Origin: Clostridiales bacterium
GTDB taxonomy: Bacteria; Bacillota; Clostridia; Christensenellales; CAG-138
Direction: 5' to 3'
Assembly (NCBI GenBank): GCA_012838425.1
Contig: DUPG01000008.1
Coordinates: 84,042-148,041 of the forward strand
Length of the DNA: 64,000 nucleotides
Part shown: piece after piece, positions 1-64,000 of the stretch
How the letters are laid out: every line of letters begins with the position of its first letter
Position numbering within the stretch: position 1 is the first letter of the stretch
The notes under the pieces: generated by a model
What the model saw: the letters and a program-made list of their open reading frames with translations, nothing else
The model's database searches: none
Told to the model about the DNA's origin: nothing
Made by a program: the position numbers and the translations under genes

Positions 1-471
1 GTTCAAATACTTGTAGATGAAAACGGCGACGGAGTAGGAGAGCGTATTAGCTACAGCGCATTAAGCCTAAGTCCGAGCCTATCCTTAGTAGAGCCGCTTG
101 TATATAACTCGGAAGTCGTTGCCGACGCCGGCAGGATATTAGAGCAGGCTTTTAACAGCCTTGCTATGCAATTTTTTGATAGAGCGCTGCCCCTGTTCAC
201 TGCAACAGAAATGAAAATCGATGAAAACAATCTCAGGGTGTTGTTTGGCTTAGAATACAAGCTGAAAATGTTCAGTGTAAAGAAAGTAATAACATCTGCG
301 GATTCCTCTGTCGCTTATGTTGAGATAGACGCAGAGTTTCAGTATTACTCAACCGGCGAAGCTAAGTCCATAGTCATAGATGGGGCGAATGTGCCTATGT
401 ATATGGCAGATGGCATATATAAAATCAGCTTTGAAGACTTACTGCGAATTATTGAGGAAGCACCGCGATGA
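1..471 (+). CDS. C-terminal part of an unrecognised protein (5' end outside window)
   Basis: The reading frame is open from base 1 and runs into the ORF-track entry that begins at 166, so the gene starts upstream of the window and the internal ATG at 166 is not its start. About 156 residues are visible. The first residues contain DENGDG, which resembles a calcium-binding loop but is too little to assign one. I see no membrane segment or known catalytic motif. Its stop overlaps the start of the GerMN lipoprotein by 4 bases (ATGA), so the two are probably co-translated and may act together. Function unknown. Confidence 0.7.
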   Translation, partial: VQILVDENGDGVGERISYSALSLSPSLSLVEPLVYNSEVVADAGRILEQAFNSLAMQFFDRALPLFTATEMKIDENNLRVLFGLEYKLKMFSVKKVITSADSSVAYVEIDAEFQYYSTGEAKSIVIDGANVPMYMADGIYKISFEDLLRIIEEAPR

Positions 472-1886
472 AAAGATTTTTATTGCTTTTCTTAGTGATA
501 ATATTGCTTGTATCATCTGCTGCTTGTCAAAGCAATACCTTGCCGCCTATTGACGAGCTTGAGCCAATGCAACCGCCCGAGAGAACCGAGGTCGCATACG
601 AGTTCAACGCAAAGCTGTATTATATTATGAAGGATTCGGGCGAGCTTTCGCATGAAATACACGAGGTGCAAATATATAACGATGAGCCGGTTCTAATAAC
701 TATAATGAATAAGCTGCTTGAAAAACCCAAGTACGATTACCACAGAAACCCCATAGACAGCAGCTATAAATTAGCCGATATTGAGGTTTCGGAAGGCGTC
801 GCCAATGTGTTTTTTGAGGGCGATACATTTAATTCTAACAGCTACTACGATATGAAGCAGTACATAGAAACACAAGCGGTCATATTGGCTACATTAGAGC
901 CTTTTGGTGTGAACGCCGTCAATGTTTATATTAACGGAGTCGCTCCAAGCTATAAGTCGTGTCCTGTCGGTTTCGCTGTAAAGCCTGCAGATACGCTCAG
1001 CAAGCATATTTCGGATACTATTGACGCTTATACAGATTTCAGCAGTCTAAGCGAGGAATCGCCCTTTACAGCCAACTGCGTAATATATGTAAAGGATAAG
1101 AGCGGATACTTTTTAGCCAATAAGCAGCATATAGTAATTAAAAACGAAGCGTCGAATGAAGAGCTTGTCCGTGCGATTTTAGGGCGTTTCTTAAAGCTAT
1201 ACAATGGCGTAGTTTCGCCAGAATTCACTTTTACGAGCATAGAGTCAAACCGGCACTTAGGCAAATACAACATATCAGTTACCGTAGAGGGCAATATAAG
1301 CGATGATTCCGTATTAGAAACTCTAAGGGCAGGCATTGCGCTTACGCTAACGGGCTATATTCCCGATTTGCACTATGTAACAGTAATATATGAAAATAGC
1401 TCAGTAGCAATTCAGCGCAAGGATTACGCTAAAAAAATAGGCGGTACTGTGAAGGTCTATTACCCCTATCTGTTGCAGGATGTTCTAAGCGTTCGTAATA
1501 TCACTATAAGCAAGGGGCTTGCGTGCTGCACAATAAAAGAATTCATAGAGATATACTTCGCGAGCTCGGTTGCAAATTACAGCATTTTTACTGGAATGAA
1601 AGAGGAATACATATTAGATATTTATGTGAATAACGGAATCGCTGTGCTTGATTTAGATAAGACCTTTTATGAAGGATTAAGCAAGTACATAAACAACGAA
1701 AACAGCATAGTTGATGGCAATGTAAGTGAAAGACTGATTATATATGGCATAGTTAACTCATTGACGGAGGTTTATTATATAGATAGCGTACTGTTCTTAT
1801 GTAATGGAGAAAACATAAAGACTCTGAAAAATGTGTACTTAGGTGCTCCGCTTTATAAGAATATAGGCTTAATATATGGCGCATAG
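468..1886 (+). CDS. GerMN-domain lipoprotein
   Basis: The protein has 472 residues and begins with a lipoprotein signal peptide: a hydrophobic run ending in SSAAC, with the lipidated cysteine at residue 20, so it should sit on the outer face of the membrane. Residues about 60-165 look like a GerMN domain (ITIMNKLLEKP, then ATLEPFGVNAVNVYINGV), and the pattern seems to recur later (AILGRFLKLYNG, and GIVNSLTEVYYIDSVLFLCNG near the end). It may therefore hold two or three degenerate copies. GerMN is found in the germination protein GerM and in sporulation or envelope lipoproteins. It overlaps the preceding gene and lies 8 bases before glmL. The exact role is inferred only from the domain. Confidence 0.75.
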   Translation: MKRFLLLFLVIILLVSSAACQSNTLPPIDELEPMQPPERTEVAYEFNAKLYYIMKDSGELSHEIHEVQIYNDEPVLITIMNKLLEKPKYDYHRNPIDSSYKLADIEVSEGVANVFFEGDTFNSNSYYDMKQYIETQAVILATLEPFGVNAVNVYINGVAPSYKSCPVGFAVKPADTLSKHISDTIDAYTDFSSLSEESPFTANCVIYVKDKSGYFLANKQHIVIKNEASNEELVRAILGRFLKLYNGVVSPEFTFTSIESNRHLGKYNISVTVEGNISDDSVLETLRAGIALTLTGYIPDLHYVTVIYENSSVAIQRKDYAKKIGGTVKVYYPYLLQDVLSVRNITISKGLACCTIKEFIEIYFASSVANYSIFTGMKEEYILDIYVNNGIAVLDLDKTFYEGLSKYINNENSIVDGNVSERLIIYGIVNSLTEVYYIDSVLFLCNGENIKTLKNVYLGAPLYKNIGLIYGA

Positions 1887-1894
1887 GAGAAAGT

Positions 1895-3256
1895 ATGAAG
1901 ATTGATTTGGCAGTGGCCGAGATAGGTTCAACCACAACGATAGTAAACGCATTCGATGATATTTCAGGCGATGCAAGGTTTATAGGTCAGGGGGTAGGAT
2001 ACACAACCGTATTAGAGGGTGATGTACGGATAGGGCTGTCAAACGCCTTTAAGGATTTAGAAAAGACCTTGGGCGAAAAGATAGAAGCGAAGGAGATGTT
2101 CGCTACCTCCTCCGCGGCAGGCGGCTTGAAAATGTGCGTGCATGGGCTTGTGTATGATATGACGGTTAAAGCGGCGCACGCGGCGGCATTGGGTGCAGGC
2201 GCAATAGTAAAATTAGCCACGGCGGGCAAGCTGCATGACTATGATATAGATGAAATTCGCGATATTGCTCCGAATCTTATACTCATAGCGGGCGGAACAG
2301 ACTACGGCGAAAGGGAATGCGCTTTGCACAACGCAAGGCTTATAGCAAAAAGCGGAATAAACGTGCCTGTAATATACGCAGGCAATGTGCAGAACCAAAA
2401 GATTATAGCGCAAATATTCAGAGAAGCGAATGTGCCTTGCTATATAGTTGAAAATGTATATCCTAAGTTAGATTTACTGAATATCGAGCCTACAAGGCGC
2501 AAAATTCACGATGTGTTCGAGGAGCATATTATTAAGGCGAAGGGAATGGAGCATGTAAGGGATATGGTTAACGGTCCCATTATACCCACGCCCGGCGCTG
2601 TTATGGAAGCCGCCAAGCTATTGTATGAGGATATAGGCGATTTAGTCGTAATAGACATAGGCGGCGCTACGACGGATGTTCATTCGGTGTCATTAGGCTC
2701 AGAGGCTATTGCTTCTATTCAAACAACGCCCGAGCCATTTGCAAAGCGCACGGTTGAGGGTGATTTAGGGCTTTTTGTTAATGCCCGCCATGTTATAGAA
2801 AGCATAGGTAAGGATAAGCTTGAAAGAGAGCTGTCCTTAGACATTGATAAAGAGCTCGAAACCTACACGCCCATACCCCAAACAAGTGCGCATACAAAAA
2901 TTGCGCAGCGATTGTGTGTAGAGGCAGGCGTTAAGGCTTTTATGCGCCACGCAGGCTCTCTGCGCTATGTATATACCCCCTCAGGCAGACAGACATTAGC
3001 TGAGGGCAAGGATTTAACGCTTGTTAAGTATGTAATAGGCACAGGCGGCGCGTTGACAAGGCTTCCTGAAAGGGAAAGGCTGTTGCGTGAGATAGCAAAC
3101 TGCAACGCAAATGGCACCATGCTGGCTCCTGCGCCTGATGAAGCAGAAATACTGTTCGATGATGACTATATATTCGCCTCTGCCGGAGTAATCGCTAAGA
3201 AATATCCGCAGGCGGCATTGAAGCTGATGAAGAACAGCATGAAATGGAGGAATTAA
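1895..3256 (+). CDS. glmL: GlmL/MutL-family mutase reactivating ATPase
   Basis: The 453-residue protein matches the GlmL (MutL) family, ASKHA-fold ATPases that accompany adenosylcobalamin-dependent glutamate mutase or ornithine aminomutase and help remove inactivated cofactor. Supporting motifs are the N-terminal phosphate loop IGSTTT, the stretch FATSSAAGGLKM, ILIAGGTDYGERE, the second nucleotide motif VVIDIGGATTDVHS near residue 250, and IGTGGALTR near 385. A clear RBS (AGGAGAAAG) precedes the ATG. In known genomes the gene sits beside mutase subunits; here its neighbours are a GerMN lipoprotein and nrdR, so it is an orphan. Either the mutase is elsewhere or the protein serves another client. 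Confidence 0.85.
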   Translation: MKIDLAVAEIGSTTTIVNAFDDISGDARFIGQGVGYTTVLEGDVRIGLSNAFKDLEKTLGEKIEAKEMFATSSAAGGLKMCVHGLVYDMTVKAAHAAALGAGAIVKLATAGKLHDYDIDEIRDIAPNLILIAGGTDYGERECALHNARLIAKSGINVPVIYAGNVQNQKIIAQIFREANVPCYIVENVYPKLDLLNIEPTRRKIHDVFEEHIIKAKGMEHVRDMVNGPIIPTPGAVMEAAKLLYEDIGDLVVIDIGGATTDVHSVSLGSEAIASIQTTPEPFAKRTVEGDLGLFVNARHVIESIGKDKLERELSLDIDKELETYTPIPQTSAHTKIAQRLCVEAGVKAFMRHAGSLRYVYTPSGRQTLAEGKDLTLVKYVIGTGGALTRLPERERLLREIANCNANGTMLAPAPDEAEILFDDDYIFASAGVIAKKYPQAALKLMKNSMKWRN

Positions 3257-3257
3257 C

Positions 3258-3728
3258 ATGAGGTGTATTTATTGCAACTGCGCTGAAAGCAAGGTAGTGG
3301 ATTCGCGCTCTACTGATGACGGCACAGTTATTCGCCGCAGGAGAATGTGTGTTGAGTGCGGACGCAGATTCACAACCTATGAAAAGATAGAGGAAGTCCC
3401 GTTCGTGGTAATCAAGCGCAACGGCTCAAGGCAAACCTTCAGCACGAGCAAAATTCTTGCAGGCATTAAAAAAGCCTGTGAAAAGCGCCCTATTCCTATA
3501 GAGCTGCAGCACAAGGTAGCCGACGATGTGGTCAGAGAGCTATTAAGCACAGTTGACGACCAAGAGGTTGAGTCGTCAGTTATAGGCGAATATGTAATGC
3601 GTCACTTGAAGGAGTTAGATGAGGTAGCGTATGTGCGCTTTGCCTGTGTGCACCGTCAATTTAAGGACATAAATACCTTCATGGACGAGCTGAAAGTATT
3701 GTTGAAAGAGCAAGATGAAACAAAGTGA
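3258..3728 (+). CDS. nrdR: NrdR, ribonucleotide reductase repressor
   Basis: NrdR is a zinc-ribbon/ATP-cone repressor that senses dATP/ATP and binds NrdR boxes upstream of ribonucleotide reductase genes. The four zinc cysteines are visible as CIYC (3, 6) and CVEC (31, 34), followed by GRRFTTYE and an ATP-cone beginning at FVVIKRNGSRQTF. At 156 residues it has the usual length. It starts 1 base after the glmL stop with GGAGG in front, and its end overlaps pgeF by 14 bases. The nrdR-pgeF neighbourhood is common in Clostridia. No ribonucleotide reductase gene is in the window. Confidence 0.97.
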   Translation: MRCIYCNCAESKVVDSRSTDDGTVIRRRRMCVECGRRFTTYEKIEEVPFVVIKRNGSRQTFSTSKILAGIKKACEKRPIPIELQHKVADDVVRELLSTVDDQEVESSVIGEYVMRHLKELDEVAYVRFACVHRQFKDINTFMDELKVLLKEQDETK

Positions 3729-4530
3729 TTACACCGTTTCTGTGAAAAACGGCGTCGGAATAGTGTTTTCAAATGGGTTAGAGGTTGCGCATGGCTACAC
3801 TACGCGTTTAGGTGGTGTAAGTCAGCCGCCCTTCGACGCGCTAAATCTGGGCTGGAACAGAGACGAGCCTAAGGAGAATATCAGGAGAAATTATGAGCTG
3901 CTTTGCGACGCGTTCGGCTTAGCTATTAACAGCTTAGTATTGGTTAATTACAAGCATGGTACGAATGTGCTTGCTGTAGATAAGCGTTATTGCGGCAGCG
4001 GAATAATAAGCAAGCCTTTACCCGAATGCGACGGGCTTGTTACTAACGATGAAAGCGTGGTATTAGCAACTCTCCATGCCGATTGTGCCTGCTTATTCGT
4101 GTATGATAGCGCAGCAAGGTGTATAGGTATCGCCCATGCGGGCTGGCGCGGAATATTCGGGCGTATTGGCGCAAAATTAGTTGAGAAAATGGCAGAGCAA
4201 TACGACTCAAAAGCGCATAATGTAAAAGTTGCAATTTCACCTTGCATATGCGAAAATTGTTACGAGGTAGATAGGAGCTTGGCATTTGAGTTCGAAAAGG
4301 AATTTAGGCGCAATGATGTATCCTTACCTCACACAAACCCCGAAAAAGCCTATTTGAACCTGCGCCTTGCGGCAGAGCTGCAGTTTTTAGACTGCGGCAT
4401 ACTAAGGGAGAATATTTACCATATTTCCTGCTGCACATATGAGAATGAAGAGCTGTTCTACTCATACCGCAGGGACGATAAAAAGGCAGGGGCGAGCGCA
4501 GGCTTCATAACATTGAGGAGAAACACATGA
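3715..4530 (+). CDS. pgeF: PgeF/YlmD-family multicopper-oxidase-like protein (purine nucleoside phosphorylase / peptidoglycan editing factor)
   Basis: The 271-residue protein belongs to the DUF152/YfiH family. Members have been described as peptidoglycan editing factor, as a laccase-like oxidase and as a purine nucleoside phosphorylase/adenosine deaminase. Metal-site residues are visible in YKHGTNV, TLHADCACLF and AHAGWRGIFGR, which supply the conserved His-Cys-His set. The start lies inside the end of nrdR and the stop overlaps the next gene by 4 bases, so translation is coupled. I cannot tell from sequence which of the reported activities applies here. Confidence 0.9.
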   Translation: MKQSDYTVSVKNGVGIVFSNGLEVAHGYTTRLGGVSQPPFDALNLGWNRDEPKENIRRNYELLCDAFGLAINSLVLVNYKHGTNVLAVDKRYCGSGIISKPLPECDGLVTNDESVVLATLHADCACLFVYDSAARCIGIAHAGWRGIFGRIGAKLVEKMAEQYDSKAHNVKVAISPCICENCYEVDRSLAFEFEKEFRRNDVSLPHTNPEKAYLNLRLAAELQFLDCGILRENIYHISCCTYENEELFYSYRRDDKKAGASAGFITLRRNT

Positions 4531-5051
4531 AAAAACTGTTTGAATTGATAAAGCAAAATAAAACCGCGCTGGTGATAATCGGCTCACTTATTATATTGAC
4601 CGCATTGCTTATAGTTGTAAGCACAATGGTTTTAGGCAATGCCGAAAGACCTATACGAATTGAGTATGGCGAAAAGACATTCAAAATCATTGCACCGTAT
4701 GAAACGCGCGAGGTGCCTTATGATTCAGTTGAGATGTACGAATACAAGGCGACGCCTCCGGGCAACATAGGTCAAGCTATTGACGCGCAAGTAAGCAATA
4801 AGATACTTTCGGGCATATTCCAAAACGATGGCTATGACCCGTATTACTTGCATATTTATACTAAAACAGGAGCATATATTTTCTGCTACTACAAGGGGCA
4901 AAGCGTTATATTCAATTTGAGCAGCGAGGAAGAAACCAGCGAGTGCTACAAAGAATTACGCAATCGCATTTTCGGCGATACGCCCGTACCCACGCAGGCT
5001 CCCGTAATTACACTTACTCCCACATCAACACCTGAGGAAGCGAAAAAGTAA
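4527..5051 (+). CDS. Single-pass membrane protein of unknown function
   Basis: This 174-residue protein has one strong membrane helix at about residues 14-36, then an extracytoplasmic domain, and a Pro/Thr-rich C-terminal tail (TPVPTQAPVITLTPTSTP). I do not recognise a family; the middle part has the alternating pattern of a beta-rich domain. It overlaps pgeF by 4 bases and the downstream DUF3810-like protein by 1 base (TAATG), so it is probably produced together with that putative protease and could be its partner or substrate. That link is inference. Confidence 0.7.
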   Translation: MKKLFELIKQNKTALVIIGSLIILTALLIVVSTMVLGNAERPIRIEYGEKTFKIIAPYETREVPYDSVEMYEYKATPPGNIGQAIDAQVSNKILSGIFQNDGYDPYYLHIYTKTGAYIFCYYKGQSVIFNLSSEEETSECYKELRNRIFGDTPVPTQAPVITLTPTSTPEEAKK

Positions 5052-6205
5052 TGAGCAAGAAAGATAAGGCAGAACAAAAAGAGCAAAAATCAAGGAAACG
5101 CAAAAAAAGAAAGCCCATACCTATATGGGTTAAAGCCATAATATGCGCCGCGCTGACTATAATAGGCCTGTTTTTGCCCAAAGCATTTGCCAATTCGCCC
5201 GAGTTCATAGAAAAATTCTTCTCAAATGGTCTATTTGTTGGCGTTTCTCAAGCGGTGGGCTTTATCACATCTATAATACCAATATCGTTGATTGAATCGC
5301 TTATAATTGCCGCGATTATAGCCGCGTTAGTGCTTTTAGTGTTGGCTATAATCAAGATGAGCAAGCGCAAGCTGCCTTTGATGAGTGTTATACGGTTCTT
5401 TTTGGCGATTTGGCTTGTCGCGGCAGTATTGTTGAATCTGTTTTACTTTATGTGGGGCTTCAATTATTACAGACAGCCCATAGATAAATTGATGGAGCTT
5501 GAGGTTAAGGAACGCTCGGTTGATGAGCTATACGAGCTATGCGTCTATTTGAAAGACGAAGCGATTAAGCTGAGAAGTCAAGCTTCAGAGAACGATGAAG
5601 GCATATTCGATATAGAAAGCAATTACGATGCGTTCAGAAACGTGTGTGAGGGCTTCGAGCAGTTAGGCAAGGAATACAAGCTTTTCTCGCGCAAGGTGTA
5701 TCCTGCAAAGCCCGTTATGTTTTCAAAGGTAATGTCTTACACAGGTACTGCGGGTATGTTCATTCCGTTTACGGTTGAAGCGAATGTGAATGTTGATCAG
5801 CCTGCGCTGTTGATTCCCGCATCTGCCGCGCACGAAAACGCCCACTTCTTAGGCATAGCAAGAGAAAACGAAGCAAATTTCGTTGCATATCTTGCCTGTG
5901 TAAATTCGCCAGACATAAATGTAAAGTATTCGGGCATTATGCTTGCGCTGATGAATGCAGGCAACAAGCTGTATTCAGCTGATTCTGAGAAATATTCAGA
6001 GCTGTACTATTCTTACAGCGAAGATATGCGCAAAGACTTAGCGAATTACAGCGATTATTGGAAGAGCTTCGAGGGCAAGGTAAAAGAGGTTTCGCAAAAG
6101 GTAAATGATAATTACTTGAAGCATAATGACCAGACAGACGGAATACAAAGCTACGGCAGAGTTGTTGACTTACTGTTAGCGTATTACGCAAAAACGCAAA
6201 AATAG
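5051..6205 (+). CDS. DUF3810-like polytopic membrane protein with HExxH motif (putative zinc metalloprotease)
   Basis: The 384-residue protein has a highly basic N-terminal cytoplasmic stretch (KSRKRKKRKP), then about four hydrophobic segments in the first 140 residues, then a soluble domain. The soluble domain carries HENAH followed by ARENEANF, so both a HExxH zinc motif and a downstream glutamate typical of gluzincin-like enzymes are present. This arrangement matches the DUF3810 family, whose substrate is unknown to me. It is the last gene of the left-hand plus-strand operon; the next gene converges on it with 16 bases between them and no clear terminator. Confidence 0.75.
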   Translation: MSKKDKAEQKEQKSRKRKKRKPIPIWVKAIICAALTIIGLFLPKAFANSPEFIEKFFSNGLFVGVSQAVGFITSIIPISLIESLIIAAIIAALVLLVLAIIKMSKRKLPLMSVIRFFLAIWLVAAVLLNLFYFMWGFNYYRQPIDKLMELEVKERSVDELYELCVYLKDEAIKLRSQASENDEGIFDIESNYDAFRNVCEGFEQLGKEYKLFSRKVYPAKPVMFSKVMSYTGTAGMFIPFTVEANVNVDQPALLIPASAAHENAHFLGIARENEANFVAYLACVNSPDINVKYSGIMLALMNAGNKLYSADSEKYSELYYSYSEDMRKDLANYSDYWKSFEGKVKEVSQKVNDNYLKHNDQTDGIQSYGRVVDLLLAYYAKTQK

Positions 6206-6221
6206 AGCAGTGAGAAAAGCA

Positions 6222-7376
6222 TTAGCTTGGGTTTTCGTTCATAAATTGCTTTTCTAAACGCTTGTTTATAGCTTCCTTCAGCAATATGTAAAGCACAGAC
6301 GATAAAGGAATTCCTATCAGTATTCCCATAATTCCAAACAAGCTGCCGCAAAGCACTACAACAGATACAATAATCACTCCGGGAATTCCGATAGTGCGCC
6401 CAACGACCTTGGGATAAATGAAGTTGCCCTCTAACTGCTGCAATACGAGTATGAATATAAGGAACAGCAATGCCTTTATAGGCGAAACAGTCAGCATTAA
6501 AAATACGCCTATTCCTGCGCTTATGAATGAGCCTACTATCGGGAAAAGCGCGAGTATAGTTACAAAAATTGAAATTATAGTCGCGTACGGGAACTTGAAA
6601 AGCACCATTCCGGCAAAGCACAGCATTCCCAATATCATGGCCTCAAGCAGCTGTCCGCGCACAAAGCCCGAAAACATAGTGTTTGTGAGCCTTGCGATTC
6701 TGAAAAACTCCTCCTGGTGCTTCGTGGGCACAAATGCTTGTGAAAAACGAACAAAAAAGCGTTTGATTTTCTCCTTGTTCATCAGAACATATATCGATAT
6801 CACAACTGCAAGCACAGCGTCAAACAGTGTAGCTAATAGGCTTGTGGTAAGGTTAGTGGCGTATGAAGCCAGCTTAGCGGCAGAAGCCTGTATTATCCCA
6901 ATAAGCCTTTCAACGAACATGCCCCAGTCAAGCTGCATATTCTCTATTGCGGTTTCGGAAACATTCATCTGTGAAAGTATTTTTTTGAGCCATGCAGTTA
7001 TGTTTTCACCGAATGTCGCAGAGTTCGAAATCAAGGTTTGAACAGTTGAAATCAGCTGAGGGATCAAAAAGTATAGAGAAGCAAACAGAATACCCAGCAC
7101 AAGCACAAATGTTAATACAAGGCTAACATACCTGCATATTCTTAAAGCAACCGCGCCGCCCTTTTTCTTAATGAAGCAGAATATGTTGTTTTCGAAAAGC
7201 TTAAGCGGCACATTTAGCACGAATGCGATTGCAAGACCGGCCAATATGGGTGATGCCGCGCGCAGAATTAGCTTTATAATATCAATTATCTTGCCTATAT
7301 TCAATGCGCAGGCAAGCAAAGCGGCGGCAAACACCATCAGCCAGAATATGTTTTTTCGCTTTTCGGGTATTTTCAT
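6222..7376 (-). CDS. AI-2E family transporter (putative exporter)
   Basis: The 384-residue protein has the AI-2E/TqsA/YdiK family layout: two N-terminal helices, a long amphipathic soluble stretch (residues about 90-190), then a dense C-terminal block of helices ending in GVIIVSVVVLCGSLFGIMGILIGIPL, which is the family hallmark. Such proteins export small molecules or drive Na+/H+ exchange; despite the name most members do not carry autoinducer-2. AAGG lies shortly upstream of the ATG. It converges with the DUF3810-like gene, and 60 bases separate it from the ABC transporter operon upstream, so it may be the operon's last gene. Confidence 0.88.
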   Translation of the reverse strand: MKIPEKRKNIFWLMVFAAALLACALNIGKIIDIIKLILRAASPILAGLAIAFVLNVPLKLFENNIFCFIKKKGGAVALRICRYVSLVLTFVLVLGILFASLYFLIPQLISTVQTLISNSATFGENITAWLKKILSQMNVSETAIENMQLDWGMFVERLIGIIQASAAKLASYATNLTTSLLATLFDAVLAVVISIYVLMNKEKIKRFFVRFSQAFVPTKHQEEFFRIARLTNTMFSGFVRGQLLEAMILGMLCFAGMVLFKFPYATIISIFVTILALFPIVGSFISAGIGVFLMLTVSPIKALLFLIFILVLQQLEGNFIYPKVVGRTIGIPGVIIVSVVVLCGSLFGIMGILIGIPLSSVLYILLKEAINKRLEKQFMNENPS

Positions 7377-7435
7377 TTATTGCCTTTCGGTAGGTATTAC
7401 GGGTCAATTATACACAAAATACCAAGCAAGCGCAA

Positions 7436-8380
7436 TTATACCTTGTTAAGCTTCAATTCGCTTAGCTTGCTCTTGCGCTTAGATTGAAGCGCCGCAATCA
7501 CTAATACGAATATGGTCGCCGCGTAGGGTATAATCAGCGTGAGGTTTGCGGGTATAATGTTCTGCAAGCGCAGCCCTAACGCGTCAAAGAAGCCAAACAG
7601 CAATGCAGCCAAGAACACCTTTATAGGATTAGAGCGCCCGAATATTATGCAGGCAAATGCGATAAAGCCCCTGCTTGCGCTCATGTTTTCCGAAAACTGA
7701 GTCAGGTATCCCAATGACAGGTGCGCGCCTGCCAAGCAGCAGAGTATTCCGCATATTACGCTTGCCGAATACTTGATGAAGTCAGGGCTAACACCTATAG
7801 AGCGCAGCGCCTGAGGGTGCTCGCCCGCCGCTCTCAGCCTGAAGCCATATGGCGTTTTATACACTACTAAGTAACATATTATTACCAACAGCCAGCAAAT
7901 ATATACGAGTATTGAATTGTTGTTGAACAGCTCGTTTATTATTGGTATTTTATCCAACAGCGGAATGCTTACAGTAGGCAGCCCTAAGCTTTTAGGAAGC
8001 GGGAAAGCGCCTTTTACGCCGGTAAGCGTGCGCAGCAGGAATATAGTAATTCCGCCTGCGAATATGTTCAGCGCAACGCCTATAATAAATTCGTCTGACT
8101 TGAATTTTATTACGAAAAGCCCGAAGAAAAGCCCTAACAGCACGCCTACAACTATCGCGAGCACTATCCCCATAAAAGCAGACTGGAAGTAATATGTGCC
8201 CATAACCGCAGTAAATGCGCCTATCAGCATCATACCGTCCATACCTATATTCATAATGCCCGCATGGTCGGTAAACAGTCCGCCTAAACCGGCTAATACT
8301 ATCGGAGTAGCTGTTCGCAGCGTGTTTTGGAACAGCATTACATTAAATACGGTGAAGAAAGCTGCAAGGAATTCGCTCAT
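7436..8380 (-). CDS. ABC transporter permease, nucleoside/simple-sugar (NupQ/YufQ-like)
   Basis: This 314-residue, multi-helix inner-membrane permease belongs to the BPD_transp_2 family used by BmpA-type nucleoside importers. The N-terminal motif GLGGLFTDHAGIMNIGMDGMM is characteristic of the second permease of such systems. It overlaps the other permease by 4 bases and would pair with it and the double ATPase. The protein is of usual length. The substrate (nucleosides or related compounds) is inferred from the family; no BmpA-like binding protein is in the window. Confidence 0.9.
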   Translation of the reverse strand: MSEFLAAFFTVFNVMLFQNTLRTATPIVLAGLGGLFTDHAGIMNIGMDGMMLIGAFTAVMGTYYFQSAFMGIVLAIVVGVLLGLFFGLFVIKFKSDEFIIGVALNIFAGGITIFLLRTLTGVKGAFPLPKSLGLPTVSIPLLDKIPIINELFNNNSILVYICWLLVIICYLVVYKTPYGFRLRAAGEHPQALRSIGVSPDFIKYSASVICGILCCLAGAHLSLGYLTQFSENMSASRGFIAFACIIFGRSNPIKVFLAALLFGFFDALGLRLQNIIPANLTLIIPYAATIFVLVIAALQSKRKSKLSELKLNKV

Positions 8381-9492
8381 ACATTACCTGCCTTCGCGGC
8401 GAGATACTCACGCTTTGCTTTTCGTATTGCCGCCTTTTCTTTTAGAATTCTTGAAATACCGTTTTCAGCCGCCATGAAGAATATAATAATAGACTGCACA
8501 ACCAGTATCAGCTCAGATGAAATTCCAACCTTCATTTCCATAGCGGTAGAGCCCATCTTCAACGCGGCGAAGAATATGCTTATCACCACAATTCCTATGG
8601 GGTTGTAGCGCATTATCATTGCTACAAGCATACCGTCGAAATAAAACTCCTTGCTTATGGATTCTATGAAGCGGCCATGTATGCCGAACACCTCGAACAT
8701 ACCTACAAGACCGCATATAGCGCCGGATATTATCATTGAAATTATTGCGATTCGGTTTGTCTTGAAGCCCGAATAGCGTGAGAACTCATAGTTCTGCCCT
8801 GTTAATCTCTGCTCATAGCCCTGCGCGGTCTTGCTCATAAAATACCATACAACAAGTGCTATTACTGCCGCTATGAATATGCTTTGCGTCAAGGTCGAGC
8901 TGGTTATCAGCCTTGTGAATTTGAATTCGGGGTCAATCGCCTGTGTACCTGATGCTATGCCCCTCTCTGTGGTTTTCAGAGGACCGTTTGAGAGATACAC
9001 GCATAAGTAAATTGCGATTGAATTCATCATAATAGTAGTTATAACTTCGTTTACACCTAAGCGCACCTTCAGTACCGCAGGAATAGAAGCATAAGCACCT
9101 CCCGCCGCCATTGCCGCAAGCAAGCATAGGGGAATGGCTATTATGGGTGAAACCCCCGTAAGCTCAGCGCCCACTATTGCCGCAGCCATCGCGCCCAAGA
9201 ATAGCTGCCCTTCGCCGCCTACATTGAACATGCCGGCCTTCGCGGCAACTGCCATCGCAAGACCCGTCATAGCAAGCGTTACGGTTTTCGCCAAAGTGTC
9301 GCCGATTCCTCTTGGCGAACCGAAAGCGCCCTTTATCAGCGCACCGTAGCCTTCTATGGGGTTGTAGCCCAATATCAGCATGATTACAGCTCCCAATATA
9401 AGAGCGAGTAATATACTTATGCTCAATGAGAGAATATAGCTGAAATCATACTTGTATCGCTTTGTAAATAGCTCGTTTAGGAATTCTCGCAT
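8377..9492 (-). CDS. ABC transporter permease, nucleoside/simple-sugar (NupP/YufP-like)
   Basis: The 371-residue permease is the larger partner of the 7436-8380 protein. It has about ten hydrophobic helices and the family motif GLAMAVAAKAGMFNVGGEGQLFLG, plus a Lys/Arg-rich C-terminal tail. The start at 9492 overlaps the 3' end of the ATPase gene by 16 bases, indicating translational coupling, and GGAGG sits just upstream. Together the two permeases form the heterodimeric channel. Confidence 0.9.
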   Translation of the reverse strand: MREFLNELFTKRYKYDFSYILSLSISILLALILGAVIMLILGYNPIEGYGALIKGAFGSPRGIGDTLAKTVTLAMTGLAMAVAAKAGMFNVGGEGQLFLGAMAAAIVGAELTGVSPIIAIPLCLLAAMAAGGAYASIPAVLKVRLGVNEVITTIMMNSIAIYLCVYLSNGPLKTTERGIASGTQAIDPEFKFTRLITSSTLTQSIFIAAVIALVVWYFMSKTAQGYEQRLTGQNYEFSRYSGFKTNRIAIISMIISGAICGLVGMFEVFGIHGRFIESISKEFYFDGMLVAMIMRYNPIGIVVISIFFAALKMGSTAMEMKVGISSELILVVQSIIIFFMAAENGISRILKEKAAIRKAKREYLAAKAGNV

Positions 9493-11030
9493 ACTTCCTC
9501 CTTGCTGTGGGTAAGCATAGCAAGCCCGACTTTTTCCTTTGAAGCGGTTTTCGGGTCGAACTCGGCAGTGATTTTGCCTTCAAACAGCGTGCAAATACGG
9601 TCGGACAACATGAATATTTCGTCTAAGTCCGCGCTTATTAAAAGTATCGCCGCGCCTTCGTTACGCTTGTTTATTATCTGCTTGTGTATGAACTGCATTG
9701 CCGCAATATCCAAGCCGCGCGTGGGCTGTGAAATCACATACGCCCTTGTGTTCTCGAAAGAAAACTCTCTGCCGACTACGATTTTCTGCATATTTCCGCC
9801 TGACAATGAGCCTACGGGTATGTGAATGCCAGCGCCTCTTACATCGAATTGATTATACACTTCTTTTGAGTATTTACTGATTTTGTCGCGCCTTAGGTGT
9901 AATTTCAGCCATGCGAATTCCCTTCGCCTCTGCTTGCCTACTAATAGGTTTTCCCATATTGAAGCCTGCTTTGATAGCCCTGTCTTAATTCTGTCCTCAG
10001 GTATGTGCGCCAAGCCTAACTTGCGTATTTTTTCGGGAGATTGCTTAGTGATTTCAATTCCGTTTAAGTAAATGCTGCCCTTCAATGCGGGGCGCAATCC
10101 GGTTATCGCCTGCGCAAGCTCGCTTTGCCCATTGCCCTCAACGCCTGCTATTCCTACAATTTCGCCGGAGTTTATAGTTAAATTCAAATCGTTTATGGCA
10201 ATTAAGCCGCGTGCGTTTGAAACAGTCAGATTCTTTATATCTAATACGGGAGTCTTAACCGTTTCGTCGCGCGGAATGCTTTCGAATGACAGCTCGTGAC
10301 CCACCATCATTGAAGCCAGCTTGCTTTCGGATAGGTTCTTAGTTTCTTCTATCCCTGCAAGCTTTCCGGCGCGCAAAACTGCTACTCGGTCGGAAATCTC
10401 CATTACTTCATATAGCTTGTGCGTGATTATTATTATGGTATGTCCCTTTTCCTTTAGCTTTCTGATTATTTTGAAAAGCTCGTCCGTTTCACTGGGGGTC
10501 AATACTGCAGTAGGCTCGTCTAAAATTAAGACCTTAGAGCCTAATGCCAACGCTTTCAGAATCTCCACCCTCTGCTGCAAGCCTACTCCCAAATCTCGAA
10601 CCCTCGCGTTCGGGGGAACCTCAAGCCCGTATTCGCGTATCAGATCCTCTGTAAACCTAACAGCCGCTTTGTTATCGAAGAATATCCCGAACTTAGCAGG
10701 CTTTTTGGGTTCATGCCCCAATACTATGTTTTGCGCCACAGTGAATGAGTCAATCAGCATGAAGTGTTGATGCACCATGCCGATTCCGGCTTTTATCGCG
10801 GCGGTTGGGGAGAATGTGGTTACGGTGCTTCCAAGAATTTCAACGCTGCCAAGCGTGGGCTGTATCTGACCGGCTAATACATTCATAAGAGTTGTTTTGC
10901 CTGCGCCGTTTTCGCCGACTATCGCGAATATTTCGCCCTTTTTGATAGACAATGAAATGTCATCGTTCGCAAGTGTTTCTACGAACCGTACAGTAATGTT
11001 CTTCATGTTTACGGCAATATCGTTGCTCAT
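9477..11030 (-). CDS. ABC transporter ATP-binding protein with two nucleotide-binding domains (NupO/YufO-like)
   Basis: The 517-residue protein has two fused ABC domains. The first carries Walker A GENGAGKTTL near residue 38 and Walker B ILDEPTAVL; the second has the degenerate Walker A GVEGNGQSELAQ and the signature LSGGNMQK, as is usual for the second half of nucleoside and sugar ATPases. It is the first gene of a three-gene minus-strand operon (ATPase, permease, permease) and powers import. A candidate promoter lies upstream (11063-11092). No binding-protein gene is adjacent, which is unusual for this family. Confidence 0.92.
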   Translation of the reverse strand: MSNDIAVNMKNITVRFVETLANDDISLSIKKGEIFAIVGENGAGKTTLMNVLAGQIQPTLGSVEILGSTVTTFSPTAAIKAGIGMVHQHFMLIDSFTVAQNIVLGHEPKKPAKFGIFFDNKAAVRFTEDLIREYGLEVPPNARVRDLGVGLQQRVEILKALALGSKVLILDEPTAVLTPSETDELFKIIRKLKEKGHTIIIITHKLYEVMEISDRVAVLRAGKLAGIEETKNLSESKLASMMVGHELSFESIPRDETVKTPVLDIKNLTVSNARGLIAINDLNLTINSGEIVGIAGVEGNGQSELAQAITGLRPALKGSIYLNGIEITKQSPEKIRKLGLAHIPEDRIKTGLSKQASIWENLLVGKQRRREFAWLKLHLRRDKISKYSKEVYNQFDVRGAGIHIPVGSLSGGNMQKIVVGREFSFENTRAYVISQPTRGLDIAAMQFIHKQIINKRNEGAAILLISADLDEIFMLSDRICTLFEGKITAEFDPKTASKEKVGLAMLTHSKEEVCENS

Positions 11031-11062
11031 ATATCACCCTTGTTTTTGCTTTCTTAAAAGCT

Positions 11063-11092
11063 ATTCTACTCCATTTGACTGAATAAATGCAA
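11063..11092 (-). promoter_or_regulatory. Candidate sigma-A promoter of the ABC operon
   Basis: Read on the minus strand: TTGCAT, 18-base spacer, TAGAAT, with the -10 about 33 bases before the ATPase start. The -35 matches consensus at four positions and the -10 at five. Confidence 0.5.
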
Positions 11093-11145
11093 GCAGATGA
11101 CTAATAATAATTGTACATTGTGGCTGTGAAAGGAGGCGAAAATTT

Positions 11146-11265
11146 ATGGAAAAGCAGCAGAAGGAAAAGCAGCAGAAGAGACAGCAAAAAGGACAGCAAC
11201 CCAACAAGCAGATGAAGCAATGCTGTCAGCAGGAGCAGAACCGCTCAGAAGGGAAGGAAAACTAA
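11146..11265 (+). CDS. Lys/Gln-rich 39-residue protein, copy 1 (unrecognised)
   Basis: This ORF is too short for the ORF track but has a textbook RBS (AAAGGAGG, 9 bases before ATG). The protein begins with MEKQQK and EKQQK repeats (a 15-bp tandem DNA repeat encodes them), then QQPNKQM and CC. It is almost all Lys, Gln, Glu and Arg, so it should be highly charged and unstructured. Its TAA overlaps the ATG of the next ORF (TAATG), and the two proteins share MEKQQK and QQPNKQM, so they are tandem duplicates. Function unknown; nucleic-acid binding or a small spore-associated protein are only guesses from composition. Confidence 0.6.
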   Translation: MEKQQKEKQQKRQQKGQQPNKQMKQCCQQEQNRSEGKEN

Positions 11266-11432
11266 TGGAAAAGCAGCAGAAAAAGCAAAGACAGCAAAAG
11301 AAGCAGCAACCCAACAAGCAGATGACTAAGCAAAGCTGTGAGCAGGCGAAAATCCGCTCTGATGTTGAAGGCAGCTATACAGGAGCATCAGATTGCTGCC
11401 AAAGACCTATACAGGACCAAGACGACCTATAA
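11265..11432 (+). CDS. Lys/Gln-rich 55-residue protein, copy 2 (unrecognised)
   Basis: The ORF track begins at 11220, but the start homologous to copy 1 is the ATG at 11265, which overlaps the stop of copy 1 and has AAGG upstream. The first 20 residues repeat copy 1 (MEKQQK, QQPNKQM); the rest diverges to a more acidic tail with a CC pair and ends in QDQDDL. A 22-bp direct repeat (CAGCAACCCAACAAGCAGAT...) occurs in both copies, 110 bases apart. Low complexity makes database assignment difficult; a strong hairpin terminator follows. I do not recognise a family. Confidence 0.6.
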   Translation: MEKQQKKQRQQKKQQPNKQMTKQSCEQAKIRSDVEGSYTGASDCCQRPIQDQDDL

Positions 11433-11468
11433 TCATTATTGGTGAAAAAATCAGGTAAAAAAGAATTA

Positions 11469-11491
11469 GTGGGGAGTACTTCCCACTTTTT
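11469..11491 (+). terminator. Rho-independent terminator after the Lys/Gln-rich ORFs
   Basis: GTGGGGAGTACTTCCCAC forms a near-perfect stem and is followed directly by TTTTT. It closes the two-gene unit 36 bases after its last stop. Confidence 0.8.
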
Positions 11492-11769
11492 CGTGCGCTA
11501 TTTGCTTAAAGCGAATTATACTCTAACTTTATGGCAAATTGGCTAATTATTTCACATAAAAATTATTTGTGCGATTTGGGCTAATCCGAAGCATAATATA
11601 CAAAATTTAAGCTAATTCTTTTCATTTGAAGCCATACATTGTGAAATGAATTACAAATTATAGTTTAATTATTTTAATCATGATGAAATTATTATAATAA
11701 TGCTAACAAAAATATTGCAATTTACTTTGCCAATGCGCAACCAAACAGTAAAATAAATTTTTGTAATGC
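11492..11769. other. Very AT-rich intergenic region
   Basis: About 280 bases with strikingly higher A+T than its surroundings and no credible ORF on either strand. GCTAAT recurs three times in similar context (near 11542, 11580 and 11611), and ATTTCACA / TGTGAAAT form an inverted pair about 90 bases apart. It lies upstream of a strong promoter for the pilin-like gene, so it may be a regulatory or UP-element region, but no known operator is recognised. Confidence 0.5.
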
Positions 11770-11798
11770 TTGACAGCTAAGATTTGTAAATTTATCAT
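11770..11798 (+). promoter_or_regulatory. Sigma-A promoter of the pilin-like gene
   Basis: TTGACA, exactly 17 bases, TATCAT; the preceding sequence is A/T-rich and could act as an UP element. The start codon at 11874 lies about 70 bases downstream of the expected transcription start. Confidence 0.75.
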
Positions 11799-11873
11799 AT
11801 TATTGTAATACAAAAGAAATGCAATTCTGCAAGAAGTAATAAGTAAATAATTTTGTCAAAAGGAGATGTCGAA

Positions 11874-12248
11874 ATGAAAAAGACAAACAAGCAAAAGGCG
11901 TTCACGATTGTAGAGTTGATTATCGTTATCGCGGTAATAGGCATACTTGCGGCGATACTCATACCTGCATTCACGAACATCATAGCGAAAGCCAATGCAA
12001 AATCTGCGCTATCTGATGCGCGCAATACTTTAACCTCTTTCTTAACAGAGAATTTAGAGATTGTTGATGGCGTAATAGCTAAGAGCATTGTAATTTTCGT
12101 TAAGAAAGCGAAAATGTACTATGTTTTCGGTTATCAGAACAATGGTCCCGATGCGGGCAAGCTGATGCAATCCGCCGGCAATCCCTTCAATTATGAAGAT
12201 CTAGCCGAGTTGATTGATGACTACAATTGTCCCGACTATGACATATAG
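11874..12248 (+). CDS. Type IV pilin-like protein, N-terminal part (frameshifted from the following GLUG ORF)
   Basis: The ORF track uses a TTG at 11853, but AAGGAGAT stands 8 bases before the ATG at 11874, giving MKKTNKQKAFTIVEL. This is a type III (prepilin) signal: basic leader, then FTIVELIIVIAVIGILAAILIPAF, with Glu at +5. The residue before the cleavage site is Ala rather than the usual Gly. The reading frame ends at TAG (12246). In the -1 frame an open reading frame runs without a stop from 12242 straight into the large ORF starting at 12335, so this looks like the 5' piece of one gene. No pilus assembly or prepilin peptidase gene is in the window. Confidence 0.7.
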   Translation: MKKTNKQKAFTIVELIIVIAVIGILAAILIPAFTNIIAKANAKSALSDARNTLTSFLTENLEIVDGVIAKSIVIFVKKAKMYYVFGYQNNGPDAGKLMQSAGNPFNYEDLAELIDDYNCPDYDI

Positions 12249-12334
12249 GCACAGAGGAAGAAACCAACTATGCGTTCTTCCTGTGGCCTCATGACCAGCC
12301 CTCAGGCTCAGGCTCTGGTATTAAATCAGGCGGA

Positions 12335-13858
12335 ATGGAAGAAATCAATCAAAGCTTCATCAATCTAACAGAGAGAATTAAGGGCGCACCTGAAACCGCA
12401 CAGGTATTCGATGGCTTCTTAATAGGAATGATTGTTGACGCAGGCGTACACAATCCCGGCGGCAGCGGCACAACCCCCGGTGATGACAACCCAAGTGGTC
12501 CTACCATTGTGCCTACGGAGGAGCCTGAGCCTACGGAAGAACCCGTATCAATCGACATTTCTGTAAAGTTCTATGATACTTGGAACGAAGAATTGTTCGA
12601 AACAAAGACTCTCACAGTTGATGAGACAGGCACTCAAACCATTACAAAGGAAATGGTACAGTCAATCGCTTCAGCCGAATTCACAATTGCAACAGATGAA
12701 GTAATAGTAGATGTTCAAGAGGACAGCAATATTGAAATTACATTTGAGGGTACCCGCGACAGAACTATTGAAGGTGAGCTGTTCAGAGTAATAACCAACG
12801 CTACAGGACTTAAAAAGATTGACAGCCAGGTTGACGTTAATGGCGCAACTTCTATGGACGCAAAATATATACTTAACAACAACATTACCTCCGGCATGGC
12901 AAATTGGAAACCATTAGGATGGGTAAGAACCGATGATAACGGCAATCCGATTTCAATAGGCGATGTACGATTCAACGGTATTTTCGACGGGGGTAATTAT
13001 CAAATAAGCGGTTTGTCAATGAGTTGGACTGCTTCTAGTGGCAATCAGTATGTCGGTTTGTTTGCCAGGATTGATACCTCAGGGGTTATAAGGAATCTAA
13101 AAATATTGCTGACAGATACAATAACAGCTTATAATTTCGCTGGTGTTATCGCAGGACGAAACCATGGCACGATATCAAATGTGCATGTAACAAATGGTGC
13201 GCCTGGAGAAAACATTGGTATTATTCAGACAACTACTACTATTGGTGGTACTGGAAACAATGCAGGTGGTATAGTTGCTGAAAATTCTGGAGGTCTCATT
13301 GAAAAATGTTCCACCTGTCTTTATAGCATTAATGGTGCATATGCTGCGGGTGGTATTACAGGAAGCAATGTAGCAGGCGGTGTTATTGATCAATGCTGGT
13401 CATATAGCGGTATAAACAATACAGGTACATATGCATTAACTGCTGTCCGTGTTGGAGGAATTGTAGGGCATAATGTTGCAATAAGTGTAAGCATGTCGAA
13501 TTGTATAGCAATGCCTTTATATCCTATACGCGGAAATCAATACCTTGGCTTGCTTGTTGGATATGCAAGTAATAGTAATACAATAATTACTAACTGCTAT
13601 GGAGTTGACAACGGAAATGTTACGCCAAGCGGCGACAATCCGACAAATATAGGTGCGGCTATTGGCGGTCAAGGCAGCACTGCGCCTACAGTAACAGGTT
13701 GCTATGTAGTATCAAGCAGAAGTGATAGCTTTTTCACGGTTTTCGCTAATGAAAGCCAGCTTATCGCGCAATCACCCTCATTCGGTTGGGATACGAATAT
13801 TTGGATTATCGATGGTTCATCATTGCCAAGGTTAAGGAACAACCCGTTCCCGGCGTAA
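12335..13858 (+). CDS. GLUG-repeat surface protein, 3' part of a frameshifted pilin-like gene
   Basis: The ATG at 12335 has no Shine-Dalgarno sequence at a normal distance, and the frame stays open upstream to 12242, encoding GTEEETNYAFFLWPHDQ and a Ser/Gly linker. It therefore reads as the continuation of the pilin-like ORF after a one-base indel. The visible 507 residues contain a linker rich in Thr/Pro/Glu (VPTEEPEPTEEP), a domain beginning FYDTWNEE, then repeats with GLUG-like motifs (YVGLFARIDTSGVIRNLKI, GVIAGRNHGTISNVHV, GGIVAENSGGLIEKC, GGITGSNVAGG, GGIVGHN). GLUG repeats form beta-solenoids in adhesins and secreted proteins. There is no LPXTG anchor at the C-terminus. The same FYDTWNEE domain recurs in the next ORF. 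Confidence 0.7.
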   Translation: MEEINQSFINLTERIKGAPETAQVFDGFLIGMIVDAGVHNPGGSGTTPGDDNPSGPTIVPTEEPEPTEEPVSIDISVKFYDTWNEELFETKTLTVDETGTQTITKEMVQSIASAEFTIATDEVIVDVQEDSNIEITFEGTRDRTIEGELFRVITNATGLKKIDSQVDVNGATSMDAKYILNNNITSGMANWKPLGWVRTDDNGNPISIGDVRFNGIFDGGNYQISGLSMSWTASSGNQYVGLFARIDTSGVIRNLKILLTDTITAYNFAGVIAGRNHGTISNVHVTNGAPGENIGIIQTTTTIGGTGNNAGGIVAENSGGLIEKCSTCLYSINGAYAAGGITGSNVAGGVIDQCWSYSGINNTGTYALTAVRVGGIVGHNVAISVSMSNCIAMPLYPIRGNQYLGLLVGYASNSNTIITNCYGVDNGNVTPSGDNPTNIGAAIGGQGSTAPTVTGCYVVSSRSDSFFTVFANESQLIAQSPSFGWDTNIWIIDGSSLPRLRNNPFPA

Positions 13859-13864
13859 TAAAAA

Positions 13865-13886
13865 GGGCGGCATTTGCCTGCCGCCC
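13865..13886 (+). terminator. Hairpin after the first GLUG gene
   Basis: GGGCGGCA-TTTGCC-TGCCGCCC, an 8-bp perfect GC-rich stem, 6 bases after the stop. The U tract is poor (TCGCCTT), so it may be an inefficient or processing hairpin. Confidence 0.6.
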
Positions 13887-14072
13887 TCGCCTTATACATA
13901 AGACAAGCCGTTAAAAAAGCACTTAAATTGAATGTAAGGGGGTAAGTGGCAAACAATAGCTTTTTTCACAAAGTTATATAGCTGCAGATATATAGCAATG
14001 TGCTAAAAGCAGTTGAATAAACCACAAACCGCTTGCAGATATAAAATACTATTTTGAAAGTAGAAAAAGAAC

Positions 14073-14240
14073 ATGAAACGGACAAGCATTATTAAGGCGC
14101 TATCGCTTCTAATAGCGATAGCAATGGCACTTATGCCAATGGCAGGAATTAGCGCGCTGGCAAATGGAAACGAGTTTACAATTACCTATGAGTTCGACCC
14201 CGACTTCCCTGAGTTAGGCGAAACTCTTGACTTCCCGTAA
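14073..14240 (+). CDS. Secretory signal-peptide fragment of the second GLUG protein (ends at in-frame TAA)
   Basis: This 55-residue ORF is absent from the track. It encodes a canonical signal peptide (MKRTSIIKALSLLIAIAMAL...AGISALA) followed by a short mature stretch ending at TAA 14238-14240. The next ORF (from 14262) is in exactly the same frame, with only ERQTEDG between the stop and its TTG codon. The most economical reading is a single secreted protein gene broken by one nonsense codon. The upstream RBS is weak (an A/G-rich stretch). Confidence 0.65.
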   Translation: MKRTSIIKALSLLIAIAMALMPMAGISALANGNEFTITYEFDPDFPELGETLDFP

Positions 14241-14261
14241 GAAAGGCAAACGGAAGATGGA

Positions 14262-15710
14262 TTGCATTATGTAGTAGATATTGAAGATTTAATTGGAGGG
14301 CCATTACCTGAGGGTTACACCTTCCACTATTGGGTAGACTCTTACGAAACTGCGTATTACCCTAGTTTTACCATCGATTATGACACTACCCTCACAGCTG
14401 TCGTTACCTACACTCCGCCAGAACCCGATACTATTACAGTTGATGTTTCCTTCTATGACACATGGAACGAAGAGACTATCACGGAATATGAGGTCGAAGT
14501 GCCTGCTGGCGGTACAGTAACTGCTGAAGATGTTTTGGCAGTTGCACCAGAATTATGGGTATCTACAACGCAACAAGTAACTGATGTTGAGGAGTACGAC
14601 AACATAACCTTTTACGGTTCAAGGTTGGCTCAACCCGATGGCGACGACTATGTAACATATACAAACGGAACACGCTATCAGGTAATCACAACGGTTACAG
14701 GCTTCCTAAAGATTGACGATACTTTGGCAGGCTTACAAGACAACTACTTGCAGTATAATGATTTGAACCTTACAGGCATAACTACAAACACTGTTTATGG
14801 CTTAGGAACATTTACATATGTATGCACCATTGGCGGCTATGGCGTAAACAGCTTAGAGTTCAGCGGAATATACGATGGCGGCATGCATGAGATAACAGGT
14901 TTTGGCGGTCAGCCTTGGGGTTCAAACGATACTTGCGTCGGATTGTTCAGTTACAATACAGGTACTATTAAAAACATTAACTTAACAATCGGAACACTGA
15001 AAGGCGCAGCAGAAGTTGGCGGTGTTGTTGGTTGGAATGCTGGTGCGATAGAAAATGTGCATGTCACAATCAACAACAGAATCGAAGCATACAGGTATGT
15101 AAACTATGGCATCAATGTATCCAGCGTTGGCGGAATATGTGGTGTCATGACAAGTCCCGGCTCAATTGTAAATTGTAGTGTAAAATGTAATGGCACTGCT
15201 CTAATCAAGACATATCAAAACTATGGCGGTGGCGGCGGAATATGCGGCGTTGCATTGAGCAACACATCAATTAGCTTGAGCTGGTTTAACGGAAGATTGA
15301 ATTCCGAGTATGCATATAGCTATGGCGGCAACTACATCGGCGGTATAGTTGGCTACCTGAATACAAACTCAACTGTTTCTAACTGCTGGGCATTCGTACA
15401 GGATATCCATGGCTATGACTATTTGGGTGGTATCGCTGGTTACAACAAGGGCACACTTACAGCTTGCTGGGCATATATCCTTGATGCTACAGGATATTAT
15501 TCTGATAGCGCAGGAAGCATAGTAACATCTTGGGGTAACTTAGGCACAGTAACCTACTGCTATAAAGAAACTGCGGATGCTACAGGCGGTGAGGGCGTTG
15601 GTACTAACACCGTATTCGGCGGCACAACTCCTTTAGCAGGCTTCGATACAAGCATTTGGGAGTTTGAAGAAGGTTACTTCCCTGGCATCATGTCAAACCC
15701 CTCGCGTTAA
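14262..15710 (+). CDS. GLUG-repeat secreted protein, main part (interrupted by in-frame TAA)
   Basis: The 482-residue frame has no signal peptide of its own; that is encoded in the same frame at 14073-14240, before a TAA. The start at TTG 14262 is only the first possible start after the stop, with a weak GGAAG before it. Residues about 60-150 repeat the domain found in the previous GLUG protein (FYDTWNEE, DVEEYDNITFYGSR, YQVITTVTGFLKID). GLUG-type repeats follow (CVGLFSYNTGTIKNINLTIG, VGGVVGWNAGAIENVHV, GGICGV, IGGIVGYLN, LGGIAGYNKGTLTACW). There is no sorting signal at the C-terminus, so it may be released or bound non-covalently. If TAA is real, the full protein is made only by readthrough or reinitiation. 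Confidence 0.7.
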   Translation: MHYVVDIEDLIGGPLPEGYTFHYWVDSYETAYYPSFTIDYDTTLTAVVTYTPPEPDTITVDVSFYDTWNEETITEYEVEVPAGGTVTAEDVLAVAPELWVSTTQQVTDVEEYDNITFYGSRLAQPDGDDYVTYTNGTRYQVITTVTGFLKIDDTLAGLQDNYLQYNDLNLTGITTNTVYGLGTFTYVCTIGGYGVNSLEFSGIYDGGMHEITGFGGQPWGSNDTCVGLFSYNTGTIKNINLTIGTLKGAAEVGGVVGWNAGAIENVHVTINNRIEAYRYVNYGINVSSVGGICGVMTSPGSIVNCSVKCNGTALIKTYQNYGGGGGICGVALSNTSISLSWFNGRLNSEYAYSYGGNYIGGIVGYLNTNSTVSNCWAFVQDIHGYDYLGGIAGYNKGTLTACWAYILDATGYYSDSAGSIVTSWGNLGTVTYCYKETADATGGEGVGTNTVFGGTTPLAGFDTSIWEFEEGYFPGIMSNPSR

Positions 15711-15845
15711 GCAAAAAACCAGCAGTATTGGCTTTGTTGATTTAGTATAATTTTGTAGCAATCTGAGAGCCTTTTCGAGAGTAAGCCTTTACTAAATTCA
15801 TATTAGGAGGAAACTTTCACCTCTTGCATTAGGCATATGCAAAGC

Positions 15846-15868
15846 AAAGTGGGAGAAATCCCACTTTT
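15846..15868. terminator. Bidirectional terminator between convergent genes
   Basis: AAAGTGGGA-GAAA-TCCCACTTT is a perfect 9-bp stem with a GNRA-type tetraloop, A-rich on one side and T-rich on the other, located between the plus-strand GLUG gene and the minus-strand YugP-like gene. Confidence 0.75.
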
Positions 15869-15895
15869 CGCTGTAAAGAATATGAGATTCACCTC

Positions 15896-16582
15896 TCAAT
15901 TCCTTCTCCTGCTATTCATTATCACAAAAAACCTCAACAATGTTATAGCGCTTGCCAACGCTGCGACAACATAGGTTGTTGCCGCCGCTTTAAGCACCTT
16001 TCTGGCACCTTCCTCTTCGTAGTAATCAATGTAGCCGCTCTGCGACAGCATAGCTATCGCGCGTGCAGAGGCGTTGAACTCAACGGGCAACGTTACAAGC
16101 TGAAACAGCAGCACAGCCGAATAAAGTATTATGCCAACCCACATAAGATCTATGACGCCCATAAAAAAGCCTATGAAAACAAGCCAAGGCGCGATGCTTG
16201 AGCCAAAGCTCGCAACAGGTAATATGGTATTCCTTATGCGAATAGGAACATACCCCTCCTTGTACTGCATAACATGACCTATTTCGTGCGCAGCAACCGC
16301 TAATGCCGCAACGCTTGTCCCATTATAAACGCTTTGACTAAGCCCTACTGTATCCGTGCGTGGATTGTAGTGGTCTGTAAGCCTTCCACCGACAGGCTGT
16401 AGCGACACATCACCGGCGTACTTCCCCAAAAGCTCGCTCGCTACCTGGTGCGCAGGCTTGCCCGACCGTGCTTGCACTTTACTATACTTATTAAAGGCCG
16501 ATTGCACAGAAGCTTGCGCTATAAAGCCGATCACCATAACGCCCAAAAGCGCGAAGAATAAGTAATCTGTGTAATATATCAT
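15896..16582 (-). CDS. YugP-like zinc metallopeptidase (membrane)
   Basis: The 228-residue protein has an N-terminal membrane helix, the zinc-binding motif HEIGHVMQ near residue 97, and two or three further hydrophobic segments. This is the layout of the DUF/YugP neutral zinc metallopeptidase family, integral-membrane proteases of unknown substrate. GGAGG precedes the start. It follows the uridine kinase gene by 12 bases on the same strand and is likely co-transcribed with it. Confidence 0.9.
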   Translation of the reverse strand: MIYYTDYLFFALLGVMVIGFIAQASVQSAFNKYSKVQARSGKPAHQVASELLGKYAGDVSLQPVGGRLTDHYNPRTDTVGLSQSVYNGTSVAALAVAAHEIGHVMQYKEGYVPIRIRNTILPVASFGSSIAPWLVFIGFFMGVIDLMWVGIILYSAVLLFQLVTLPVEFNASARAIAMLSQSGYIDYYEEEGARKVLKAAATTYVVAALASAITLLRFFVIMNSRRRN

Positions 16583-16594
16583 ACTTTTACCTCC

Positions 16595-18289
16595 TTAAAA
16601 GTGTATTTCATAAAATGAGTTGCCGCCAATGAACTCACGCAGTATTGATGTCGGCGGAATATGCGCCTCAACGCTTGCGTCAGCGTCAACAAAATATGTT
16701 AAGAACCTAACAAGCTCACGCGCCGCCGCATAATAGGGGCTTGAAGGCTTCACATCAGCCAACAGGCCATAGGCATACTTCTTCAATACTGCCAGCTCAT
16801 ACACAAGTGCAGTGTTCAATATAGTGTCCGCTTCTTCTTGGAAAGGGAACACCCAAAGCCTTTCGCCCCTCTGCACCCCCTGCCACATTGAAAGCGTTCT
16901 GTCCATAGATGCCGAGCGCGTCGCGAAATCCCTCACAAGCCTGCGCAGCAGCCTGACATCTGATGTTCTTATCCTATTATGATTATCCAAGTTCAATGTG
17001 GTCATTGCGCTTACATAAACCTTATAAACCTGCTCCTTGTTTATCACATCAGAAAGCAATAGCGGGTTCAGCGCGTGTATTCCCTCTATAATTATAGGAT
17101 GCTCCTTGCCGCCCTGTAAAATCACACCCTTTTCTTCCCTTTTACCTTTCGCAAAGGAGAACACAGGCGTTTCCACAGCTTCTCCCGCCATAAGCAATGA
17201 CAGATCCGTTCCTATGCGCTCAATATCGAGCGCGTTTATATGCTCAACATCTATTTCGCCGTTCTCGTCAGGTATCATTTTATCCCTGTCCAAATAATAA
17301 TTGTCTAACGAAAGCATAATGGGGGATAGCCCTAACGCTCTAAGCTGTGTAGCGATTCTATTCGCGGAAGTCGTTTTACCCGATGAGGAAGGTCCGCCAA
17401 TCAGCACCGCCCTTGCCCCTCTTGCCGCTATTTCATCGGCTAATTTCGCGTATGCCCTCTCATGCAGCGCTTCGTTCACCCTTATTAGCTCTGGCAGCTC
17501 GCCGCGCTCAACCAAGCTGTTCAGGTCATTAGCTGTCGAACAGTGCATCAGCCTGCACCAATTATCGCTTTGCATAAACACTTCTTCAAGCTTGGGCAAA
17601 CGGCTATACTCATTCGGAATATTCGGATTCATAGCAGAGGGCATCATAATCAGCACAGCGTCATCAACGCATTTAATATCAAATACGCTTATATATCCGG
17701 TAGAAGGCACGAGCACGCCGTATAGGTAATCCAAATAGTCGCTCCCTTCTATCGAGTAGAACTCAAAATCGTCGCTCTCCGCTTGACTTAACAGCTTTGC
17801 CCTGTCGCACTGACCGGTTTTCTTGAAAAACTCAATAGCCGCAGCCGAATCCATCTGCGTTCTTACAAAGCGCAGGTTTTTGCCGATCAGCTTCTTACAT
17901 TCAGCCTTTATTTTTCCCTCATCATCTTGTCCCAGCTTTTTACCATTCGGAAATTCCGCAGCTATATAGATTCCGTTCCCCAAGGAATGCTGTTCTATAA
18001 GCTCAACATCTTCATACAGCTGCTTCATCACATAAAGCACTATGTATTTCAGCGAGCGCTCATAAACCCTTCTGCCCGCTTCTGAATCGAATCTCACTAA
18101 TTTTATATCGCACTCCGTAACAGGAGCATAATGCAAATCAAACATTTTGCCGTCAATCAATGCGGCAAGCGGAATAGCGGATATAGAATTCCTGTCTAAA
18201 TTCAGCTTCTCCAACGCCTGATAAATGCTTTCGCCGAATTTAATACAGAGATTCTCACCGTCTATGCAGATAAATAACCTTTCTTCCAT
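16595..18289 (-). CDS. Uridine kinase-like nucleoside kinase with ThrRS-like N-terminal domains
   Basis: I start the protein at the ATG giving MEERLFICIDG (564 aa), because GGGAG lies 5 bases before it; the track start is 15 bases earlier. Residues 1-60 resemble a TGS domain and about 60-200 resemble the threonyl-tRNA synthetase second additional domain (RRVYERSLKYIVLYVMKQLY, then HSLGNGIYIAAEF), with the editing-site histidines missing. The C-terminal half is a phosphoribulokinase/uridine kinase: P-loop GGPSSSGKTT near residue 290, LDNYYLDRDK, and IIEGIHALNP. It should phosphorylate uridine or cytidine in pyrimidine salvage. This domain combination is a known bacterial family. Confidence 0.88.
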   Translation of the reverse strand: MEERLFICIDGENLCIKFGESIYQALEKLNLDRNSISAIPLAALIDGKMFDLHYAPVTECDIKLVRFDSEAGRRVYERSLKYIVLYVMKQLYEDVELIEQHSLGNGIYIAAEFPNGKKLGQDDEGKIKAECKKLIGKNLRFVRTQMDSAAAIEFFKKTGQCDRAKLLSQAESDDFEFYSIEGSDYLDYLYGVLVPSTGYISVFDIKCVDDAVLIMMPSAMNPNIPNEYSRLPKLEEVFMQSDNWCRLMHCSTANDLNSLVERGELPELIRVNEALHERAYAKLADEIAARGARAVLIGGPSSSGKTTSANRIATQLRALGLSPIMLSLDNYYLDRDKMIPDENGEIDVEHINALDIERIGTDLSLLMAGEAVETPVFSFAKGKREEKGVILQGGKEHPIIIEGIHALNPLLLSDVINKEQVYKVYVSAMTTLNLDNHNRIRTSDVRLLRRLVRDFATRSASMDRTLSMWQGVQRGERLWVFPFQEEADTILNTALVYELAVLKKYAYGLLADVKPSSPYYAAARELVRFLTYFVDADASVEAHIPPTSILREFIGGNSFYEIHF

Positions 18290-18378
18290 ATTCACTCCCA
18301 TCATATTCTACAAGTATGCTAAGCAGTATTTAATATTATATCATGAACCAAAATATATTAAAATCCCTAAAAAACCGC

Positions 18379-18407
18379 TTGACAGCCCCTTATACTGCCT
18401 ATATAAT
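18379..18407 (+). promoter_or_regulatory. Consensus sigma-A promoter of infC-rpmI-rplT
   Basis: TTGACA, 17 bases, TATAAT: a perfect match at both hexamers. It leaves a 5' leader of about 140 bases before infC. Confidence 0.9.
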
Positions 18408-18413
18408 CTGTGT

Positions 18414-18552
18414 GTTAAGCAGAAGCACCCGCTTCTCACCTGCTGGACGATTTAGTTCTTGCATGGTTAGAAATAAGTAATAATACTTGCTTATACTTGG
18501 GTGCGCTATGCACCCAATTTTGTTTGGGAAAATACTTTGGAGGTGTCATCAC
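18414..18552 (+). promoter_or_regulatory. infC operon leader (L20-leader-like) with attenuator
   Basis: The leader between promoter and infC contains AGAAGC-ACCC-GCTTCT, a first hairpin close to the 5' end, and a terminator-like hairpin TGGGTGC-...-GCACCCA followed by ATTTTGTTT (18498-18525). Firmicute infC-rpmI-rplT operons are regulated by binding of L20 to the leader and transcription termination; the layout here fits that. The specific L20-binding fold has not been verified. Confidence 0.65.
18498..18525 (+). terminator. Attenuator terminator upstream of infC
   Basis: TGGGTGC-GCTAT-GCACCCA, a 7-bp stem, followed by AATTTTGTTT, about 90 bases after the promoter and 14 bases before the infC Shine-Dalgarno sequence. 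Confidence 0.65.
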
Positions 18553-19071
18553 ATAGCTAATAACGACTTATTGATTAACGACCAAATTCGTGAGAAGGAG
18601 GTCCGCCTTATTGATGAAGACGGAAGCCAGCTTGGTGTCGTAGAGCTTTCGGTTGCACAGAGGATGGCTGATGAGCGCGGGCTTGACTTGGTGCTTATTG
18701 CTCCGCAGGCAAAGCCCCCGGTCTGTAAGATAACAGACTATTCGAAGTTTAAGTTCGAAAAAATCAAGAGGGAAAAAGAGCAGCGCAAAGCTCAAAAAAC
18801 AATTGAGATGAAGGAAGTCCGCCTATCTGCAACGATAGATACGCATGACTTAGAGGTTAAATCAAAGGCTGCTATTAAGTTTTTGCAGAATGGCGACAAG
18901 GTTAAGGCTTCTATTCGCTTTAAGGGAAGGCAAATAACTCACGGAGAAATCGGTCAAAAGGTTATGGACGACTTCTTCAAGTTAGTTGAGGAATATGCTG
19001 TGATTGACCGTCCGCCTAAAATCGAAGGTCGCAGTATGTTCATGATACTGTCTCCCAAACCGCAAAAATAA
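18553..19071 (+). CDS. infC: Translation initiation factor IF-3
   Basis: IF-3 keeps ribosomal subunits apart and proofreads start codon choice. The conserved N-domain (LLINDQIREKEVRLID) and C-domain (MKEVRLSATIDTHDLEVKSK, GRQITH) are intact. The track begins at an upstream TTG-type codon in the leader, but GGAGGT at 18539-18544 is placed 9 bases before an in-frame ATA at 18553, and no ATG, GTG or TTG lies at a usable distance in frame. IF-3 genes classically use rare start codons to allow autoregulation, so I take ATA as the start, giving a 172-residue protein of normal length. It is first in the infC-rpmI-rplT operon. Confidence 0.92.
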   Translation: MANNDLLINDQIREKEVRLIDEDGSQLGVVELSVAQRMADERGLDLVLIAPQAKPPVCKITDYSKFKFEKIKREKEQRKAQKTIEMKEVRLSATIDTHDLEVKSKAAIKFLQNGDKVKASIRFKGRQITHGEIGQKVMDDFFKLVEEYAVIDRPPKIEGRSMFMILSPKPQK

Positions 19072-19090
19072 TTTATAGGAGGAAAACCCC

Positions 19091-19288
19091 ATGCCGAAAA
19101 TTAAAACACACAGGGGCGCGGCAAAACGCTTCAGCCTTACAAAGTCAGGCAAGATAAAGCGTAGCAAGGCTTACAAGAGCCATATTCTAACAAAGAAATC
19201 TACTAAGAGGAAGCGCAGTCTTCGTCAAACTGGCTATATCGCAGAGATGGAAGCCAAGAAGATCAAGATGCTCATCCCGTATAAATAA
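19091..19288 (+). CDS. rpmI: Ribosomal protein bL35
   Basis: The 65-residue, very basic protein shows the bL35 signature [14 protein letters not shown] and a C-terminal Lys/Arg-rich part. AGGAGG precedes the ATG. It lies between infC and rplT, the normal order. It is a component of the large ribosomal subunit. Confidence 0.98.
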
Positions 19289-19300
19289 GGAGGTATTGAA

Positions 19301-19657
19301 ATGGCTCGTATAAAAAGGTCAGTAAACGCACTGAAAAAGCGTCGTAAGGTATTGAGGCTTGCAAAGGGTTATTATGGCGCAAAAAGCAAGCTGTATCGCG
19401 CTGCAAACCAACAGGTTATGAAGTCATTGGCGTATGCCTATGTAGGCAGAAAGCTAAGGAAGCGCGAATATCGCAGACTGTGGATTTCACGCATCAACGC
19501 AGGCGCAAGAATGTGCGGCACATCATACAGCCGCTTGATAAACGGCTTGAAGGTTGCCGGTATCGATATAAACCGTAAGGTATTATCCGAGTTGGCAATT
19601 TCAGATATGAACGCTTTCCGCGAATTAGTCGAAGTTGCTAAGGCTGCGAAGAATTGA
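19301..19657 (+). CDS. rplT: Ribosomal protein bL20
   Basis: The 118-residue protein carries the bL20 signature [26 protein letters not shown] and [23 protein letters not shown]. It is an early large-subunit assembly protein and in Firmicutes represses its own operon through the leader upstream of infC. An AAGGAGG site is present. Its stop overlaps the TTG start of the downstream methyltransferase. Confidence 0.98.
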
Positions 19658-20424
19658 TTATCACAAGCACAAGAAACGATAAGGTTTTACGCGCAAGGTC
19701 GCTCTCAAATAAAAAAGGCAGACTCGAAACGGGTTTGCATTTTATTGAGGGCGATAAGCTTGTGCGCGAAGCCATAATATCGGGCGCTGAAATAGTCGAT
19801 GCCTTTATTGAAGAAGGGCATGACTTAATGCAGGCAATTTTAGAAGGCGCTGGCGCTGAGGTTAAGATAGTATCGCGCGATGTTATGAAGGCATTAGCCA
19901 ACACAAATGAGCCTCAGTATGTTTGCGCTACCGTAAAAACACCCGAGCTTGAAGTCCCGCGCTTTTATGACGACGGGCTTATTGTAGTATTAGACGAGGT
20001 TCAGGACCCCGGCAATTTAGGCACAATAATAAGAACAGCCGACGCTTTCGGAGCGCAGGGCGTACTAATAAGCGACGACAGCGCAGACCCGTTTGCCCCC
20101 AAGCCCTTGCGCGCTTCTATGGGCTCTGTGTATCATATCCCTATATGGCGCACCGAGTTAGCGCCTGAGATTCAAAAGCTTACAGAACAGGGCTTTACAT
20201 TGGTTTGCGGTCACCTAAAAGGCAGCGAGGAAGCACCTGCAATCACATCAAAAATGGCGTTGATAATAGGAAATGAGAGCAGGGGAGTATCGGATTCGTT
20301 AGCGGACATAAGCTACAAGTACAGGCTTCCCATATACGGCTTTGCGGAGTCGCTTAACGCTTCCGTTGCCGCAGGAATACTCATATACAAGTTTGCAAAT
20401 CTTATGAGGGGTGAAAAAGCGTGA
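19654..20424 (+). CDS. TrmH/SpoU-family RNA 2'-O-methyltransferase
   Basis: The 256-residue protein has an N-terminal substrate-binding domain ([15 protein letters not shown]... FIEGDKLV) and a C-terminal SpoU knot domain with the three family motifs: [28 protein letters not shown] and [13 protein letters not shown]. It should methylate a ribose in rRNA (or tRNA) using S-adenosylmethionine. The start is a TTG that overlaps the rplT stop, with no good RBS, so translation probably depends on rplT translation. It overlaps the next gene by 4 bases. Confidence 0.92.
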
Positions 20425-20909
20425 GCAATACTATGAGAATAGGTGTTACAGGCGACACTCATGGCGATTTAGCAAATATAAAGCGTGCTGTAAACGCCCT
20501 TCCCGATGTTGATTTATGGTTTCATATGGGCGATTTCGGCTCTGATTTCAAGAAGCTTGTGCAGCTTACAGGCAAGCATGTGGATTTTGTGCGCGGAAAC
20601 TGCGATATACTGGGCTCAGAAGCTCCCAACGAGCTTGTTGTAGAATACGGCGGAGTTAAATTCTTCTTAACGCATGGACATATCTATAATGTTAACTTCG
20701 GTATTCAAAAGCTTGTATATCGTGCGCAGGAATTAAACTGCCAAGTCGCGTTATATGGGCATACACATATACCCCAAATAGCAATGGTGGGCGATGTGCT
20801 CGTATTAAACCCCGGCAGCCCCACAAGACCGCTTTCCGATTCAGGCAAAACAGTAGGTCTTTTGACTATCGAGAACCATAAAGCAAAGGCAGAAGTATTC
20901 AAGCTCTGA
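20421..20909 (+). CDS. YfcE/MJ0936-family metallophosphoesterase
   Basis: The 162-residue protein has the calcineurin-like phosphoesterase motifs: GDTHGD near the N-terminus, FHMGDFGSD, VRGNCD, LTHGH and GHTH near residue 115. These bind two metals and hydrolyse phosphodiesters; the natural substrate is usually unknown. The GTG start overlaps the methyltransferase stop. It converges on the histidine kinase gene 90 bases away. Confidence 0.92.
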   Translation: MSNTMRIGVTGDTHGDLANIKRAVNALPDVDLWFHMGDFGSDFKKLVQLTGKHVDFVRGNCDILGSEAPNELVVEYGGVKFFLTHGHIYNVNFGIQKLVYRAQELNCQVALYGHTHIPQIAMVGDVLVLNPGSPTRPLSDSGKTVGLLTIENHKAKAEVFKL

Positions 20910-20999
20910 TTCAAGAATTACTTTAATCGGTGTGTTACCAATCAAAAGAAAGCTATTCCCTCATTTTTTTGATATAAAGTTAAATATAAGTATTCAGTT

Positions 21000-22856
21000 T
21001 TAATTCAAGTATTTCTTATCTCTTTCAGGGTCGAATGGCGTTAATGTTATCATAAATGTCGAGCCCTTATCCTCAACGCTCTTTACTATAAGCGTTTCAT
21101 CCATAGCGTCTAATATCTGCTGCGCTATTGACAGCCCTAAGCCTGTGCTTCCCTTTGTGCGCGACTTGCTGACTGTATAGAACCTTTCAAAAATGCGTGG
21201 CAAATCCATTGCGGGAATACCTACGCCCTTGTCCGATACGCTGATAATTATCTTGTTCTTGCACTTGTTCGCGTTATAGCTTGGGTTGGATACCGCTACA
21301 TTAGGCTGTGTTATAAGGTGTGAGAAGTCCTTCACATATTTTGCGCTTACGGTTACCTTTCCGCCGGACTTTGAGTATTTTACTGCGTTGTCCGTCAATA
21401 TTATCAGCACCTGCGATAGTCTGTCGTGGTCCGTCATTGCTATAAGATTGTCCTGCACATCAAACTCTACTTCGATATTCTTCTTAGCTGCGGTAGTGCT
21501 TAATGAAACCTCAAGCTGCTTTAATTTTTCGCTTACATTCACAGGCTCAATCTCAAATGCCAGCGCATTAGACTGCAGCTTAGAAATAGTAAGCATATCC
21601 GATATAAGCCTTGACAGCCTCGTTACTTCCTCAATCATTACATTGTAATAGCGGTGCTTAGTTTCTTCGTCGGGAATCATATCGTCGGCAAGCGGTTCTA
21701 ATAAGCCTCTTAACGCAGTCAGCGGAGTTCTGAACTCGTGGCTTATATTAGCGATATACTCCCTTCGCATATTTTCTAATCTCTCCATTTCTGTCGCGTC
21801 CTTGAAAAGCCCAACTGCGCCTGCGCAATTGTTTTCATCGTCGTATATGGTAGATACGGTTATCCATATAGCTCTGCCGTCTTCTGTGTGGTATGTGGTC
21901 ATTCTGACCTCGTCGGTGTCAAGCACTGCGTCAAACAGCTCCCAAATCTCGGGGTGCGGTACTAATTCCTCCTTTGTGGAAACGCCCACCGCGCCGAACA
22001 TATTCATAAGCGCAGGGTTGTAGTGCATAATCTTGCCCTGTGTATTTATTGCGACAATACCGTCGGATAGCCCTGCTATTATTTGATTAAGCTGGCGTTT
22101 TTCAAGCCTAAGCTCGCGCATCATATTAGAAACCCTGTCCGTCATTGTGTTTATTGCGCGTGCTATTGTTCCGAACTCGCCCTTGATTTTCTCGTTAGCT
22201 TTTGCGTCGTAATTGCCTTCGGAAACCTCTTTCGCTACTAATACCAAGTGTTTAGTCGGCTTGAGTGCGTGAGTCGCTCCTGCTATTGTCAGGACTGCCG
22301 CGAATGGAAGCGCAATCAAAGCCGATAGTATTATTGTGTAGTTCGATAGTGAAATGCTCGAGAGAATCTTAGCTCTCTCAGTAATTATGAATATGTTGCC
22401 AAGTATTGTTCCGCTTTCGTTATATACATGAGATGCGGCGCATACATATATTTCGTTGTTGATTTCTAAATGCTTTGAGTAATACCTCTCGCCCGTAAAA
22501 AACTCGTTGTTCTCCGCTATGAACCGTATCAGCCCGCGCATGAATTCCGGGTCGTTAACCGGCTCTGATAAATATTGAAAAGCGTAATCTGTTTCAACAA
22601 AAACAATGTACGAATTGACGGAATCAGCCATCTCCGCACACAGATAAGCATATGTTTCATAATCTAAGCTGTTCGCTATTTTCTCGGTGGTTAAAAGTGC
22701 GGCTGCATTTGCGACAGGCATTAACTCATTTATCTTTTGTGTTATGTGCTTGTCCTTGCTAAGCAGCGTATATGATGTAATCAGCACAGCTAATGCAATT
22801 GCTGTGGTAATTACGAATATTATTAAGGCTTTGCGCAGCAATACGCTTTTTAGCAT
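21000..22856 (-). CDS. Sensor histidine kinase (PhoR/WalK-like)
   Basis: I use the second in-frame ATG (MLKSVLLRKAL, 618 aa) because TTTGGAGA sits just before it. Two membrane helices (about residues 8-30 and 175-200) flank an extracellular sensor domain, followed by a HAMP region, a PAS domain (LNQIIAGLSDGIVAINTQGKI), the dimerisation/phosphoacceptor motif ISHEFRTPLTAL, and the ATPase motifs NAVKYS, DKGVGIP and GSTGLGLSIAQQIL. This is the architecture of PhoR/WalK-type kinases. It is paired with the upstream response regulator; the signal is not evident. Confidence 0.93.
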   Translation of the reverse strand: MLKSVLLRKALIIFVITTAIALAVLITSYTLLSKDKHITQKINELMPVANAAALLTTEKIANSLDYETYAYLCAEMADSVNSYIVFVETDYAFQYLSEPVNDPEFMRGLIRFIAENNEFFTGERYYSKHLEINNEIYVCAASHVYNESGTILGNIFIITERAKILSSISLSNYTIILSALIALPFAAVLTIAGATHALKPTKHLVLVAKEVSEGNYDAKANEKIKGEFGTIARAINTMTDRVSNMMRELRLEKRQLNQIIAGLSDGIVAINTQGKIMHYNPALMNMFGAVGVSTKEELVPHPEIWELFDAVLDTDEVRMTTYHTEDGRAIWITVSTIYDDENNCAGAVGLFKDATEMERLENMRREYIANISHEFRTPLTALRGLLEPLADDMIPDEETKHRYYNVMIEEVTRLSRLISDMLTISKLQSNALAFEIEPVNVSEKLKQLEVSLSTTAAKKNIEVEFDVQDNLIAMTDHDRLSQVLIILTDNAVKYSKSGGKVTVSAKYVKDFSHLITQPNVAVSNPSYNANKCKNKIIISVSDKGVGIPAMDLPRIFERFYTVSKSRTKGSTGLGLSIAQQILDAMDETLIVKSVEDKGSTFMITLTPFDPERDKKYLN

Positions 22857-22882
22857 TACATTTCTCCAAAACAATATGGCAA

Positions 22883-22910
22883 CAACGCTGCAAGAAATCT
22901 CGCAGCGTTG
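22883..22910 (-). other. Stem-loop between response regulator and kinase genes
   Basis: CAACGCTGC-(10)-GCAGCGTTG, a perfect 9-bp inverted repeat in the 77-base gap between the two cistrons, lacking a U tract. It may reduce read-through or mark a processing site so that regulator exceeds kinase. Confidence 0.55.
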
Positions 22911-22933
22911 ATTGTAAAACGGTAATATCTATC

Positions 22934-23617
22934 TCAAAGCTGTTCGAACTTGTATCCTACGCCGTAAATCGTCTTGATTCCCCACTTGAAGTCGGGATGC
23001 TCAATCTTCGAACGAATACGCTTGATATGGGTATCTACAGTCCTTGTTTCGCCTGCAAACTCATAGCCCCAAATGCGCGTTAACAGCTGCTCGCGCGAGA
23101 AAACCTGACCCGGATTCGAAGCAAGCATATGCAGTATTTCAAGCTCTTTGGGTGTGCAGATAATGGGCTTGCCGAACAGCGTTACGGAATATCTGCTAAT
23201 GTCAATCTGTAAGCCGCCTATGCTTACAGTGCGTGAGGAGGCGACTTCGTGCTCAACCGAGCGGCGCAGAACAGTCTTTATACGCGCAACGACTTCTCTC
23301 GGGCTGAAGGGCTTTACGATATAGTCGTCAGCACCCAATTCTAAGCCTATAATGCGGTCGATTTCTTCGCCCTTAGCTGTGAGCATTATGATAGGAACCT
23401 GCGATGTCTTTCTGATTTCCTTGCAGACATCTATACCGGAAAGCTGGGGCATCATTATGTCAAGCACGAACAATGAAATGTCTGAAGTCGCGTTTTCAAG
23501 CGCGGCTTTTCCGTCGTAAACACTTATGGGTATATAGCCCTCCGCTTTTAGGTAAATCCCCAGTGACTCATGAACCACCGGGTCATCGTCCGCAATCAAT
23601 ATTTTTACCTGACTCAT
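22934..23617 (-). CDS. OmpR/PhoB-family response regulator
   Basis: The start is placed at MSQVKILIADDD (227 aa) because GGAGG is 5 bases upstream; the track starts 12 bases earlier, on the RBS itself. The receiver domain has the acidic pocket (ADDDP), the phospho-acceptor aspartate in FVLDIMMPQ and the lysine in VKPFSP. The C-terminal winged helix ends in TRTVDTHIKRIRSKIE and IYGVGYKFE. It regulates transcription on phosphorylation by the adjacent kinase. A TG-extended -10 (TGATATAAT) lies about 50 bases upstream. Confidence 0.95.
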   Translation of the reverse strand: MSQVKILIADDDPVVHESLGIYLKAEGYIPISVYDGKAALENATSDISLFVLDIMMPQLSGIDVCKEIRKTSQVPIIMLTAKGEEIDRIIGLELGADDYIVKPFSPREVVARIKTVLRRSVEHEVASSRTVSIGGLQIDISRYSVTLFGKPIICTPKELEILHMLASNPGQVFSREQLLTRIWGYEFAGETRTVDTHIKRIRSKIEHPDFKWGIKTIYGVGYKFEQL

Positions 23618-23667
23618 ATATACCTCCATCTATAGCAATCATTATTAAAGTTTACCAACCTATCATT

Positions 23668-23673
23668 ATTATA
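23668..23673 (-). promoter_or_regulatory. Extended -10 promoter of the two-component operon
   Basis: On the minus strand TGATATAAT gives a perfect -10 with the TGn extension; the -35 (TTTTAA) is poor, as is common for extended -10 promoters. Confidence 0.4.
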
Positions 23674-23806
23674 TCATAACTTTTTTACGATTAAAAGCAT
23701 TTTTTATAATAAAAGAAAATTTTATATCGTTGTTAAAAAGTGATTGTGTTCTTTTGCTTGCATATAAGGCAAAAAAGTCGAATAATTAAGGCAAATTTTG
23801 GGCGTT

Positions 23807-25267
23807 TCAGTCAACAATTTTTCCGAAAATTCGCCTTGCTATAGGTGCTGCAACCGAACCGCCGCTGCCGCCATATTCTACAACTACCGCAATAGCGTAT
23901 GGGTGTTTCTCTGAATCTATGAATCCGCAAAACCATGCGTGCGATTCGTTTTTGCCGTTTACTGTAAGCTCGGCTGTGCCTGTTTTTCCGCCGATGTTAT
24001 AGCCTTCAAGCGCTGCCCGCCTACCTGTGCCGCTGTTTACGGCTTCAAGCATATATTCCCTTAAAATACTTGCTTCCCTGCTCGTTAACGGGCTGTAGCT
24101 CTGCCTGTATGCCGCGCTATACACCTCAGCGCCCGTGCTCGTTTGTACGCTTTTCAGCAGGCGCGGCTCCATAGCTGCTCCGTCGTTCGCAATAGCGCCA
24201 GCAAGCAGGCACATAGAAATTGGCGTAACAATGTCCTTATACTGCCCGACGCCAGACCAAGCGGTTTCGTATTCGCTTCTACCCTCTGTATATGAGCCGG
24301 ACAGCGCTATAATATCCGCAAACAAGTATTCTTTGCCTATCCCTAAGTCTTTTGCGGTTTTATAAAGATTTTTTGAGCCTATTTGCAGCGCTAATCTTGC
24401 AAAAGTTGAGTTGCACGACTTCACAAAAGCATCTTTCAGCGTAACAGTGCCATGCTCCTCGCCCTGAAAGTCAATAAGCGTCAGGTATTTATCCGTAAGC
24501 TCGTCCTTGTCTATCTCTTTGGAATCGCCTAACAGCTTGCCCGTACTCTTATCGAATATCAGCTCGCCCGTGCATTCGAATTCCATATTTTCTACATCTT
24601 TTATATAGCGCAGCGCCGCGACGGTTGTAACGATTTTGAATACAGAGCCGGGAACATACAGCCCCGATGTCGCGCGGTTTATCATTGCGCCTTCCTCTAA
24701 CTCAATCTCTTTGGCTATGTACCTCTCCATCTTTTTCGGGTCGAAATTAGGTGATGAAGTGCAAACCAATATCTCGCCCGTTTTGTAGTTCATTACAATA
24801 ATTGCGCCGTTTCTGCCATCTAATTGCTCGTACGCATATTTGCATAGCGAAGCGTCAATAGTCAATACGCAGTAATTACCTGTGGGAGCAGCGTTTTGGT
24901 CTATGTGTTTTATCATTTCTATCGCGTTCTTGTCAAAGCCTAACAGATACTTGGCGTAAAGTGCTTCTGCGCCCAATGTCTGCCCGTAATCGTCGCCGAC
25001 AATGTGTGAAACTGACAGCCGTAGGCTTATATCCGAGTTATAGTGCCGCAAGCTGTTTGAATCGCTGTATGCCAGCACAACTCCGTTTCTATCCAATATG
25101 CTGCCGGCTATAATATTGCTTTTCTGCGTGCGAATCCTGATATTATACGGGCTTGCGAACCAGCGCGGTCCATGCTTGCCCACAACATACACCAGGTATG
25201 AGCTAAGCACTATGAACATACATAAGAACAGCGCCAGCAATGCTTTAATAAGGTTGCGTGTGTTCAT
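23807..25267 (-). CDS. Class B penicillin-binding protein (PbpA-like transpeptidase)
   Basis: The 486-residue protein has one N-terminal membrane helix, a short dimerisation-like domain and a transpeptidase domain. The active-site motifs are all present: SVFK (GSVFKIVT, catalytic Ser near 209), SCNS and KTGTAE. It cross-links peptidoglycan outside the membrane. At under 500 residues it is the compact PbpA type rather than a long PBP2. It overlaps the FtsW/RodA gene upstream by 4 bases and should form a glycosyltransferase-transpeptidase pair with it. Confidence 0.93.
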   Translation of the reverse strand: MNTRNLIKALLALFLCMFIVLSSYLVYVVGKHGPRWFASPYNIRIRTQKSNIIAGSILDRNGVVLAYSDSNSLRHYNSDISLRLSVSHIVGDDYGQTLGAEALYAKYLLGFDKNAIEMIKHIDQNAAPTGNYCVLTIDASLCKYAYEQLDGRNGAIIVMNYKTGEILVCTSSPNFDPKKMERYIAKEIELEEGAMINRATSGLYVPGSVFKIVTTVAALRYIKDVENMEFECTGELIFDKSTGKLLGDSKEIDKDELTDKYLTLIDFQGEEHGTVTLKDAFVKSCNSTFARLALQIGSKNLYKTAKDLGIGKEYLFADIIALSGSYTEGRSEYETAWSGVGQYKDIVTPISMCLLAGAIANDGAAMEPRLLKSVQTSTGAEVYSAAYRQSYSPLTSREASILREYMLEAVNSGTGRRAALEGYNIGGKTGTAELTVNGKNESHAWFCGFIDSEKHPYAIAVVVEYGGSGGSVAAPIARRIFGKIVD

Positions 25268-26490
25268 GCCTTGCCCTCCGCTTCTGCTCTGTATTTTTTA
25301 GAATCTGCCGCAATGCCTTGCAAGAATCCCGAAATTATCATGCACGCTATCATAGAGCTTCCGCCATAGCTTATATACGGAAGTGTTATCCCCGTAAGCG
25401 GAATAAGCTTTATCACGCCGCCTATTATTATGAAGCTTTGCAATGTAATCAGAGTGGTACAGCCAAGCGCGAACAGCATCAAAAAGCGGTTTCTCGCGTT
25501 CAGCGCTATCAGAAACCCTCGAATTATGAACACGATATAAAACGCTATCAGAAGCACGCCCGCAATTATGCCGAACTCCTCGCAAATAACAGCGAATATG
25601 TAGTCGGTGTGATATGCAGGTATAATCTTTGCGCTTCCTAAGCCAAGCCCTGCGCCAAACAGTCCGCCGCTTGCAATAGCAATAAGCCCTTGCACTATCT
25701 GATAGCCGCTGCTGTCGTATGTTGCCCAAGGGTTTTGCCATACCTCAACGCGCAACCTCACATGGCTGAACAGCTTGTAGCTCGCTATTCCGCCTAACGC
25801 CCCCGCAAAAAGTCCCGCTAATGTAATGCCCAAATTGCCCGTTGCAGCAAAATATACAATAAGGGTAGTAAGGGCTATCAGCATTGCCGCGCCTAAGTCC
25901 TTTTCGACTATTAAAAGAAATACAATAGCCATAGCAAATGAAAGTGGCACCAACAGCTTTTTCAGCTTCGTACGCTTATCGAGGTAATGCGCCAGCACGA
26001 AAACTACTGCGATTTTTACGAATTCGCTCGGTTGAAAGCTCCTGCCGCCTATTATAATCCAGTTTTTCGCGCCGCCGCTTTCCTTTCCAACAACGAGCAG
26101 CGCTGCCATAATTGCCAAGCTGCCTATAATTATAGGAACAGTCAGCTTGCGCATAATGTTATCGAATTTTATAGTACCCATGCACAAAAACATAAGCACA
26201 ACGCCTATGCACAGCATAAACAGCTGGCTCTTCGCGTTTTTGGGATTCATTCGGTATTGAGTTAAAAGCCCTAATCCCAATAAGAAGACAGTCGTTAAGA
26301 AAAGCGGTCTGTCAAAATCGTGGAATATGCCCTTCATCATTACATAAATAAGCACGAACAGCGCGGAAACAATGAGTCCAAATATTAGCGGCTCGAAATC
26401 CATACTGCCTTGAGAGAATGAAAGCAACCCAAAGCCCAGCATAATGAAAAGCAGTATGATTATCAGCAGCCTGTTTGCGCTGAAGGTCAT
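25264..26490 (-). CDS. FtsW/RodA/SpoVE family peptidoglycan glycosyltransferase
   Basis: The track start overlaps the FHA gene; the ATG at 26490 (MTFSANRLLIII, 408 aa), 5 bases after the FHA stop, is more plausible. About ten membrane helices and SEDS-family motifs are visible: GGRSFQPSEFVKIAVV, VEKDLGAAM, the GIASGGLFGAGLGLG loop, and LPYISYGGSS near the C-terminus. SEDS proteins polymerise lipid II outside the membrane. Its partner PBP follows immediately. Whether it serves elongation, division or spore cortex cannot be decided from sequence. Confidence 0.93.
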   Translation of the reverse strand: MTFSANRLLIIILLFIMLGFGLLSFSQGSMDFEPLIFGLIVSALFVLIYVMMKGIFHDFDRPLFLTTVFLLGLGLLTQYRMNPKNAKSQLFMLCIGVVLMFLCMGTIKFDNIMRKLTVPIIIGSLAIMAALLVVGKESGGAKNWIIIGGRSFQPSEFVKIAVVFVLAHYLDKRTKLKKLLVPLSFAMAIVFLLIVEKDLGAAMLIALTTLIVYFAATGNLGITLAGLFAGALGGIASYKLFSHVRLRVEVWQNPWATYDSSGYQIVQGLIAIASGGLFGAGLGLGSAKIIPAYHTDYIFAVICEEFGIIAGVLLIAFYIVFIIRGFLIALNARNRFLMLFALGCTTLITLQSFIIIGGVIKLIPLTGITLPYISYGGSSMIACMIISGFLQGIAADSKKYRAEAEGKA

Positions 26491-26497
26491 TTTTATT

Positions 26498-27058
26498 TCA
26501 TTCACCGTCTTGGTCGTATTCGTCTGTCTCGTCGAACTCGTCCTCATCAATATCTCCCGAACCGTATTCTATGAAATCATCATCGTCGAACAGCTCTTCG
26601 TCGTACAATTCCTCATCTTCTATTATGTGTACCTTCAGTGTTACGCGCCCGATTTTTATCGTGTCGCCGTCAAACAGCCTTGCGTCCTGTCTGCCTATAG
26701 GGCTGTCGTTCACATATATTTGATGCTTCTCAGGCTCGTATGCGGTTATATATAGTGTATCTCTTACAAAGAATATAGCGTGCTTTTTTGCAATGCTGCG
26801 TGTTCTTATCTGAATATCGCACGCGCGGTTTCTGCCTATCGTGGTTTTATGCGAAACATCATACAGAGCACCTCTTTTTGAATACGGCTCAATAACCTCA
26901 AGCTGCGCAAAGGCTTTTCCCTCAAGCTGCTTCTCCCAGAACCTGCGCGAGCTCCATTCTCTGATAGAAATGATAACAAGCCTGATGAGTATGTACGCCA
27001 TCAGGGCAACGAAAACATAGCGCATAAGTGTCGCTGCTATCGTGTATGCTTGCTCCAT
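26498..27058 (-). CDS. FHA-domain membrane protein
   Basis: The 186-residue protein has an N-terminal membrane helix (about 8-28) and a cytoplasmic FHA domain (TTIGRNRACDIQIRTRSIAKKHA... VNDSPIGRQDARLFDGDTIKIGRVTLKV), followed by a very acidic tail of about 40 residues (EDEELYDEELFDDDDFIE). FHA domains bind phosphothreonine, so it could couple a Ser/Thr kinase to the SEDS-PBP pair encoded downstream. GGAGG precedes the start. No kinase gene is in the window. Confidence 0.88.
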   Translation of the reverse strand: MEQAYTIAATLMRYVFVALMAYILIRLVIISIREWSSRRFWEKQLEGKAFAQLEVIEPYSKRGALYDVSHKTTIGRNRACDIQIRTRSIAKKHAIFFVRDTLYITAYEPEKHQIYVNDSPIGRQDARLFDGDTIKIGRVTLKVHIIEDEELYDEELFDDDDFIEYGSGDIDEDEFDETDEYDQDGE

Positions 27059-27185
27059 TTCAGCCTCCGGTATTCATTATAGCACTTTTTTGGGAATATT
27101 TTTATTTTCGATAAACTTTGCACAGCTAATAATTTGCAGGATTCTTTCATATAGTTTAATGTCCATAAAAGTATTTGGAGGAGCT

Positions 27186-27935
27186 ATGCGCACCTACAAG
27201 ATAAAGTGCTTCAAAAAAACGACGCTATATAGAATATTAGGCGCATTGGTCGTTGTTGCTTTCTGCGCCATAGTGCTGATCATATCAAAGCATAATGATT
27301 ACCCCGAGAATTCCCCAACGCCTACGCAATCGCCCACGCCCGCTCCATTCGCCTGCGTGATATTAGATGCGGGTCATGGCGGCTTCGACAGGGGAGCCTC
27401 AGGCATTGAAACAGGCATAGGCGAGGGCGAATTGAACCTCATAGTTACAAAGCTTGTGAAAGCCGAGCTTGAAGCCAACAACATAGAGGTAATATTGACA
27501 AGAAGCGATGAAAACGCGCTTGCAGGCACAAAAAAAGAGGATATGGCTATCAGAAAGTCGATAATTCAGAACGAGAATTGCGACGCGGTAGTTAGTATTC
27601 ATATGAACAAGTTTAAGGACAGAAGCATAAAGGGTCCTATGGTGTTCTACATGAAGGGCTGTGAGGATACGGGCGGCATATTGGCTAACTATGTGATAAA
27701 GGCGCTGTGCGAAGCTATTGACCACCCCTTGCGCCGCTCAAACCCGGGAGATTATTTAATTGTGCGTGAAAGCTATGCGCCTGCTGTTATAATCGAATGC
27801 GGCTTTTTATCAAATCCCGAAGATGAAAGGAATCTCAGCGACCCGGAATATCAAAAAAAGCTTGCAAAAGGCATAGCAAGAGGAATTATGGATTATCTTT
27901 TAGATGTGAAAATGCAGGAATTGAGGCAGGACTAA
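27186..27935 (+). CDS. N-acetylmuramoyl-L-alanine amidase (CwlD-like, Amidase_3)
   Basis: The track start (27042) lies in the opposite gene; GGAGGAGCT is just before ATG 27186, giving 249 residues. An N-terminal membrane anchor (about 13-36) is followed by a Pro/Thr linker and an Amidase_3 domain with the zinc motifs VILDAGHGG, the glutamate in GEGELNL, VSIHMN and IIECGFLSN. The enzyme cleaves the amide bond between muramic acid and the peptide stem. Size, anchor and single domain resemble CwlD, which makes muramic-lactam in spore cortex; the role in sporulation is inferred. Confidence 0.88.
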   Translation: MRTYKIKCFKKTTLYRILGALVVVAFCAIVLIISKHNDYPENSPTPTQSPTPAPFACVILDAGHGGFDRGASGIETGIGEGELNLIVTKLVKAELEANNIEVILTRSDENALAGTKKEDMAIRKSIIQNENCDAVVSIHMNKFKDRSIKGPMVFYMKGCEDTGGILANYVIKALCEAIDHPLRRSNPGDYLIVRESYAPAVIIECGFLSNPEDERNLSDPEYQKKLAKGIARGIMDYLLDVKMQELRQD

Positions 27936-28954
27936 AGCGTTTTGAAGCCGCTCGCCCGCAATAATCTGTTCATGAACGCCAAGCCCGCGCCATGCTCCTG
28001 TAAGGTTTCGCAAAGCACTGTTGTATAGCCGTCACATTCGCGCAGTGCTGAGAAAAGCCTTTTGCAAAACTCCTCGGGCTTTTTCCTGCTGCCCAATATG
28101 ATTTGCTTTCTTTCGCCGTAGAAACGCGAATTCTCCTCGCTTGACAGTATTACGCACCTGTTGCCCGATTTTTCGAAGTTATCATAGTGATACGCAATCT
28201 TGTTCGCAATCTCATGCTCGTTTCCATATACCGCATACACCTGTGCATTAGGTGAATAGTGTTTATATTTCATACCGGGGGAGAGTGCCTCCTCACCGCT
28301 GCCCAATGGCTGCAAAATGCTCTTTGAAAGCTGCACCTCGCCAATCACTGCCGCCAACATTTCCTTTGTAACTGCACCGGGGCGCAATATTGTTGGAGTG
28401 CCTATTAACGAAAGCACAGTCGATTCTATGCCTATTTTACATTCGCCGCCGTCTAAAATAGCGTCAATTCTGCCGTTCATGTCGTTGTAAACATGCTCGG
28501 CTTTCGTGGGACTCGGAGTTCCCGATATATTAGCGGAGGGCGCGGCTACAGGTACCTGCGCCGCTCTTAATAGCTCTAACGCAATTTCGTTATCCGGCAT
28601 TCGCAAAGCGACAGTGCTTTGACCCGCTGTCGCAACATCTGAAACGCTATCGGATTTATAGTAAATAAGCGTCAACGCCCCCGGGAAGAACACAGAAGCG
28701 AGCTTGTAATAGCTTTCTGGAACGCTACTGTACAGCTCCTCAGCCATTTCAGGGTAGGGGATATGTAAAATAAGCGGGTTGTCCTGCGGGCGCCCCTTTG
28801 CCTCGAATATCTTTTTTATGGCGTTATCATCTTTCGCGTTCGCGCCAAGCCCATATACTGTTTCGGTCGGGAATGCTACAATTCCGCCGCTTTTTATTAT
28901 ATCGGCGCAACGCAGTATGTTTTCTTTATTTGCAGGAAGATACAGAGTTTTCAT
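27932..28954 (-). CDS. L-threonylcarbamoyladenylate synthase (Sua5/YwlC)
   Basis: The 340-residue protein combines a YrdC domain (GGIVAFPTETVYGLGANAKDD near the N-terminus, PSANISGTPSPT, STVLSL...ILRPGAVT) with a C-terminal Sua5 domain, the long form. It makes threonylcarbamoyl-AMP from threonine, bicarbonate and ATP for the t6A37 modification of ANN-decoding tRNAs. It overlaps the aspartate kinase gene by 4 bases on the minus strand and converges with the amidase gene with a 4-base overlap. Confidence 0.95.
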   Translation of the reverse strand: MKTLYLPANKENILRCADIIKSGGIVAFPTETVYGLGANAKDDNAIKKIFEAKGRPQDNPLILHIPYPEMAEELYSSVPESYYKLASVFFPGALTLIYYKSDSVSDVATAGQSTVALRMPDNEIALELLRAAQVPVAAPSANISGTPSPTKAEHVYNDMNGRIDAILDGGECKIGIESTVLSLIGTPTILRPGAVTKEMLAAVIGEVQLSKSILQPLGSGEEALSPGMKYKHYSPNAQVYAVYGNEHEIANKIAYHYDNFEKSGNRCVILSSEENSRFYGERKQIILGSRKKPEEFCKRLFSALRECDGYTTVLCETLQEHGAGLAFMNRLLRASGFKTL

Positions 28955-30369
28955 ATGAAATCGTGCTCGATAAACGCTTCGTAAATCGCGCGAATTGCGT
29001 CGTCAAACCTGTGCTCGTCAACGCCTATTACCAAGCTGTTAGCGCCGGAGCCTTGGTCGGTAAGCCGTATGGATATATCTGCCTTAGCAAGCGCGTCAAA
29101 CATAACACGCGCGAACACTGCGTTTGTAGAAAGGCTCGATGAAACAGCCGCAACCAATGAAAGCCCGTCGCAGAAATCAACGGATATATCGCCTAACACG
29201 CGCTGAAGCTCGTCATGAAGCATTTTTTTCTTGTTCTTCAATGCGGCGGTAAAAGTAACAACGGATAGATTATCCATGCTCAACGGTATGTGCTCGACAG
29301 GTATTGAGCATGCCTCAAAAGCGTGTAAAGCCAACCTCACGAATGAGCGGCTCTCGCCCAAGCTAAGCTTTGATATTATTACAGAGGTAAAGCCCTTTTT
29401 GCCTGCAATACCGGCAACTTTGGGCTTGCTTGAAGCTGATTTATAGTCATTTGGGGCAATAAGCGTGCCTTTTGAACGCAAATCGAATGTATTTCTTACG
29501 CGAATAGGTATGTTCGAATCCATCAGCGGCAATACGGTGCTTGAATGTAATACGCTTGCACCCATGCAGGATAATTCGCGAAGCTCGCTGAAATTTAGCG
29601 CAGGCACTCTTGCAGCTTCTTTTACTATTCGCGGGTCGGCTGTGAAAAAGCCCGAAACATCAGTCCAGTTATCATAAACTACTGCATTTACTCCACGCGC
29701 TACCAATGCGCCGGTTATGTCGCTTCCTCCGCGTGAAAATGTCGTAGTCTCGCCAGTTACTATGTTCTTCCCATAAAATCCGGGAATAACTGCCCTGTCA
29801 ATGCTCTTCGTGTGTCTTGCGATAGCGCGCAGGGTTTTTTTCATTATAAGCTCTTTATACTCGTCAAACAGTATTAAGTCGGCGGGGTCTATAAACTCAT
29901 AGCCCAAGTAAATGCTTAAAAGCCTGCCGCAAAGGTATTCGCCACGGCTTGCTATATAATCCTCATTACTGTTGGGCAGCTCCTGCAACAGCTTTTCAAA
30001 ATAGCCCGAAATATCGAACTGCTCTTTTGTAATTTTCAACCCGTTTGCAATCTCTAAAAAGCGGTTTTCGATTATAGAAGCGGTTTCTTTCGCAGCGTCG
30101 AAATCTTCTTTTTGTGAATATAGCGTGTATAATAAGTCCGTTACTTTGGTATCAGAAGCAAAGCGCTTGCCCGGCGCGGAGGGAACAACGAAGCAACGCC
30201 CCTCATATTCGGTAACAATTTGCTTTACCCGCTTAAAATGAACAGCGTCAGAAAGGGATGTTCCGCCGAACTTAGCAACATAAGTGCAGTTTATATTATC
30301 GCTCACTACTACCTCGTACACATGACAAACAGGAAAGATTGATATCAACCTTTCCTTTATATCCGCCAT
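28951..30369 (-). CDS. Aspartate kinase
   Basis: The 472-residue protein has the amino-acid kinase motif YVAKFGGTSLSDA, FSRGGSDITGALVA, and two C-terminal ACT-like stretches (about 310-470). It phosphorylates aspartate, the first step to lysine, threonine, methionine and diaminopimelate. The N-terminus before YVAKFGG is longer than usual; GAGG lies before a GTG at 30306 (VSDNINCTYVAKFGG), so a shorter 451-residue product is possible. It sits between sepF and sua5, an unusual place for it. Confidence 0.93.
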   Translation of the reverse strand: MADIKERLISIFPVCHVYEVVVSDNINCTYVAKFGGTSLSDAVHFKRVKQIVTEYEGRCFVVPSAPGKRFASDTKVTDLLYTLYSQKEDFDAAKETASIIENRFLEIANGLKITKEQFDISGYFEKLLQELPNSNEDYIASRGEYLCGRLLSIYLGYEFIDPADLILFDEYKELIMKKTLRAIARHTKSIDRAVIPGFYGKNIVTGETTTFSRGGSDITGALVARGVNAVVYDNWTDVSGFFTADPRIVKEAARVPALNFSELRELSCMGASVLHSSTVLPLMDSNIPIRVRNTFDLRSKGTLIAPNDYKSASSKPKVAGIAGKKGFTSVIISKLSLGESRSFVRLALHAFEACSIPVEHIPLSMDNLSVVTFTAALKNKKKMLHDELQRVLGDISVDFCDGLSLVAAVSSSLSTNAVFARVMFDALAKADISIRLTDQGSGANSLVIGVDEHRFDDAIRAIYEAFIEHDFI

Positions 30370-30378
30370 ACCTGCGCA

Positions 30379-30819
30379 TTATTTGGCTTCGGAATACTTG
30401 TTGAATTCGGTTTCGTCGCTGATAACCTCGCAGCTGCTTGGAGCCACAATGTATATCCAGCCCGAAACCTTGCTCAATGTACCGTTAAGCGCATACACAG
30501 TACCCGATAAGAAGTCGATAATCCTTTGCGCCATATCGCTGTCAACACCTACAAGGCTTACTACAACAGGCTTGCGGCTCTTCAGATTGTCAACTACATA
30601 TTGCGCGTCCTCAATGTTCAGCGGATGATACTGAACAATTTTCGACACGCCGGAGTTAGGCAGGTTTACGACATTTTCTACATGCTTTTTCTTAGCACGA
30701 TTGCCTACATCTATGACTTCTTCATCGATGTAGTATTCTTCTTCGTCATAACCCTCGTCCTCAATCTCATCAGGACCAAACCCAAGTCGAGTGAAGAAGT
30801 TTTTGAATGCGTTTGCCAT
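30379..30819 (-). CDS. sepF: Cell division protein SepF
   Basis: I use the ATG giving MANAFKNFFTRLGF (146 aa), preceded by GGAGGG; the track start is 21 bases earlier. The N-terminal amphipathic helix binds the membrane, an acidic linker follows (DEGYDEEEYYIDEE), and the C-terminal SepF core is seen (VVVSLVGVDSDMAQRIIDFLSGTVYALNG). SepF tethers FtsZ filaments to the membrane. YggS lies 90 bases upstream, as in most Firmicutes ylm clusters. Confidence 0.95.
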   Translation of the reverse strand: MANAFKNFFTRLGFGPDEIEDEGYDEEEYYIDEEVIDVGNRAKKKHVENVVNLPNSGVSKIVQYHPLNIEDAQYVVDNLKSRKPVVVSLVGVDSDMAQRIIDFLSGTVYALNGTLSKVSGWIYIVAPSSCEVISDETEFNKYSEAK

Positions 30820-30910
30820 TTCCGTTTCCCTCCAAAACATATTTGTTGGCGCTTGGAGAAAAAACTTTTTTGGTAAATTGCCGTGTGCCTATCTCTCTAT
30901 ACAGCACCCG

Positions 30911-31597
30911 TTAAATTCGTGAGCCGAATAGGGCTGTTCCGACCCTAACCATAGTTGCTCCGAATTCTATCGCGACCTCGTAGTCATTACTCATTCCCAT
31001 TGAAAGCTCTTCCATCTCAATTCCCTTTATGTTCTTTTGCTTAATCTTGGCAAAAAGGTTTGCCATTTCCTCAAAATATGGCTTTACCTCTTCCTGCGAA
31101 ACAAAGGGTGGAATACACATAAGCCCTTTCACGCGGATTCCCTCGAATTCGGAAACCTCTGCTAAGAAGCTTTCCAATTCCTGCGGATTTATACCGCCCT
31201 TTTGCTCCTCGTTGCCAATGTTCACCTGAATCAGCACATTCTGCACTAATCCGTTTTTCAACGCCTGCCTGTTTATCTCCTCGGCAAGCCTCATTCTGTC
31301 AAGGGATTGAACAATGCCTACTTGTCCTATAACATATTTTACCTTGTTGGTTTGCAATTGTCCAATAAAATTTATGTCTAAATTGTAACTTTTGAAAAAA
31401 TCTAACTTATCACACAGCTCTTGCACCCTGTTTTCGCCAACATTTGAAATTCCTGCCTCGACAGCCTGCCTGATTCTTTCCAAATCTACGAATTTCGTAA
31501 CGGCAATAAGCTTAACAGTGTCTTGTCTGTTAGCCCGCATAAGCGCATTTGCGATATTTTCCTGAACTCTTTTCACATTATCAGCAATCATAAGCAC
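30911..31597 (-). CDS. YggS-family pyridoxal-phosphate homeostasis protein
   Basis: The 228-residue protein is the fold-type III PLP-binding protein YggS/YlmE: KLIAVTKFV supplies the PLP lysine, followed by VGENRVQEL, FIGQLQTNK and LSMGMSNDYEVAIEFGATMVRVG. It controls free PLP levels and has no known catalytic activity. The true start is probably MIADN, two codons after the track start. It precedes sepF, the common ylmE-sepF order. Confidence 0.95.
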   Translation of the reverse strand: MLMIADNVKRVQENIANALMRANRQDTVKLIAVTKFVDLERIRQAVEAGISNVGENRVQELCDKLDFFKSYNLDINFIGQLQTNKVKYVIGQVGIVQSLDRMRLAEEINRQALKNGLVQNVLIQVNIGNEEQKGGINPQELESFLAEVSEFEGIRVKGLMCIPPFVSQEEVKPYFEEMANLFAKIKQKNIKGIEMEELSMGMSNDYEVAIEFGATMVRVGTALFGSRI

Positions 31598-31606
31598 ACT
31601 CCTTCC

Positions 31607-32815
31607 TTATGGAATGAATATCTCCTGTCCCTCAGCCAAGCTTGCTGAATCCTTTGCGCGTATTACCGCCACACCGTCTTGTATTCCCAATACATCAACA
31701 TTCACAAGCGTTTTTTGCCCGCCCTGCATAATGCTTATATACGCTAAGCCGTCCCTCATTGTAATTGCTTTTTCGGGAACGCTCAGCCCTGTGAAGTCCT
31801 GCTTTATAGTCGCCTTTATGTTTCTGATAGAAATAAAGTCGCCCATATTGCCCTCAAACTCGATTATATTAAGCACATACGATTCCGACAGCTTAACCAT
31901 TTTCGCTTTTCCTCTGAACTGTGACTGCTCATAGCCCTTGAAGGTTACTGTATAGCTCTCTCCCTCAACAAGCCTTTGCGGTTCCTTTGCTTTTGTCAAA
32001 AACGCTATGCACCACTTCGAATCGTCTATTATTCTGTATAGCCTTGCGCCTGTGCTCGACGCGCTCACATACGCTGATTTCTTTTGAATGCGCGAAATAA
32101 GCGTGGCGGTTACCATGTCCAGCTTATCCATATTAAGCGCCTGCTCGTTGCCGTCAAAATAAAAGCTCACAATGCCGCCCTCTGCCGCAACTATGTCCTT
32201 CGCCCATTCCATGACTGCGCGCGTCTTTTCCTCTTCCTCTCTGTATAGGCGCAGTAATTCCTCGGTCGCCTGCGTTTTTTCTTCATACAGGTATCTGCGC
32301 TGACGCATAAGCGAAACCAGGTCGTTTTCAATCTGCAAAAGCGTTTTTGTGCCATTGCCTGATAATGTGGCGCGCGCTTCGTTTAGCAACGCTATTATGC
32401 TTGCGTTTATTTGATCAATTTCAGGTGTTGAAATGCCTTTTAGGCTCTCCTGCTGCAAGCTCAATATTCTTGCCTGCACATCATATAGGGCTTGCATAAG
32501 GTCGTCGGTATAGCCCCATCTGAAAACGCGTGCAACCAATTCGCCGCTCTGCAGCCTGTCCCCCTCATTCGCGTAGAATATAACGCGGTTGTAGTTGTTG
32601 TCGGCTTCATAGCTGACCTCGTCGCGTATAACAGTCGCGTCAATTCTCAGATTTAGCGTGATTGTCGAATGTCCTATAGTTTCAGGTGATTTGGGGCGCA
32701 GCACGAAAAAAAGCACTATGCCGACAAGCAGTATTAGCCCAATAATCGCCAATGAACAGCTTAAGCGGCGGCGTGCAGCATTCCTGCGCTTTCTGCGCCT
32801 TCTTGCTTCCATCAT
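31607..32815 (-). CDS. HlyD-like membrane-fusion protein
   Basis: The 402-residue protein has a strongly basic N-terminus (EARRRRKRRNAARRR), one membrane helix (about 20-42) and an extracytoplasmic part with a lipoyl/barrel-sandwich pattern (YANEGDRLQSGELVARVF), a coiled-coil-like middle (residues about 105-200) and a C-terminal beta-rich half. This resembles HlyD/periplasmic adaptor proteins. No export ATPase or RND pump is adjacent; in Clostridia this gene often sits next to yggS-sepF, which suggests a division or envelope role instead of drug efflux. That association is from memory and inference. Confidence 0.75.
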   Translation of the reverse strand: MMEARRRRKRRNAARRRLSCSLAIIGLILLVGIVLFFVLRPKSPETIGHSTITLNLRIDATVIRDEVSYEADNNYNRVIFYANEGDRLQSGELVARVFRWGYTDDLMQALYDVQARILSLQQESLKGISTPEIDQINASIIALLNEARATLSGNGTKTLLQIENDLVSLMRQRRYLYEEKTQATEELLRLYREEEEKTRAVMEWAKDIVAAEGGIVSFYFDGNEQALNMDKLDMVTATLISRIQKKSAYVSASSTGARLYRIIDDSKWCIAFLTKAKEPQRLVEGESYTVTFKGYEQSQFRGKAKMVKLSESYVLNIIEFEGNMGDFISIRNIKATIKQDFTGLSVPEKAITMRDGLAYISIMQGGQKTLVNVDVLGIQDGVAVIRAKDSASLAEGQEIFIP

Positions 32816-33180
32816 ACTTCCTCGTAATTTTTGACAGCGGATTTCCCGTGCTGCCTATTGAGGTTTTCTAAATTCTTTTGCTTATACAGCTCAAAAAGCG
32901 TATCCGCGTCAAGCCCTGCGCGCATGCACATGCTTATAAAAAAGTGCAATACATCTACTATTTCCTCGTGCAGCTTGGCGTCGTCTATCTCCTCATGCTT
33001 CTTCCACCATTTGAAGTTCGCTTCGTCAAGCACCTCGCTCAATTCTGAGATTATTGCAAGCACTTCCTTCTGTATCCATTCGGACTTTGAGAAAGAAAGG
33101 CTGCGCCTGCTTTCTATTTCAGTATCAAGCGCCTTTTGCATTTCGAATATTATATCTAACTTGTCATAAGTTTTATCCAC
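32812..33180 (-). CDS. Dimeric dUTPase (MazG-like all-alpha NTP pyrophosphohydrolase)
   Basis: The 122-residue protein shows the metal-binding motifs of the dimeric dUTPase family: ISELSEVLDEANFKWWKK and HEEIVDVLHFFISMCMRAG. It hydrolyses dUTP to dUMP and keeps uracil out of DNA. GTG start at 33180 with GGGAG upstream. It is the first gene of the minus-strand operon dUTPase-HlyD-yggS-sepF and overlaps the HlyD gene by 4 bases. Confidence 0.9.
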   Translation of the reverse strand: MDKTYDKLDIIFEMQKALDTEIESRRSLSFSKSEWIQKEVLAIISELSEVLDEANFKWWKKHEEIDDAKLHEEIVDVLHFFISMCMRAGLDADTLFELYKQKNLENLNRQHGKSAVKNYEEV

Positions 33181-33211
33181 AGCTTACTCCCAAAAAATAC
33201 TTTCAAAGGCT

Positions 33212-33240
33212 ATATTACCATAATTTTTGCCTGCATACAA
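33212..33240 (-). promoter_or_regulatory. Promoter of the dUTPase-HlyD-yggS-sepF operon
   Basis: On the minus strand: TTGTAT, 17 bases, TAATAT, about 32 bases before the GTG of the dUTPase gene. Confidence 0.55.
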
Positions 33241-33350
33241 ATATAAAACTTGATGCAAAGCTGCAAGAATTTAGATTAAATACTAAGAAAACAGCAGATT
33301 TCGACAAAATTTTCTTCATTATTCACAGTGTTTCTCAGATTATTTTCTGC

Positions 33351-33379
33351 TTGACTTTATGTTTGACGCCAAGTAAAAT
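33351..33379 (+). promoter_or_regulatory. Promoter of rny
   Basis: TTGACT, 17 bases, TAAAAT. It implies a 5' leader of about 250 bases before the TTG start of rny. Confidence 0.65.
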
Positions 33380-33637
33380 AATAGCGAGTATATATGTGCA
33401 TTAAGGATAGCAAGCATTTTCCATATGGGGAAATATGCAGGAGAATGTTTGCAAGGCTAAATATGTTACCCGAACAGAAACGCGTAAAGCGCTTAGATAT
33501 ACGAAATCTAATACTGCGATATTTGCGACGGCATATTTTCGCTGGCTGTTCGGTCGGTATTTTTCCTCATCATGCTTATCTGTTCTTATTGCATTGATAT
33601 TCGATAGATTATTTTTGATGTTTTGGAGGTGTTTGGT

Positions 33638-35182
33638 TTGGAATATGCCATATATGCCATTGTCGGCTTAATTGTCGGCATTGTAGCAGGCAGCTTAATT
33701 GGCTTTGCATATAGAAAAAACATAGCGGAAGCTAAGACGATGCGAGCTGAGGAAGCTGTTAAGAAGATGATAGATGACGCTCAAAAGAGAGCCGAAACTA
33801 TAAAGAAAGAAACAATACTTGAAGCAAAAGAAGAAGTTTTAAGGCTGAAAAACGAGCAGGAACAAGAGTTTAAGACGCGTAGAAGCGAATTGCAGCAGGC
33901 TGAAAACAGGCTTATTCAAAGGGAGGAAGCATTAGAGAAGAAGATTGCGGCGGCAGAGCAAAGAGAGGAGCAGGCGTCTAAGAAGCTGAAGGACGCTCAG
34001 CAGGCAGAGGAAGCAGCATTGAAGCTTTTAGAGCAAAGACAGGCTGAGTTGGAAATGGTAGCGAGAATGACTGCGGAGGAAGCAAAGCAGGAGCTATTAA
34101 CCAGTGTAGAAAACGAAACGCGCCGTGAAATGGCAATGATGATAAGGGAAATAGAGTCAAAGGCCAAGGAAGAAGCGGACAAGAAGGCGCGAAACATAAT
34201 AGCTATGTCAATACAGCGCTGCGCTGCAGACCATGTAGCTGAAACCACAGTATCGGTGGTGCCGCTGCCCAATGACGAGATGAAGGGCAGAATAATAGGC
34301 AGAGAGGGCAGGAATATTCGCACATTTGAAACCACTACGGGAGTTGATTTGATAATCGACGATACACCCGAAGCGGTTATTTTATCGGCATTCGACCCCG
34401 TTCGCAGAGAGGTAGCCCGCATAGCGCTTGAAAAGCTGATATTAGACGGCAGAATTCACCCTGCGCATATCGAAGAAATGGTAAAGAAAGCGCGCAAGGA
34501 GGTCGAGGTAGAAATACGCGAGGCCGGCGAGCAGGCTATATTCGATGTAGGAATACACAATGTGCATCACGAGATAATCAAGCTTTTAGGCCGCTTAAAG
34601 TACCGTACAAGCTATGGTCAGAATGTGCTAAAGCACTCAATAGAGGTTGCGCATTTGGCAGGGCTTATGGCGGCGGAGATTGGTGCTAATGTAACGCTTG
34701 CGAAGCGCTGCGGTCTGCTGCACGACATAGGCAAGGCGATAGACCATGAGATAGAGGGCTCCCACTCACAGATAGGCGCGGATATGGCTAAGAAGTATAA
34801 CGAAACCAACTTAGTCGTAAATGCGATTTCCGCACACCATGGCGATGTTGAGCCCACTTCGATTGAAGCGGTACTGGTGCAGGCGGCAGACGCAATATCA
34901 GCCGCGCGCCCCGGTGCAAGACGCGAAACTCTTGAGAACTACATTAAGCGCTTGCAGAAGCTTGAGGAAATCGCTAATTCCTTCTCCGGTGTTGAGAAGT
35001 CATACGCTATACAGGCGGGCAGAGAGGTGCGCATAATAGTAAAGCCCGAGAATGTAAACGACGCCGATACCTTTATAATGGCAAAGGATATTGTAAAGCG
35101 CATAGAATCCGAGCTTGAATATCCGGGTCAGATAAAGGTAAATGTAATCAGAGAAACAAGAGCAGTAGAGATAGCAAAATAA
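33638..35182 (+). CDS. rny: Ribonuclease Y
   Basis: The track begins at a TTG inside the Shine-Dalgarno sequence; GGAGGT is placed 8 bases before a second TTG at 33638, giving a 514-residue protein starting (M)[13 protein letters not shown]. The order is one N-terminal membrane helix, a long coiled coil (about 30-190), a KH domain ([17 protein letters not shown]) and an HD domain ([14 protein letters not shown]). RNase Y starts mRNA decay at the membrane. Family length is about 515-520. A hairpin follows the stop. Confidence 0.96.
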
Positions 35183-35203
35183 GCAAATCATTATTGCATA
35201 TAA

Positions 35204-35245
35204 TTAGGTAGGCGTAGAGATATGCCTACCTAAACCTGTATTTTT
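35204..35245 (+). terminator. Hairpin terminator after rny
   Basis: TTAGGTAGGC-(10)-GCCTACCTAA, a perfect 10-bp stem, with a TTTTT run 7 bases beyond. Partial read-through into the dipeptidase gene is possible because no new promoter is evident. Confidence 0.6.
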
Positions 35246-35257
35246 AGGAGGTGCTGT

Positions 35258-36199
35258 TTGGTTCAGCCCGTAGCAGACGCCCATTGTGATTTTCTGTATT
35301 ATGCCGCTTTGGGCGAATATAGCATAGACACCCTGTCGCCCAACCAGGTGATTACGCTTGAGCGATTAAAGCAGGGCAACGTCGCTTTGCAGTACTTTGC
35401 CGCTTGGGTGGATACAAAGGCAAAGAAAAGCCCCTTCTCACAATGCGTTTCAATGATAAAAACCTATCATGCCATGCTAAAAAAGCACAGCGATATTTTT
35501 GTAGAGGCAACACCGGATTTCAAATACCTTGAAGGTAAAATAGCCACCGTATTGACCGTTGAGGACGGCGCGGCGATAATGGGCAATATCGAGAATATAG
35601 ATATGTTTCACATAATGGGCGTGCGTGCAATGACCTTGACATGGAATTACCCCAATGAATTAGCGTACCCTGCGACATACAGGCGCAACAAGGGGCTAAC
35701 AAAGCTGGGCAAGCAGGCGGTAAAGAAGATGGAAGAGCTGAATACGGCGATAGACTTTGCACACCTCAGCGACAAGGGCATAGACGATTGCTTAGAGCTG
35801 ACAAGTAAAGAGTTAGTATTCTCCTCGCATACCAACGCAAGAGCAGTGCATTTTTCAAAACGCTCGCTTTGCGATGAGCACATAAAAGAAATAGCCAACA
35901 GAAAAGGCGTTATAGGCGTAAACTTCTTTCATGAACAGCTTTGCGATAAGGGCTTTGCGACCATAGATGATATTGTTAAGCATATAGAGCATATCGCTAA
36001 TGTGGGCGGCATTGATTGCGTTTGCATTGGCTCGGATTTTGACGGAATGAACAAGTACCCCAAGGATTTGCGCCACAGCGGAGATTTTCCAAAGCTAATA
36101 AATGCGCTAAGCGCAGCAGGCTTTTCGCAATATGATATCCACAAAATAATGTATCAGAACCTATTCGATTTCACAGCACGCATTGTTAGTTTTAGTTGA
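35258..36199 (+). CDS. Membrane dipeptidase (peptidase M19)
   Basis: The 313-residue protein belongs to the renal-dipeptidase family: DAHCDFLYY at the N-terminus and TVEDGAAI, DFAHLS, FSSHTNARAV and IGSDFDG provide the expected metal ligands of the TIM barrel. It probably hydrolyses dipeptides in the cytoplasm since no signal peptide is seen. The start is TTG at 35258, with AGGAGGT 8 bases upstream; there is no ATG close by in frame. Confidence 0.92.
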   Translation: MVQPVADAHCDFLYYAALGEYSIDTLSPNQVITLERLKQGNVALQYFAAWVDTKAKKSPFSQCVSMIKTYHAMLKKHSDIFVEATPDFKYLEGKIATVLTVEDGAAIMGNIENIDMFHIMGVRAMTLTWNYPNELAYPATYRRNKGLTKLGKQAVKKMEELNTAIDFAHLSDKGIDDCLELTSKELVFSSHTNARAVHFSKRSLCDEHIKEIANRKGVIGVNFFHEQLCDKGFATIDDIVKHIEHIANVGGIDCVCIGSDFDGMNKYPKDLRHSGDFPKLINALSAAGFSQYDIHKIMYQNLFDFTARIVSFS

Positions 36200-36224
36200 A
36201 GTATTTGCTAATTGATAGTATAAT
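36196..36224 (+). promoter_or_regulatory. Promoter of lgt
   Basis: TTGAAG, 17 bases, TATAAT, overlapping the end of the dipeptidase gene. Confidence 0.65.
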
Positions 36225-36263
36225 ACCGAATAATGAAACCAATATTATTCAGGAGGAACTTTT

Positions 36264-37373
36264 ATGAAACTCCCCGACAGAGTCGCTTTCTCCATATTTG
36301 GAAAAGATATATACTGGTATGCTATTCTGTTGGCAACAGGTATTATCGTTGCGGCAATAATCGCTTCAATCGAAGCAAAGCGCAAAAAAATGCACCCCGA
36401 TACAGTCATAGATATTTGTTTATGGGCTATCCCATTAGGAATTATTGGCGCAAGGCTGTATTATGTGCTTTTTGAGCTGGATAAATACCTTGCTGACCCG
36501 ATAAAAATCCTGCAAATTTGGGAAGGCGGCTTAGCGATTCCCGGCGGAATTTTAGGCGGCATGTTAGGTATATTCATTTACAGCCGCATAAAGAAAAAGC
36601 GCTTTTTGCGCTATACGGATATTATAGCCCCCGGGCTTGCGCTTGCCCAGGCAATAGGCAGGTGGGGCAACTTTTTCAATCAGGAAGTATATGGCTATCA
36701 GATTGAAATAACAAGCTCAACACCATGGCTGCTAACACATTTTCCGTTCGTAGTACGAATCGAAGAAGTAGTAGGCGGGCAGGTGGTAGGTTATTCAATT
36801 CACTTGGCTCTGTTCTTTTATGAGTCCGTTGCGTGCCTGTTAATATTCTTAGCGCTGTGGTCTATGCGAAAGCGGGTAAAGCATGACGGCGATTTAATAC
36901 TCGCATACGCGGCAATGTACGGCTTTATTCGAATGATTTTGGAAGGCTTGAGGGAACCTGAATATATACTCATGTTAGGATCAGTGCGCATAACTCAGCT
37001 TTTGTGCTTCTTAACAACTGTGGCTGTATTGACTTTCTTTGTAATAAGAAAGATAAGAGAAGAGAAGTTAGGCGTCATTATATGGCCTAAGCACATAGAG
37101 TATTTAGACGAATCCAAGCCCGAAGGCGAAAAGGAAGAAAAGCAAGCGGTTCAGGAGGAAGTAACAACGCCCGCCGAAATCGTGGCTGAGGATACCGATT
37201 TAGCGGAGTTCGGCATATCTCCCGATGTGATTTCGGAGGAAGCCGAAAACGAACCCGCTGCGGATGAAAACATTGAAGCAAACGAAGCAACAGAGGAAAC
37301 AGAAGTTAGCGATAATGGTGAAAGCGAAGGAAACGACGAGAAAAGCGAGAAAAGCGAAAAAAGCGAGGAATAA
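36264..37373 (+). CDS. lgt: Prolipoprotein diacylglyceryl transferase with acidic C-terminal tail
   Basis: Lgt moves diacylglycerol from phosphatidylglycerol to the lipobox cysteine of prolipoproteins. The 369-residue protein has about seven membrane helices, IPLGIIGARLYYV, and the signature AQAIGRWGNFFNQE. It is about 90-100 residues longer than typical Lgt: from about residue 275 it carries a hydrophilic, Glu-rich tail ending in repeated KSE units. The tail has no recognised fold and may be disordered. GGAGGAAC precedes the ATG. Several lipoproteins in this window are likely substrates. Confidence 0.95.
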   Translation: MKLPDRVAFSIFGKDIYWYAILLATGIIVAAIIASIEAKRKKMHPDTVIDICLWAIPLGIIGARLYYVLFELDKYLADPIKILQIWEGGLAIPGGILGGMLGIFIYSRIKKKRFLRYTDIIAPGLALAQAIGRWGNFFNQEVYGYQIEITSSTPWLLTHFPFVVRIEEVVGGQVVGYSIHLALFFYESVACLLIFLALWSMRKRVKHDGDLILAYAAMYGFIRMILEGLREPEYILMLGSVRITQLLCFLTTVAVLTFFVIRKIREEKLGVIIWPKHIEYLDESKPEGEKEEKQAVQEEVTTPAEIVAEDTDLAEFGISPDVISEEAENEPAADENIEANEATEETEVSDNGESEGNDEKSEKSEKSEE

Positions 37374-37383
37374 ATAATTAAAA

Positions 37384-38850
37384 ATGGAGCAGACAGAGAG
37401 AAATCTTACAATGCTTACCGACTTGTACCAGCTTACAATGATGTACGGCTATTACAAGTCGGGCAATACTGAAAAAGAGGCGGTGTTCGACCTCTTTTTC
37501 CGCGAAACAGGCAATCACAGAGCGTATGCGGTGCTATGCGGTATCGAATCTATTATCGACTACATAAACAATCTCAGGTTCACAGACGCTGATATTGCAT
37601 ACTTGCGTTCACTCAACCTATTTGACGAAGATTTTTTGAGCTATCTCAAAAACTTCAAGTTCACAGGCGATATTTACGCCATGCCCGAAGGCACAGTCGT
37701 ATTTCCTATGGAGCCGCTTGTAAGAGTGCGCGCAAAAATGCTTGAAGCGCAGTTCATTGAAACCGCCTTGCTGGTATTCGTGAACCATCAAACCTCTATT
37801 GCTTCAAAGGCAAGCAGGATAAAGCACGCGGCAGGCGACGACGCTGTTGTAGAATTCGGGCTAAGGCGTGCGCATGGCGCAGACGCCGGCACTCTCGGCG
37901 CAAGGGCGGCAATAATAGGCGGCTGCTCCGGCACAAGCAATGTGCTTTGCGGTCAGCTGTATGGCTCTGAGGTCAAGGGTACTCATGCGCACTCATGGGT
38001 AATGAGCTTTGAAAGCGAATTAGAAGCGTTTCGAGCATACGCAAGGTGCTTTCCTAACGCCTGTATGCTGCTGGTGGATACATACGACACGCTGAAAAGC
38101 GGCGTTCCGAACGCGATTACGGTTTTCCGTGAGCTGCGCGAGCAGGGCTATACAAAGAATTTCGGAATAAGGCTTGATTCGGGCGACCTTGCGTATCTCT
38201 CAAAGGAAGCACGCAAGATGTTAGACGAAGCGGGCTTCCCCGACGCAAAGATTTTCGCTTCAAGCGATTTAGACGAGTATGTTATTCGTGAGCTTAAGAC
38301 GGAGGGCGCGAAAATCGACTTCTGGGGAGTAGGCACAAGGCTTATTACATCAAGCGATTATCCCGTATTGGGCGGCGTATATAAGCTTTCTGCGGAAATT
38401 GAAGACGGGGTTATAATTCCTAAGATAAAGATTTCAGATAACCCCATAAAAACCACAAATCCGGGCTACAAGAAGGTGTTTAGGCTGTATTCAAAGCATA
38501 ATGATTATGCGCTTGCTGATGTAATAGCCTTAGATGACGAGGTCATAGACGATACGCGTCCCTTAAAGCTCTACCATCCCGAACAGCGCTATAAAAGCAT
38601 GGTGCTTGTAAACTTCTATGCGCGTGAGCTTTTGCAGCCTATATTCCTAAATGGCAAGCAGGTATATCAGTCCCCGTCATTAGAGGAAATATGCGAGTAC
38701 GCGCGCAAGGAAATAGGTCATTTCTGGGACGAATACAAGCGCTTGCTTAATCCGCAGGTATATAAGGTGGACTTGTCAGACAAGTTATACGACCTGAAGC
38801 AAAGCATGATTGCAAGCATTAAGAATTCAAACGAACACCACGAGGTATAG
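37384..38850 (+). CDS. pncB: Nicotinate phosphoribosyltransferase
   Basis: The 488-residue protein has family motifs LTDLYQLTMMYGY, FGLRRAHGADAG and RLDSGDLAYLS. It makes nicotinate mononucleotide from nicotinate and PRPP with ATP hydrolysis, the salvage route to NAD. The length is typical of the type used in Firmicutes. It follows lgt by 10 bases and is followed at once by the SDR gene, so all three are probably one transcript. Confidence 0.95.
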   Translation: MEQTERNLTMLTDLYQLTMMYGYYKSGNTEKEAVFDLFFRETGNHRAYAVLCGIESIIDYINNLRFTDADIAYLRSLNLFDEDFLSYLKNFKFTGDIYAMPEGTVVFPMEPLVRVRAKMLEAQFIETALLVFVNHQTSIASKASRIKHAAGDDAVVEFGLRRAHGADAGTLGARAAIIGGCSGTSNVLCGQLYGSEVKGTHAHSWVMSFESELEAFRAYARCFPNACMLLVDTYDTLKSGVPNAITVFRELREQGYTKNFGIRLDSGDLAYLSKEARKMLDEAGFPDAKIFASSDLDEYVIRELKTEGAKIDFWGVGTRLITSSDYPVLGGVYKLSAEIEDGVIIPKIKISDNPIKTTNPGYKKVFRLYSKHNDYALADVIALDDEVIDDTRPLKLYHPEQRYKSMVLVNFYARELLQPIFLNGKQVYQSPSLEEICEYARKEIGHFWDEYKRLLNPQVYKVDLSDKLYDLKQSMIASIKNSNEHHEV

Positions 38851-38851
38851 T

Positions 38852-39580
38852 GTGTATTCGCATTTCGATACAGTGCTAATAACAGGCGGCTCTCGCGGAA
38901 TAGGCGCAGAAATGGTAAAAGCCTTTTCCGCGCAGGGCTACAGGGTGGCATTTATATATCTGAATTCCGATGAACAGGCGAAAGAATTGTCAAAAGAGCA
39001 TGACGCCTATGCAATCAAGGCAGATGTTTCCGACATAAATCAGATAAAGCACGCAGTACAAAGCGCAATAGACTATCTCAACGGAATAGATGTTCTCATA
39101 AACAACGCAGGCATTGCGCAGTCAAAGCTGTTTTGCGATATAAGCGAATTCGACTTTCAGAATATGCTGAATGTAAACCTAAATGGCGTTTTCTACACAA
39201 CGCAGGCGGTTCTGCCCCATATGATTTCAAAAAAACGTGGGCGAATCATAAACATTGCGTCTGTGTGGGGCGTATGCGGCGCTTCTATGGAAACGCACTA
39301 TTCAGCCTCAAAGGCCGCGGTTATTGGCTTTACAAAGGCGTTGGCGAAGGAAGTAGCCCCCTGTCAGATAACCGTTAACTGCATTGCTCCGGGCGTTATA
39401 GATACTGATATGAATGCTTGTTACAGTGAATCCGATATTGAGTCGCTTTGCGAGCAAATTCCGTTAGGGCGTATGGGTTCGGTTCGTGATGTCGCAGAAT
39501 TAGCATTGTTCTTAGCCTCTAAGAATGCCGCGTACATAACCGGACAGGTAATAGGTGTTGACGGCGGGTTTGCGGTGTAG
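38852..39580 (+). CDS. FabG-like short-chain dehydrogenase/reductase
   Basis: The start is taken as GTG 38852 (VYSHFDTVLITGGSRGIG, 242 aa), one base after the pncB stop and with GAGG upstream; the track start is inside pncB. It has the Rossmann motif TGGSRGIG, INNAG, the catalytic YSASK and the C-terminal IGVDGGFAV. It is close to 3-oxoacyl-ACP reductase FabG, which reduces beta-ketoacyl-ACP with NADPH. No other fatty-acid genes are near, so the substrate could differ. Confidence 0.88.
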   Translation: MYSHFDTVLITGGSRGIGAEMVKAFSAQGYRVAFIYLNSDEQAKELSKEHDAYAIKADVSDINQIKHAVQSAIDYLNGIDVLINNAGIAQSKLFCDISEFDFQNMLNVNLNGVFYTTQAVLPHMISKKRGRIINIASVWGVCGASMETHYSASKAAVIGFTKALAKEVAPCQITVNCIAPGVIDTDMNACYSESDIESLCEQIPLGRMGSVRDVAELALFLASKNAAYITGQVIGVDGGFAV

Positions 39581-39699
39581 CAGATAGTGGTGAGTTATAG
39601 TTTTTGCTGCAGAAAGCGCATTTCAGCACTTTGAAAAGTCGTTCCGCCAAAAAACCATTCTCTTTTTTGCTAATATCACATTTTTTATACATTTTCCGC

Positions 39700-39728
39700 T
39701 TGACAAAGCTTTTTCCTTTTATTATTAT
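39700..39728 (+). promoter_or_regulatory. Promoter of rplM-rpsI
   Basis: TTGACA, 17 bases, TATTAT, giving a leader of about 98 bases. Confidence 0.8.
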
Positions 39729-39735
39729 TAAGTTT

Positions 39736-39832
39736 GTGTGTAAAGGGGAATTCCTCAGGCGACCACAGCCCCGGACGCCTGTCAGAATTCTTGCGTTCAC
39801 AGCAACAAATTGTAAGAAATCGGAGGACGGCC
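39736..39832 (+). promoter_or_regulatory. L13 leader (autoregulatory r-protein leader)
   Basis: The leader contains GGGGAATTCCTCAGGCG-ACCACAGCCCCGGA-CGCCTGTCAGAATTC, where GAATTC.../...GAATTC and CAGGCG/CGCCTG can pair to form a compact hairpin. Firmicute rplM-rpsI operons carry the L13 leader RNA, which is bound by L13; the GCGACCACAGC..CGGACGCC core fits my recollection of that family. A covariance-model scan would settle it. Confidence 0.65.
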
Positions 39833-40264
39833 ATGAAAACATATATGGCAAAGGCAGAAACCGTTGACCGCAAATGGTATATAATCGATGCGGAAGGTAT
39901 GGTGCTTGGCAGAATGGCATCACAGGTTGCTGCGATTCTTAGGGGAAAGCACAAGCCAACCTATACGCCTCATGTAGATACAGGCGACCATGTTATTATA
40001 GTAAACGCAGATAAGATTGTTCTGACTGGCAGAAAGTTAGATCAGAAAAAGTATTACAAGCATTCGGGTTATCCGGGCGGTTTGAAGGAGATTTCGTACA
40101 GAGCTCTTATGAACAAGAAGCCCGAATTCGTTGTTATGGAAGCTATTCGTTTGATGCTCCCCAAGGGTCCCTTGGGTCGTCAAATGCTAACAAAGCTTCG
40201 TGTTTACAGCGGAACTGAACATAAGCATCAGGCACAAATGCCCGAAAAACTCGAGCTTAAATAA
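39833..40264 (+). CDS. rplM: Ribosomal protein uL13
   Basis: The track ORF begins in the leader; GGAGGACGGCC precedes ATG 39833, giving [20 protein letters not shown], 143 residues. The uL13 motifs [22 protein letters not shown] and [17 protein letters not shown] are present. It is an early large-subunit assembly protein, and by precedent regulates its own leader. Confidence 0.97.
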
Positions 40265-40281
40265 GCGGTTAGGAGATAGTT

Positions 40282-40674
40282 ATGGCAAATACAGTTTATC
40301 TTGGAACAGGAAGGCGTAAGAAGGCAATCGCACGCGTTCGTTTGATACCGGGTACTGGCAATATCACTATAAATAAGCGTGGTATTGATAACTACTTTGG
40401 TTTGGAAACATTGAAGATGATTGTTCGCGCACCCTTAGAGCTTACCGGCACAATAGGCAAGTTCGATGCGCTGATAAGCGTTCATGGCGGCGGAACAACA
40501 GGTCAGGCAGGCGCGATTCGTCATGGCATTTCACGCGCATTGATAAAGGCTAACCCTGACTTGAGAAAGACTTTGAAGTCTGCGGGCTTCTTAACAAGAG
40601 ACCCGAGAGCGAAGGAACGCAAAAAGTACGGTCTTAAAGCCGCACGCCGCGCACCTCAGTTCTCAAAGAGATAA
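40282..40674 (+). CDS. rpsI: Ribosomal protein uS9
   Basis: The 130-residue protein shows [16 protein letters not shown], the [19 protein letters not shown] segment and the basic C-terminal tail ending in PQFSKR that reaches the P-site tRNA in the small subunit. It follows rplM by 17 bases, the universal order, and is closed by a strong terminator. Confidence 0.98.
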
Positions 40675-40693
40675 TCTATCAAAAAACTTTTGG

Positions 40694-40725
40694 CACCCCA
40701 AAGCGCATGTTTTGGGGTGTTTTTT
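40694..40725 (+). terminator. Rho-independent terminator of rplM-rpsI
   Basis: CACCCCAAA-(8)-TTTGGGGTG followed by TTTTTT. A textbook terminator just before the NUDIX gene. Confidence 0.9.
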
Positions 40726-40735
40726 ATAGGTGCAT

Positions 40736-41206
40736 ATGGATTTAACATTCAAAACAGAAAACGGAAGGTTCAATTATCGTGTAGGCGCAATTATTATTCA
40801 CGATAATAAAATTCTTATGGTAAAAAATGAGCTCTCGCCATACTTTTATAGCGTGGGCGGGCGCGTTAAGCTGAACGAAACTGCCGAGCAAGCCGTATTG
40901 CGCGAGGTGTATGAGGAAACAGGTATTCACATGGAAGTCGACAGGCTGGGCTTCGTTCACGAATGCTTCTTTGTTGAGGAGGTTACTAAAGAACGCTTTC
41001 ACGAGCTTTCATTCTACTTCTACATAAAAGCAAAGGATATAGAGAATATCCGCTCAAACAGCTACACAGAGCTTGGTGCAAAGGAAGGCTTGTTCTGGCT
41101 TCCGCTTGACAGATTGAACGAATTTTACATATACCCCGAGTTTTTTAGGGAGAAGCTTCTATCTCCTATCACAGAGCTTCAACATATTTTGACGGTGAGG
41201 GAATAA
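40736..41206 (+). CDS. NUDIX hydrolase
   Basis: The ATG at 40736 (MDLTFKTENGRFNY, 156 aa) is preferred to the GTG two codons earlier, which forms part of the AGGTG ribosome site. The Nudix box is intact: GGRVKLNETAEQAVLREVYEETGI. Such enzymes hydrolyse nucleoside diphosphates linked to another moiety; the substrate is not predictable here. One base separates it from the esterase gene, so the two are coupled. Confidence 0.9.
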   Translation: MDLTFKTENGRFNYRVGAIIIHDNKILMVKNELSPYFYSVGGRVKLNETAEQAVLREVYEETGIHMEVDRLGFVHECFFVEEVTKERFHELSFYFYIKAKDIENIRSNSYTELGAKEGLFWLPLDRLNEFYIYPEFFREKLLSPITELQHILTVRE

Positions 41207-41207
41207 G

Positions 41208-41951
41208 GTGATTCATAAGGAATACAGTCATAAAGCGCAATCCGATACCTGCATTGTGTTCGTTCATGGGATACAGGGCAGTCCTTGGCAGTTTAATTAC
41301 TTGATTGACGCGCTTGATAATAAGTATTCGGTTGAAAACCTGCTGCTTCCCGGGCATGGCTATACTGCAAAAGAGTTTTCGCAAACGAGTATGCAGGAAT
41401 GGCAAAGCTATGTTGACAAAAGGATTCAGAGGTTAGAAAAAGAGTATGCAAATATCGTTATAGTAGGACATTCAATGGGCGGACTGTTGGCGGTGCAATC
41501 TGCGCTTTCTTTTCCTGATAAAATCAAAGGGCTGTTTCTGCTTGCGTTACCCTTAGTTGTTAATATGCGTTATCGTTTCATAAGAAACAGCCTTATTATC
41601 GGCTTTTCAAACAGAAATGATGACGAAGTGATAGCAGCCGCGCGAAAAGCAAACAGTATAAGCACAAAAAGCGCGTTTGAATACTTAGCCTGCACTCCGC
41701 GCTATATAGAATTGCTGAAAAAGAGCTATACAACGCGTAAGCTGTTGATCAAGTTAAGTGTTCCGGTTACGATTATTCAATCCTCAGATGATGAGATAGT
41801 CAGCAACAGGTCGCTGCAATATGTAAAGCCGTATAGCAATATAAAAGCGCTTATTGTAGAGGATTCCGGGCATTATTATTACCCCAAGACAGCAAAAGAA
41901 TTCATAGTTAACGAGCTTTTCGCCTTCCTATCGTGTATAATATCCACATGA
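41208..41951 (+). CDS. Alpha/beta hydrolase (carboxylesterase/lipase-like)
   Basis: The 247-residue protein shows an oxyanion-hole motif VFVHGIQGSPWQF, the nucleophile elbow GHSMGG near residue 87, an acidic residue in QSSDDEIVS and a catalytic histidine in EDSGHYYYP. This resembles the short Est30/YvaK carboxylesterases. There is no signal peptide, so it acts in the cytoplasm. The start is GTG at 41208 with AAGG close by. Its stop overlaps the start of the glycosylase gene. Confidence 0.87.
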   Translation: MIHKEYSHKAQSDTCIVFVHGIQGSPWQFNYLIDALDNKYSVENLLLPGHGYTAKEFSQTSMQEWQSYVDKRIQRLEKEYANIVIVGHSMGGLLAVQSALSFPDKIKGLFLLALPLVVNMRYRFIRNSLIIGFSNRNDDEVIAAARKANSISTKSAFEYLACTPRYIELLKKSYTTRKLLIKLSVPVTIIQSSDDEIVSNRSLQYVKPYSNIKALIVEDSGHYYYPKTAKEFIVNELFAFLSCIIST

Positions 41952-42433
41952 TGCTTCACAATGTACCGCCGGTTTTCGACGAGCACTCAAAGATACTTAT
42001 ATTAGGAAGCTTCCCTTCTGTTAAGTCGCGCGAGGAGGGTTTTTTCTACGCGCATCCGCAAAACAGGTTTTGGAAGGTGCTCTCCGCAATATTAGGCTGT
42101 GTAACTCCAAGCACAATAGAGGAAAAGCGCACTATGCTTATTCAGCACAATATCGCGCTATGGGATGTAATTCATTCATGCAATATAAAGGGCTCAGGCG
42201 ACAGCAGTATCACAGATGTAGTGCCAAATGATATTGAATCTATTATAAAAAGCACTCAAGTAAAAGCCATATTCGTAAACGGGAAAACAGCCTCACGTCT
42301 ATATGATAAGTACATTTTTCCGAAAACTAATATAAAAGCAATAGCCTTGCCCTCAACAAGTCCGGCAAATGCGGCACGGAGTCTTGAAAACCTCATAAAA
42401 GCATGGAGCGTTATTTTAGAGCATCTATCCTGA
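41948..42433 (+). CDS. DNA-deoxyinosine glycosylase / UDG-superfamily protein
   Basis: The protein (about 161 residues from ATG 41948) carries UDG-superfamily motifs: KILILGSFPSVKSR, HPQNRFWKVLSAILG and, near the end, ALPSTSPANA. This is the pattern of family-6 (hypoxanthine/deoxyinosine) DNA glycosylases that begin base excision repair of deaminated adenine. The track uses a GTG at 41933; two adjacent ATGs at 41948 and 41951 overlap the upstream stop. The 3' end overlaps the convergent membrane-protein gene by 23 bases. Confidence 0.85.
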   Translation: MMLHNVPPVFDEHSKILILGSFPSVKSREEGFFYAHPQNRFWKVLSAILGCVTPSTIEEKRTMLIQHNIALWDVIHSCNIKGSGDSSITDVVPNDIESIIKSTQVKAIFVNGKTASRLYDKYIFPKTNIKAIALPSTSPANAARSLENLIKAWSVILEHLS

Positions 42434-42974
42434 ACAGTATATAGGGGTATAACGCTTCGTCATACGATATTCTGATTATTCGCCAGTAATTGCCCTGCTT
42501 TTGAACAGTCAGCATGGCTTGGTATTCGCCGGCGGGTCCCGTAGATGTCATAAGCTTGAATTGAATAGTGAATATGCTCGTGTTATCGCCTATATGCTCA
42601 ACTCCTATGATTTTGAAGCTGTCCACCCAAGGGCTTGATATGCCAGTTACCCAGTTAGGCGAATTCTCCTCTAACTGCTTTATGTATTCCGCTTTCAGCT
42701 CGCTGCTCATAACCGCATATTGCAGTGCGGCGCTTCTTTTCACTAATCCGCTTGACCATATTTCTGCGGTGGCCTGCGGATTGCACGCGCCTATTTCGTC
42801 AATAGCCTGCAAAAGCAATAAATTACGCACCCTGCAGTTATCCAATTCGGTTGAGTTTGTAAATACAGCCATAGTGCCGTTGTTTAATAGGAATGCGGCT
42901 AAAACTATTATAATTACTCCAAAAAAACTGAAAGCAATAGCAAGAAATGCTTTGTGCTTGAACGGGTTTTTCAT
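42411..42974 (-). CDS. Single-pass membrane protein of unknown function
   Basis: The 187-residue protein has a basic N-terminus (MKNPFKHKA), one membrane helix at about 10-32 and an extracytoplasmic domain that looks like an NTF2-like or DUF4829-type fold (alternating strands, ending in YWRIIRISYDEALYPYILF), though I cannot confirm this. GGGAGG lies before the ATG. It is downstream of rarA on the same strand with a 49-base gap. Confidence 0.7.
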   Translation of the reverse strand: MKNPFKHKAFLAIAFSFFGVIIIVLAAFLLNNGTMAVFTNSTELDNCRVRNLLLLQAIDEIGACNPQATAEIWSSGLVKRSAALQYAVMSSELKAEYIKQLEENSPNWVTGISSPWVDSFKIIGVEHIGDNTSIFTIQFKLMTSTGPAGEYQAMLTVQKQGNYWRIIRISYDEALYPYILFRIDALK

Positions 42975-43023
42975 ATTTACCCTCCCATTATGCGCTAATA
43001 CAATCTATGCAACAACGGGAAAG

Positions 43024-44325
43024 CTATTTACTTTTTTTCTGTCTGTGTTTTTCGGCTATCTTGGCTTCAAGCCCCATATCGCTTGGAATATAATACTTCT
43101 TGCCCTTTACTGATGGCGGCATATACTCCTGCTCAACCTCATGATTCGGGTAATCGTGCGGATACTTGTAGCCCACGCCGTCGCCCAATTTCGCTGCGCC
43201 CTTGTACGAAGTATCGCGCAAATGCACGGGCACAGGCTCGTCAATAGTGTTTTCAGCGTCCTTCATCGCCTCGCCTATCGCCATTACAACAGAGTTTGAT
43301 TTCGGGCTTTCGCATATGAATATTATAGCCTGCGCTATGGGCAATCTCGCTTCGGGCATACCTATAAGTTCAAGCGCCTGCGCCGCGGCAACTGCCTGCT
43401 GTAATGCTTGCGGATTTGCCAACCCCACGTCCTCAGAAGCGTGCGCTATCATTCGCCTTACTATTATTCGCGGGTCCGCGCCTGCGTATATGAGCCTTGC
43501 GAACCACGCCAACGCCGCTGACGAATCTCCGCCCCTCAGACTTTTGCAGAAAGCGGATAGCATATCGTAAAACTGCTGCTCATCGCAGTTAATTGCCTTT
43601 GCCTGTATGGAGTCCTCGGCAATCTCTTTAGTAATATGAATCCTACCGTTTTCATCTTTCTCGGTTGTAAGAACTGCAAGCTCTAAAGCGTTCAAAGCAC
43701 ATCTTACATCGCCATTAGCTATATATGCTATGTGGTCAAGCGCGTCTGCATCTATTACGACATCGTATCTGCCAAGCCCTCTCTCCTTATCCGTCAACGC
43801 GCGATTCAGGGCAGTTTTTACATCATCAACCGTAAGAGGATAGAACCTGAAAACTCTGCAGCGGCTTACAATAGCGCCTGTCATAGCGATATACGGATTC
43901 TCCGTCGTTGAGCCAATGAACTTGATAGTACCGCTTTCAAGCGCGGGCAATATGCTGTCGGATTGTGCCTTTGTCCACCTGTGGCACTCGTCTAACAGTA
44001 CATAGGTGCCTATTCCGTACATTTCCAGGTGCTTTTCGGCTTCCTGTATTACGCTTCGAATTTCCTTTACGCCCGATGTTACGGCGTTCAGCTTTATGAA
44101 TCGCGAATTCGTGGTATTTGCTATTATTGAAGCCAGAGTTGTTTTCCCCACGCCGGGCGGACCGAAGAAAATACTGCTTGTGAGAGAGTCTGTTTCAATA
44201 GCTCTGCGCAAAAGCTTGCCCTTGCCGACAATATGCGCCTGCCCTATGAATTCATCTAATGTAAGGGGGCGTATTCTGTCAGCCAAAGGGGTGGTTATTC
44301 TTTTTTGCGCATCTAATAGGTTCAT
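43024..44325 (-). CDS. rarA: Replication-associated recombination protein RarA (MgsA)
   Basis: The 433-residue AAA+ ATPase has RPLTLDEFIGQAHIVG, Walker A GPPGVGKTTL, Walker B LLDECHR, sensor GSTTENP and the C-terminal MgsA tetramerisation region (YKYPHDYPNHEVEQEYMPP). RarA acts at stalled replication forks. It is transcribed from the minus strand, 50 bases downstream of the vor operon's start-proximal genes' opposite end, and may have its own promoter. Confidence 0.95.
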   Translation of the reverse strand: MNLLDAQKRITTPLADRIRPLTLDEFIGQAHIVGKGKLLRRAIETDSLTSSIFFGPPGVGKTTLASIIANTTNSRFIKLNAVTSGVKEIRSVIQEAEKHLEMYGIGTYVLLDECHRWTKAQSDSILPALESGTIKFIGSTTENPYIAMTGAIVSRCRVFRFYPLTVDDVKTALNRALTDKERGLGRYDVVIDADALDHIAYIANGDVRCALNALELAVLTTEKDENGRIHITKEIAEDSIQAKAINCDEQQFYDMLSAFCKSLRGGDSSAALAWFARLIYAGADPRIIVRRMIAHASEDVGLANPQALQQAVAAAQALELIGMPEARLPIAQAIIFICESPKSNSVVMAIGEAMKDAENTIDEPVPVHLRDTSYKGAAKLGDGVGYKYPHDYPNHEVEQEYMPPSVKGKKYYIPSDMGLEAKIAEKHRQKKSK

Positions 44326-44375
44326 ATATATAGAAAATGTGGGATAAGAATACTCTTACCCCACGAAATACAGTT

Positions 44376-44921
44376 TTACTTTGTAGCTCGTGCGGCCTCC
44401 GCGCCCTTTTTCAGCGCCTCGCGGTTCAAGGGTATGAGGTCTGCCTTCTTAGCGCCTAACTTATGCGAGAGCGCAGCGACTATGTTTTCAACATCAACGC
44501 ACTTCGTAACCTCAACAAACGCGCCGAGCATAACCATATTTATAACCTTGGGATTTCCCAGCCCGTCTGCAATATCGTTGCAGGGAACATAGTACACATT
44601 TATATCGGTGCGCTTGGGCTTTATATCAATAATCGAGCTGTTTATAAACAGATTGCCGCCGGGCAATAATGCGCTTTCGAACTTCTCAAGGGAGGGTCTG
44701 TTCATAGCTACTACATTTGTTGCCTGCGTAACAATGGGAGAAGCAACGGGTTCGTCGGAAACGACTACCGAGCAGTTCGCTGTGCCTCCGCGCATCTCGG
44801 GGCCGTATGAGGGAAGCCAAGAAACTTCCTTGTCCTCAAGCATACCGGCATAAGCCAATAGCTGACCCATAAGAAGCACACCCTGTCCGCCAAAACCTGC
44901 GAAAATGTTTTGTTCTAACAT
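44376..44921 (-). CDS. 2-oxoacid:ferredoxin oxidoreductase gamma subunit (VorC/KorC)
   Basis: The 181-residue protein shows the gamma-domain motif FAGFGGQGVLLMGQLLAYA and SWLPSYGPEMRGGTANCSVV. It is the fourth gene of a vorDBAC-type operon and binds part of the CoA/oxoacid site. One base separates it from the beta subunit gene. The complex oxidises a 2-oxoacid to an acyl-CoA and reduces ferredoxin. Confidence 0.93.
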   Translation of the reverse strand: MLEQNIFAGFGGQGVLLMGQLLAYAGMLEDKEVSWLPSYGPEMRGGTANCSVVVSDEPVASPIVTQATNVVAMNRPSLEKFESALLPGGNLFINSSIIDIKPKRTDINVYYVPCNDIADGLGNPKVINMVMLGAFVEVTKCVDVENIVAALSHKLGAKKADLIPLNREALKKGAEAARATK

Positions 44922-44922
44922 A

Positions 44923-45657
44923 TTAAACCTCCTTTTTTACGCCCAAAGGATAGTAGGGAATCATGTTTTCTTCAAGCCATTTCATTGATTCCGCAGGGCT
45001 CATACCCCAGTTCGTGGGGCAGTTAGAAAGCACTTCTACCAATGAGAAGCCCTTGCCGGCAAGCTGAGTTTCAAAAGCCTTCTTAATAGCTTTCTTAGCT
45101 TTAATTATATTGCCGGGGCTGTTTACTGCGACGCGCTCTATATAAGCAGAACCTTCGATGGTTGCAAGCATTTCGGCGATTCTTATAGGACTGCCGCAAT
45201 GCTCCTTGTCGCGACCATAGGGGGAAGTGGTGGTCTTTTGCCCTACAAGAGTTGTAGGTGCCATCTGACCGCCTGTCATGCCGTATATAGCGTTGTTTAT
45301 GAATATAGTCGTAATTTTTTCGCCTCTATGTGCAGCGTGAACTATTTCCGCGGTACCTATCGAAGCCAAGTCGCCGTCACCCTGATAGGTGAATACTACA
45401 TTATCGGGGTTAACGCGCTTAATGCCTGTTGCGACTGCCGGCGCTCTGCCGTGTGCTGCTTCCATTGAGTCGATATTGAAGTAACGATATGCGAATACTG
45501 CGCAGCCTACGGGAACAACCGCTATAGCCTTGTTAGCAACGCCTAATTCATCTATCGCTTCTGCAACCAAGCGATGAACTATTCCATGTCCGCAGCCGGG
45601 GCAATAGTGCATGACTGCATCAGTTAATACAGGAGTCTTTTTGAATACGGTTTCCAT
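44923..45657 (-). CDS. 2-oxoacid:ferredoxin oxidoreductase beta subunit (thiamine-PP domain)
   Basis: The start METVFKKTPVLTDAVMHYC (244 aa) has GGGAGG before it; the track start is 15 bases earlier, within the preceding gene. CPGCGHGIVHRL, YQGDGDLASIGTAE and FINNAIYGMTGGQMAPTT form the thiamine pyrophosphate site. Family resemblance is to VorA/KorB subunits that use 2-oxoisovalerate or 2-oxoglutarate. It overlaps or abuts the alpha-subunit gene. Confidence 0.93.
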   Translation of the reverse strand: METVFKKTPVLTDAVMHYCPGCGHGIVHRLVAEAIDELGVANKAIAVVPVGCAVFAYRYFNIDSMEAAHGRAPAVATGIKRVNPDNVVFTYQGDGDLASIGTAEIVHAAHRGEKITTIFINNAIYGMTGGQMAPTTLVGQKTTTSPYGRDKEHCGSPIRIAEMLATIEGSAYIERVAVNSPGNIIKAKKAIKKAFETQLAGKGFSLVEVLSNCPTNWGMSPAESMKWLEENMIPYYPLGVKKEV

Positions 45658-45661
45658 TATG

Positions 45662-46741
45662 TTACCTCCCAAGCTCTATGATTTTATTCAATATTTCTTC
45701 TGCTGTTGGAACAATGCTGCCCGGCTTGCCTAAGAAATCTACGGGCTTTTCGCCGTTTACTGCGATTTTTATGTCCTCAAGCATCTGACCTGCGCTTATT
45801 TCAACTACCAAAGCGCCCTTTACGCTCTTTTGTGCTATAGCGTCATGTACCTGCTTTGTCGGGAAAGGCCATACAGTAATAGGTCTTACGAGTCCTACCT
45901 TTATGCCCTTCTTAGCGGCTAATGCAATAGCGCTCTTGCATATACGGGCGACAGTGCCGTATGCGCAAAGTATGTATTCAGCGCCTTCTGTGTTGTATAG
46001 CTCTACCTTAACCTCTTTTTCCTGAATTTCCTTGTATCTTGCCTGCAAGCGGTCGTTCAATTCCTGCAATTCCTCGTGCTCAATATACAGTGAGTTTATA
46101 ACAGCGCGCTCGCGTGTTGACTTTTCTCTGTCCCAGCCGGTTGCCGCCCAAGTCTTTTCGGGTAGCTTTCTGCCTTCTGATTTCTTAGTGAACTCAACGG
46201 GCTCCATCATCTGACCTATAATACCGTCAGCCAGCATCATAACGGGTATGCGGTATGTATCCGCTACATCGAATGCTTCCTGAACCAAGTCAACAGCTTC
46301 CTGTACGGAAGAAGGCGCGTAAACCACCATTTTGTAGTCGCCATGTCCGCCGCCCTTTGTAGCTTGGAAATAGTCGCCCTGTGATGCCTGAATCGAGCCA
46401 AGTCCGGGACCTCCGCGCATCATATTTACAATGAAGCAGGGAAGCTCAGCGCCAGCAACATACGATATGCCTTCGGACTTCAAGCTGATACCGGGGCTTG
46501 AGCTTGATGTCATAACCCTTGCGCCTGCGCCTGCCGCGCCATATACCATGTTTATAGCGGCGACTTCGCTTTCGGCTTGCAGGTATGTGCCGCCGACCTT
46601 GGGCATTTGAGCCGCCATATACTCGGGAATATCATTCTGCGGAGTGATAGGGTAGCCAAAAAAATAGCGGCAGCCGGCTTGAATTGCAGCTTCAGCTATC
46701 GCTTCGCAACCTTTCATAAGTTGTTTCTTTGTATTCGTCAT
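45662..46741 (-). CDS. vorB: 2-oxoacid:ferredoxin oxidoreductase alpha subunit (VorB, 3-methyl-2-oxobutanoate type)
   Basis: The 359-residue protein has MKGCEAIAEAAIQAGCRYFFGYPITPQNDIPEYMA and TSSSSPGISLKSEGISY, the usual N-terminal pyrimidine-binding region, plus a C-terminal domain II. Close resemblance is to VorB, the subunit for branched-chain 2-oxoacids, but separating valine-derived from 2-oxoglutarate substrates by eye is uncertain. It is the second gene in the operon, 12 bases after the ferredoxin gene. Confidence 0.92.
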   Translation of the reverse strand: MTNTKKQLMKGCEAIAEAAIQAGCRYFFGYPITPQNDIPEYMAAQMPKVGGTYLQAESEVAAINMVYGAAGAGARVMTSSSSPGISLKSEGISYVAGAELPCFIVNMMRGGPGLGSIQASQGDYFQATKGGGHGDYKMVVYAPSSVQEAVDLVQEAFDVADTYRIPVMMLADGIIGQMMEPVEFTKKSEGRKLPEKTWAATGWDREKSTRERAVINSLYIEHEELQELNDRLQARYKEIQEKEVKVELYNTEGAEYILCAYGTVARICKSAIALAAKKGIKVGLVRPITVWPFPTKQVHDAIAQKSVKGALVVEISAGQMLEDIKIAVNGEKPVDFLGKPGSIVPTAEEILNKIIELGR

Positions 46742-46753
46742 AGTATCGCTCCT

Positions 46754-46960
46754 TTACTTATAAATTTCGATTACAGCGTCAGGACAAGTGCGTGCGCATG
46801 AAGCACAAGCGATGCATTGAGACATATCTGTAACTTCGGAAGGGTGATAGCCTTTAGAGTTTAACTTTGTCTTTGAAAGCTGCATAATCTTTTTCGGACA
46901 AGCTCTAACGCATAACCCGCAGCCCTTACAGCGTTCTTCGTTAATGATGACTTTTGCCAT
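46754..46960 (-). CDS. 2[4Fe-4S] ferredoxin-like delta subunit (VorD/KorD)
   Basis: The 68-residue protein contains two CxxCxxCxxxCP motifs (CKGCGLCVRACP and CIACASCARTCP), each ligating a [4Fe-4S] cluster. It is the first gene of the operon and passes electrons from the thiamine-PP active site to soluble ferredoxin. GAGG lies upstream, and a good promoter is about 55 bases away. Confidence 0.95.
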   Translation of the reverse strand: MAKVIINEERCKGCGLCVRACPKKIMQLSKTKLNSKGYHPSEVTDMSQCIACASCARTCPDAVIEIYK

Positions 46961-47014
46961 GCAGTATTACCTCACTTTCAAAATTGCTTCTGCAATCATT
47001 CTATTCTTGCGATT

Positions 47015-47043
47015 ATTATAACATTTATTTATATCGCGTGCAA
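47015..47043 (-). promoter_or_regulatory. Promoter of the vorDBAC operon
   Basis: On the minus strand: TTGCAC, 17 bases, TATAAT, with the -10 about 55 bases before the ferredoxin-subunit ATG. The vor and thrS promoters diverge within the same 309-base intergenic region, which shows no other feature I can name. Confidence 0.7.
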
Positions 47044-47205
47044 TTAAAGCAATGTAGCATACAGGGCTTATGGAAACCCCGAAAATGCCCATAAATATAG
47101 GCTTTTTTGCACTTAAACAGCCTGTGTTGTGAATATATTTGATTATATATTCGGATATGTGATTAAGTCATATTGCATAATGGCGCTTTATATGCCGATT
47201 TCTCT

Positions 47206-47234
47206 TTGACAACCTATTTTTTAAGGGTTATAAT
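47206..47234 (+). promoter_or_regulatory. Consensus sigma-A promoter of thrS
   Basis: TTGACA, 17 bases, TATAAT, perfect at both hexamers. The leader is only about 30 bases, too short for a T-box. Confidence 0.85.
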
Positions 47235-47269
47235 TTCAAGATAAAATATCTGAATCGGAGGAGAATGAA

Positions 47270-49207
47270 ATGAAAATTACTTTTCCCGATGGCTCAATCC
47301 GCGAGTTTGCCAACGGGCTTAGTGCCTACGACATTGCGGGGGAGATAAGCCCGCGCCTTAAAAAAGCGACGCTTGCTGCGGAAGTAAACGGCAAGGTTGT
47401 TGACGCTACTATGCCTATTGATTCAGATTGCACATTAAGGCTGTTAACTTTTGATGACGAAGAGGGGCGCCACGCTTACCGCCACACCGCTTCGCATATA
47501 TTGGCACAGGCTGTAAAACGCTTATATCCCGAAGCAAAGCTCGCTATTGGTCCTGCTATTGAAAATGGCTATTACTATGATTTCGATATAACACCTGCAT
47601 TGTCTATAACGGACTTCGAGGCAATAGAAAAAGAGATGAAGAAGATAATCGAGGCGGACTATCCCTTAGAACGCTTCGAAATGCCGCGCGAAGAGGCTAT
47701 AGCTTATGTAGAGGGCATGGGCGAGACCTACAAGGCGGAGCTTATAAGAGATTTGCCTGAGGACGCCGTAATCAGCTTCTATCGTCAGGGCGAATTCGTT
47801 GATTTATGCGCGGGTCCTCACCTTCAAAGCACCGGCAGGGTAAAGGCGTTTAAGCTGACTCATGTTGCGGGTGCTTACTGGAGAGGAAATGAGAAAAACC
47901 GCATGCTGTGCAGGGTATATGGCACAGCCTTCGATAAGCAAGCCGACTTAGACGAGTACCTGACAAAGTTAGAAGAAGCCAAAAAGCGCGACCATAACAA
48001 GCTGGGCAGAGAGCTTGAGCTGTTCACAACCGTAGATATAATAGGGCAGGGCTTGCCCATAATGCTTCCCAAGGGAACAAAGGTATTGCAGATATTGCAG
48101 CGCATGGTTGAGGACGAGGAGCAAAGACGCGGCTATATGATGACAAAGACTCCGTTAATGGCAAAGCGCGATTTGTATAAAATTTCGGGCCATTGGTACC
48201 ATTACAGAGACGGTATGTTCATAATGGGCGACCCCGACGACGAGGAAGCCGAGGTATTAGCTCTGCGCCCCATGACCTGCCCGTTCCAGTTCATGGCGTA
48301 TTTAACGCGTTCACGCTCATACCGCGACCTGCCTATGCGACTCTCCGAAACCTCAACGCTTTTCAGAAACGAGTCGAGCGGCGAAATGCACGGTCTTATA
48401 AGATTGCGCCAGTTCACGATTTCGGAGGGACATATCGCTTGCCGACCCGACCAAGTCGCTGACGAGTTCAGAGGCTGTTTGGATTTAGCAAAGTACTTCC
48501 TTGAAATATTGGGCTTAGTCGAAGATGTATCATACAGGTTCTCAAAGTGGGACGAGAACAATACAGAGAAGTACATAGGCGATAAGGAAAGCTGGGAGCA
48601 CACCCAGAACATGATGCGCGAAATACTTGACGACATAGGCATTAAATACACCGAAGCAAGCGGCGAAGCTGCCTTCTATGGTCCTAAGCTTGACATTCAG
48701 ATAAGGAATGTTCACGGCAAGGAGGATACGCTTATCACCATTCAGATAGACTTCCAGCTGGCCGAGCGCTTCGGAATGGTTTATACGGACGCAGACGGCG
48801 AAAAGAAGTACCCCATAGTGCTGCACAGAACCTCCATTGGCTGCTATGAGCGCACATTGGCGTTGCTTATTGAAAAATACGCGGGCGCATTCCCGACCTG
48901 GTTGGCTCCCGTTCAGGTAAAGGTACTCGCTATGACAGACCGCACGCATGACGCTTCGGTAGATATTGCGAATAAGCTGCAAGCGTTAGGTATTCGTGTA
49001 GAAACCGACCTCAGAAGCGAAAAGCTTGGCTACAAAATTAGAGAAGCTCAGATGCAGAAAATCCCCTATATGCTGATAGTTGGCGATAAAGAGGTAGAGA
49101 ACTCCGTAGTCGCGGTACGCTCACGCAAGGACGGCGATTTAGGCACAATGCCCCTACAAGAATTCATAGAGCGAATTCAAAACGAAATAGTAAATAAGCT
49201 GCGTTAA
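47270..49207 (+). CDS. thrS: Threonyl-tRNA synthetase
   Basis: The 645-residue protein has the complete ThrRS layout: TGS domain (1-60), editing domain with HTASHILAQ and the distal cysteine/histidine pair in DLCAGPHL, class II catalytic core (motif 2 FRNESSGEMHGLIRLRQFT; motif 3 LHRTSIGCYERTLALLIE) and the C-terminal anticodon-binding domain (APVQVKVLAMTD). It charges tRNA-Thr. AGGAG stands before the ATG. No T-box leader is present, unlike many Firmicute thrS genes. Confidence 0.98.
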   Translation: MKITFPDGSIREFANGLSAYDIAGEISPRLKKATLAAEVNGKVVDATMPIDSDCTLRLLTFDDEEGRHAYRHTASHILAQAVKRLYPEAKLAIGPAIENGYYYDFDITPALSITDFEAIEKEMKKIIEADYPLERFEMPREEAIAYVEGMGETYKAELIRDLPEDAVISFYRQGEFVDLCAGPHLQSTGRVKAFKLTHVAGAYWRGNEKNRMLCRVYGTAFDKQADLDEYLTKLEEAKKRDHNKLGRELELFTTVDIIGQGLPIMLPKGTKVLQILQRMVEDEEQRRGYMMTKTPLMAKRDLYKISGHWYHYRDGMFIMGDPDDEEAEVLALRPMTCPFQFMAYLTRSRSYRDLPMRLSETSTLFRNESSGEMHGLIRLRQFTISEGHIACRPDQVADEFRGCLDLAKYFLEILGLVEDVSYRFSKWDENNTEKYIGDKESWEHTQNMMREILDDIGIKYTEASGEAAFYGPKLDIQIRNVHGKEDTLITIQIDFQLAERFGMVYTDADGEKKYPIVLHRTSIGCYERTLALLIEKYAGAFPTWLAPVQVKVLAMTDRTHDASVDIANKLQALGIRVETDLRSEKLGYKIREAQMQKIPYMLIVGDKEVENSVVAVRSRKDGDLGTMPLQEFIERIQNEIVNKLR

Positions 49208-49212
49208 TTCTC

Positions 49213-50001
49213 ATGCGGATACGAAAGCTTATTTTGGGCTTGCTCAGGGTTTTTCTGATCCTGGCAGGCAGCTTATTGGTATTAGATACGGTATTATTGG
49301 TTGTGCTGAGGATAGGCAATTTCAGTCTTGGTCATATAATGCCTTTAATCATCGGCACTCCTTTGCTGTTTATGGGGATTTTCTTAGGCTTAATAAAAAA
49401 GCTGTGTAAACGCCATATAGCGTGGAGAATACTTGTATATTTCGTCGCTTTTTCCTATATTCTGTTCGGAATTACCTTGTGCGTAACAACCGCGCTTACG
49501 TTTACCGCGCAGAATGACCCTCCGCAGGGTGCTGACGCGATAATTGTGCTGGGTGCAGGTATTAAGGGCGAAAGGGTAACCTTAACGCTTGCCAACAGGC
49601 TTAATAAAGCTATCGAATACCACAATGCCAACCCCGAATCAATTATCATAGTTTCAGGCGGTCAAGGCAGGGGAGAAGCAATATCAGAAGCCTTTGCTAT
49701 GAAGCGGTATTTAGTTGCGCATAATATAGACGAAAGCAAAATCTACATGGAGGATAAATCAACGAGCACGGTTGAGAACTTCGTATTCTCTAATGAGATA
49801 ATTAAGGGATTATTCCCGAACGGAGCGAAAATCGTGTTTGTTACAACAGATTTCCATGTGTTCAGAGCGGAGCAAGTGGCGAAAAAGCACGGCATAGAAG
49901 CGGAGGGCATAGGCAGCGAGAGCGTTTGGTACATTACGCTAAACAACTATCTTCGCGAATGTGCCGCGATAGTTCAATATTGGATTACAGGAAAGATTTA
50001 G
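49213..50001 (+). CDS. YdcF/ElyC-family membrane protein (DUF218)
   Basis: The 262-residue protein has three hydrophobic segments in the first 110 residues, then a DUF218 domain: ADAIIVLGAGIKGERVT, IIVSGGQGRGEAISEA, STSTVENFVFSNEII and FVTTDFHVFRAEQVAKKHG. Family members (ElyC, SanA, YdcF) are linked to envelope biogenesis, with no firm reaction known. It follows thrS by 5 bases and precedes the MATE gene by 3, so all are likely one operon. Confidence 0.9.
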   Translation: MRIRKLILGLLRVFLILAGSLLVLDTVLLVVLRIGNFSLGHIMPLIIGTPLLFMGIFLGLIKKLCKRHIAWRILVYFVAFSYILFGITLCVTTALTFTAQNDPPQGADAIIVLGAGIKGERVTLTLANRLNKAIEYHNANPESIIIVSGGQGRGEAISEAFAMKRYLVAHNIDESKIYMEDKSTSTVENFVFSNEIIKGLFPNGAKIVFVTTDFHVFRAEQVAKKHGIEAEGIGSESVWYITLNNYLRECAAIVQYWITGKI

Positions 50002-50004
50002 AGT

Positions 50005-51390
50005 ATGAAAGAGATTACAACAAAAGAAAACAAGATGGGCACTCAGCCCATACCAAAGTTGCTTATAACAATGAGCCTGCCCATGATGCTGAGCATGCTC
50101 ACATTAGCGCTTTACAATATAGTTGACAGCATTTTCGTAGCGCAGATAAGTCAGAACGCGTTGACGGGCGTTTCCTTGGCGTTTCCGTTTCAAATGCTTA
50201 TTGTCGGCATAGGCGTAGGCACCGGCGTAGGCACCAACTCGCTTATAGCAAGAAAATTAGGTGAAAAGCAGAACGAGTACGCAAACAGAGCAGGCGCAAA
50301 CGGCATGTTTCTGGCAGTCGTCAGTTCATTAGTGCTGTCGGTTGTTTTCCTGCTGCTCTCAAGAACGCTGATGAGCCTTTTTTCCGACGACTCAGATATT
50401 ATCGAGCAAGCCACAATCTATCTTAGAATATGCGGCGGGCTTTGTATGGCAAGCGTTGTGGCAACTGTTTGCGAAAAGATATTGCAGGCAACGGGCAATA
50501 TGCTGCACCCCATGCTCATTCAGTTAGCTGGTGCTATTACAAACATAGTGTTTGACCCAATATTCATATTCGGCTATTTCGGAGTAAAGCCCATGGGCAT
50601 AGCCGGCGCGGCCTATGCGACGGTATTAGGGCAAGTAGTAAGCATGCTTATAGGCATTTACTTTTTATTCTTTTATAAGAAGAACGATATACTGCATATC
50701 AGGTTCAGGCGCTTCAAGCCTGATTCAAAGATTATTTTCGGAATATACGAGGTTGGCATAGCGTCTATCCTGATGCAGTCGGTCATGTCGTTCACAACCT
50801 TGGTGCTAAACAGCATTCTGATTTCGTTCTCGTCAATAGCTGTAAATGTATTGGGAGTGTACTTCAAGGTGCAATCGTTTATATTTATGCCCGTGTTCGG
50901 CTTAACATCGGGAGCGTTGCCCATATTGGCATATAACTATGGCGCAAAGAATAAGTATCGCTTTATTAAGACATTAAAAACAACCCTGTTTTATGCGTTT
51001 GCAATTATGATACTGGGCTTTATATTTATGCAGGCTTTCCCCACACAGCTGTTAGGGCTGTTCAACGCAGACGAGGAAATGCTGCAAATAGGCATAAAAG
51101 CGTTTAGAACAATAAGCTTTTCATTCCCGTTAGCTGCTATTACGATAGTGTTCATAACCACATTCAATTCAATAGGAAGGGGAGTTTTCAGCCTGATTAT
51201 TACGCTTATGAGACAGGTTGTAGTAATATTGCCTGTGGCGTATTTCTTCTCAAAGCTGTTTGGGCTAAGCTATATTTGGTTAGCATATCCCATTGCAGAA
51301 GTAGTAGGCTTCACAACAGCAAGCGTGTTTATGCTAATCTCGTATAAGACCTATGTTAAACACCTTGTCCCCGCAGGCGAGGTTAGTTAA
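50005..51390 (+). CDS. MATE-family efflux transporter
   Basis: The 461-residue protein has twelve membrane helices and the MATE pattern (PMMLSMLTLALYNIVDSIFVAQIS, then GVGTGTNSLIARKLGE). MATE pumps export cationic compounds using Na+ or H+ gradients. It is the last gene of the thrS operon and ends in a terminator. Confidence 0.93.
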   Translation: MKEITTKENKMGTQPIPKLLITMSLPMMLSMLTLALYNIVDSIFVAQISQNALTGVSLAFPFQMLIVGIGVGTGVGTNSLIARKLGEKQNEYANRAGANGMFLAVVSSLVLSVVFLLLSRTLMSLFSDDSDIIEQATIYLRICGGLCMASVVATVCEKILQATGNMLHPMLIQLAGAITNIVFDPIFIFGYFGVKPMGIAGAAYATVLGQVVSMLIGIYFLFFYKKNDILHIRFRRFKPDSKIIFGIYEVGIASILMQSVMSFTTLVLNSILISFSSIAVNVLGVYFKVQSFIFMPVFGLTSGALPILAYNYGAKNKYRFIKTLKTTLFYAFAIMILGFIFMQAFPTQLLGLFNADEEMLQIGIKAFRTISFSFPLAAITIVFITTFNSIGRGVFSLIITLMRQVVVILPVAYFFSKLFGLSYIWLAYPIAEVVGFTTASVFMLISYKTYVKHLVPAGEVS

Positions 51391-51414
51391 TAGTAAATAA
51401 GTGATAAATCAATG

Positions 51415-51435
51415 GGCGCACATTGCGCCTTTTTT
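51415..51435 (+). terminator. Terminator after the MATE gene
   Basis: GGCGCA-CAT-TGCGCC then TTTTTT. Confidence 0.8.
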
Positions 51436-51522
51436 GCTAGGGGGGAGTTGAGCGTGGAGTGAGGGGTTACCACGTAAGCGAATTATTTCATGACCGCAGT
51501 TTATCTCATGTCGCCCGGCAAC

Positions 51523-51550
51523 AAAAAAGGAGCGCTTTCACGCTCCTTTT
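51523..51550. terminator. Bidirectional terminator before nuoF
   Basis: AAAAAAGGAGCG-CTTTCA-CGCTCCTTTT: stem with A-run and T-run on either side; on the minus strand it ends the nuoEF operon 17 bases after the nuoF stop. Confidence 0.8.
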
Positions 51551-51566
51551 ACTTATGTACTTTGCT

Positions 51567-53426
51567 TTACTTTCTGTAAATTGCGCCGAACTTGCAGGTA
51601 TCCATACATGCGCCGCACTTAATGCACTTAGCGGTGTCTATATGGAAGGGTGATTTTACCTTGCCGCTTATAGCGTTTACGGGGCAAACTCTTGCGCAGG
51701 CGCCGCAGCCTATGCACTTATCAGCATTGATGAAGTATTGCAACAGGTGCTTACATACGCCGGCAGGGCAGCGCTTTTCGCGGATATGTGCCTCGTATTC
51801 GTGGCGGAAGTAGCGCATTGTGCTCAAAACGGGGTTGGGAGCGGTCTGACCTAAGCCGCAAAGAGAAGCAGCCTTGATGTTCTCAGCTAATGTTTCGAGC
51901 TTTTCCAAGTCGCCCTCTTCGCCGCGTCCTTCAGTGATCTTCTCTAACATTTCAAGCATACGCCTTGTACCTATGCGGCAGGGAGGACATTTGCCGCAGC
52001 TTTCGTCAACCGTGAACTCTAAGAAGAACTTTGCGATGTTAACCATGCAGTTGTCCTCGTCCATGATAATCATACCGCCAGAGCCCATCATTGAGCCGAT
52101 AGCGACCAAGTTATCATAGTCGATTGGAACATCTAACTTCTCGGCAGGTATGCAGCCGCCCGAGGGACCGCCTGTCTGTGCAGCCTTGAAAGCTTTGCCG
52201 CCGGGAATGCCGCCGCCGATGTTGAATACAACTTCGCGCAGGGTTGTGCCCATAGGTATTTCAACCAAGCCGGTGTTTGAAATCTTGCCGCCCAATGCGA
52301 ATACCTTCGTGCCCTTGCTCTTTTCGGTACCCATCTTAGCGAACCAATCTGCGCCTCTCAAAATAATCTGAGGAATATTTGCATATGTTTCAACATTGTT
52401 CAATAGTGTGGGCTTGCCGAACAATCCCTTAACTGCGGGGAATGGAGGACGGGGACGAGGTTCGCCGCGCATACCCTCTATTGAAGCTATTAGCGCTGTT
52501 TCCTCACCGCAAACGAATGCACCCGAACCGAGCCTTAACTCAATATCGAAGCTGAAATCTGTGCCGAATATGTTTTTGCCCAATACGCCGTATTCCTTTG
52601 CCTGATCAATCGCTTTATACAAACGCTTAACAGCAACGGGATATTCTGCACGAACATAAATATAACCCTGATTTGCGCCTATTGCGTAGCCGGCTATTGC
52701 CATAGCTTCCAACAATGCGTGCGGGTCGCCCTCTAATACGGATCTGTCCATGAATGCGCCGGGGTCGCCCTCGTCAGCATTGCAAACTACATACTTTATT
52801 TCGCTCTGTGTGTTTGCTGCGAACTGCCACTTCATGCCTGTCGGGAAGCCGCCGCCGCCTCTGCCACGCAGACCGGAAGCCTTAATAATATCAATAACCT
52901 CCTGAGAGGTGAGCTCTGTCAAGCACTTGCCTAATGCCTTATAACCGTCAAAAGCAAAGTATTCTTCGATGTTTTCGGGGTTGATGATACCGCAGTTTCT
53001 CAATGCAACGCGCGCCTGCTTTGCGAAGAAATCAAGCTCGTTTACCGAGTTTGCGTTCGGTTGACCGTCATGGTGCCCTATTGTGAATTCGTTTACAACC
53101 TTGCCGCCTACTATGTGCTCATCAAATATGCGCTCAATCATTTCGGGAGTTACCTTTACATATGTAACTCTTTGACCGCCCTTGTAAACCTCTACGATGG
53201 GTTCTAAGCGGCATACGCCTATACAGCCTGTTTGTGTAACAAAAACATCCTTAAGATTTGCTTTTTCAACCTTTTCCTTTAATACTTCGTATACGGGGAG
53301 TGCACCTGCAGCCATGCCACAAGTTGCCATACCGACTAATACACGAGTAGAGGTTGAGCTATTGGAACTATTTATTGAGTTTAACGCCTTATCGCGAATT
53401 GCGTTCAGTTCTTCCAAATTCTTCAT
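51567..53426 (-). CDS. NADH-oxidising flavoprotein subunit NuoF/HydB-type
   Basis: The 619-residue protein has an N-terminal thioredoxin-like [2Fe-2S] domain (CGMAAGA... TGCIGVCRLEP), the NADH/FMN domain (GLRGRGGGGFPTGMKW, AYAIGANQGYIYVRAEYP), SLBB region, a [4Fe-4S] domain (ESCGKCPPCRIGTRRM) and two C-terminal ferredoxin motifs (CIGCGACARVCP, CIKCGACMDTCK). This is the HydB/HndC/NuoF form found in electron-bifurcating hydrogenases and related enzymes, longer than complex I NuoF. It follows nuoE on the minus strand. No hydrogenase large subunit (HydA) is adjacent. Confidence 0.93.
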   Translation of the reverse strand: MKNLEELNAIRDKALNSINSSNSSTSTRVLVGMATCGMAAGALPVYEVLKEKVEKANLKDVFVTQTGCIGVCRLEPIVEVYKGGQRVTYVKVTPEMIERIFDEHIVGGKVVNEFTIGHHDGQPNANSVNELDFFAKQARVALRNCGIINPENIEEYFAFDGYKALGKCLTELTSQEVIDIIKASGLRGRGGGGFPTGMKWQFAANTQSEIKYVVCNADEGDPGAFMDRSVLEGDPHALLEAMAIAGYAIGANQGYIYVRAEYPVAVKRLYKAIDQAKEYGVLGKNIFGTDFSFDIELRLGSGAFVCGEETALIASIEGMRGEPRPRPPFPAVKGLFGKPTLLNNVETYANIPQIILRGADWFAKMGTEKSKGTKVFALGGKISNTGLVEIPMGTTLREVVFNIGGGIPGGKAFKAAQTGGPSGGCIPAEKLDVPIDYDNLVAIGSMMGSGGMIIMDEDNCMVNIAKFFLEFTVDESCGKCPPCRIGTRRMLEMLEKITEGRGEEGDLEKLETLAENIKAASLCGLGQTAPNPVLSTMRYFRHEYEAHIREKRCPAGVCKHLLQYFINADKCIGCGACARVCPVNAISGKVKSPFHIDTAKCIKCGACMDTCKFGAIYRK

Positions 53427-53464
53427 TATATACCTCCGAATATTGATAGTTTTTTGTGTTGGGC

Positions 53465-53950
53465 TTATCTGCTGCGATATTCTTCAAGAATTCTTGGAAT
53501 ATCTGCAGGTGTCAGTTGCCCGTAAACTTCGTCGTTAATCATCATTGCGGGAGCCAAACCGCAGCAACCTATACACCTTGTGGCATCAAGCGTAAACAAC
53601 CCGTCCTCAGTTGTTTGACCTACTTCGATTTTCAGCTCCTTCTGAAGCTCGTCAATAACTGCCTGTGCTCCGCGTACATAGCAAGCAGTTCCAAGGCAAA
53701 GACCAATAACATATTTTCCTTTGGCTTGGTGTGTGAAAAGCGAATAGAATGTGGAAACGCCATAGATTTCTGAAACGGGAATGTTGAGGGATTCTGCGAT
53801 GTAAGTCTGAACCTCTTCGCTTACGCAACCGAATATTTCTTGTGCGCCCTGCATGATAGGAATCAATCCGCCCGGTTCATTTCTCCACTTCGCAATAATC
53901 GCGTCCATCTTCGAATAAAGCTCTTTTTGGGCATTGCATTCATTTGCCAT
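53465..53950 (-). CDS. [2Fe-2S] thioredoxin-like subunit NuoE/HydC-type
   Basis: GGGAGG precedes the ATG giving MANECNAQKELYSKMD (161 aa); the track start is 87 bases earlier with no RBS. The protein has a helical N-terminal part and the NuoE thioredoxin fold with four cluster cysteines (CLGTACYVRGA and CIGCCGLAPAMM). It hands electrons between NuoF and a partner. It is the first gene of the two-gene unit; an inverted repeat lies in its leader. Confidence 0.93.
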   Translation of the reverse strand: MANECNAQKELYSKMDAIIAKWRNEPGGLIPIMQGAQEIFGCVSEEVQTYIAESLNIPVSEIYGVSTFYSLFTHQAKGKYVIGLCLGTACYVRGAQAVIDELQKELKIEVGQTTEDGLFTLDATRCIGCCGLAPAMMINDEVYGQLTPADIPRILEEYRSR

Positions 53951-54243
53951 AAGAAAAGACCTCCCATATAGTTTCGTGCGCATTTGACATGCACAAATTG
54001 CGCAAGTTTTCACGCCAAAAGTTAGTGTAACATACATCTATGTTATAAGTAAAGTCGAAATAAGCTGTTTTACAAATATATTTATGGATATATTCTATAA
54101 TAAATTGCCGAGAGTTAGCTTAATTTTGCGCAAATCGCTGAGAATACTGTCATACGGTGCAGAATTGATGCCTACACAACACAGCTACGGTTAAATTATA
54201 CTTTATATTAAACGAATTACGCCATAAATACAGCTCTTTTAGC
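53951..54243. other. Divergent intergenic region nuoE / citD, with inverted repeat
   Basis: TGCGCATTTG-(7)-CAAATTGCGCA (53977-54004) is a 10-bp stem with one bulged base, about 30 bases before nuoE. It could be an operator or a leader hairpin. I could not find a convincing minus-strand promoter. The rest is AT-rich and empty of ORFs with an RBS. Confidence 0.5.
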
Positions 54244-54272
54244 TTGACACCCCGTGTAAATAGGTGTAAATT
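54244..54272 (+). promoter_or_regulatory. Promoter of citDEFC
   Basis: TTGACA, 17 bases, TAAATT, with GTGTAAATAGGTGTAAAT as a short direct repeat across the spacer and -10, a possible regulator site. Confidence 0.65.
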
Positions 54273-54341
54273 TATCTTGGTCTGTTCTAATTATGTGAAC
54301 GGACTGTCGCATGACAATAAGACGAAGGAGATGAAATCAAA

Positions 54342-54644
54342 ATGCAAATCAAGACCGTTGGCGTCGCAGGCACTATGGAATCAAGCGATATTGTCGTCCG
54401 AGTGGAACCAAACACAGAAAAGACAGGTGGCATAGTAATCCATTTGGAAAGCAATGTTATCAGGCAATATGGCAACCAGATCAGGAAGGTTATCAACGAT
54501 ACTCTCACTTCTTTGGGAGTTGACAGCGCAGTTGTTACGGCGGTTGATAAGGGTGCTTTGGACTGTACGGTAGCAGCTCGTACAAAGGCGGCGGCATTTC
54601 GTGCAGCGGAATGCGCTGATTACGAATGGGGCGGAGGCAAGTAA
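54342..54644 (+). CDS. citD: Citrate lyase acyl-carrier protein (gamma subunit)
   Basis: The 100-residue protein begins VGVAGTMESSDIVVRVEP, where Ser14 is the usual attachment point of the phosphoribosyl-dephospho-CoA group. GAAGGAG lies before the ATG. It is first in citDEFC; citE begins 1 base after its stop. It carries the acetyl and citryl thioesters during cleavage. Confidence 0.95.
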   Translation: MQIKTVGVAGTMESSDIVVRVEPNTEKTGGIVIHLESNVIRQYGNQIRKVINDTLTSLGVDSAVVTAVDKGALDCTVAARTKAAAFRAAECADYEWGGGK

Positions 54645-54645
54645 T

Positions 54646-55539
54646 ATGGCACTTTCAAAGTTAAGAAGAAGTATGTTGTTTGTTCCCGGCAACAATCCCG
54701 GAATGATAAAGGATGCTCACATTTACGGTTCAGACAGCATAATGTTCGATTTAGAGGACAGCGTAAGCATTAACGAGAAGGACGCGGCGCGTTTCTTGGT
54801 TTACAACGCGCTCACACAGCTGAATTTCGGCAAGAAAGAAATAGTTGTCCGCATAAATGACTTGAACTCAAAGTACGGTATTGATGATCTTGAAGCTATT
54901 GTAAGGGCACAGCCCGATGTTATAAGGCTTCCGAAAACAGAAACAGCTCAAGATGTTATAGATTGCGAAAGAGAAATCGAGCGCATAGAAAAGGAAGCGG
55001 GAATCCCCGTAGGCACAACTAAGATGATGGCGGCTATAGAAAGCGCGCGCGGCGTGCTTGAAGCGTATAATATTGCGGTTTCATCTAAGAGACTCGTTGC
55101 CATAGCGTTAGGTGCTGAGGACTATGTTTCGAGCTTAAAAACATCTCGTACTGCAGACGGCGTAGAGCTTATGTTCGCGCGTTCAATGATAGTAAACGCG
55201 GCGCGCGCCGCAGGGCTTATGGCAATCGATACTGTTTATAGCGATATAAATAATGAGGAAGGCTTCAGGAAAGAAGCAACCTTGATTAAGTCGCTGGGCT
55301 TTGACGGAAAGAGCGTAATAAACCCCCGTCAGATTCCTCCATTGCATGAGATATTCACTCCCACTGAGAAGGAATTGGAAAAGGCATTTGCGATAATCGA
55401 AGCTATAAAAGAAGCCGAAAGCCGCGGTTCAGGCGTTATAGCGCTTAACGGTAAGATGATAGATAAGCCGGTTGTAGAACGTGCAAAGCTTATGATTGAA
55501 CGCTACGAAGCGGCGCACGCAGTATATGAGGAGGTGTGA
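54646..55539 (+). CDS. citE: Citrate lyase beta subunit (citryl-ACP lyase)
   Basis: The track start (54601) is inside citD; ATG 54646 with GGAGG about 11 bases upstream gives MALSKLRRSMLFVPGNNPGM, 297 residues. DSIMFDLEDSVSINEKD, MMAAIESARGV and the C-terminal KSVINPRQI support assignment to the CitE/HpcH aldolase family. It splits citryl-ACP into oxaloacetate and acetyl-ACP. A related enzyme, citramalate lyase, cannot be excluded. Confidence 0.93.
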   Translation: MALSKLRRSMLFVPGNNPGMIKDAHIYGSDSIMFDLEDSVSINEKDAARFLVYNALTQLNFGKKEIVVRINDLNSKYGIDDLEAIVRAQPDVIRLPKTETAQDVIDCEREIERIEKEAGIPVGTTKMMAAIESARGVLEAYNIAVSSKRLVAIALGAEDYVSSLKTSRTADGVELMFARSMIVNAARAAGLMAIDTVYSDINNEEGFRKEATLIKSLGFDGKSVINPRQIPPLHEIFTPTEKELEKAFAIIEAIKEAESRGSGVIALNGKMIDKPVVERAKLMIERYEAAHAVYEEV

Positions 55540-55542
55540 GCA

Positions 55543-57081
55543 ATGAGTTTCGATATAGATAAAATTCCCAATATCCAAGGCATAAACGCTATTCACGGCA
55601 AGTACGACGAAAAGAAGGTTCCCAAGAAGGATACGCGCGTAATGCGTGAAAGGCAGTTCCAGCACAACAAGATAATGCCCTCTCTTGAAAGGGCAATAGA
55701 ATACAGCGGTCTGAAATCCGGTATGACCATTTCGTTCCACCACCATTTCAGAAATGGCGACAACGTTGTCAATACCGTTATGGACACGATAGCGAAAATG
55801 GGCATAAAGGACTTGGTAATTGCCGCAAGCTCATTGAACGAGGTTCACGCGCCTATGATTCAGCACATTAAGAACGGCGTTGTGCGCAGAATCGAAACAA
55901 GCGGTATGCGCGGCGATCTCGCAAAGGCAGTATCGCACGGCTTAATGGATATTCCCGTAGTATTCAGAAGCCATGGCGGCAGAGCAGCGGCTATCGAATC
56001 CGGTGAGCTGCATATCGATGTCGCTTTCTTGGGCGCGCCCTCCTGCGATCCTTTCGGAAACGCTAACGGCTACAACCGTGAAAGCGATGAGGGCAAGGCG
56101 TGCGGCAGCTTGGGCTACGCAAAGTTAGACGCGCTATATGCCGATACAACCATAATCGTTACAGACACAATAGTTTCGTACCCTAATACGCCCTTCAGCA
56201 TACCTGAATCCCATGTCGAATACATTGTTCAGGTTGATTCGATAGGTGACCCCGCTGGCATTATGAGCGGCGCGACACGCTACACAAAGAACCCCAAGGA
56301 GCTGTTAATCGCAAAAGCGGCGGCAGACGTTATAGAGCACAGCGGCTACTTTAATGACGATTTCTCAATGCAGATGGGCTCCGGCGGCGCATCCTTGGCA
56401 ACCGCAAGATATTTGCGCGAGAAGATGATTCAGAAGAACTACAAGGCAAGGTTCGCGCTTGGCGGTATAACAGGTCAGATAGTAGAAATGTATGAGGAAG
56501 GTTTAGTTAAGAAGATACTTGATGTGCAGTCATTCGACTTAATAGCGGCAAACTCACTCAAGAACAACCGCTTCCATCATCAGATAGACGCTTCATACTA
56601 CGCAAGCTACATGAACGCGGGCGCGGCTGTAAATCAGTTAGATTTCTGCATACTGTCGGCATTAGAGGTTGATACGAACTTCAACATCAATGTTATGACA
56701 GGCTCAGACGGCGTTATAAGAGGCGCGGTAGGCGGACACCCCGACGCAGCGGCAGGCGCAAGCTTAACAATAGTTGTAACACCGCTGTTGAGAGGCAGAA
56801 TCCCCTGCGTTTGCGACAGGGTAAACACCATTGTAACACCCGGCTACACTATTGACGTTGTAGTAACAGATCAAGGCATTGCCGTAAACCCGAATCGCCC
56901 CGAATTGCGCGAGAAGCTGCTTGCGGCAAAGCTGCCCGTTATGACAATAGAGCAGCTGCGTGACAAGGCATATGCAATAGCCGGCAAGCCCGAACCCATA
57001 AAGTATAAGGACAGGGTTGTCGGACTGTTGATGTATCGCGACAACTCAATTATAGATGTCATTCGTGAGGTTGACGATTGA
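55543..57081 (+). CDS. citF: Citrate lyase alpha subunit (citrate:acetyl-ACP transferase)
   Basis: The 512-residue protein is homologous to CitF: SGMTISFHHHFRNGDNVVN, AFLGAPSCDPFGNANG, MTGSDGVIRGAVGGHPDAA and IVTPGYTIDVVVTDQGIAVNP. It exchanges citrate for the acetyl group on the acyl carrier protein. GAGGAGGT precedes the ATG by a normal distance. Its stop overlaps the start of citC. Confidence 0.95.
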   Translation: MSFDIDKIPNIQGINAIHGKYDEKKVPKKDTRVMRERQFQHNKIMPSLERAIEYSGLKSGMTISFHHHFRNGDNVVNTVMDTIAKMGIKDLVIAASSLNEVHAPMIQHIKNGVVRRIETSGMRGDLAKAVSHGLMDIPVVFRSHGGRAAAIESGELHIDVAFLGAPSCDPFGNANGYNRESDEGKACGSLGYAKLDALYADTTIIVTDTIVSYPNTPFSIPESHVEYIVQVDSIGDPAGIMSGATRYTKNPKELLIAKAAADVIEHSGYFNDDFSMQMGSGGASLATARYLREKMIQKNYKARFALGGITGQIVEMYEEGLVKKILDVQSFDLIAANSLKNNRFHHQIDASYYASYMNAGAAVNQLDFCILSALEVDTNFNINVMTGSDGVIRGAVGGHPDAAAGASLTIVVTPLLRGRIPCVCDRVNTIVTPGYTIDVVVTDQGIAVNPNRPELREKLLAAKLPVMTIEQLRDKAYAIAGKPEPIKYKDRVVGLLMYRDNSIIDVIREVDD

Positions 57082-58094
57082 TGTATAAGCCTGCACATTT
57101 ATACAATGCGTCCCTTTCCTCAGGGGAGGGGACGCATAAGGCTATTAAAGCCACAAAGGAGTTTTTGAACTCCCTCGGCTTATTTCCTGAAACCGACGCA
57201 GATTTCACAGTAAACCTGCTTGACGACAGCGACAACATAGTCGCTACGGGCTCATTGGTGGGAAATGTGTTGAAGTACATAGCCGTTTCGCCTACCGAGC
57301 AGGGCAACAACGCCTGCGCTCAGGTAGTCAGCGAGCTTGCTTCCCATGCGTACAGAAACGGCATAATAAAGCTGTTCCTATACACCAAGCCCGAAAATGA
57401 ATCGCTGTTTTCCTCATTAGGCTTCTACACATTAGCAAAAACAGAATACGCCTGCATGATGGAAAACGACAAGTTCGGATTAGATAAATTCATCAAGTCG
57501 CTATCAACGGTTCCCGAAGAATACAACGAATCGCAAACCGTAATAGGCTCCATAGTATGCAACTGCAATCCCATAACTAACGGCCATCTCTATCTTATGG
57601 AAACAGCCTCAAAGGCATGCAGAGTGCTGCATGTGTTCGTGCTTTCAGAGGATAAGAGCATGTTTCCGACGGACGTGCGTTTCGAGCTTGTAAAAAAATC
57701 AACGGCGCATATAAAAAATATCTGCCTGCACAAAAGCTCCGATTACATTATTTCGTCGGCTACGTTCCCGACGTATTTTATCAAGGATTTGGCAAACGCC
57801 GAGAACATCAACGCGGACTTAGATTTGACGCTTTTCGGCTCAAAAATTGCTCCCGCGTTAGGCATTACAAAGCGCTTTGTGGGAACAGAGCCCTTCTGTG
57901 CGGTAACAAACTCATATAATCAGCGTATGAAGGCGATACTGCCCAAATTCGACATAGAGCTTGTTGAAATAGAGCGTACAGGCGGCATAAGCGCAAGCAA
58001 GGTTCGAAAATACATAAGCGAAAAGAACTTCGAGGCAATAGAGAAAATAGTTCCCAAGCCCTGCTATGAGTACATCATAGCTAATTACGCATAA
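57081..58094 (+). CDS. citC: [Citrate (pro-3S)-lyase] ligase
   Basis: The 337-residue protein has an N-terminal GNAT-like region (about 20-115: YIAVSPTEQGNNACAQVVSELASHAYRNG) and a nucleotidyltransferase domain (GSIVCNCNPITNGHLYLME, with the TGGISASKVRKYI motif). It acetylates the lyase prosthetic group with acetate and ATP, activating the enzyme. ATG 57081 is used in place of the TTG at 57078. No citX or citG for prosthetic-group synthesis lies in the window. Confidence 0.94.
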   Translation: MYKPAHLYNASLSSGEGTHKAIKATKEFLNSLGLFPETDADFTVNLLDDSDNIVATGSLVGNVLKYIAVSPTEQGNNACAQVVSELASHAYRNGIIKLFLYTKPENESLFSSLGFYTLAKTEYACMMENDKFGLDKFIKSLSTVPEEYNESQTVIGSIVCNCNPITNGHLYLMETASKACRVLHVFVLSEDKSMFPTDVRFELVKKSTAHIKNICLHKSSDYIISSATFPTYFIKDLANAENINADLDLTLFGSKIAPALGITKRFVGTEPFCAVTNSYNQRMKAILPKFDIELVEIERTGGISASKVRKYISEKNFEAIEKIVPKPCYEYIIANYA

Positions 58095-58402
58095 TGCTGC
58101 TTTTAGCTTTAATAATTTATTTGCTTAATCTGTTTGATTTGTACGCTACAACAATGCTTGTGGATAAATTCGGGCTGGAAATCGAAGCAAATCCAATAGG
58201 CAGATTTCTTCTCAAAGATTATAGAATCGCGTTCTTAGTAAAGGTTGTATTCACAGGAATTTCATTGGCTATACTGTACCTGTTGCAAGCGGTTTTTGTA
58301 TTCAGGCTGCTTATGTGGTTAATATTTGTGGTTTATGCATTGTTAGCAATTTACCATATGGTGATTATTTTATACTTAAAAATCAATAAATTGTGGAATT
58401 AA
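58094..58402 (+). CDS. Small four-helix membrane protein (DUF5658-like)
   Basis: The 102-residue protein has three to four hydrophobic helices and the pattern NLFDLYATTMLV...EANPIGRF, which fits the DUF5658 family of unknown function. It overlaps citC by 1 base (TAATG) and so is probably co-transcribed with the citrate lyase genes. A role in transport is conceivable but not supported by the sequence. Confidence 0.75.
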   Translation: MLLLALIIYLLNLFDLYATTMLVDKFGLEIEANPIGRFLLKDYRIAFLVKVVFTGISLAILYLLQAVFVFRLLMWLIFVVYALLAIYHMVIILYLKINKLWN

Positions 58403-58442
58403 GTGAATTTTAATGCAACCCGCGGAAAAACGAAAAAATCGG

Positions 58443-58471
58443 TTGATAATTATTGCGTTTGATGATATATT
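58443..58471 (+). promoter_or_regulatory. Promoter of the cyclophilin lipoprotein gene
   Basis: TTGATA, 17 bases, TATATT, about 30 bases before the ATG. Confidence 0.6.
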
Positions 58472-58499
58472 TATAAAAAACAAATAAGGAGATAATGGC

Positions 58500-59213
58500 A
58501 TGAAAAAACTAATTGCGATAATCCTTTGCGCAGGTATGCTGCTTGCATTTGCAGGTTGTAATAATGATACCCCAGGTCAACCTTCAGGCTCCGCAACGCC
58601 GGGTGCAGATACAACTCCTGCTCCTACAGCAGTCGAGCCGCAAATTATCAAGTGCGAAATGGTTATTAAAGACTATGGCGTAATAAAGATTGACTTATAT
58701 GCCCACAAAGCCCCCCAAACAGTTTATAACTTTGTATATCTTGCAAGGCAGGGCTTCTACAACGGTATAGTATTACACAGGCTTGTTCAAGACACAGCGA
58801 TATACGGCGGCGTATATACTGAGGGCTGGAAGGAAAGGGTTCCCGAAGTAGGTCGTTACACAATATTCGGTGAATTCTCCGCCAACGAATTTGAGAATAC
58901 TCTATCACATGGCAAAGGCGTTATAGCTATGGCGCGTCTGTCAAAAGATATGGAAGACGGTACAAGCAAGTACGACACCGCTTCTACTGAGTTCTATATT
59001 TGCTTGAATACAGCGAACACAATACCTCTCAACGGCGAATACGCAACGTTTGGTGTTGTTACCGAGGGCATGGAGATATTTGAGGAGATTGCAAAGCTAG
59101 AGCGCAGAGGCGAAACAATCAAGGAACCGCCGGTAATCACTCTTGTATCAATCTATGGTCCTGAGTTACCTGAACCGGACTTCATTTTCCATGACACAAA
59201 TATTGAGGGCTGA
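58500..59213 (+). CDS. Cyclophilin-type peptidyl-prolyl isomerase, lipoprotein
   Basis: The 237-residue protein has a lipoprotein signal (AFAGC, Cys near residue 20), a Thr/Pro-rich linker and a cyclophilin domain: IKIDLYAHKAPQTVYNFVYLARQGFYNGIVLHRLV, GVIAMAR, STEFYICLN. The usual HRVIPGFMIQGG stretch is changed to HRLVQDTAIYGG and QFFI to EFYI, so catalysis may be weaker. It should help fold proteins at the outer membrane face. AAGGAG precedes the ATG, and a strong terminator follows. Confidence 0.9.
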   Translation: MKKLIAIILCAGMLLAFAGCNNDTPGQPSGSATPGADTTPAPTAVEPQIIKCEMVIKDYGVIKIDLYAHKAPQTVYNFVYLARQGFYNGIVLHRLVQDTAIYGGVYTEGWKERVPEVGRYTIFGEFSANEFENTLSHGKGVIAMARLSKDMEDGTSKYDTASTEFYICLNTANTIPLNGEYATFGVVTEGMEIFEEIAKLERRGETIKEPPVITLVSIYGPELPEPDFIFHDTNIEG

Positions 59214-59237
59214 TAAGTTATAAGCAAAAAGCATAAA

Positions 59238-59259
59238 GGCGGTACGCACCGCCTTTTTT
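59238..59259 (+). terminator. Terminator after the cyclophilin gene
   Basis: GGCGGT-ACGC-ACCGCC then TTTTTT. Confidence 0.88.
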
Positions 59260-59303
59260 GTTGTCTATATCTTGTTGCATTAGCTCAAAACTCTTTCCCT
59301 GCA

Positions 59304-59330
59304 AAATAAAAGAAAAGCGGACAAGCCGCC
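59304..59330 (-). terminator. Terminator of recA
   Basis: On the minus strand GCGG-CTTGT-CCGC is followed by TTTTCTTTT, about 30 bases after the recA stop. Confidence 0.7.
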
Positions 59331-59358
59331 TTTCGTATGGTTAATGATAAGTCAAGGC

Positions 59359-60414
59359 TTATTCTGTTGGTTTATTTGCTTGGGCTGCCAATTCTTCGCG
59401 CACCTTCTTTTCTATTTCGTCGCAAAGCTCCGGGTTTTCTTTCAAGAAGGTCTTTACATTGTCTCTGCCCTGTGCCAAGCGCATATCGCCGTATGAGTAC
59501 CATGAGCCCGTGCGCGTCAAAATCTTTAATTCTGTAGCCAAGTCAACTATTGAGCCATGCTTTGATACGCCTTCGCCGAATATAATGTCGAACCCAACAT
59601 TCTTGAATGGCGGTGCCAGCTTGTTCTTTACTATCTTTACTTTGGTGCGGTTGCCTATTATTTCGCTGCCGTTCTTAATAGGCTCGCCCTTACGAACATC
59701 TATTCTGATAGTAGCAAAGAATTTCAATGCCCTGCCTCCCGTTGTGGTTTCGGGGTTTTGGAACATAGCGCCTATCTTTTCACGCAGCTGGTTAATGAAT
59801 ATAAGCGTGCAGTTTGTTTTGCTTATTGTACCTGCTATTTTGCGCAATGCCTTTGACATCAGGCGCGCTTGCGAGCCCACGGTGCTGTCAATCATATCGC
59901 CATCTAATTCAGCCTTGGGAACGAGCGCCGCAACCGAGTCAACGACTATAATATCAACCGCTGAGCTTCGCGCTAAATCCTCCGCAACCTCTAAAGCCTG
60001 CTCGCCATAGTCCGGCTGAGAAATTAACAGCTCGTTTATATCGACTCCTAACCTCTTGGCGTATATGGGGTCCAATGCGTGCTCTGCGTCAATAAACGCA
60101 GCTATGCCGCCCATTTTTTGCGCTTCTGCAATTATGTGCAAAGCTATAGTTGTTTTGCCTGAGGATTCAGGCCCGAATATTTCTATAATCCTTCCTCTTG
60201 GAACGCCGCCAATGCCCAAAGCGTAGTCAATATCAAGACAGCCGGTCGGGATAACGGGTGGAGCCTCAATGGGCTTGGAACCCATCTTCATTACAGTTCC
60301 CGCGCCATGCTTCTTTTCTATCTGAGTAAGCGCCTGCTCAAGAGCCTTTAGCTTTTCGTCGTTGCTATCCGTAACTTGAGACGCTTTTCTTGATGTATTC
60401 TTATCTATAGCCAT
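59359..60414 (-). CDS. recA: Recombinase RecA
   Basis: The track start lies 105 bases too far upstream, in the promoter; GAAAGGAG precedes the ATG that gives [13 protein letters not shown], 351 residues, the normal length. Walker [29 protein letters not shown] and the central [13 protein letters not shown] loop are intact. It catalyses strand exchange and activates LexA cleavage. The C-terminus has the usual acidic/basic tail. Confidence 0.98.
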
Positions 60415-60431
60415 AAAATCTCCTTTCAAAA

Positions 60432-60500
60432 TACGACATATAGTATGATTATAACCTTGCTTTGCGTTTTGTTCAAGCGAATTCATACCCATATGTCGTA
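60432..60500 (-). promoter_or_regulatory. recA promoter flanked by a 10-bp inverted repeat
   Basis: On the minus strand TTGAAC, 17 bases, TATAAT (60448-60476). TACGACATAT (60432-60441) and its exact reverse complement ATATGTCGTA (60491-60500) bracket it, one at the transcription start and one upstream of the -35. The arrangement could be a damage-response operator, but it does not match the CGAAC-N4-GTTCG LexA box of Bacillus. Confidence 0.65.
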
Positions 60501-60524
60501 CGATGAAAGGGAAATACATTTCTA

Positions 60525-60716
60525 TTACAGAAAGCGTGGGAGATTCCCAACAAAGTCCTGCATTTCTTCTTTTGAGCTTATCCCATGTGTGCGTTCAATT
60601 ATTCTCCACTGCTGTTCTTCGGATAGATTTGAGAAGAAATTGTACGCGTCTATATCCTGCATCAACGCCATGCCGAAGCCAAGCGGTATTTCAGGATGTC
60701 CCACAATGCGTTTCAT
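60525..60716 (-). CDS. Conserved-looking 63-residue small protein upstream of recA
   Basis: AAAGGAGGTG stands just before the ATG that gives [18 protein letters not shown], so the track start (60776) is too early. The protein has a hydrophobic N-terminal part and a helical C-terminal part ([25 protein letters not shown]). I recall similar small ORFs in gut Clostridia but know no function. It lies on the same strand as recA with the recA promoter between them; msrAB diverges from it. Confidence 0.75.
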
Positions 60717-60827
60717 GCTTCCACCTCCTTTACGGCTTTTTAAGTAGTATTCGCTTAAAAGAATACACATATGCAAGGTGTATATACCTTGTGTTATGTG
60801 ATAAAATAAATAAAAAAAGGTGATTAT

Positions 60828-61778
60828 ATGGCAGAGATTTATTTAGCAGGCGGCTGCTTTTGGGGAACGGAAGCGTATTTAAGTGCGATTCGCGGCGTAA
60901 CATATACCGAAGTGGGCTATGCAAACGGCAAAACTAAGAATCCTTCTTATGAGGATGTATGCCACAGGAACACAGGGCACGCAGAAACAGTTCGCGTGGA
61001 ATATGACCCCGATGTAATTTCGCTTGAGTTCCTGCTCGAATTATTTTACGACTCAATAGACCCGACCTCACGCAATCGTCAGGGCGCGGATATAGGCACG
61101 CAGTATCGCACAGGCATTTATTACACCAACTCTGATGACCTCGCTGTAATAGAGCGTTCAATAGCCAGGCTGCAAGCGAAATATGATGTTAAAATCGCGA
61201 TAGAGGTTAAGCCCTTGGAAAACTACTATAAGGCAGAGGAATACCATCAAAAATATCTTGAAAAGAACCCCAACGGTTATTGCCACATTCCGAAAGCAAA
61301 GATAGAAAAAGCGTCAAATGCGCTTGTGAACCCCGCTGATTACAGCAAAAAGAGCCCCGACGAGCTAAAGAAATCGCTTACTAAAACGCAATTTGAGGTT
61401 ACGCAGCGTAGCGCCACCGAACCGCCCTTTGAAAACGAGTATTGGAATAATTTCGGGGCAGGCATTTATGTTGATATTACAACGGGTGAGCCGCTTTTTT
61501 CGTCAAAGGACAAGTTCGATTCCGGCTGCGGCTGGCCGAGTTTCGCAAAGCCCATAGACCCTAATGTAGTTACAGAGAATGATGATTTATCATTTGGCAT
61601 GGAGCGAACAGAGGTGCGCAGCAGGGTAGGCGACGCGCATTTAGGGCATGTGTTTGACGATGGACCAATAGAATCAGGCGGAATGCGCTACTGTATAAAC
61701 AGTGCGGCGATTCGCTTTATACCTAAGGAGGATATGGAAAAGGAGGGCTACGGTTATCTTCTGCCGGAGGTTGAGTGA
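60828..61778 (+). CDS. msrAB: Fused methionine sulfoxide reductase MsrA-MsrB
   Basis: The 316-residue protein joins MsrA ([11 protein letters not shown] at the N-terminus with catalytic Cys near residue 9, [16 protein letters not shown]) and MsrB (from about residue 170; [34 protein letters not shown] with the catalytic Cys near the end). It repairs both S- and R-methionine sulfoxides in proteins. No signal peptide is present, so it is cytoplasmic. AAAGGTG lies before the ATG. An interrupted palindrome CAAGGT-GTATAT-ACCTTG (60774-60791) upstream may be an operator. Confidence 0.96.
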
Positions 61779-61812
61779 TGCACACATATACAAAATATTT
61801 TCATATTTCCCC

Positions 61813-61841
61813 TTGACAAGTGCTGTATTTTTTGCTATTAT
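61813..61841 (+). promoter_or_regulatory. Promoter of tRNA-Pro
   Basis: TTGACA, 17 bases, TATTAT, ending 18 bases before the tRNA. Confidence 0.8.
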
Positions 61842-61859
61842 ACCCTTTGTGAATAGCGG

Positions 61860-61936
61860 CTGGGTGTGGCGCAGTTTGGTAGCGTGCTTGAATGGGGTTC
61901 AAGAGGTCGCAGGTTCAATTCCTGTCACCCAGACCA
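61860..61936 (+). tRNA. tRNA-Pro (anticodon GGG)
   Basis: A 77-base cloverleaf can be drawn: acceptor CTGGGTG/CACCCAG, D arm GGCGCAG-TTTGGTAGCG, anticodon stem CTTGA/TCAAG with loop ATGGGGT, T arm with GGTTCAATTCC, and an encoded CCA end. The anticodon GGG reads proline codons CCC/CCU. The CGCAGNTTGGTAGCG and GGTCGCAGG segments are typical of bacterial tRNA-Pro. Confidence 0.95.
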
Positions 61937-61938
61937 GC

Positions 61939-61975
61939 AAAAAGTCCGTAAACATCAAGTTTTGCGGGCTTTTTC
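61939..61975 (+). terminator. Terminator of tRNA-Pro
   Basis: AAAAAGTCCGTAAA and TTTTGCGGGCTTTTT pair (with G-U pairs) and end in a T run, right after the tRNA. Confidence 0.75.
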
Positions 61976-61990
61976 TTTGTGACCTTGAAT

Positions 61991-62018
61991 AAAAAAAGAC
62001 CCCTCATAAAAGGGGTCT
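61991..62018 (-). terminator. Terminator of icd
   Basis: On the minus strand AGACCCCT-TTTATG-AGGGGTCT is followed by TTTTTTT, 18 bases after the icd stop. Confidence 0.9.
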
Positions 62019-62036
62019 AACTATTTGCGCTAACTT

Positions 62037-63248
62037 TTACGCCATTGTATCGAAGAATTCCTTAATCTTCAGTATAAAGCCCTCAGTGTTGAGGATATGT
62101 ATGTTCTCAAGCTCTACCAATGAAGCCAAGTCCTTTGTTACATAGCCGCTTTCAATTGTAGTAAGCGCTGCCTGCTCCATCTTGTTAGCATAGTCAACTA
62201 ATGCTTGGTTGTTGTCAAGCTCGCCGCGCTTCTTCAATGCGCCTGTCCATGCGAACAGAGTAGCCATTGAGTTCGTGGAGGTTTCTTCGCCCTTGAGGTG
62301 CTTGTAGTAGTGGCGTGTAACTGTGCCGTGAGCAGCTTCGTATTCGAAATTGCCGTCGGGCGAAACGAGAACGCTTGTCATCATAGCCAGTGAACCGAAA
62401 GCAGAAGCAACCATGTCGCTCATAACATCGCCGTCGTAGTTCTTGCAAGCCCATATGAAGCCGCCCTCTGAACGCATTACGCGCGCTACAGCGTCGTCAA
62501 TCAATGTATAGAAGTATTCTAAGCCGTGCGTCTCGAAATCTGCCTTGTATTCCTTTTCATATACCTCTTGGAACAGATCCTTGAATGTATGGTCATACTT
62601 CTTTGAGATTGTGTCCTTAGTTGAGAACCACAAATCCTGCTTTGTGGAAAGCGCGTAGTTGAAGCAAGCTCTTGCGAAGCTGATAATAGAATCGTCTTTA
62701 TTATACATTCCCATAAGAACGCCGGGTGTCTTGAAATCAAATACTGTTTCGTTATACAGCACTTCACCGTTTTCGGCTGTGAATTTGATTTCAGCCTTGC
62801 CGCTTGTGGGAACTCTGAATTCCTGGCACTTGTAAATATCGCCGTAAGCATGACGAGCGATAGTGATAGGCTTTACCCATGGGCGTACGAAGGGTTTAAT
62901 GCATGAAACAATAATGGGCGCGCGGAAAACTGTGCCGTCTAATATCGCGCGGATAGTACCGTTGGGGCTCTTGTACATGCGCTTTAGATTGTATTCCTCT
63001 ACGCGCTGAGCATTAGGGGTAATGGTTGCGCACTTAACGCCTACACGATACTTCTTAATGGCTTCTGCCGCTGCGACTGTGATTTGATCATCAGTCTTGT
63101 CGCGCTCGGGCAACGACAAATCATAGTACTCGGTTTTCAGATCGACATAGGGCAGAATTAGATGCTCTTTGATATAGTCCCAAATGATTCGAGTCATTTC
63201 GTCGCCGTTAATCTCGACTAACGGTGTGCTCATGGTAATTTTTGACAT
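62037..63248 (-). CDS. icd: Isocitrate dehydrogenase, NADP-type (eukaryotic-like homodimeric class)
   Basis: The 403-residue protein belongs to the class II (eukaryotic-like) isocitrate dehydrogenases: [52 protein letters not shown] and [19 protein letters not shown], the last being the NADP-binding region. It converts isocitrate to 2-oxoglutarate with release of CO2 (or the reverse). GGAGAG precedes the ATG. With citrate lyase genes nearby it suggests metabolism of citrate and 2-oxoglutarate. Two TAGTACTT repeats lie upstream. Confidence 0.95.
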
Positions 63249-63382
63249 GTTCTTCTCTCCTTTTGAATTTTAGTACTTACATATAGTACTTGATAATAGA
63301 ATATCATTTATTATTTATAAAGCAAGTATATAATTCCAGAAATCTGAACATATATTTTATAACTTTTGCTCGCAACAAAGTT

Positions 63383-63412
63383 CCCCCCTATCTTAATGAA
63401 GATAAAGGGGGG
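63383..63412 (-). terminator. GC-rich hairpin after the lipoprotein gene
   Basis: CCCCCC-T-ATCTT-AATG-AAGAT-AA-GGGGGG: an imperfect but strong stem 33 bases after the stop; no clear U run on the minus strand. Confidence 0.5.
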
Positions 63413-63444
63413 AAGGAAAAAGAGAAAGAGATTAGGAAATGAGA

Positions 63445-63951
63445 CTACTCAAAATGCTTTTCGTCAGCATAAACCGAAATCCTCAGCGCTTCCGAATCCA
63501 CAGCGATTTTTATGAACATACCGTCCTTGTTAGTTGCCGTAAATGTAAGCTCCGCTTGCTCTATGTTCTCGGTAAAGCCCTTTTTCTGAGCCGCGTTTAC
63601 TATGGCTTCAAAGTCTTTATCCGATACAGTGTTATATACTGCCGTTGTGCCGAATTCATTGTCTATAACTTCCTTCAACGGAATACGCAGAGCAGGCATA
63701 AGGGCGGTGAAGGTGTTTTCGGGGAGGGCATCATCTTGGGGTTGGTTAGGGTCTGCTATGATGTCATTTGGTATAGCACTTGTTAGATCGCCCTCTTCGC
63801 CTTCGCTACCGCCTTCCCTATATCCGTTACGCATACCTTCGGAAAGCCTATCCCCTATGCTTCCCTCTCCGTTCTCTTTGTTACAAGCTACCATAAGCAT
63901 AAAAAACATTGATAAAGCAAGCAAAAGAGCAATTAGCTTTATTTTTCTCAT
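63445..63951 (-). CDS. Small lipoprotein of unknown function
   Basis: The 168-residue protein has a lipoprotein signal peptide (MRKIKLIALLLALSMFFMLMVAC, lipidated Cys at 23), a low-complexity Gly/Glu/Ser linker (about 25-60) and a C-terminal domain of about 100 residues ending FTATNKDGMFIKIAVDSEALRISVYADEKHFE, which is beta-rich and has no family I recognise. AGGAGG lies just upstream of the start. It may be the last gene of an operon continuing beyond the window, although a hairpin lies directly upstream. Confidence 0.75.
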   Translation of the reverse strand: MRKIKLIALLLALSMFFMLMVACNKENGEGSIGDRLSEGMRNGYREGGSEGEEGDLTSAIPNDIIADPNQPQDDALPENTFTALMPALRIPLKEVIDNEFGTTAVYNTVSDKDFEAIVNAAQKKGFTENIEQAELTFTATNKDGMFIKIAVDSEALRISVYADEKHFE

Positions 63952-63982
63952 TTTCTTTCCTCCTTATCTTATTTAGTACGAT

Positions 63983-64000
63983 GTGGGGATTTCTCCCCAC
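63983..64000. terminator. Hairpin at the window edge
   Basis: GTGGGGA-TTTC-TCCCCAC, a perfect 7-bp stem. It resembles the hairpins at 11469 and 15846, and probably ends the transcript of a gene outside the window. Confidence 0.5.

What the first reader, a model, noticed from the sequence alone, without database searches (positions are those of the whole stretch)
14073..15710. Second GLUG-repeat secreted protein is split by an in-frame TAA right after its signal peptide
An ORF missing from the track (14073-14240) encodes a classical signal peptide and about 25 mature residues, then TAA; the following 482-residue ORF is in the same frame with only seven codons between the stop and its first possible start codon. 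The adjacent paralogue is also broken, by a frameshift near its N-terminal part. Two neighbouring surface genes each disrupted early suggests either recent decay under selection against display, phase-variable silencing, or a local assembly-quality problem.
Basis: partly seen in the sequence, partly recalled or inferred. Interest (0 to 1): 0.65.

Follow-up and report, generated by a model that had tools for sequence, protein, structure and literature searches.

The report
Stop-interrupted secreted GLUG surface gene
A gene for a secreted, adhesin-like repeat protein in a Clostridia genome is cut by a stop codon just after its export signal; it looks like one of several recently silenced members of a large family of surface genes in this genome, an ordinary kind of gene decay that still needs read-level confirmation.

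Summary
ATG 14073 opens a signal-peptide ORF that ends at TAA 14238-14240. The same frame then stays open to 15710, with seven codons before the only early start (TTG 14262). The two halves were probably one protein: the stop falls inside a divergent Listeria-Bacteroides (Flg_new) repeat, and the downstream half has no signal peptide and no ATG for 214 codons.

Recoding is not supported: TAA ends 29 of 55 window genes, RF1 and RF2 are both present, and no suppressor tRNA was found among 43 tRNAs. The lesion is not in a repeat, so slippage phase variation is not supported at this site. The gene sits in a 4.5 kb two-gene island absent from the syntenic site of the sister species.

Early lesions recur in this surface family: a frameshift in the neighbouring pilin-GLUG gene, an amber codon in another, a frameshift at an A7 tract in a third, and a 5'-truncated remnant. 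About 170 other coding segments in the same regions gave one candidate lesion.

Best reading: a recent null allele of an accessory secreted-protein gene. A consensus error of the metagenome-like assembly is not excluded, because no reads or second strain were available.

The parts
14073..14240 (+). Signal-peptide ORF (55 aa) ending in the in-frame TAA at 14238-14240; weak Shine-Dalgarno pairing (-2.1 kcal/mol)
14238..14240 (+). Premature TAA, codon 56 of 546, inside a divergent Flg_new repeat; no homopolymer of 6 or more in the gene
14241..15710 (+). Rest of the same reading frame: second part of the Flg_new-like repeat, a conserved 'FYDTWNEE' region, and a GLUG beta-solenoid; first start codon TTG 14262, first ATG 214 codons in
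14175..14399 (+). Flg_new-like repeat (read-through residues 35-109) interrupted by the stop
11874..12248 (+). Neighbouring paralogue, N-terminal part: type IV pilin-like (prepilin N-terminal motif), frame ends early at TAG 12246-12248
12242..13858 (+). Neighbouring paralogue, remainder in another frame (GLUG repeats); one-nucleotide frameshift near 12238-12250 relative to six paralogues
11434..15895 (.). Two-gene island between the ABC transporter locus and the yugP-like peptidase; absent from the syntenic site of sister species G001 (about 390 nt instead of 4.46 kb)

Best explanation
14073-15710 was one gene for a Sec-secreted protein with an Flg_new-like repeat and a GLUG beta-solenoid, probably a binding or adhesin-like protein (function inferred). 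A recent nonsense lesion at codon 56 makes translation stop about 25 residues after the signal peptide, so the protein is not made or displayed in the genotype that was assembled. It is a null allele in an accessory gene family (pilin-GLUG fusions and Sec-type GLUG/Flg_new proteins) whose members are often broken or missing. Shown: the stop, the continuous frame, other broken members, the empty site in the sister species. Inferred: that the lesion is a real mutation, that it is recent, and that it abolishes the protein.
For: The repeat profile spans the stop. No further stop or frameshift in the remaining 489 codons and a strong coding signal point to a recent event. The downstream half lacks an export signal and has only a weakly placed TTG. 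Other early-broken members: neighbour frameshift, TAG at codon 102 of the C28 gene where six paralogues have a sense codon, C20 gene with no in-frame start because of a shift at an A7 tract, 5'-less remnant on C29. In 196 coding segments scanned mechanically, 4 of 5 probable lesions fell in the family, which holds about a quarter of the codons (binomial about 0.013). ABC ATPase control: 25 matches, none with a stop. Sister species: empty site, and its orthologue of another member, 82% identical, has an in-frame TGA 61 codons before its end. Precedent for such decay: Campylobacter autotransporters (PMC7168839).
Against: No reads and no second strain of the species were available, so a consensus error cannot be excluded. 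Several paralogues lie at contig ends, showing that the family is hard to assemble. The enrichment figure rests on few lesions, sorted by eye, in regions chosen around family genes.
Confidence: 0.72

Rival explanations
1. The TAA is a consensus or strain-mixture error of the metagenome-like assembly; living cells carry an intact gene.
For: The genome has 35 contigs and 94.8% completeness and looks like a metagenome bin. Family members are often cut by contig ends. The sister genome, also fragmented, shows a frameshift and a TGA in homologues.
Against: Lesions are rare in other genes of the same stretches and absent from 25 ABC ATPase matches. The stop is a substitution-type lesion outside any repeat or homopolymer. 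The window lesions and the C28 lesion lie well inside long contigs.
Confidence: 0.18
2. ON/OFF variation: part of the population carries an intact allele and the gene is switched by mutation, as contingency loci are.
For: Several members are off by a single early lesion with the rest intact. One paralogue (C20) is off by a shift at an A7 tract next to its start, like the 5' poly(A) tract of Listeria inlA (PMC2831843).
Against: At 14238-14240 no homopolymer or other switchable element was found; the neighbour's frameshift is not in a repeat either.
Confidence: 0.06
3. The stop is read through or recoded, so a full-length protein is made.
For: Frame and coding signal continue after the stop. Stops of all three kinds occur in the family across the two species.
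Against: TAA is the commonest terminator (29 of 55 window genes). Both release factors are present. No suppressor tRNA among 43 tRNAs. Three different stop codons argue against reassignment of one codon.
Confidence: 0.03
4. Two separate genes: a small secreted peptide and a cytoplasmic 482-residue protein starting at TTG 14262.
For: Both ORFs have possible start codons.
Against: The stop divides one repeat domain. The TTG has weak ribosome-binding potential (-4.2 kcal/mol), and the Sec-type paralogues carry signal peptides.
Confidence: 0.01

Closest known systems
GLUG-motif (PF07581) / InlB B-repeat (PF09479, Flg_new) secreted proteins of Bacillota
   Same: Signal peptide, GLUG repeats at the cut-off when scored place by place, Flg_new-like repeat, predicted beta-solenoid
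   Different: Flg_new repeat too divergent for Pfam itself; no dockerin or anchor seen, unlike several paralogues; broken by TAA
Lineage-specific decay of surface genes, e.g. Campylobacter capC/capD autotransporters (PMC7168839)
   Same: Accessory surface family with intact and inactive copies, broken by premature stops and frameshifts
   Different: Different protein class and phylum; one assembly here, so no lineage association could be tested
Listeria inlA 5' poly(A) inactivation (PMC2831843)
   Same: Early truncation of a surface protein; applies to the C20 pilin-GLUG paralogue with an A7 tract
   Different: The focus gene has no homopolymer at its lesion
Solenoid structures of PDB 3n6z (Bacteroides ovatus putative IgA1 protease) and IgA1 proteases 7uvl, 6xja
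   Same: Best fold matches of the solenoid model
   Different: Weak match (E about 1e-3, rmsd 6.9, 16% identity); no protease domain detected in the focus protein

Membership tests
GLUG-motif secreted protein | GLUG repeats (PF07581) over the curated cut-off | tested here: met
   Two places in the downstream half score 21.1 and 21.0 against 20.5; the whole-protein scan gave 17.8, below cut-off, so only just met
GLUG-motif secreted protein | Sec signal peptide | tested here: inconclusive
   Typical signal peptide by eye in 14073-14162; no signal-peptide predictor was available
Flg_new / InlB B-repeat protein | PF09479 repeat over cut-off | tested here: not met
   No Pfam hit; only a profile from this genome's own repeats finds it
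Pseudogene / null allele | Frame-breaking lesion relative to intact homologues | tested here: met
   In-frame TAA inside a repeat domain; Sec-type paralogues uninterrupted at the N-terminus except one remnant
Pseudogene / null allele | Lesion present in the living population | not testable with these tools
   No reads; one genome per species is held
Phase-variable (contingency) locus | Simple repeat at the lesion | tested here: not met
   No homopolymer of 6 or more within either window gene; no repeat at the lesions
Phase-variable (contingency) locus | ON and OFF alleles in one population | not testable with these tools
   No reads and no second strain
Stop-codon recoding | Suppressor tRNA or missing release factor | tested here: not met
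   RF1 and RF2 present; 43 tRNAs, no suppressor anticodon; genome about 95% complete

The most novel reading that the evidence does not exclude
A large family of giant pilin-GLUG fusions and secreted GLUG proteins in this clade is kept as a store of adhesins in which any member is frequently silenced early by ordinary point lesions (and by an A7 tract in at least one), with ON and OFF alleles coexisting in the population.
Probability: 0.12. Interest if true: 0.5.

Novelty: new member of a known kind. Interest (0 to 1): 0.3.

Why it matters
Automatic annotation would list a 482-residue protein without export signal that is really the remains of a secreted one. The small genome carries about two dozen large pilin- or Sec-exported repeat proteins, several of them broken. 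If the lesions are real and polymorphic, the family marks surface variation in an uncultured Clostridia lineage. The single stop codon is ordinary.

Tried and rejected
Codon reassignment and suppressor tRNA: no support. Slippage phase variation at the stop: no tract. Terminal direct repeats at the island edges: none convincing. A structure model of the read-through protein: the solenoid is reasonable (mostly pLDDT 70-90 over about residues 290-475), but the region with the stop is below 50 and was not used as evidence. Polarity of the island, gain or loss: only one syntenic relative, so not decidable. Comparison with other strains of the species: the collections hold one genome per species, and a contig search found only a distant homologue. 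A first version of the lesion scan gave mostly false flags because it preferred spurious internal starts; it was replaced. Literature searches for GLUG-pilin fusions or for this kind of lesion in such genes found nothing direct.

Full report
Check of the observation. The sequence is as described: a 55-residue ORF from ATG 14073 with a signal peptide, TAA at 14238-14240, then 489 open codons in the same frame to 15710, the first possible start being TTG 14262. The downstream half contains no ATG for 214 codons.

One gene, not two. A profile of 27 Flg_new repeats from this genome matches the read-through segment with 17.6 bits (envelope residues 35-109), above all of 999 shuffles (best 14.4). 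The first strand (FTITYE) lies before the stop and the conserved core (EGYTFHYW ... TLTA) after it. Most of the score comes from the part after the stop, so the link to the first strand is supported by position and length rather than by score. Pfam's own model does not see it. The downstream half carries GLUG repeats at the cut-off and models as a beta-solenoid with a weak match to an IgA1 protease-like solenoid.

The neighbour. 11874-13858 is a type IV pilin-like N-terminus joined to GLUG repeats. Against six paralogues at DNA level it has a one-nucleotide frameshift near 12238-12250, not in a repeat. It is a different export class from the focus gene.

The family. The genome has 24 prepilin-motif hits, 58 Flg_new hits and 59 GLUG hits. 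Members with early lesions, besides the two in the window: a pilin-GLUG gene on C28 with an in-frame TAG at codon 102; a pilin-GLUG gene on C20 whose well-placed ATG is out of frame with the pilin motif because of a shift at an A7 tract, the only one of the prepilin-motif genes inspected with no in-frame start; and a 5'-truncated remnant on C29. A mechanical scan for coding segments without a plausible start tested 196 segments (68,017 codons) and gave nine flags. Four were judged by eye to be normal starts or spurious prefixes; the other five are the focus gene, its neighbour, C20, C29 and one lipoprotein outside the family (L061). Four of five in a family holding about a quarter of the codons gives a binomial value near 0.013. 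This is suggestive, not strong: numbers are small, sorting was by eye, regions were chosen around the family, and the window case was the reason for looking. The amber case was found by inspection and is not in that count. As a control, 25 ABC ATPase matches in the genome show no internal stop.

Sister species. In G001 (same genus) the ABC transporter and the yugP-like gene are syntenic at about 75% DNA identity, but only about 390 nt lie between them: the two-gene island is absent. Gain and loss cannot be told apart. G001's orthologue of an intact member (82% identity over 630 residues) carries an in-frame TGA 61 codons before its end, and its best homologue of the focus gene appears frameshifted. 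So single lesions in otherwise intact members are seen in two species, with all three stop codons involved.

Recoding. Both release factors are present, 43 tRNAs include no suppressor anticodon, and TAA ends 29 of 55 window genes. Reading through TAA is therefore unlikely.

Mechanism, shown and inferred. Shown: the ribosome meets TAA at codon 56, and the remainder has no ATG nearby, a weak TTG context and no export signal. Inferred: only a short secreted peptide of about 25 residues, if anything, is made, and the solenoid is not exported. The absence of any second lesion in 489 codons suggests that the event is young.

Verdict. The simplest account is a recent null allele of an accessory secreted GLUG protein (about 0.72). 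Assembly or strain-mixture error is the main rival (about 0.18), and only reads or other strains can settle it. Decay of surface genes by stops and frameshifts is known (PMC7168839), and early poly(A) inactivation is known for Listeria inlA (PMC2831843), which resembles the C20 paralogue but not the focus gene.

Noticed in passing
L024:1996-2110 (G000:C20): Pilin-GLUG gene of 692 open codons has no in-frame start; a strong Shine-Dalgarno and ATG lie just upstream, out of frame across an A7 tract. Candidate phase-variable start.
   Followed up: partly
L064:3237-6041 (G000:C28): Pilin-GLUG-Flg_new gene interrupted by an in-frame TAG at codon 102, where six paralogues have a sense codon.
   Followed up: yes
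L022, L023, L060, L057, L066 and others: Many type IV pilin-like N-termini fused directly to very large GLUG/Flg_new repeat regions (up to 1342 open codons), one next to a PilT-like gene; the literature searches made here found nothing describing such fusions.
   Followed up: partly
L065, L070, L071, L072, L073: Several Sec-type GLUG/Flg_new proteins end in dockerin-like repeats (PF00404 hit in L065); the focus protein does not.
   Followed up: no
L061:867-1771 (G000:C25:46866-47770): Lipoprotein gene that appears split by a frameshift; the only candidate lesion found outside the surface family.
   Followed up: partly
L073:2760-2990 (G000:C29): Dense short inverted repeats (REP-like) just upstream of a 5'-truncated GLUG/Flg_new/dockerin remnant.
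   Followed up: no
L134:2427-2811 (G001:C178): The empty site in the sister species holds short GC-rich inverted and direct repeats between the ABC transporter and the yugP-like gene.
   Followed up: no
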